Shown here: one piece after another, positions 1 to 20,115 of the stretch
Layout of the letters: each line of letters begins with the position of its first letter
Position numbering within the stretch: the stretch's first letter is position 1
IMG/VR virus record: IMGVR_UViG_3300020394_000445
Location: 1-20,115 of that record
Reading direction: 5' to 3' (one strand)
DNA from: a virus
Length of the DNA: 20,115 bases
The notes under the pieces: model-generated
Seen by the model: only the letters and a program-made list of their open reading frames with translations
The model's database searches: none
Told to the model about the DNA's origin: nothing
Program-made: the position numbers and the translations under genes

Positions 1-71
1 ATATCGTGAGCACCTGCAGTTGCCATAGTAGTAGACAGTAGAAGTATTCCTATTACTTTTTTAATCATCAT
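1..71 (-). CDS. Exported small protein, N-terminal part only (cut by window edge)
   Basis: The reading frame opens at an ATGATG pair at 71 and runs off the left edge, so only 23 residues are visible: MMIKKVIGILLLSTTMATAG, then AHD. Two lysines followed by a hydrophobic stretch and small residues (A-T-A-G-A) form a classic Sec signal peptide, with likely cleavage near the A-G-A. The first ATG overlaps the PhoH stop codon in an ATGA arrangement. An AGGA ribosome-binding site lies 5 bases upstream. It is therefore co-translated with PhoH as the last visible gene of that unit. The mature protein is outside the window and its function cannot be told. A periplasmic or envelope protein is the inference. 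Confidence 0.7.
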   Translation of the reverse strand, partial: MMIKKVIGILLLSTTMATAGAHD

Positions 72-748
72 TTAATTCCTAACATTTCTTTCGTCATGAT
101 ATAATCACGAAGAAAATCTGATCTTACAATATCATGCCAGTTGAATGATACCACACTAAAATTTTTCAACTGGTCTATGATCCGTAAGAATCTCTGGATA
201 CCATCCCTCTCTGCAGGATCTTTGAAATCCGACTGGAGATAGTCCCCACTAAAAATGACTCTGCAATTTGTCCCCACTCGTGTGATAACAGAATCTAACT
301 CGTGGAAGTTTAAGTTTTGCATTTCATCCACGATAACAACAGCATTGTCAATGGTCAACCCACGTATAAATGATGTTGTCGTAAATTGTAATTGATTGTT
401 GGCAATCATCCTATCGTAGATGTTTACATCACCAAACAGTTCATTACATATTGCTTTGTAAGGAGTTTCAAATACTTCTTTCTTTTCTTCTATAGTACCT
501 GGTAAGAAACCCATGTCTCTTGTAGGTACAACAGATCTAACTATAACGACTCTATCGTATGGAGTCTCTTTTGTTAGAACTGCTTCTATTGCCAAGTACA
601 TTGCAACAAATGTTTTACCTGTACCTGCAGACCCAGTAAGAACTAGGTTGTCATCATCATCCCAAGCATCATAAGCAATCCTCTGATTTGTAGTCTGAGG
701 TTCAAATTCAAACATATCGTTGAAGTTTGCTTTCTTCATTTTACTCAT
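68..748 (-). CDS. phoH: PhoH-like P-loop ATPase
   Basis: This is a 226-residue PhoH-family cytoplasmic ATPase, the compact form common in marine phages. A Walker A motif GSAGTGKT is at residues 39-46, a Walker B VVIVDE at 137-142, and SGDYLQ at 167-172. The segment RSVVPTRDMGFLPGT at 71-85 is the characteristic PhoH signature after the first strand. PhoH proteins resemble helicase cores. Their role in phages is unsettled, with proposals including RNA metabolism and phosphate stress, so no substrate is assigned. The ATG start overlaps the upstream FmdB-like gene stop by 4 bases, and the stop overlaps the next start, so three genes are translationally coupled. Family assignment is firm; physiological role is not. 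Confidence 0.96.
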   Translation of the reverse strand: MSKMKKANFNDMFEFEPQTTNQRIAYDAWDDDDNLVLTGSAGTGKTFVAMYLAIEAVLTKETPYDRVVIVRSVVPTRDMGFLPGTIEEKKEVFETPYKAICNELFGDVNIYDRMIANNQLQFTTTSFIRGLTIDNAVVIVDEMQNLNFHELDSVITRVGTNCRVIFSGDYLQSDFKDPAERDGIQRFLRIIDQLKNFSVVSFNWHDIVRSDFLRDYIMTKEMLGIK

Positions 749-981
749 ACTTTTATGGTATTACCTTCACCAGATGCTTTCTTAATACCACCTAGAAGAT
801 CTCTCCATTCGCTTCCTGCCCTCGATACATTATCTCTTGCAGGGCGACCTGATATCTTGGGTGTGCTTAACATCTGATACAAGTCACCGTCTTCTTTTAA
901 AGTATCTTGCAGATCGTCCCAAGTCATTTGAACTTCGAATTCTTCTCCAGTGGAAATTCTTTTTAAATTATAAATTGGCAT
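745..981 (-). CDS. Small FmdB-like phage protein lacking the zinc cysteines
   Basis: This 78-residue protein begins MPIYNLKRISTGEEFEVQM, the strand pattern at the start of FmdB-type zinc-ribbon proteins (MPxYxFxxxxTGExFE). It ends with a segment resembling the 'SGFREVLSKI' tail seen in phage relatives (here SEWRDLLGGIKKAS, about 57-70). It contains no cysteine, so it cannot form the usual zinc ribbon; only the beta framework seems kept. The ATG is preceded by AGGAG with 6 bases of spacing. A TATAAATA late-type promoter lies just upstream, inside the end of the preceding gene. The stop overlaps the PhoH start by 4 bases. The family resemblance is recalled rather than searched, and the function is unknown. 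Confidence 0.75.
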   Translation of the reverse strand: MPIYNLKRISTGEEFEVQMTWDDLQDTLKEDGDLYQMLSTPKISGRPARDNVSRAGSEWRDLLGGIKKASGEGNTIKV

Positions 982-1549
982 TTGTTACTCCTGTGGTATT
1001 ATTTATAAACCAATTAGGAACCTCTCTCTTAGTCCATACCATTTTGAATCTATCCTGTTTAGTCTGATAGTATTCTCTGTAAGATCTGATTGTCTGACCT
1101 TCATGCATACACTGTGGTTCGTGAGTCATTGCAAGTTTGAAGTCAGTCATTGGTACACGTGGAATATTCTTAGGTGGTTTGACCAACCAATACTTTAGTC
1201 TCTCTGTACTGTGTGTCTTACCATAGCGATATGTATACTCGTCAAGTAAAGCACAAAAGTGATCATAGTGCCAACGATAGTTGTACACTGATTCCATAGT
1301 CCATACTGTGCAAGGATGTTTATGGTGTACTGCTTTGTAGAGTACATCTTCCATCTCTGGATTTTCTAGTTCATAGTATTTGATCATAGTCTTACCTGAT
1401 ACAGATGGACGTTTAGTCTCTACACCATCGAGCATACGATGTGCTGTAGATAACATCTGTGCAGATTCTACAATCATTTTTACAACATGTTTATCGCACT
1501 GTTGTTGTGCGGCAATCTTAGGATTGTGATCTAGTACAAAAATATTCAA
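968..1549 (-). CDS. Conserved marine-phage protein of unknown function, TTG start
   Basis: I do not recognise an assigned biochemical activity. From the TTG at 1549 the protein is 193 residues and begins MNIFVLDHNPKIAAQQQCDK. The conserved-looking blocks are the early C-D-K-H-V-V-K-M segment, the SAQMLSTAH helix, HHKHPCTVW, and a C-terminal region rich in aromatic and basic residues. An in-frame ATG at 1570 adds 7 residues but has no ribosome site and lies only about 8 bases after the expected transcript start. The TTG has GAGGGGG 8 bases upstream, and MNIFVLD is how I remember relatives starting. A consensus promoter precedes it. The 3' end overlaps the next gene by 14 bases. His/Cys/Asp richness might suggest an enzyme or metal site; that is inference only. 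Confidence 0.85.
   Translation of the reverse strand: MNIFVLDHNPKIAAQQQCDKHVVKMIVESAQMLSTAHRMLDGVETKRPSVSGKTMIKYYELENPEMEDVLYKAVHHKHPCTVWTMESVYNYRWHYDHFCALLDEYTYRYGKTHSTERLKYWLVKPPKNIPRVPMTDFKLAMTHEPQCMHEGQTIRSYREYYQTKQDRFKMVWTKREVPNWFINNTTGVTNANL
1000..1007 (-). promoter_or_regulatory. T4-late-type promoter (TATAAATA) before the FmdB-like/phoH pair
   Basis: The minus strand reads TATAAATA, identical to the T4 late -10 element recognised by the phage sigma factor gp55. It ends 18 bases before the ATG at 981, with AGGAG between. It lies inside the last codons of the preceding gene. Octamers of this kind can arise by chance in AT-rich DNA. The position directly before a gene start and ribosome site is what supports it. 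Confidence 0.5.
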
Positions 1550-1557
1550 GGTATATT

Positions 1558-1564
1558 CCCCCTC
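1558..1564 (-). promoter_or_regulatory. Ribosome binding site GAGGGGG that selects the TTG start at 1549
   Basis: On the minus strand GAGGGGG ends 8 bases before a TTG codon. The upstream in-frame ATG at 1570 has only AT-rich sequence before it. The site decides the start in favour of the TTG. Confidence 0.65.
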
Positions 1565-1584
1565 TGCCATATAATGCTTATATT

Positions 1585-1613
1585 ATTATACAGGCATTTG
1601 AATATTTTGTCAA
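1585..1613 (-). promoter_or_regulatory. Consensus sigma70 promoter (TTGACA-17-TATAAT)
   Basis: The minus strand has TTGACA at 1613-1608, a 17-base spacer, and TATAAT at 1590-1585. Both hexamers match the bacterial housekeeping consensus perfectly. The predicted transcript start is about 1578, a short distance before the conserved gene that starts at 1549. The -35 begins only 3 bases after the stop codon of the small upstream gene, so the promoter fills nearly the whole gap. It should drive the unit ending in phoH and the secreted protein. Confidence 0.92.
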
Positions 1614-1616
1614 CCC

Positions 1617-1775
1617 TTATTTTGCATATTTTTTAGATAGTGCTCTCAGAATAAATTCTCTTTTCTTCTTTATCTTATTCGCTCTCTGGGTCTGACCTTT
1701 CTTCTCCAGTTTCTGTGCATAGATTTCTAATTCATCAGAGTCTTTTCTTAATCGTTCAACTTGAGCAGATACCAT
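1617..1775 (-). CDS. Small basic helical protein (52 aa)
   Basis: An ATG at 1775 opens a 52-residue frame ending in TAA at 1617. The protein begins MVSAQVERLRKDSDELEIYA and is almost entirely charged helix: heptad-like leucines and isoleucines, then a lysine/arginine-rich stretch (KIKKKRE), then RALSKKYAK at the end. AAGGA lies 8-9 bases before the ATG. There is no close competing frame. It lies between a strong terminator (1791-1820) and the next promoter (1613), so its own transcription depends on readthrough or on a promoter I cannot see. A small coiled-coil or nucleic-acid-binding role would fit the composition, but no family is recognised. Confidence 0.7.
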   Translation of the reverse strand: MVSAQVERLRKDSDELEIYAQKLEKKGQTQRANKIKKKREFILRALSKKYAK

Positions 1776-1790
1776 TTAGTGTTCCTTAAT

Positions 1791-1820
1791 AAAAAAGAGT
1801 GTGCACGAAAGTACACACTC
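1791..1820 (-). terminator. Rho-independent terminator after the RNase H/DUF6433 pair
   Basis: The minus strand folds GAGTGTGTAC / GTGCACACTC around a TTTC loop. This is a 10-pair stem with a single G-U wobble, followed at once by six T residues. It begins 33 bases after the stop of the DUF6433-like gene. It is the clearest intrinsic terminator in the window and marks the end of the transcript that starts near 3137. Confidence 0.92.
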
Positions 1821-1852
1821 AGGTTAGTGTTAATGTTTCTGGGTTTAAAGTT

Positions 1853-2266
1853 CTAGTCTTGTAAAAGACTTGGAAATGCTTTCTCGACAATTCCTCTAGT
1901 TATCCCTTTTGGTTTATTTTTATTTATCATATCTATAACCACTAGAGCATCTTTTGGATGGATTCCTTCCAATAACTGTAAAAACATACGCTCTTTTTTA
2001 AACTTTGGTTGATCTTTGTGCAATCCCTCAACAAAGTATTGGAACTTTGTATTCTGTCTTTTAAGATCTGTGGGGTGGTTATGCTCTTCACATGGTGTGT
2101 AGGGTGGTTCTCCTGTTGGGATTACCCACTGTACCGTAGAGTCCATGGAACCTCTGATAACATCTTTCAGTGCCCATGACTCATTCTCTTTTAAAATCTT
2201 TCCTACTTGGTAAGCATTAGGTGCCTTAGACACTTCCTCTAAGACTTCAAAAATATATTTCTTCAT
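1853..2266 (-). CDS. DUF6433-like conserved phage protein
   Basis: This 137-residue soluble protein has a pattern I associate with the phage family DUF6433. An N-terminal helix (MKKYIFEVLEEVSKA) comes first, then W-x-x-P-x-G-x-P-P-Y (WVIPTGEPPYTP, about 47-58). A helix around YFVEGL follows, then ERMFLQLLEGIHPKDA (92-107) and a C-terminal KGITRGIVEKAFPSLL. Members commonly sit beside the T4 RNase H gene, as here, where the ATG overlaps the nuclease stop by 4 bases. The function is not known to me; a replication- or repair-linked role is suggested only by the neighbour. A strong terminator follows. The family name comes from memory and is unverified. Confidence 0.85.
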   Translation of the reverse strand: MKKYIFEVLEEVSKAPNAYQVGKILKENESWALKDVIRGSMDSTVQWVIPTGEPPYTPCEEHNHPTDLKRQNTKFQYFVEGLHKDQPKFKKERMFLQLLEGIHPKDALVVIDMINKNKPKGITRGIVEKAFPSLLQD

Positions 2267-3117
2267 ATTAGTTCCTCAACGGATTCAATCATTAATTTCA
2301 TACGGTTATTTATCAAGTACGGAAGTACTTCACCTCGCTTTGCCCATTTATCTTGACTGTTGAATTGCTCAAGTATTTCTGACTGCAACTCTTCTGGTGT
2401 GTATTCCAAATCAATCAACTTACGATTGCGTTGATAGTTTCTGTACCACTCCGAATGTTGGTAACCACTATCCGCATGGTTCAGTTGATTGATCATATCA
2501 TCTTTTTTCTTACGAGATAGAGGTCTCTGTCTCTCACCCTCCACGAACACATTATCGTGCGAGAGTACGTTTGGGACTCCATCTCCTGCGTCTCCAGTGA
2601 GTATCTTTTCTGTCAGACCTACCAGAGGGGTTTCTTCTCTATATTCTTTTTTTAGTAGAGGTGAGTACTGTCTCACGTTCTTATATCTCTGTAACTGCAA
2701 AAAGTCTTTGTCTGCAGATACAATCATTACATCTTCGTACTGACCAAACTCTTGAGTATTCTTACACAGAGTTCCAATGATGTCATCTGCTTCGCAACCT
2801 TCTACTTCGATTACTTTGTAGGGGAAGTGCTCTTTGAGTTCATCACGAATTTTATTGATAATACGAAATGCCTCGACCCAGTCTAAACCAGACTTGTCAC
2901 GTGCTTTCTTCCGATTTGCTTTATACTGAGGATAGTAATTCTTTCTCCAATTGTTCTTGGAGTCACAAGCAATTACTAACTCACCGAAGTTTTCTTTATA
3001 TGCATTGCGGTATAATCTCAAAGAATTGATGATCATATGTCGAATCATATTCTCATCGTTCTCTTTGTTTATCGCAACAGTTGAGGCAGAGAGTCCACCA
3101 TAATCTACAATAATCAT
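2263..3117 (-). CDS. rnh: T4 RNase H-like 5'-3' exonuclease (FEN/PIN family)
   Basis: This 284-residue flap-type 5' nuclease probably removes RNA primers and flaps from lagging-strand fragments during phage replication. The expected acidic metal ligands are all present: D5 in IIVDYGG, D52 in CDSKNNWRK, E109-D111-D112 in EGCEADD, D136 and D138 in SADKD, and D176 and D179 in TGDAGDG. The arginine/lysine-rich arch is RKNYYPQYKANRKKA at 58-72. Residues after about 185 look diverged or shortened where the helix-hairpin-helix region would lie; the C-terminal part is tyrosine- and charge-rich. The ATG is preceded by AGGTGA. A consensus promoter drives it, and it overlaps the DUF6433-like gene by 4 bases. 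Confidence 0.95.
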   Translation of the reverse strand: MIIVDYGGLSASTVAINKENDENMIRHMIINSLRLYRNAYKENFGELVIACDSKNNWRKNYYPQYKANRKKARDKSGLDWVEAFRIINKIRDELKEHFPYKVIEVEGCEADDIIGTLCKNTQEFGQYEDVMIVSADKDFLQLQRYKNVRQYSPLLKKEYREETPLVGLTEKILTGDAGDGVPNVLSHDNVFVEGERQRPLSRKKKDDMINQLNHADSGYQHSEWYRNYQRNRKLIDLEYTPEELQSEILEQFNSQDKWAKRGEVLPYLINNRMKLMIESVEELI

Positions 3118-3143
3118 AAATCACCTTTTAATTGTGTAAACCA

Positions 3144-3172
3144 ATTATACCACAATGCACTAGGTTTGTCAA
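3144..3172 (-). promoter_or_regulatory. Consensus sigma70 promoter for the RNase H unit
   Basis: The minus strand has TTGACA at 3172-3167, exactly 17 bases, then TATAAT at 3149-3144. The predicted transcript start is near 3137, about 20 bases before the ATG at 3117. The TGA stop codon of the upstream nuclease gene (3171-3169) is part of the TTGACA, so coding sequence and promoter are merged. A short AGGTT/AACCT inverted repeat flanks the GACA of the -35, possibly by chance. Confidence 0.93.
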
Positions 3173-3618
3173 CCTGCCGCTTCTTGAACATCCTTCGCAC
3201 TTACGACACCTTCGTTCATAAGTTTGTTTCGATTGGACATATGCCCACGTTCAACATCTGCTTTATTCTGTCCAAAGTATTTTACTGCATGTCCTTCTTC
3301 TATCAGGATCTCAGTAAGCATCTTCTCGCCTATCATGAAGTCTCCAAGGATACGACCAAACTTACCCTTCATGTCTTCACCATCTTTGGCGGCAAACGTC
3401 TTGAGTATTGTATCTTTTTCTATTAGTTCTTTGACTCTATCCTTTGCCGCTAGACCAAAGATCTTCTCTACCTTATCTCGTGTTCTAGACTCTGGTGTAT
3501 CGATACCCATGATACGTACACGCTCGTTCTTTAACCACACACCAAAACCAAGATCGATGTCAACATCAACCGTGTCGCCATCGACTACCTTCACAAGTTT
3601 TGCTTTGTATTCATACAT
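3169..3618 (-). CDS. Staphylococcal-nuclease-like (thermonuclease) protein
   Basis: This 149-residue protein matches the SNase fold over its full length. The metal and catalytic positions line up: DGDT at 13-16 (D15 for metal), R35 and D40-T41-P42-E43 in RIMGIDTPES, and R89 in KGKFGRILGDF. R35, D40 and E43 share their numbers with the S. aureus enzyme. No signal peptide is seen, so it would act in the cytoplasm, for example on host DNA or RNA for nucleotide recycling. That fits the ribonucleotide reductase at the head of the same transcript. The start overlaps the GIY-YIG-like gene by 8 bases and is preceded by AGGGA. Its stop codon lies inside the next promoter's -35 box. Substrate preference is not predictable. 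Confidence 0.95.
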   Translation of the reverse strand: MYEYKAKLVKVVDGDTVDVDIDLGFGVWLKNERVRIMGIDTPESRTRDKVEKIFGLAAKDRVKELIEKDTILKTFAAKDGEDMKGKFGRILGDFMIGEKMLTEILIEEGHAVKYFGQNKADVERGHMSNRNKLMNEGVVSAKDVQEAAG

Positions 3619-4021
3619 TTGATATTCCCTTTAAATGTTTACTATGAATCTTCCCACCTATAAACTCATTGTAATAATCTTCTCGGAATAATACGTCTCT
3701 ATCAAATTGTTCTTTCATTTCGAAATATGTCATTTCGCCTTTTGATTTACATAGTCTTAAAATTTCTCTTTTGAAATCATCGGCACGTTCCTCTACTAAT
3801 AACTTCACTTCCTCACTCGACCCAAAGTAGGTTCTCCAATCAGACTCTGTTCTCGTCCTGACCCTTCTCTTTCTCGTTTTTGTTTTGGGGAGTATCTTTG
3901 GTTTCCAGAAGTTCTTTTTACCGATATATTTCTTACCAGTATTTATATCTGTAATCATGTAAACGAACCCCTGAAAATCTTCAGGGGTCTCATTAAATTC
4001 TTTTTCTTTGTAATACCACAT
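3611..4021 (-). CDS. GIY-YIG-like putative endonuclease
   Basis: This 136-residue protein carries a GIY-YIG-type core: GFVYMIT at 18-24 and KYIGKK at 31-36, then a basic segment (45-58) and ESDWRTYFGSS at 59-69. It goes on to FKREILRLC at 83-91, an E in YFEMKEQF (101) as the candidate catalytic acid, and YYNEFIGGK at 116-124. Similar stand-alone proteins occur in T4-like phages, where GIY-YIG enzymes include homing endonucleases and DNA-processing nucleases. Here it is embedded in an operon and lacks an obvious separate DNA-binding domain, so mobility is not implied. The zinc-ribbon gene ends 4 bases before its ATG, and it overlaps the SNase gene. The class is likely; the activity is inferred. 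Confidence 0.82.
   Translation of the reverse strand: MWYYKEKEFNETPEDFQGFVYMITDINTGKKYIGKKNFWKPKILPKTKTRKRRVRTRTESDWRTYFGSSEEVKLLVEERADDFKREILRLCKSKGEMTYFEMKEQFDRDVLFREDYYNEFIGGKIHSKHLKGISNV
3967..3988 (-). other. Perfect 9-bp hairpin inside the start of the GIY-YIG-like gene
   Basis: ACCCCTGAA and its exact complement TTCAGGGGT are separated by four bases. The hairpin covers codons 12-18 of the GIY-YIG-like gene and is G+C-rich against an AT-rich background. No T run follows, so it is not a terminator. It could slow early translation or protect mRNA, or be a coding coincidence. Confidence 0.6.
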
Positions 4022-4025
4022 ACAC

Positions 4026-4169
4026 TTATGTATCTGGTTCAGTAATGTCCTCTACCTCTGCATGTCTATATCCACACATTGGACAATACTTGGGTTTTTT
4101 ACCATCTTCTACTAATACTATTGTAACTGACTCACAATCTTCACATTCAATTCTGAATTCTTTTTCCAC
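4026..4169 (-). CDS. Tiny zinc-ribbon protein (47 aa), GTG start
   Basis: A GTG at 4169 opens 47 codons ending in TAA at 4026. The protein reads MEKEFRIECEDCESVTIVLV, continues EDGKKPKYCPMCGYR, and ends in an acidic tail (HAEVEDITEPDT). Two CxxC knuckles, C9/C12 and C29/C32, are separated by a short beta segment and form a treble-clef or rubredoxin-like zinc ribbon. The frame is closed upstream by a stop, so GTG is the only reasonable start. It overlaps the DUF1289 gene end by 23 bases and ends 4 bases before the GIY-YIG-like ATG, as expected for a translated member of this operon. Possible roles are protein or nucleic-acid contact; nothing more specific can be said. Confidence 0.78.
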   Translation of the reverse strand: MEKEFRIECEDCESVTIVLVEDGKKPKYCPMCGYRHAEVEDITEPDT

Positions 4170-4356
4170 TGCTTCTTTTGCCTTTTCTTATTCCATAACC
4201 AAGACGTTTCATTATTTTCATTCTCTGATAATAGTGGTACGATCCCCATTCCGATATTTCCTGTTTGGTTCTGCCACAACCAACGCAAACGTCATTGCGA
4301 TCTAACCTGCAGATAGATCGGCATGGGGTAATGTACAGATCAGAAGTCGATTTCAC
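4147..4356 (-). CDS. DUF1289-type four-cysteine protein, GTG start
   Basis: This 69-residue protein has cysteines at 12, 16, 24 and 27 (C-x3-C-x7-C-x2-C). They sit in the DUF1289 pattern PCRSICRLDRNDVCVGCGRT, with the expected E-x-x-x-W (EISEW) after it, then a basic tail. DUF1289 proteins are small and probably bind a metal; their function is not established. The frame is open to a TTG at 4386, but GTG at 4356 has AGGTGG 5 bases before it. That start makes the N-terminus similar in length to bacterial members. It overlaps the end of the ribonucleotide reductase gene by 17 bases, and its ribosome site lies in the reductase's last codons, so translation is probably coupled. Confidence 0.85.
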   Translation of the reverse strand: MKSTSDLYITPCRSICRLDRNDVCVGCGRTKQEISEWGSYHYYQRMKIMKRLGYGIRKGKRSSGKRIQN

Positions 4357-6556
4357 ACGCACCACCTGCACAAGCAGATGCGGCAAGAGTATCTACATCT
4401 GTAAATACTTTTTCTGTGAGATCAGTTTTCCATTCCACTGGTTTCAGATTGCTTTGTATCTTTTCCCACTTATGGAGTAGGTAAGCATCTTTCAGACAAT
4501 ACTCAGTCTTCTTCATATCGCCATCAAGATAGTTCTGTGCAAATCTCTCGAACCTACGAACCCAGTCTTTCTTTGCAGAGTTTTCTGAAGACTCTACCGA
4601 AAGATCTTCGCCCATACCCATTGCGGTAGAACAGGCAGTCCATAGATTGTCGTAGACTTTCAACGCATCAACAACCATACCAGATGCAAAGATTGCACCT
4701 TGGTCATACTTCGCAACCATTTGCTCTGCGTTTATGACCTGTGTGTTAGGTGCTTGGTTATAATCCTTGTCACCTGTTGGAGATAGGAATGAAATGCCTG
4801 AAAAAGAATAACGATTTTTATATACGTATTTCTCTACCTCATCCCAATCGTCTACTATGATTGTATTTGATACGTTATGTCGAATACCTTCGTCTGCACA
4901 TAGTTCTTCGTTAGTTCCTTCGACAACCCAGTTCTTCTGTGCTTGCTTTACCATTTCCAAATGCTTTACGCCATGGAGATCGTCTTTGAACATAGAACCT
5001 TTCTTAGGGACAATAGGGAAGGAGACAACTACGTCTGTCCCACCTGCAGACCATACTGATTCTTCAACCATGAATGGATTTGATTTTTGAATTGCTTGTG
5101 TAATTTCAGACTCTTTATTCATCTGTATATTTCGAATGTACATTGGTGAGTGCTCTGCGTGGATGCCAGAGGCAGTCTGAAGCAATACTGAAGCATTGCC
5201 AGAAGGTTTCACACAAGTAGTACGAGAAGCAGGGTTAATGCCGATAATAGAAGCAACTTCTTTATTAACTTTCTTAACAAGTCTAGCACCTTTCTTTAGA
5301 ATTTTTGAATCAAATAAAATATCTGGATTGTTCATCCATCCTGTTATCGAAACACCAAGGAGTGCTTCACGATCAAAAATCTTTTTAGATGTATCTGATA
5401 TAAACTTGAAGTCTGTGTATCCTGCTTGTAAAGTTCCTAGGATAGCGGCGGCACGACATGCCTTGAGAAAGTCTTCCTCGCTTGTGCACATACCACCATT
5501 GATTTCTGTCAAGTTACAACCTTGCCAACCTGACTTACCATTGTACTGTGGAAACATCCCAATCTCCACACATGGGTTTGTTGTGTGTTCTTTTGATGAG
5601 GTGAAGTAGAAACCAGGTTCGCCAAATGATTTTACTGATTCCATAATCTTGGCAAATGTTTCTGGAGTTGCTTCGTCTCGAACAATCACTGCAGAGTTAT
5701 TAGATCTACCACGTTGTGGATTATCCATAAACCAGTTACCAGTTTTTGCAGTCATCATTTCTTCATCTTCTGGAGAGAACAAACAGATTGTTGCAGATCT
5801 TCGAACACCACCAGACAACACTGCATCTGCAGTATGCATACAGATGTCGTAACAAGTTATCGGACGCATGGCAATAGGTTCTTTTGAATCCATAACCAGT
5901 GCTTGTAGCATATGTTCGATCTTGTCCAGTGTTCTACGTAATCCTTCAGGACCTGGTGCTTTGAATCCACCAGAGATCTTTGCCCCCTTTGGGCGAATTA
6001 GAGATAGATCAAAGAATACTCTACGACCTTCATAGTCTGGGTGCTTACCACCCCCTACAAAATAAGAAGACATCAACACGTCCACTGCTGATGCCCAACC
6101 TTCTATCGAGTCTTCTACGATGTAACCTTTTGCTTGCTTCGTTCTCTGTTGGATCTTTGGTAGTTTTGCTACGTGATGGTTCTGTACTGAGAACCCTGCA
6201 CCTGCGCCACATAGTAGAATATAGAAATACTCACCAAAGAACTCTGGACGATCAGCATATGAAGACGTACAGTTATACATCCTCATCTGGTGTTTCATCA
6301 ATTGTTCTCCACCGAATTGCAATGCACGTTGAGCACCTAATACTCGTTGCTCCTTATAAGCAACTCTTGCTTCTTCAATGTATGTTTGTAATTTATTTAA
6401 TTTTTTAGAATAGTTATTCTCGTGCATAGAGATCACACGGTCAACCGCCTCATCCCAAGTTTCGTAATTACTCTCCTCATCTTTGAATCTGGAGTAACTG
6501 TCGTAGAACTTTGTTTCGGACAAAAACGCACGTGTGTCTGCAAATCGATTTTGCAT
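4340..6556 (-). CDS. nrdJ: Class II (adenosylcobalamin-dependent) ribonucleotide reductase
   Basis: At 738 residues this is the length of the monomeric Lactobacillus-type ribonucleoside-triphosphate reductase (739). It makes deoxynucleotides using coenzyme B12, with no metal-radical subunit and no oxygen need. The active-site set is complete: C96 (in MYNCTSS) and C347 (GCNLTEIN) as the redox pair, N327, C329 and E331 (NPCVEI) with C329 as the thiyl radical cysteine, and the C-terminal shuttle pair C729/C734 in CAGGACEIDF. Other family blocks are LCGAGAGFSVQ (115-125), GGVRRSA (249-255) and the phosphate-binding PSGNASVLLQTASGIH (451-466). The C329-C347 spacing is 7 longer than in the Lactobacillus enzyme. 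AAGGAAG and a perfect promoter precede the ATG. The DUF1289 gene overlaps its 3' end. Confidence 0.96.
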   Translation of the reverse strand: MQNRFADTRAFLSETKFYDSYSRFKDEESNYETWDEAVDRVISMHENNYSKKLNKLQTYIEEARVAYKEQRVLGAQRALQFGGEQLMKHQMRMYNCTSSYADRPEFFGEYFYILLCGAGAGFSVQNHHVAKLPKIQQRTKQAKGYIVEDSIEGWASAVDVLMSSYFVGGGKHPDYEGRRVFFDLSLIRPKGAKISGGFKAPGPEGLRRTLDKIEHMLQALVMDSKEPIAMRPITCYDICMHTADAVLSGGVRRSATICLFSPEDEEMMTAKTGNWFMDNPQRGRSNNSAVIVRDEATPETFAKIMESVKSFGEPGFYFTSSKEHTTNPCVEIGMFPQYNGKSGWQGCNLTEINGGMCTSEEDFLKACRAAAILGTLQAGYTDFKFISDTSKKIFDREALLGVSITGWMNNPDILFDSKILKKGARLVKKVNKEVASIIGINPASRTTCVKPSGNASVLLQTASGIHAEHSPMYIRNIQMNKESEITQAIQKSNPFMVEESVWSAGGTDVVVSFPIVPKKGSMFKDDLHGVKHLEMVKQAQKNWVVEGTNEELCADEGIRHNVSNTIIVDDWDEVEKYVYKNRYSFSGISFLSPTGDKDYNQAPNTQVINAEQMVAKYDQGAIFASGMVVDALKVYDNLWTACSTAMGMGEDLSVESSENSAKKDWVRRFERFAQNYLDGDMKKTEYCLKDAYLLHKWEKIQSNLKPVEWKTDLTEKVFTDVDTLAASACAGGACEIDF

Positions 6557-6597
6557 ACTTCGCTTCCTTATTTTATGTTTTGTTTTTAGATGGTAGT

Positions 6598-6626
6598 ATT
6601 ATATAGTATTTTTTAGTTTTTGTCAA
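6598..6626 (-). promoter_or_regulatory. Consensus sigma70 promoter for the ribonucleotide reductase unit
   Basis: The minus strand has TTGACA at 6626-6621, a 17-base A-rich spacer, and TATAAT at 6603-6598. The predicted transcript start is near 6591, about 35 bases before the ATG at 6556. It occupies the 89-base gap after the holin gene and should serve the five overlapping genes down to the SNase-like gene. No intrinsic terminator is visible for the structural transcript arriving from the right. Confidence 0.94.
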
Positions 6627-6645
6627 ACCATATTTGGTAGAAAAT

Positions 6646-7104
6646 TTATTTTGATCGTGCTTTTTCTACCGCACGTGAACCAAACCAAAAAGATATAATT
6701 GCCGCAAATATTGCTTTCGTCTCTTCATCCCATAGCAACTGTATTGCCTGATCAAAAGACGTTCCCATCTCTAATGCATTCATCAGTAGTGTGATCTCTA
6801 TGGTTGCAAACAAACCAAAGAATGCATACGTGATAACTGGTCTCACTGATTTTTGTAAAACAGATGTCCATCCTGTAGACTGCATGATTGCAGTATCGTG
6901 AGCAATCAATCTCTCGTGCTCTTTGTCTGCGCCCATCTTGTCGTACATCTTCATGTCAAAGTCCATGCCCTGTTGCTTTAACTCTGCCATGACTCTCATT
7001 TTGTCTATCTCGTGTTTACGATCACCTTTTGATTTAAACACGTCTATAACTTGTGGAAGTGCTGAACCTCCGAATCCTATTAAAGATCCTAATAAACTTA
7101 ACAT
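6646..7104 (-). CDS. Three-segment holin (gene-transfer-agent holin type)
   Basis: This 152-residue membrane protein resembles the 3TM holins first named from gene transfer agents. It has a hydrophobic, glycine-rich N-terminus (1-20), a long charged helix (25-75) with a basic region, then SVRPVITYAFFGLFATIEITLL (86-107) in two motif halves: SVRP and the second membrane segment. Near the end, ETKAIFAAIISFWFGSRAVE marks the third segment with the characteristic FWFGSR-x-x-x-K. Holins set lysis timing by permeabilising the inner membrane for the endolysin. No endolysin is visible here. AAGGA precedes the ATG, and it lies 15 bases after the fourth fibre gene, at the end of the structural block. 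Family assignment is from motif memory. Confidence 0.85.
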   Translation of the reverse strand: MLSLLGSLIGFGGSALPQVIDVFKSKGDRKHEIDKMRVMAELKQQGMDFDMKMYDKMGADKEHERLIAHDTAIMQSTGWTSVLQKSVRPVITYAFFGLFATIEITLLMNALEMGTSFDQAIQLLWDEETKAIFAAIISFWFGSRAVEKARSK

Positions 7105-7119
7105 ATTATATTCCTTTCA

Positions 7120-9735
7120 TTATCCTAGTAGTTTACCTGGTGGGGTAAACGTGCCAGTGTATCTGCACTTATGTAGCGTTATTCTGAAGTCCTCTAAGAA
7201 TCCCTTCATTATATAAGTTCCAGATGCTGAACCATGTCTTCTACAACCAATACCAATTGATCCTGGTGACGCTTGTGGATGATTTGTGTTTCCTGTGTTT
7301 ATTGATGCCGCACTATTACCATCCAACCACATATTCATATTGCTTCCATTTTTAGTTAAAGCAATGTGATGCCACGTATCTGCAGTTAAAGTTCCACCAC
7401 CCATAACCTGAGTTGAACTTCGATAGTAAGTCATTGTCCCTTGAGTTACTTGCCACTGTGTAAAACTTGCATCTGCAACAAGACCACTACCACAGTGGAA
7501 AACAGTACTGTAACCCCCATATCCAGGATCTCCTGCAGGAAGGTAGATCCACGTTTCTATTGTGAAATCTATGTATTGACCAAAATAGATCATTCCTTCG
7601 TTTGCTGTACCATTCACAGGATCATTCTCTATTACAAGTCCCCCCTGACTTCCGTTAATATAAACTGAGGCAGGTGAGGAAGCAAATTTCTTTGTACCTG
7701 TATTACCAAACACGCCATCACCAGGACCATATTGTTTCGATAATAACTGTTGGGTAAACTGTGAATGATCACCCATTGTAATGCCATGACCAGTCAATAG
7801 GAGTTTTTGATTTGAGTTTCCTGAAGCAATTGGTGTTGTGGGTGGAGCAAAAGGAACCGTTGAATACTTTTGTCCAGTGGTAACACAAAAATCAGTCATG
7901 TTTCCTGAAAGAGTTTCCGAACCACTATTAGAATATGATCCAATATTAAATGTGCCATTGAGGTTGGCATTATAATTTGCATCAGTGATTTGACCTTTCT
8001 GCTCACCATTGATATAAAAAGTTACAGTCGTGCCACTTCGATAAAGACAGACGTGTATCCACTCTTCTATTGGTGGATAATAACCTGATGCTAATGTTCC
8101 AACAGTTGCGGAGTTTGAATAGAGTCTAAATTCTGCAGATGCTGATTGCCAATAAAGATCAAATAAATCAGTACTGCTTCCATGGTTAGCAGTAAATATT
8201 GTATGGTTGCTTGCCATATCAAGAAAATATACCCAACATTCAATTGTAACATCACCTGTCCCAACATCTGCCATAGTGACTTGTGCAAATCCATCACTCC
8301 TATCAGGAAAATGAAGGGCAGTTCCATGCACATCCTTATCATATACTTGTCTATTGTACGGAGAAAATCCTACAATTTCAGGTGGATTGTCTGCATCGTT
8401 TTGTACAACATTATTACCTTCTAGTTCTTCATGATTAGGTAAACTAAGCATATGAAACTTTCTACCCGACACATTAGGTAATGGTTCTGTTGGTGGAGTA
8501 AATGTAGTGGTATAAATTGCAGTACCTTTTACTATTCTAAAATCTGAAACGTGTACGTTTTGCAAAGGTGCAGAACCATTTGATGCTCTTGCGCCAAGTC
8601 CAGTGATTGCACTTGATTGTCCACAATTAAGACCTGCAACACTCATAGATACATTTGCAACACCATTCCTATACAGGGTTAGGGTATTTCCATTTCTAAC
8701 AACCGCGTAGTGAATCCACTCATAAAGAGGAACACCTGCAGTTTCTTCCATCGTATTACTAGTGCCATTTGTGTATACAATCCATCGTCCTTCATAACCA
8801 CCATGCAATTGTATTGTGATATTGGGGTATGTTCCATAACCGTTATCATAAAGAGTTTCGTATGCACTAGGGGTTGCCAACCAATAATTCCACCACTCTA
8901 TAGTAAAATCTCCATTAGAAAAATCAAAATCACTTGATGCGGATATTGTAAAATGTCTACTCTGATCGAAGAAAGTAGAGTAGTAACCACCAGGTGATGT
9001 TGCGGTTCCAGTGAATTGCGAACCACTACGATAAGGACTGTGTGTTGTATTCTCAACAGTTCCTTTATTGGTGACTGTCAGACTGTTTGTCCCCTTATCA
9101 GTTAGTGTTTGGTTTGATCCGCTTCCAAAAGCATTTAAGAGAAATACTGTTTGATCAGAACTATCTGCAGTTGCCGCACTAAACGTTAAACTCAATGCAG
9201 ATTGTCCAGTTCCAAAATTGATACCATCAGATGCTTTGAATGTAAGTGTGGAAGTTGTTGTGGTTGCTGAATCTTCTAACTTTGGTGTGATTGTGAATAC
9301 AGAAGAGTCTTGACTTAATGTTCCAAGTCCACTAAAACTACCATCCGATTCAACACTAAAAGAGATAAGACCAGAAGGTGTATCTGAGTCAGATGCGGTG
9401 AGAGTAATAGTAGTAGGAGTACCATCGTTTGCTAGAGCAATCGAACCACTTGGTGTTATAGTAAGACTAGGGGTTTGGTTGATAACTGCTATATTGTACC
9501 AACCAAGTCCGTTTGAAATGTAAAGACGTTTATCAGAGTCTACTAATGCTTGTTGACCTGATACCAGATTAGATGTTGGTAGAGAATCTAAAGTCTGAAA
9601 TACTTTCAATCCAATACTTGCAACTTGTGCGGAGTCTACACCTAGAGATGTCCCAACAATAGCAAGTGGATTGTTGGTAGTATTGTTTGTCTCTGTCTTA
9701 GACAACATTTCTGCTATATCTCTAGATCTTCCCAT
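7120..9735 (-). CDS. Fibre/adhesin D: shared N-terminal module, Ig-like domain, three LamG/ConA-like domains
   Basis: This is the largest (871 residues) of four related fibre genes. Residues 1-85 are the shared module: SRDIAEMLSKTE, then VFQTLDSLPTSNLVSGQQAL and LYISNGLGWYN. Residues 88-190 form an Ig/cadherin-like domain (SSVFTITPK, TFKASDGINF). Three concanavalin/LamG-like domains follow at about 195-418, 425-636 and 645-871. Each has a D-x-TIE-x-W strand, a W-x-H strand with an N-G turn, and a closing D-F-x-x-T/V ... F-x-PP-x-x-P-like strand. Such jelly rolls commonly bind glycans, so a receptor-binding role is likely. The protein stops right after the third domain. AGGAAG precedes the ATG. 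It follows the 284-residue gene by 1 base and precedes the holin. Confidence 0.9.
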   Translation of the reverse strand: MGRSRDIAEMLSKTETNNTTNNPLAIVGTSLGVDSAQVASIGLKVFQTLDSLPTSNLVSGQQALVDSDKRLYISNGLGWYNIAVINQTPSLTITPSGSIALANDGTPTTITLTASDSDTPSGLISFSVESDGSFSGLGTLSQDSSVFTITPKLEDSATTTTSTLTFKASDGINFGTGQSALSLTFSAATADSSDQTVFLLNAFGSGSNQTLTDKGTNSLTVTNKGTVENTTHSPYRSGSQFTGTATSPGGYYSTFFDQSRHFTISASSDFDFSNGDFTIEWWNYWLATPSAYETLYDNGYGTYPNITIQLHGGYEGRWIVYTNGTSNTMEETAGVPLYEWIHYAVVRNGNTLTLYRNGVANVSMSVAGLNCGQSSAITGLGARASNGSAPLQNVHVSDFRIVKGTAIYTTTFTPPTEPLPNVSGRKFHMLSLPNHEELEGNNVVQNDADNPPEIVGFSPYNRQVYDKDVHGTALHFPDRSDGFAQVTMADVGTGDVTIECWVYFLDMASNHTIFTANHGSSTDLFDLYWQSASAEFRLYSNSATVGTLASGYYPPIEEWIHVCLYRSGTTVTFYINGEQKGQITDANYNANLNGTFNIGSYSNSGSETLSGNMTDFCVTTGQKYSTVPFAPPTTPIASGNSNQKLLLTGHGITMGDHSQFTQQLLSKQYGPGDGVFGNTGTKKFASSPASVYINGSQGGLVIENDPVNGTANEGMIYFGQYIDFTIETWIYLPAGDPGYGGYSTVFHCGSGLVADASFTQWQVTQGTMTYYRSSTQVMGGGTLTADTWHHIALTKNGSNMNMWLDGNSAASINTGNTNHPQASPGSIGIGCRRHGSASGTYIMKGFLEDFRITLHKCRYTGTFTPPGKLLG

Positions 9736-9736
9736 A

Positions 9737-10588
9737 TTAGTCTTCCTGTTTCTCTATCAGACTTACAATGTCTTTATTAGTGATATCTGTTTTACCAAAA
9801 ATACGTTCAGTTGTTTTGTCTGCCTCTTTGTAATATTTCTCTGCCATGGCATCCAAGAATTCTTCAAGGTGGTTTGAGTGGGGTATCTGTTGCTTGCTTA
9901 GTAGTTCATTGACCACCGCAATATATCCCTGCACTTCTGCGAACCCAACTTGTGGGTGAACTCCGTACTGTTGCATGTACTCAATTGTTGCAGTACTTGC
10001 ACGACCACCATCCATGAGATTACGATACATCAATTCGAATCCACGTCTCACGTGATGTTTCTTTTCTGACTCTTCGAACTCTTCTTCTGACCAATCCTCT
10101 ATTCCGTAATTTTCTTTTAAATTATTATATGCAGTAATCAATGTCGCAATATCTTTAAAAGAACCATTTATCTTGCTTTCCATCATTTCGATACTAACAA
10201 ACGCGGCACGTAGTTTTGCATTTAGAACATTGTCATCTGGATCTAAGAATAATTTCTCTTGTAACTTCTCTATTTTCTTTAATGCTTTTGCATGACCCAC
10301 TTGTGCCTCTGCTAGTGCCATTTTTCTTTTCTCTGTCTCTGCCAGAACCTGTCGCAACATTCTATGTGGCGAGTGTCCATTTAGCATTGTCAAAGACATC
10401 ATTGATAGGGTAGACTGTGAATTGTTCCTATCAAAGAACTTTGTCTTCTCATCAAGTTCTGGTAAGAATTCATTTACCAGTGCAACTGCCTGTGGGTTAA
10501 TCTTACTCTTCGATATTGGCGTAATACCAAAGGTAACAGGATCTGTTGCTTTTAATTCTGTGTTTTCTTTCTTTGCGATTTCACTCAT
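9737..10588 (-). CDS. Conserved coiled-coil protein between fibre genes
   Basis: This soluble protein is about 283 residues. Adjacent ATG codons lie at 10591 and 10588. The second has GAGG at the better distance (7 bases rather than 4), so it was chosen. Visible blocks are FFDRNNSQSTLSMMSLTMLN (about 52-71), SPHRMLRQVLAETEKRK, and a long predicted coiled coil around 82-140. After these come INGSFKDIATLITAYNN, WSEEEFEESEKKHHVRRGF, and a C-terminal helical part with EYMQQYGVHPQ. I have a sense that T4-like marine phages carry relatives but do not know a function. Its position inside the fibre cluster, cotranslated with fibre D, suggests a fibre assembly factor, baseplate connector or virion component. 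That is inference from context only. Confidence 0.85.
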   Translation of the reverse strand: MSEIAKKENTELKATDPVTFGITPISKSKINPQAVALVNEFLPELDEKTKFFDRNNSQSTLSMMSLTMLNGHSPHRMLRQVLAETEKRKMALAEAQVGHAKALKKIEKLQEKLFLDPDDNVLNAKLRAAFVSIEMMESKINGSFKDIATLITAYNNLKENYGIEDWSEEEFEESEKKHHVRRGFELMYRNLMDGGRASTATIEYMQQYGVHPQVGFAEVQGYIAVVNELLSKQQIPHSNHLEEFLDAMAEKYYKEADKTTERIFGKTDITNKDIVSLIEKQED

Positions 10589-10611
10589 CATATATCCTCA
10601 GTTATGGTGTA

Positions 10612-12561
10612 TTATATAGTATCAAGATCTTCTGTTGTACTCAAGGTTGCAATTGGTTCTAGTGCATAACTACCACTATTATAATTAGTAGTGTGCCACG
10701 AACTTGTGATATCAGATACAGAATAAGAAACACTTGTTTGTGTACTTGGAGAATATGTGGCCTCACTATTTGTTTGATCAGAAATTACAATATTGGTGTA
10801 AGTTCCTGCAGTAGGATTCGCAGGAAGTTTCATAGGCGCAAATTGGTAATCAGCACCATAAGCGTAGTAAAAGTGTGCGAGTAAATTTCCGTCTTTAGTC
10901 AATGACAGATTATTAACACCATCACCAATATTGTAATTGGTCACATTATTATCAATCCCCCACTGATCCACCAATGTTCCATCAGTAGAATATTTACGTA
11001 GAATAAATTTTGCAGGTGTTGCATCCGCATCTTCACCCATTATCCATATATTATCAGCACCATCTATTGCAAGACCATGGTGCCAACTTGTATCGTTATG
11101 CTTTTTCGCCCATACAATACTACCATCAGTTCCGCTAAGTTTCATCAAAAAACCAGTGTATGGAGTACTACTAGTATCGGTATAACCTGTGAGATATACA
11201 TCCTTATTCGAATCTAACTTTATATTGTACGCAACATCATAAGGTCCTATGCTCGAATTATTGGTCTCTCCATATTGTTTCAACCACTGCATACTCATAG
11301 AACTGTTGAATTTTGCTATAACCATGTGTGGATAACTACCCACGTACTGTACAGTACAGGTATAAACATTATCATCTTCATCTATGAACATATTATAATG
11401 ACTTGCCTGAGAAGTAGCGGCAGATCCAAGTCTCCACATATTTATCAAAGCACCAGTACTTCCATTTATTTTAGCAATAACTACTTTTCTTTCTGTGTTA
11501 CCAGTTCTGTTAGTTCCCAATGTCCAAACATTACCCTGACTGTCTATTTGACAAGCAAACTGAGGATCAAAACTATCATAATTGTTAGAAACAGTTTGTG
11601 GTTTTATTATCTTTACCCACGAAACAACACCTGCACTTGTCCATTTGATTATAAATCCAACTTGAGGAGTTACACCACCACCATTGTTCTCTCCCCAACC
11701 GTAGTCTTGTCCTATTGTATAGATAGAATTTCCATCTGCAGATACATTAACACTGTATATTCTAGCATAGTATGCATTAGCATTTAGTTGTTTTGCCCAC
11801 TGTACGTTACCATCAGCATTTAACTTAACTAACATCCCTATATCATTTGCTGCTTCGTCACCTGTTACATAAATGCTACCGTCTGAAGCACCTATTATTC
11901 CTCTAGGTAATTCATATGCAGAAGAAGACCGAGTTGTTGCTAATCCAGAAAAATTTATTCTATTCCACCAACCTGAAGAAGTAGGATTATATCCACCACT
12001 GCCACCTGCAGGATTATAAGTTATCGTAACTGCTTTTGATACAAAGTTAACGCCATCAGACCATTTAAACGTGTAGATGAAATCTCCATTGGAATCTGTA
12101 AGATCTCCTGCCAAAACTGCCGCACCAATACTATCTGCACTCTTAGGTGTAAAAGTCCAGACAGATGAATCATTAGATATAGTCACCATGTGTTGAGCAG
12201 AATCTGTAGCGGCACTTTGGTTTAATAAATTCAAGTTGTCTGAGTCTGCCGCACGTGCAGTTATGGTTAAAGGAGTTACTGAGTCGGCAATTGAATATGC
12301 CGCTTCTGGTTCTCCACCAGAATCCCATCTAGGGTTTCTGTTGACCAAAGCAACGTTATACCAACCTACACCATTTGAGATGTATAATCTATTTGTAGCA
12401 TTGACAAATGCCTGATCACCACTTGTTAAACCATTTATTGGTAAAGAGTCAAGAGTGCTGTAAACAGTCATACTTGCAGTGCCAGATAACAACGATGCGT
12501 TACTGGGGTTCCCTGCTTCTGTCTTACCCATTATTCGGGCAATGTCTCTTGTTCTACTCAT
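10612..12561 (-). CDS. Fibre/adhesin C: shared N-terminal module, Ig-like domain, beta-propeller
   Basis: This 649-residue protein has the shared module at residues 1-80 (SRTRDIARIMGKTE, YSTLDSLPINGLTSGDQAF, LYISNGVGWYN). An Ig/cadherin-like domain follows at about 85-185 (SSVWTFTPKS, FIYTFKWSDGVNF). Residues 216-575 carry about seven blades of the SBBP/PQQ type. Each has a D-G-x-I/V-Y-x-x-G strand, then an I-x-K-x-x-x-x-G strand, ending in a W-x-K strand (for example GSIYVTG / LVKLNADGNVQWAK). The last 70 residues are serine/threonine-rich. The propeller could serve as a receptor-binding or structural head. AGGTG lies 4 bases before the ATG, and a TATAAATA element lies just upstream. It is separated from fibre B by 24 bases. 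Confidence 0.9.
   Translation of the reverse strand: MSRTRDIARIMGKTEAGNPSNASLLSGTASMTVYSTLDSLPINGLTSGDQAFVNATNRLYISNGVGWYNVALVNRNPRWDSGGEPEAAYSIADSVTPLTITARAADSDNLNLLNQSAATDSAQHMVTISNDSSVWTFTPKSADSIGAAVLAGDLTDSNGDFIYTFKWSDGVNFVSKAVTITYNPAGGSGGYNPTSSGWWNRINFSGLATTRSSSAYELPRGIIGASDGSIYVTGDEAANDIGMLVKLNADGNVQWAKQLNANAYYARIYSVNVSADGNSIYTIGQDYGWGENNGGGVTPQVGFIIKWTSAGVVSWVKIIKPQTVSNNYDSFDPQFACQIDSQGNVWTLGTNRTGNTERKVVIAKINGSTGALINMWRLGSAATSQASHYNMFIDEDDNVYTCTVQYVGSYPHMVIAKFNSSMSMQWLKQYGETNNSSIGPYDVAYNIKLDSNKDVYLTGYTDTSSTPYTGFLMKLSGTDGSIVWAKKHNDTSWHHGLAIDGADNIWIMGEDADATPAKFILRKYSTDGTLVDQWGIDNNVTNYNIGDGVNNLSLTKDGNLLAHFYYAYGADYQFAPMKLPANPTAGTYTNIVISDQTNSEATYSPSTQTSVSYSVSDITSSWHTTNYNSGSYALEPIATLSTTEDLDTI
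12045..12112 (-). repeat. Dispersed DNA repeat, copy in fibre C
   Basis: This 68-base stretch encodes the end of the Ig-like domain (DSNGDFIYTFKWSDGVNFV region). By hand alignment it matches the fibre B copy at 58 of 68 positions and the fibre A copy at about 53 of 68. It is part of a longer diverged match over the N-terminal half of the three genes. Confidence 0.75.
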
Positions 12562-12577
12562 GCTTCACCTTTTCCTC

Positions 12578-12585
12578 TATTTATA
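12578..12585 (-). promoter_or_regulatory. T4-late-type promoter (TATAAATA) before fibre C
   Basis: TATAAATA on the minus strand lies in the only gap inside the fibre cluster, 16 bases before the fibre C ATG, with a ribosome site between. It matches the T4 late -10 element exactly and, unlike most such octamers, is intergenic. It would let fibre C, the coiled-coil gene, fibre D and the holin be expressed as a separate late transcript. Confidence 0.7.
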
Positions 12586-13932
12586 CTAGTATGCTATGAC
12601 TAATGAACTCGATGAATATTGGGTGCCACTGTCGTGCCTAAACCTATGATATGGTTGTTGGAGTGGATTAGCACCACTAATCTGATTAGGTTGATAGTTT
12701 CTATAAGATACTTGTTTATAATATATGCTTCTAGAAACATCACCCCACCATTGGGAAACTGCAGGACTTGAGGCAGTGAAGGTTCTCGTACCATACCTCG
12801 TAGTATGAATTTCTGCTATTCCATTCTTAAATTGATATCCTGACGGAGGCGCGGCAGATGCAACTTGATAGTAAGTGTTTAGAGCATAATTGCCAGGATA
12901 ATTGATTTGAGCATGATTAAATAATGGGGTATTGCCACCACCCAAAATCATCATTGTAAACACCACATAACTAGTTCCACCACTCGCTTCATTATTCTGA
13001 ATTGTCAGACCATTTGCTTTCATATCTGCTGATAATGCGCTATTGATATACACGTCAGTTCTATAATCATATTGACCTGACGCATACCCCCACTGATATT
13101 CATAGGTGGGTGTAGCAGGATTTCCGTTATAAGAAAAATCGTCTGGTACGGTAACCTGTGCCGATCCATTTAGTGCAGTCCAACCAAGACCACCTACAAC
13201 TAATATTACTTGATCACCTACTTGGCAGTTGTAAGGAAAATACATAGTTGTGGAAGAGGTAGAATTACCAAAAGTACTGCCAAAAACTCCTCTTTGGAAA
13301 TTTCTCCATGCAATTTGATTATTTGGACCTGAAGCAGAAGCAGTATTGTAAATTATGTTTGCCGCTTTAGCAACAAAGTTTACACCATCCGACCATTTGA
13401 ATGTGTATGTAAAATCTCCATTGGAATCTGTGAGATTTCCTGCCGCGACTGCACTTGCGATCTCTGCTTTGGTCTTTGGGGTAAACGTAAATACGGATGA
13501 GTCATTAGTTACTGTTGCCATGAATTGTGCAGAGTCAGATCCGAAACTCTGGTTGATAAATAATTCGGTTCCATCAGAGTCACCAGGATCTGCTTTGATG
13601 ATCAGAGGTGTTGCTGAATCAACTATAGTATATTCATCAAGTGGTACGGAATCCCAAAAGGGTGCATTATTCACTGTTAATGCATTATAGTAACCAGATC
13701 CGTTAGAAATATAAAGTCTTTTACTTTCATTAACAAATGCTTGCTGTCCTTCTAGCAAATTACTAGTAGGAATCGAGTCTAAAGTATCAAAAAATTGAAC
13801 TCCATTTATACTCATAATAGTAGCACTATCAACACCTGTAAGTTCACCAGTGTGCAAAAGACGAAGTTCATTCGGGTTCGCACTATCTGTTCTACCTAAG
13901 AAGGTTGCTATGTTTCTTGCTTTACTGACCAT
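12586..13932 (-). CDS. Fibre/adhesin B: shared N-terminal module, Ig-like domain, unrecognised C-terminal domain
   Basis: This 448-residue protein has the shared module at residues 1-95 (KARNIATFLGRTDSANP, FFDTLDSIPTSNLLEGQQAF, LYISNGSGYYN), with an insert GVDSATIMSI also seen in fibre D. The Ig-like domain (100-197) is closest to fibres A and C (SSVFTFTPKT, FTYTFKWSDGVNF). The C-terminal 250 residues (about 200-448) form an aromatic- and asparagine-rich beta domain (VGDQVILVVGGLGW, then PDDFSYNGNP, ending SSSSLVIAY) that I cannot place in a family. A jelly-roll-like receptor-binding domain is a guess. The start overlaps the fibre A stop by 1 base (TAATG), so the two are coupled. Confidence 0.88.
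   Translation of the reverse strand: MVSKARNIATFLGRTDSANPNELRLLHTGELTGVDSATIMSINGVQFFDTLDSIPTSNLLEGQQAFVNESKRLYISNGSGYYNALTVNNAPFWDSVPLDEYTIVDSATPLIIKADPGDSDGTELFINQSFGSDSAQFMATVTNDSSVFTFTPKTKAEIASAVAAGNLTDSNGDFTYTFKWSDGVNFVAKAANIIYNTASASGPNNQIAWRNFQRGVFGSTFGNSTSSTTMYFPYNCQVGDQVILVVGGLGWTALNGSAQVTVPDDFSYNGNPATPTYEYQWGYASGQYDYRTDVYINSALSADMKANGLTIQNNEASGGTSYVVFTMMILGGGNTPLFNHAQINYPGNYALNTYYQVASAAPPSGYQFKNGIAEIHTTRYGTRTFTASSPAVSQWWGDVSRSIYYKQVSYRNYQPNQISGANPLQQPYHRFRHDSGTQYSSSSLVIAY
13377..13444 (-). repeat. Dispersed DNA repeat, copy in fibre B
   Basis: This is the fibre B copy of the 68-base element encoding the FTYTFKWSDGVNFV part of the Ig-like domain. It matches the fibre C copy at 58 of 68 positions by hand alignment, with no gap needed. 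Confidence 0.75.
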
Positions 13933-15515
13933 TACGATGAATTCCCTGCGCCATTTGCACCATGATTAGTCGCACTGATATTTCCAAAGTCAGTAGCATT
14001 ACCAGTAGTTTGAATGGTTATCTTCTGAATATCATCTATAGTGGTATAAGGTGAACTGGTTGCTTTACCCATACCACCTGCGAACTGTGCAGTAGTTCCG
14101 TCAGTGCAACCCCCACTAGTCAGATAACACCAGTAAACCAGATCACCAAAATCATAGGCATTACTTGTGGTTTGTGTTGTTACATAATGAATCACATTAG
14201 CATTTGCGGCATAGGCAGTTTGTTGAACTTGATAATAATTGGTTCTTACATAACCACCTGCAAATATACTTCTAGTCTCATCTGAAGTACCACCAACGTT
14301 ATCCCATGCACTACCACCCATTCCGTTTAAGTTACCGAATTGATAAGCAGAATTTGCAGTTGCATAAGAAAACCATTTGATAGAAGCAACAGAAACAGCA
14401 GGTCCACTTTGGTAATTAGATCTATTAACACCACCTGCAAACAATCCTCTGGTGGCATCACCTGCCGCACCAATTGTAAATAGTTTTAGACCCATGTCTC
14501 CTGTTTCAGTTGCATTACCTGGTGTGTCAATAGTTATTTTTCTCATCTTTTGCATTGAAGTGGAATAGTTATTTGGATAAGCATTGCCAGTAGGAAGGTT
14601 GCCTCCAGTCTGTACCCCAACTGTACCATTGGAACTAGCGGCACTACCACCATAGTAATCATCTATATCATCCCCAAAGTCAACAGCATTTCCTGTAGTG
14701 GCAACTGTAATGTAATCCATTGTTCTTCTAGGAAATACATGAGAGGCATCTGTATTACGAGAACCAAAAACTATTCTGTAGGCATTACTCATACCACCAC
14801 TCATGTCTTTACTAACCCCAGTGAGGTTACCAAATGATTGTGCCGTACCCCCTGTTGACATTGACCAGTATTCTATTTGTTGTCTTGGTGTTCCACCTGA
14901 ACCACCTGCACCTGCTAGAATACCTCTGTCTCCACCCCAGTCAATTAATTTTGCACTTAATGCAGGATTGTAGGTTATGGTTGCTTGTCTGGTGATAAAG
15001 TTATTTCCGTCCGACCACTTAAACGTGTAGATAAAATCACCATTGGAATCTTCTAAGTCACCTGCGAGAACAGATGCTCCTATAGAATTAGCACTCTTTG
15101 GAGTAAATGTAAATACTGAAGAATCTATGGTTATGTCAACCATGTACTGGGCAGAGTCAGATGCGAAACTTTGATTTAATAAATTTGAATTATCTGAGTC
15201 TGTTGCTTTTGCTATAATGACGAGAGGTGTTGCTGAGTCAACAATAGTATATTCAGTAAGTGGAGAAGAATCCCAATTAGGATCTGCGCTTATTAATGCG
15301 GTATTGTACCAACCAGATCCATTAGAAACATAAAGTCTATTGGTTGAAGTGATGAATGCTTGTTGACCAGATGACAAACCAGTTATAGGTAGAGAGTCCA
15401 AAGAAGTAAAAACTGACGCTCTAGTGCTTTGAGTAGAAGCATCTATAGCATTGTTATCTGGGTTCGCTTGCTCTGTGTTTGACAGTATTGAAGCAATGTC
15501 TCGAATACGACTCAT
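13932..15515 (-). CDS. Fibre/adhesin A: shared N-terminal module, Ig-like domain, kelch-like repeats
   Basis: This 527-residue protein has the shared module at residues 1-82 (SRIRDIASILSNTEQANPD, FTSLDSLPITGLSSGQQAF, LYVSNGSGWYN). An Ig/cadherin-like domain lies at 88-185. About six kelch-like repeats fill residues 197-520. Each has an R-G-x-F-A-G-G strand, a variable loop, then I-x-Y-x-T-x-x-T-x-G-N-A-x-D-F-G-D/N (for example ITIQTTGNATDFGN). Such repeats build a beta-propeller. The protein ends just after the last repeat (HGANGAGNSS). It would be displayed on the virion as a fibre tip, by analogy with marine phage fibres of this build. It begins 3 bases after the lysine-rich gene and is coupled to fibre B by a 1-base overlap. 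Confidence 0.9.
   Translation of the reverse strand: MSRIRDIASILSNTEQANPDNNAIDASTQSTRASVFTSLDSLPITGLSSGQQAFITSTNRLYVSNGSGWYNTALISADPNWDSSPLTEYTIVDSATPLVIIAKATDSDNSNLLNQSFASDSAQYMVDITIDSSVFTFTPKSANSIGASVLAGDLEDSNGDFIYTFKWSDGNNFITRQATITYNPALSAKLIDWGGDRGILAGAGGSGGTPRQQIEYWSMSTGGTAQSFGNLTGVSKDMSGGMSNAYRIVFGSRNTDASHVFPRRTMDYITVATTGNAVDFGDDIDDYYGGSAASSNGTVGVQTGGNLPTGNAYPNNYSTSMQKMRKITIDTPGNATETGDMGLKLFTIGAAGDATRGLFAGGVNRSNYQSGPAVSVASIKWFSYATANSAYQFGNLNGMGGSAWDNVGGTSDETRSIFAGGYVRTNYYQVQQTAYAANANVIHYVTTQTTSNAYDFGDLVYWCYLTSGGCTDGTTAQFAGGMGKATSSPYTTIDDIQKITIQTTGNATDFGNISATNHGANGAGNSS
14999..15066 (-). repeat. Dispersed DNA repeat, copy in fibre A
   Basis: This is the fibre A copy of the 68-base element in the Ig-like domain (FIYTFKWSDGNNF region). 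It matches the fibre C copy at about 53 of 68 positions by hand alignment, making it the most diverged of the three. Confidence 0.7.
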
Positions 15516-15518
15516 GGA

Positions 15519-16313
15519 TCATGATATACCTTTATCTGCATTGTAGTCACGAAATCTTTTCAATAAGACTGGTTGTCCACTCTTCTTTTTATATCTTCGA
15601 TCAACAACTAACTGAGGATTATTCTTATCTTTCTTTCTTCGAGGACCTTGAACAGTATCTTTTGGATCAGGTATATCTGCAGTGCTATTGGCAGGTACGT
15701 CTTCTTTTATTTTTCCCTTTTCTTTTGCATCTAGGTATGCCGCAATTGCCATGTCTTTTTTCTTCTTATCAGACTTACCTTTGAACTGTGGTGCATCTGA
15801 CTTTTTGAAGTCATCTATGTAATCACCTGCATCTGCGTTCTTTCCTAGTTTCTCATCCAACTTGAGTTCTTTTCTCAACGCGGCAATTCTCTTCTTGAGT
15901 TCTTTTTGCCTTGGAGATCCTGGCATTGCTTTGATTGCCAGTCTGTATAGTTTATACAAGTCTGACATTTGATTACCAGGTCTTCGGGACATGAATGATT
16001 CCCTCACCTTGATATTTTTTTGTTTTAAAAGTTTTTTTAGATCTTCTAATTCTTTTTTGAGTTTCTCTGTATCAGTAGTTTTTCTGAGACCAGATTTCCT
16101 AATATCTTTCACACTCAAAGACAGTTCGTCTACCTTTGCTTCATTTTTAGGTACACAATTAGGAACCATCTTGTTTCCTTTTCTTTTCATACCAACTTGT
16201 TTATGGGTATCCCAACAAGGATCTTCTTTCACATCATCATCTTTAGGTTTAGGTTTATTCAAACCCATCTTCTTTAGAAGTCTTTGTCTATTTTTTGCTA
16301 CTGTTAAACTCAT
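15519..16313 (-). CDS. Lysine-rich conserved marine-phage protein, probably virion-associated
   Basis: This 264-residue, strongly basic and mostly disordered-looking protein has three visible blocks. DPCWDTHKQVGMKRKGNK at 31-48 runs on to P-N-C-V-P with cysteines at 33 and 53. A helical coiled-coil region (78-153) contains KELEDLKKLL and KELKKRIAALRKEL. GDYIDDFKKSDAPQFKGKSD at 163-182 is followed by a helix DMAIAAYLDAKEKG. I recall both the cysteine block and the last block from marine myovirus proteins, where they recur in several lysine-rich gene products. A head-core, DNA-bound or scaffold role would suit the charge but is inference. The start overlaps the preceding gene by 4 bases (ATGA), and fibre A follows 3 bases later. 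Confidence 0.85.
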   Translation of the reverse strand: MSLTVAKNRQRLLKKMGLNKPKPKDDDVKEDPCWDTHKQVGMKRKGNKMVPNCVPKNEAKVDELSLSVKDIRKSGLRKTTDTEKLKKELEDLKKLLKQKNIKVRESFMSRRPGNQMSDLYKLYRLAIKAMPGSPRQKELKKRIAALRKELKLDEKLGKNADAGDYIDDFKKSDAPQFKGKSDKKKKDMAIAAYLDAKEKGKIKEDVPANSTADIPDPKDTVQGPRRKKDKNNPQLVVDRRYKKKSGQPVLLKRFRDYNADKGIS

Positions 16314-16897
16314 TTTGATATCTCGTTTATAGTAATGTAAATTTTCTGGTTCGTCCTCATGTGGGTTGCTTCATAGATGTCAACTCCAAATACATCACCA
16401 ACTGGATACGCTTCGTCTAACACACGTATCTGATCTTTCGGTTTGCAAATAACTTCAATGCTACTGTTCACTGCCTTTTCATTAGCAATCCTATACACAC
16501 CTGGTGACAATTGCCTATCCTCTAATACAAACCATTCGCTGTTCTCGTTCAAAAAGTCTAGTGGTTCTATGTTGAATTCTTCACAAATCTTTTTTAATTG
16601 AGAATCTGTTATTCCTGTCTTTTCCTTAATGAGAAAGAGTGCTGCCGCAAAACTTCCGAGTTTAGTTCCCCCTCCTGGTACTTTTGATAACAACCTTTTA
16701 ACGTTAGCGCACAAGCGAATGAAAGGAGTCCAAGCAGACTGTTTCTCAGAAGTGTTGATCGTAACACCCTTTACTCTCTTTCCGTTAGCATCAATAATAC
16801 CTTCTTTGTATGCGTCCCAGTTTTCCCATTTCATTACAAGCATTCGTATAAAACGAAAAGCATAGACTGTATCTGCCGCAGATTTTAGAATACCCAT
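16310..16897 (-). CDS. Conserved phage protein of unknown function (195 aa)
   Basis: The N-terminus MGILKSAADTVYAFRFIRML is a conserved-looking helix with alternating hydrophobic residues. It is followed by a basic segment (IDANGKRVKGV). At 75-95 comes GGGTKLGSFAAALFLIKEKT, a glycine-rich hinge with a hydrophobic helix that may associate with membrane or pack in a helical bundle. The C-terminal half looks like a compact beta domain (YRIANEKAVN, GDVFGVDIYEATHM, YITINEISK). I believe relatives are widespread in marine phages near structural genes but know no function. The start shares its first base with the previous gene's stop, and its stop overlaps the next start by 4 bases, so it is tightly coupled in the operon. 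Confidence 0.85.
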   Translation of the reverse strand: MGILKSAADTVYAFRFIRMLVMKWENWDAYKEGIIDANGKRVKGVTINTSEKQSAWTPFIRLCANVKRLLSKVPGGGTKLGSFAAALFLIKEKTGITDSQLKKICEEFNIEPLDFLNENSEWFVLEDRQLSPGVYRIANEKAVNSSIEVICKPKDQIRVLDEAYPVGDVFGVDIYEATHMRTNQKIYITINEISK

Positions 16898-17256
16898 TAT
16901 ATTTTCCTTAGTGCCTCTACTACCTTTGCGTCCATAGTTATTCCCACAAGTTGATCATTAGTAATATATCTTAGAAAAACTAAAAAGGGTTTTATTACTG
17001 ACCAGTGCCTTTCGTCTAACTTTACTCTCATCATGTTTATCGATGGTTCTATACCAAAGACATTAAAGATAACTATCAGGTGGTTTAGTATCAAGCGTTC
17101 AGAAAGATTACCTTCATCCAGATAACGATTCAATAAACGCTTGACATATTTAAACCTTTTCAAATCCTCGTTGAACTCTTCTATGTCAGAGAACCGAGGG
17201 TTATAATAATGTCTTGCCGCATATAGCATCAAGTTTGATTTATTCAATTGATCCAT
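16897..17256 (-). CDS. Conserved helical phage protein of unknown function (119 aa)
   Basis: This all-alpha soluble protein is rich in aromatic and basic residues: AARHYYNPRFSDIEEFNEDL, then FKYVKRLLNRYLDEGNLSER. Next comes a hydrophobic ILNHLIVIFNVFG, and the C-terminus is RYITNDQLVGITMDAKVVEA plus a short tail. The ATG at 17256 has no recognisable ribosome site; AT-rich sequence precedes it, so initiation may rely on low structure or coupling. The preceding gene stops 14 bases upstream. I recall similar compact helical proteins in T4-like marine phages but cannot name a role. Confidence 0.83.
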   Translation of the reverse strand: MDQLNKSNLMLYAARHYYNPRFSDIEEFNEDLKRFKYVKRLLNRYLDEGNLSERLILNHLIVIFNVFGIEPSINMMRVKLDERHWSVIKPFLVFLRYITNDQLVGITMDAKVVEALRKI

Positions 17257-17270
17257 AACAATATTATATA

Positions 17271-17579
17271 TTATGGTAAGATGTTCTTAACTCTTTCGAC
17301 CAGAGTAGATTTTTTCTTTCTTCGATCTAATTCAATACCATGTTCTCGACCTAGTTCTTCTAGTTCGATCTTAGTCATGTCTTCCAAATGCTCTTCCGCA
17401 AACTCAGTCTCAGTTGTTGGAGACTCTGTCAACGTTACTGGTTCTGCAACACCAAGATACTCATTGATCTGAGCATCTGTCATCTTCTGTGCTTTCAGAA
17501 GTTCATTTGTTTTTGGATGTCGCCAACCCGAAGGAGTTGGTACAGCATCTTTGGCATGTGATGGTGGGTGTACTGCCAT
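17271..17579 (-). CDS. Small protein with SAP/HeH-like C-terminal helices
   Basis: This 102-residue protein has a proline-rich start (MAVHPPSHAKDAVPTPSGWR) and then a segment that reads like a product-label motif of marine phages (HPKTNELLKAQKMTDAQINE). An acidic linker (50-65) follows. The last 37 residues (MTKIELEELGREHGIELDRR, then KKKSTLVERVKNIL) show the helix-extended loop-helix pattern of the SAP/HeH/LEM or Rho-N type: L-x-x-L-x-x-x-x-G-I-x-x-x ... K-x-x-L-V-x-x-V. Such motifs bind DNA or RNA in other proteins, including phage packaging and nuclease proteins. Its start shares one base with the previous stop. DNA contact is a reasonable inference, not shown. Confidence 0.83.
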   Translation of the reverse strand: MAVHPPSHAKDAVPTPSGWRHPKTNELLKAQKMTDAQINEYLGVAEPVTLTESPTTETEFAEEHLEDMTKIELEELGREHGIELDRRKKKSTLVERVKNILP

Positions 17580-18103
17580 TACTTCATTCCCCTTAATGCT
17601 TTTACTACGGAGTTCACTACGTTCTGATCTCCAGAGCGAACTTGATCTCCACCGTTTCTTTGCCCTGCCGCTTTAGTAACTTTACCTGCTTTGGATACAT
17701 CGTCATGACCTTTTGTTACAGTGTCATCTGTTTCCTTTGGTTCGTTTGCCATATCCTTGGCACCTTTACCTTTTAACTTGTCATCCATAGTTTCAGGTTT
17801 AGTTGCTCCTGCAGTAGGACTCTTCTCAGACAAAACACTTTTCAGTGCAGTTCGAATACGAGATTCTTTTTGCTCTGTTGGTTTATCTTTGTCCATCTTT
17901 GGATTCATTTCGATGTCCCCTTCGTCTTTGTCTTTTTTCTTTTTCTTATTTTTTGTACGAAGGTTTTTAAAATCTTTGGCATCGATATCGCCATCCTTAT
18001 CAGTATCCAACTCATGTTGGTCACCTTTTAGTTTCTTTTCTTCTAAATCTTCTGGGACTTCAGTCTGTGCCTTAGTCCACTCATTGAATATGTTCTTAAA
18101 CAT
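17579..18103 (-). CDS. Lysine-rich protein with one EF-hand-like calcium loop
   Basis: This 174-residue, highly charged, low-complexity protein holds a canonical 12-residue loop at 33-44 (DTDKDGDIDAKD). It has D at positions 1, 3, 5 and 12, G at 6 and I at 8, matching EF-hand or dockerin-type calcium sites. A basic run (NKKKKKDKDE) follows, then a conserved-looking ESRIRTALKSVLSEK helix (about 80-94) and a glycine/asparagine-rich end (GQRNGGDQVRSGDQNVVNSV). Only one loop is present, so binding might need dimerisation. Seawater calcium makes a stabilising role in the virion plausible. An AAGGAGA ribosome site precedes the ATG. Family function is unknown to me. Confidence 0.85.
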   Translation of the reverse strand: MFKNIFNEWTKAQTEVPEDLEEKKLKGDQHELDTDKDGDIDAKDFKNLRTKNKKKKKDKDEGDIEMNPKMDKDKPTEQKESRIRTALKSVLSEKSPTAGATKPETMDDKLKGKGAKDMANEPKETDDTVTKGHDDVSKAGKVTKAAGQRNGGDQVRSGDQNVVNSVVKALRGMK

Positions 18104-18115
18104 CCGTGTCTCCTT

Positions 18116-18394
18116 TTACATCCACATGTGGGCGACATAAGTCCCTACTGCCGCTACAACAGCGGCATATACTACTTTATTTATAATGCCAACTGTATGG
18201 GCGTTTTCGTTTACTTTCTTCTCGATATTATCGAGTTTTTCTGAGAACTTGTTCATACGTTCCCATGATCTTTCACGATACTCATTATAAGCATCCATCT
18301 TTTCCTCAAAACGAGCAATCGCAATGAGTACGGTTTCCATTCGTTCTAATTTTTGTTCTATTCGTACTAGACGATCTGATGTCGTATCTGCCAT
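18116..18394 (-). CDS. Small coiled-coil protein with C-terminal membrane anchor
   Basis: This 92-residue protein has a long heptad-rich helix (about 7-68: RLVRIEQKLERMETVLIAIA, then ERMNKFSEKLDNIEKKVNEN). One membrane segment near the end follows (IINKVVYAAVVAAVGTYVAH). The layout, a short coiled coil followed by a C-terminal anchor, is like XhlA-type phage proteins that assist lysis, but I see no sequence proof of membership. It is the third of three consecutive envelope-type genes. AAGAAGGG precedes the ATG. A TATAAATA octamer lies inside its coding sequence (18178-18185) and may be chance. A tail-anchored regulator of holin or spanin function is one possibility. Confidence 0.82.
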   Translation of the reverse strand: MADTTSDRLVRIEQKLERMETVLIAIARFEEKMDAYNEYRERSWERMNKFSEKLDNIEKKVNENAHTVGIINKVVYAAVVAAVGTYVAHMWM

Positions 18395-18406
18395 TGCCCT
18401 TCTTTC

Positions 18407-18664
18407 TTATGGGTTTAGTTCTTTGGGATCTGCATCAATAAAGTTTCTTATGATGTACAGACCATCATCACTAACTTCGACTTTGAGTTCTTTACAACCC
18501 AGTCGAACAGAACCTGTATATTCGCTAGACTTACCGCCTCGCAAGGTTCTTTCAATAGTTCTTTTTGCTTTTAAGCAATCACCTAATCCATCACGAACTG
18601 TATACTCTTTTAATTCCATCGGGTTTCCGAACCACATTAAAAGAATGAATGCTTCTATTACCAT
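18407..18664 (-). CDS. Small protein with hydrophobic N-terminus and two cysteines
   Basis: This 85-residue protein starts MVIEAFILLMWFGNP, a short hydrophobic segment that could be a signal anchor. A compact charged domain follows, with cysteines at 30 (GLGDCLKAKRTIER) and 57 (VRLGCKELKVEV). If exported, the two could form a disulfide. The ATG lies 2 bases after the previous gene's stop and has no strong ribosome site, so coupling to the upstream gene is likely. Without a lysine/arginine cluster before the hydrophobic part, export is not certain. No family is recognised. Its place between two anchored coiled-coil proteins suggests an envelope role. Confidence 0.78.
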   Translation of the reverse strand: MVIEAFILLMWFGNPMELKEYTVRDGLGDCLKAKRTIERTLRGGKSSEYTGSVRLGCKELKVEVSDDGLYIIRNFIDADPKELNP

Positions 18665-18666
18665 AT

Positions 18667-19119
18667 CTAATGTCCATTATGTCTTCCACTGGGTTTCATG
18701 CCGTTCATTTCGTGTACCATGTCCATTATATCGTTACGTATCTTTTCGTGTGCTTCTTCAAGTTGGTTTATTCGCTTCTCATAAAACTCCAATGTTAGTT
18801 TCTGTTGTTGGTCAAACGGTGCTTGACCGCTTTCGATTTCGTCTGTTAGTTTATCAAGTTCATTTGCTAAGTGTTCAATCAACATAAACTGTTCACTGTC
18901 TGCAGGTAATGAACCCATTTCTCCACGAGGCCACTTAATTCTGAATTCAGTATTCATTTCTAAGTCTGCCTTCATCATAGTCTGGTTAGTTTCAATATTA
19001 TTCAATCTTTCTACAATACCAAAGTATGCCCATGTTGCAATTGATGCACCTGCAATCATACTAATTATATTACGAAGTGGTAATGCTACCTCGGTATTTT
19101 CACTCACCTTTGTTGCCAT
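18667..19119 (-). CDS. Membrane-anchored coiled-coil protein (150 aa)
   Basis: One transmembrane segment near the start (NIISMIAGASIATWAYFGIV, 17-36) is followed by a long helical domain. VERLNNIETNQTMMKADLEM comes first, then a short conserved-looking stretch with W63-P-R-G, then LIEHLANELDKLTDEIES and LTLEFYEKRINQLEEAHEKI. It ends in a histidine-containing tail (GRHNGH). The layout is the mirror of the 92-residue protein two genes downstream: anchor first, coiled coil after. A spanin- or envelope-associated complex is one possibility. There is no lipoprotein cysteine, so it is not an outer-membrane spanin by itself. AAGGA precedes the ATG by 9 bases. Confidence 0.83.
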   Translation of the reverse strand: MATKVSENTEVALPLRNIISMIAGASIATWAYFGIVERLNNIETNQTMMKADLEMNTEFRIKWPRGEMGSLPADSEQFMLIEHLANELDKLTDEIESGQAPFDQQQKLTLEFYEKRINQLEEAHEKIRNDIMDMVHEMNGMKPSGRHNGH

Positions 19120-19129
19120 TTATCAATCC

Positions 19130-19480
19130 TTAATTATCTACTTTTGCTCCTGATCTCCACTGCCAACATGACCAGTACCTTGCTTTCCATTTAGGTCCTG
19201 GATTGTCACAGTTGTGCCTTGCTCGAAACGATTTCCGTCTAGCAGGATCATCGCGTTTGATTTCCATATTAGGATCTCCGAAGGATACCTTTACAACATT
19301 GCCCTTCTCGTTCTTAACATAAACATAAAACTTCTTACTGCCACCACGAGTTGGATTGTTTAGTGTAACCTTCTTACCCTGATACTCAGACTCTACTAAT
19401 TCTAAGTCATCGTATAGATCACATTCTTCACAAATCTCATCAATCTTATCTGCCGTATGCTGTTTAAATGTATTTGTCAT
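19130..19480 (-). CDS. Conserved marine-phage protein with RRKSFRARHNC C-terminal motif
   Basis: This 116-residue protein has an acidic N-terminal helix with CEEC (17-20), a beta section (GGSKKFYVYVKNEKGNVVKV, 46-65), and GDPNMEIKRDDPARRKSFRA (68-87). It then runs into RHNCDNPGPKWKARYWSCWQ. I recall this last region, with R-x-K-S-F-R-A-R-H-x-C and A-R-Y-W-S-C, as strongly conserved in small proteins and in extensions of larger proteins across marine T4-like phages. Four cysteines (17, 20, 91, 105) could bind a metal. Its start shares one base with the previous stop, and AGGAA precedes it. Function is unknown. Confidence 0.85.
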   Translation of the reverse strand: MTNTFKQHTADKIDEICEECDLYDDLELVESEYQGKKVTLNNPTRGGSKKFYVYVKNEKGNVVKVSFGDPNMEIKRDDPARRKSFRARHNCDNPGPKWKARYWSCWQWRSGAKVDN

Positions 19481-20109
19481 TATTTGTTCCTAATATTCTG
19501 CCTGATGCCTGGTACATATTTTTTACGTTGTTGGTTGCCTGTAGGATTAGTTCCCATCACCGTTTTTTTCATATTTGCTAGTGCCGCTTTTGCCTTTTGT
19601 AGTTTAGGTAAAAGCATTGTGTTGAACCGATTTTGTTCATTCTGTTCACCTGGTGTTTTCTTTTTCATTATCTTGATTGACTCATCTGAACCATAGTCAA
19701 CTTTACCAGATGTCTTTTCATTTGCTTTCTTTACTTCAGGTGGTTTCTTTTTGAATGTATTCATACCGTCACCAGTAGACATACGTTTCATAGCACCTTC
19801 TTTGAATGGGCGATTGATCATCATATCACCCTTCTTGTCTGACATAGGTTTTTTTAGTTTCACAACTCTACCTTTGTTTCTTCTTGCCATATCTTTTGCG
19901 TCAGACTCTTGTGATGCCATACCAATCACTTTACCACTTTTATCTATTGCGGCATGAGTATACTTCACTCCCTCATTTACCTTATCACGATGATGTTTTT
20001 TCTTATCGTGTTTGGTGACTCGATCTACTGATTGAATCATTGATGGTTGCTTTATTAACTTACGTAGGTGTGTCTTGACCTCACCTGGTGAGTTGCCAGA
20101 CATAAACAT
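19480..20109 (-). CDS. Lysine-rich conserved phage protein (start possibly beyond the window)
   Basis: This strongly basic protein is 209 residues from the ATG at 20109 (MFMSGNSPGEVKTHLRKLIK). The frame stays open to the window edge (two more codons), so the true start may lie outside; a second ATG is at 20103. A recognisable central part is KYTHAAIDKSGKVIGMASQE at 49-68, then SDAKDMARRNKGRVVKLKKP. Further along is a methionine- and lysine-rich section (KGDMMINRPFKEGAMKRMS), and the end is GNQQRKKYVPGIRQNIRNK. Together with the 174- and 264-residue genes it makes a set of lysine-rich, low-complexity products in this operon. An internal virion or head-associated role is inference from charge and context. 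Confidence 0.8.
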   Translation of the reverse strand: MFMSGNSPGEVKTHLRKLIKQPSMIQSVDRVTKHDKKKHHRDKVNEGVKYTHAAIDKSGKVIGMASQESDAKDMARRNKGRVVKLKKPMSDKKGDMMINRPFKEGAMKRMSTGDGMNTFKKKPPEVKKANEKTSGKVDYGSDESIKIMKKKTPGEQNEQNRFNTMLLPKLQKAKAALANMKKTVMGTNPTGNQQRKKYVPGIRQNIRNK

Positions 20110-20115
20110 TTCTGG

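Follow-up and report, generated by a model that had tools for sequence, protein, structure and literature searches.

What purpose do three perfect sigma70 promoters serve on one strand of a T4-like phage fragment, and do they do anything beyond starting transcription? The window, by which we mean the whole stretch of DNA analysed (20,115 bases of the virus record IMGVR_UViG_3300020394_000445), is an AT-rich fragment of an uncultured marine T4-like phage. Its PhoH, T4-like RNase H and class II ribonucleotide reductase (RNR) proteins resemble those of T4-like or cyanophage-type myoviruses. The reading that we favour, and regard as probable, is that the sites are T4-type early promoters, some of which in this phage group also act as insulated starts by means of a hairpin in read-through RNA that hides the Shine-Dalgarno (SD) sequence.

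Promoters and units of the window

A pattern scan of both strands finds TTGACA-17-TATAAT exactly three times in the window, always on the minus strand, at 6626-6598, 3172-3144 and 1613-1585, which reproduces the coordinates, strand and 17-base spacers given in the first-pass annotation. The plus strand holds no exact match, the reversed pattern none at all, and the fibre and structural part is likewise free of exact matches, as that annotation had said. Its statement that three matches are far beyond chance in 20 kb also holds: a first-order Markov simulation of 4 Mb yields 0.010 exact matches per window over both strands. Sites with up to two mismatches number six in all against 5.35 expected, so that those with one or two mismatches stay at chance level and only the exact sites stand out. 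Late TATAAATA-type sites are listed in the window as well; an Rfam search over its length returned no family.

A gene start follows each site, and the earlier description of three units, each with a promoter just upstream, is fair. The first promoter, P1 (6598-6626; -35 TTGACA at 6626-6621, -10 TATAAT at 6603-6598, predicted start near 6591), precedes a class II (adenosylcobalamin-type) RNR of 738 amino acids at 4340-6556, with its ATG at 6556 (phrog_367, E=7.6e-96; TIGR02505, E=2e-51, below the curated cut-off). The same unit, on the minus strand like all features of the window described here, continues with a GIY-YIG protein of the SegE type (3611-4021; PF19835, E=3.9e-35) and ends with a staphylococcal-nuclease-like (SNase) protein (3169-3618; PF00565, E=1.5e-13), whose stop codon lies within the -35 of the next promoter. 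This promoter, P2 (RNase H/FEN; 3144-3172), has an extended -10 (TGG) and a predicted start near 3137. It serves a T4 RNase H-like 5'-3' exonuclease/flap endonuclease at 2263-3117, with its ATG at 3117 (PF02739, E=2.7e-23; PF09293, E=7.8e-15), followed by a DUF6433 protein (1853-2266; PF20025, E=1.5e-21). An intrinsic terminator-like stem-loop with a 10-bp stem and a following TTTTTT (1797-1820), the first-listed terminator-like match in the scan, marks the end of this unit, ahead of the third.

The third promoter, P3 (1585-1613; predicted start near 1578), precedes the gene of a phrog_624 protein (968-1549; phrog_624, E=1.2e-56), a small 'transcriptional regulator' (745-981; phrog_385, E=3.1e-12) and a PhoH-like ATPase (68-748; PF02562, E=9e-43). 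With a profile match just short of the threshold (PF03013, E=2.4e-4, 21.8 bits against a cut-off of 23), the phrog_624 protein can be assigned only marginally to the pyrimidine-dimer DNA glycosylase family; a PDB search with it gave no significant match. Its true start is likely the TTG at 1549-1547, which is preceded by the SD sequence GAGGGGGA at 1557-1564. The residue that follows this TTG matches position 2 of the PHROG_624 profile, and the proteins of relatives begin with MNIF at the same point. The mechanically assigned ATG at 1570, 14 bases from the -10, is probably wrong.

Conservation and form of the promoters

In 202 related loci the DNA upstream of the genes was scored for a promoter match of at least 10/12, with distinct leaders counted. 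Such a promoter stands before 71 of 72 RNR, 86 of 105 phrog_624 and 55 of 95 RNase H orthologues, and is almost confined to them: the neighbouring genes have it in 0/37 (SNase), 2/61 (PhoH), 1/81 (phrog_385) and 1/40 (holin-like) cases. An AT-rich genome and near matches at chance frequency would lend some colour to a chance origin of the three perfect promoters; the simulated expectation already speaks against it, and conservation at orthologous genes refutes it, leaving this explanation a vanishingly small probability. Related loci totalling 2.53 Mb contain 290 sites, compared with 12 copies of the reversed pattern; for 277 of the 290 an ORF starts no more than 110 nt away.

The first-pass annotation had proposed to scan further for the pattern and to compare its density in late genes, and a complete relative, C48C1 (OQ984149), offers this comparison. 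It carries 15 copies of TTKACA-17-TATAAT and none of the control pattern. All 15 lie on the plus strand between 21 and 105 kb, within a 94-kb early, middle and replication region, and the 62 kb of structural genes contain none. Genes at or near the sites include those of gp55, SbcD, the clamp, DNA polymerase, a DNA methyltransferase, a helicase and phrog_624. Together with the presence of the promoter at orthologues and its absence at neighbours, this distribution strongly supports the proposal that host polymerase drives early expression of nucleotide and DNA genes.

How unusual are these promoters? The sites show the combination by which T4-type early promoters are defined: a GTTTAC/TTGAC-type -35, a TATAAT and a spacing of 16-18 (PMC1524935). 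They share with the early promoters of T4 (and of RB49, RB43 and Aeh1) the TTTAC or TTGAC -35, the 17-base spacer, the TATAAT, sometimes a TG before the -10, and A-rich upstream DNA, as well as their occurrence at many sites per genome upstream of early and DNA-metabolism genes. The window differs in having the E. coli-perfect TTGACA, while the -35 of most of its relatives is TTTACA. TTTAC is the -35 of T4 early promoters, and G for T at -33 has been reported in RB49, RB43 and Aeh1 (PMC1524935); on this comparison of -35 sequences the 'perfect' G of the window is, as in those phages, a lineage-specific form of a promoter type already known. T4 early promoters have themselves been described as exceptionally good and strong composite sigma70 promoters (PMC2988021). 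The T4-like, host-driven strategy proposed at the outset is well supported; the label 'unusually ideal' is not, and the promoters themselves are ordinary. Sigma70-like motifs are shared, too, with the cyanomyoviruses S-PM2 and Syn9, where the portions of the literature considered here place them upstream of early-gene homologues, report the phages as being without alt/mod genes, and report no hairpin at their early promoters.

Hairpins over the promoters and what they might be

When the leaders of relatives are compared side by side, inverted repeats appear over many of the promoters, a feature that the first-pass annotation had missed, and the pairing is kept while the sequence changes. Two kinds of hairpin have statistical support. 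In type B, found at phrog_624 and some other genes, the -35/-10 spacer base-pairs with leader sequence around the SD; in type A, found at RNR, the stem has the -35 at its centre and does not cover the SD. A third arrangement, type C, in which the region upstream of the -35 would pair with the leader, showed no effect.

For type B the evidence comes mainly from exchanging arms between lineages. The swaps were made among representatives of less than 75% identity, which limits shared ancestry among these non-independent relatives without fully removing it. Spacer-leader pairing at phrog_624 is -11.5 kcal/mol against -6.7 kcal/mol for arms swapped between lineages (z=-11.2; z=-9.7 in a second sampling). 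Promoters of other genes give z=-3.8, and all 143 distinct promoters z=-10.0; stems at or below -15 kcal/mol number 14, against an expectation of 0.9. At the RNase H promoter the effect is marginal at best (z=-2.1 and z=-1.2 in two samplings). Anti-SD tetramers occur in 24% of the 143 spacers, SD-like ones in 3%, and of the 19 strong stems in which an SD could be recognised 16 pair all four of its bases; z is 9.6 in a strand-neutral stem search. Among the mismatches left in type B stems there are 14 G.U and 3 A.C, against 169:174 in the swapped control, an excess that points to sense-strand RNA. RNAalifold, run on A1 (phrog_624), returned no consensus structure because the stems differ in register, and arm-swap tests were used instead for this reason.

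The RNR stem is supported by covariation in 43 aligned leaders (0.312 against 0.187±0.020, with 0/500 shuffles as high), which is maximal at the proposed register (slide 0). Type A stems often have no good U-tract, and their G.U and A.C mismatches are too few to separate RNA from DNA. The RNR stem may act on read-through RNA, as a terminator or a 3'-end element.

In the window itself the folds are weak. The predicted read-through hairpin over P3 (1553-1605; MFE -14.3) places spacer and -10 in its 5' arm and leader sequence in its 3' arm, through the pairs ATATTC/GAATAT, TGCC/GGCA and GTATAAT/ATTATAT; it is weak taken alone (z=-1.72, with 12/200 shuffles as good), and the SD lies mostly in an internal loop. 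A short inverted repeat, AGGTT-GACA-AACCT, over the P2 -35 (3162-3175) is weaker still (fold z=-1.04, 31/200 shuffles as good), and the remaining fold gives z=-0.09. On these predictions the phrog_624 hairpin is the only one discernible in the window, if weakly, and the only one of the three that might plausibly work.

Could the sites then be simply T4-type early promoters, whose inverted repeats regulate nothing in this phage? The non-significant folds of the window agree with such a reading, as do C48C1 and most T4 early promoters, which are without hairpins. Neither the C48C1 set nor the T4 set (the latter in an outgroup scan) shows an overall spacer-leader pairing effect, and the hairpin device was accordingly rejected as a universal property. 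For the family, the arm-swap tests across relatives and the RNR covariation exclude chance, and we hold the plain reading to be unlikely, if the most serious of the competitors. Rather less probable is that the hairpins are mainly terminators of the upstream unit which share DNA with the next promoter by happenstance. One other gene (locus L183) does have a textbook terminator, AAAAAGGGC-TTGACATCAG-GCCCTTTTT, with the TTGACA of the -35 in its loop (z=-5.4). A U-tract directly follows the GC stem there and in some RNR stems, several of which end in TTTT, and T runs come after the stem in L064 and L177. Against this reading, many RNR stems are without a U-tract (L040 and L077, for example), and among the strong spacer-leader stems the 3' arm falls on the SD in 16 of 19 cases.

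The inverted repeats might also be DNA operators, at which a dimeric repressor bound over the -35 or -10 would shut the promoter. They do overlap the -35 at RNR and flank the -10 at phrog_624, where a repressor would act, and I-TevI operators are known to overlap T4 promoters. Against this, arm sequences vary freely while pairing is kept. A DNA site would not predict the 14:3 ratio of G.U to A.C, and the 3' arm lies on the SD; these two arguments are void for the RNR stem. Because the arms vary and G.U exceeds A.C, we rank operators low for phrog_624, and find them quite improbable as an explanation.

Read-through RNA and relation to known T4 devices

How would an insulated early start, the reading we prefer, operate? 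Across the related loci, genes upstream of the sites are co-directional in 263 of 266 assignable cases, often with short gaps; being co-directional and close, they are expected to supply read-through RNA. Host sigma70 RNA polymerase would read the three sites, each of which would restart transcription inside a co-directional array for DNA and nucleotide metabolism. Read-through RNA over phrog_624 would carry both arms of the hairpin, which would hide the ribosome site and leave the message untranslatable. The 5' arm of type B stems lies in the spacer or the -10, and hence upstream of the predicted start site, so RNA initiated at the promoter would begin downstream of this arm, with its leader free for translation. 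As a consequence, expression of phrog_624 would be limited to the time during which its own early promoter is active. The block to translation and its effect on timing are what the pairing geometry leads us to infer; an SD within the stem of the read-through RNA is indicated by prediction and covariation in the phrog_624 relatives, at some other promoters and at T4 regB.

The nearest precedents are the late-promoter hairpin gates of T4 (e, soc, 49, I-TevI and segB) and of Aeh1 (mobE), in which the promoter likewise lies within an RBS-sequestering hairpin and RNA started there is alone translatable. For T4 e and I-TevI, where a late promoter sits inside the hairpin that hides the RBS, this logic has been shown experimentally (PMC3014915, PMC2988022). 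In the reviews considered, these gates are described for late genes and mostly late promoters; here an early sigma70 promoter takes that place, and its -35/-10 spacer supplies the 5' arm. Since the elements are sigma70 -35 and -10 boxes and not a late (TATAAATA) promoter, the arrangement would be a variant of the gene e-type gates and not a member of them. As far as the papers considered here show, early promoters inside SD-hiding hairpins are a new variant of the T4 device.

Gene arrays of phages are read through at all times, and promoter shut-off alone does not settle how early genes fall silent. If the proposed gate is real, a promoter would carry in its own spacer a compact off-switch for read-through RNA, in which an early promoter and a translational gate share the same bases. 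Such an early-only device would be the counterpart of the known late-only gates (e, soc, I-TevI), and early-only genes could then be recognised by sequence in the many uncultured marine T4-like phages.

Is the arrangement restricted to marine phages? The T4 regB gene, different from phrog_624, has a typical early promoter whose spacer is predicted to form a stem with the leader and to hide the SD. Its spacer-leader pairing amounts to -22.5 kcal/mol (fold z=-3.97), and the stem covers a GGAG SD. A review, in the part considered here, describes a typical early promoter for regB and the cleavage by RegB of its own message at the SD; a hairpin of this kind is not mentioned there. We tentatively suggest, with confidence somewhat short of even, that T4-like phages repeatedly employ early promoters with SD-hiding hairpins, a device by which phrog_624 in the marine group and regB in T4 would be kept 'early only', their read-through RNA being silent after early shut-off. 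The regB hairpin was first detected by a scan of one genome, so that a later comparison of genera gives more independent support: in Gaprivervirus, Mosigvirus and Gelderlandvirus leaders the hairpin over the regB SD is kept with changed arms, the one of Gaprivervirus being shifted in register so as to draw on the -10 region, and the geometry is thus seen in four genera of Tevenvirinae, that of T4 included.

Predicted hairpins over early promoters

In T4, the early promoter of regB is predicted to lie within a strong hairpin that hides the Shine-Dalgarno sequence (L229:12735-12806, T4 62796-62740, minus strand). This hairpin is retained, with altered arms, in further genera of Tevenvirinae (L232-L237), and a weaker one of the same geometry (z=-2.29) is found in T4 upstream of mrh.2 (L228:15226-15297, minus strand). 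A near-identical spacer, TTATCCATARAATGG, recurs in several promoters at different sites on one contig (G003, L217/L218), and is by itself a short inverted repeat (CCAT/ATGG).

Reading frames around promoter P3

A basic ORF of 52 codons (1617-1775, minus strand) is flanked by the terminator-like stem (1820-1797) on one side and promoter P3 on the other; this ORF lacks an obvious promoter of its own and may depend on read-through for its expression. The mechanically assigned start of the phrog_624 ORF (968-1570), ATG 1570, is probably wrong; judged from sequence, translation probably begins at TTG 1549, which has a strong Shine-Dalgarno sequence and agrees with the homologues.

Other gene content

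In the window's group the RNR (4340-6556) is a class II enzyme, whereas the complete relative C48C1 has a class I NrdA/NrdB pair instead. Four large consecutive minus-strand ORFs (7120-9735, 10612-12561, 12586-13932 and 13932-15515) encode proteins with similar N-termini (M..RDIA..L..TE..NP..., ...LDSLP..GL..GQQAF...RLYISNG.GWYN) and divergent remainders, resembling a set of fibre proteins with one attachment module in common.
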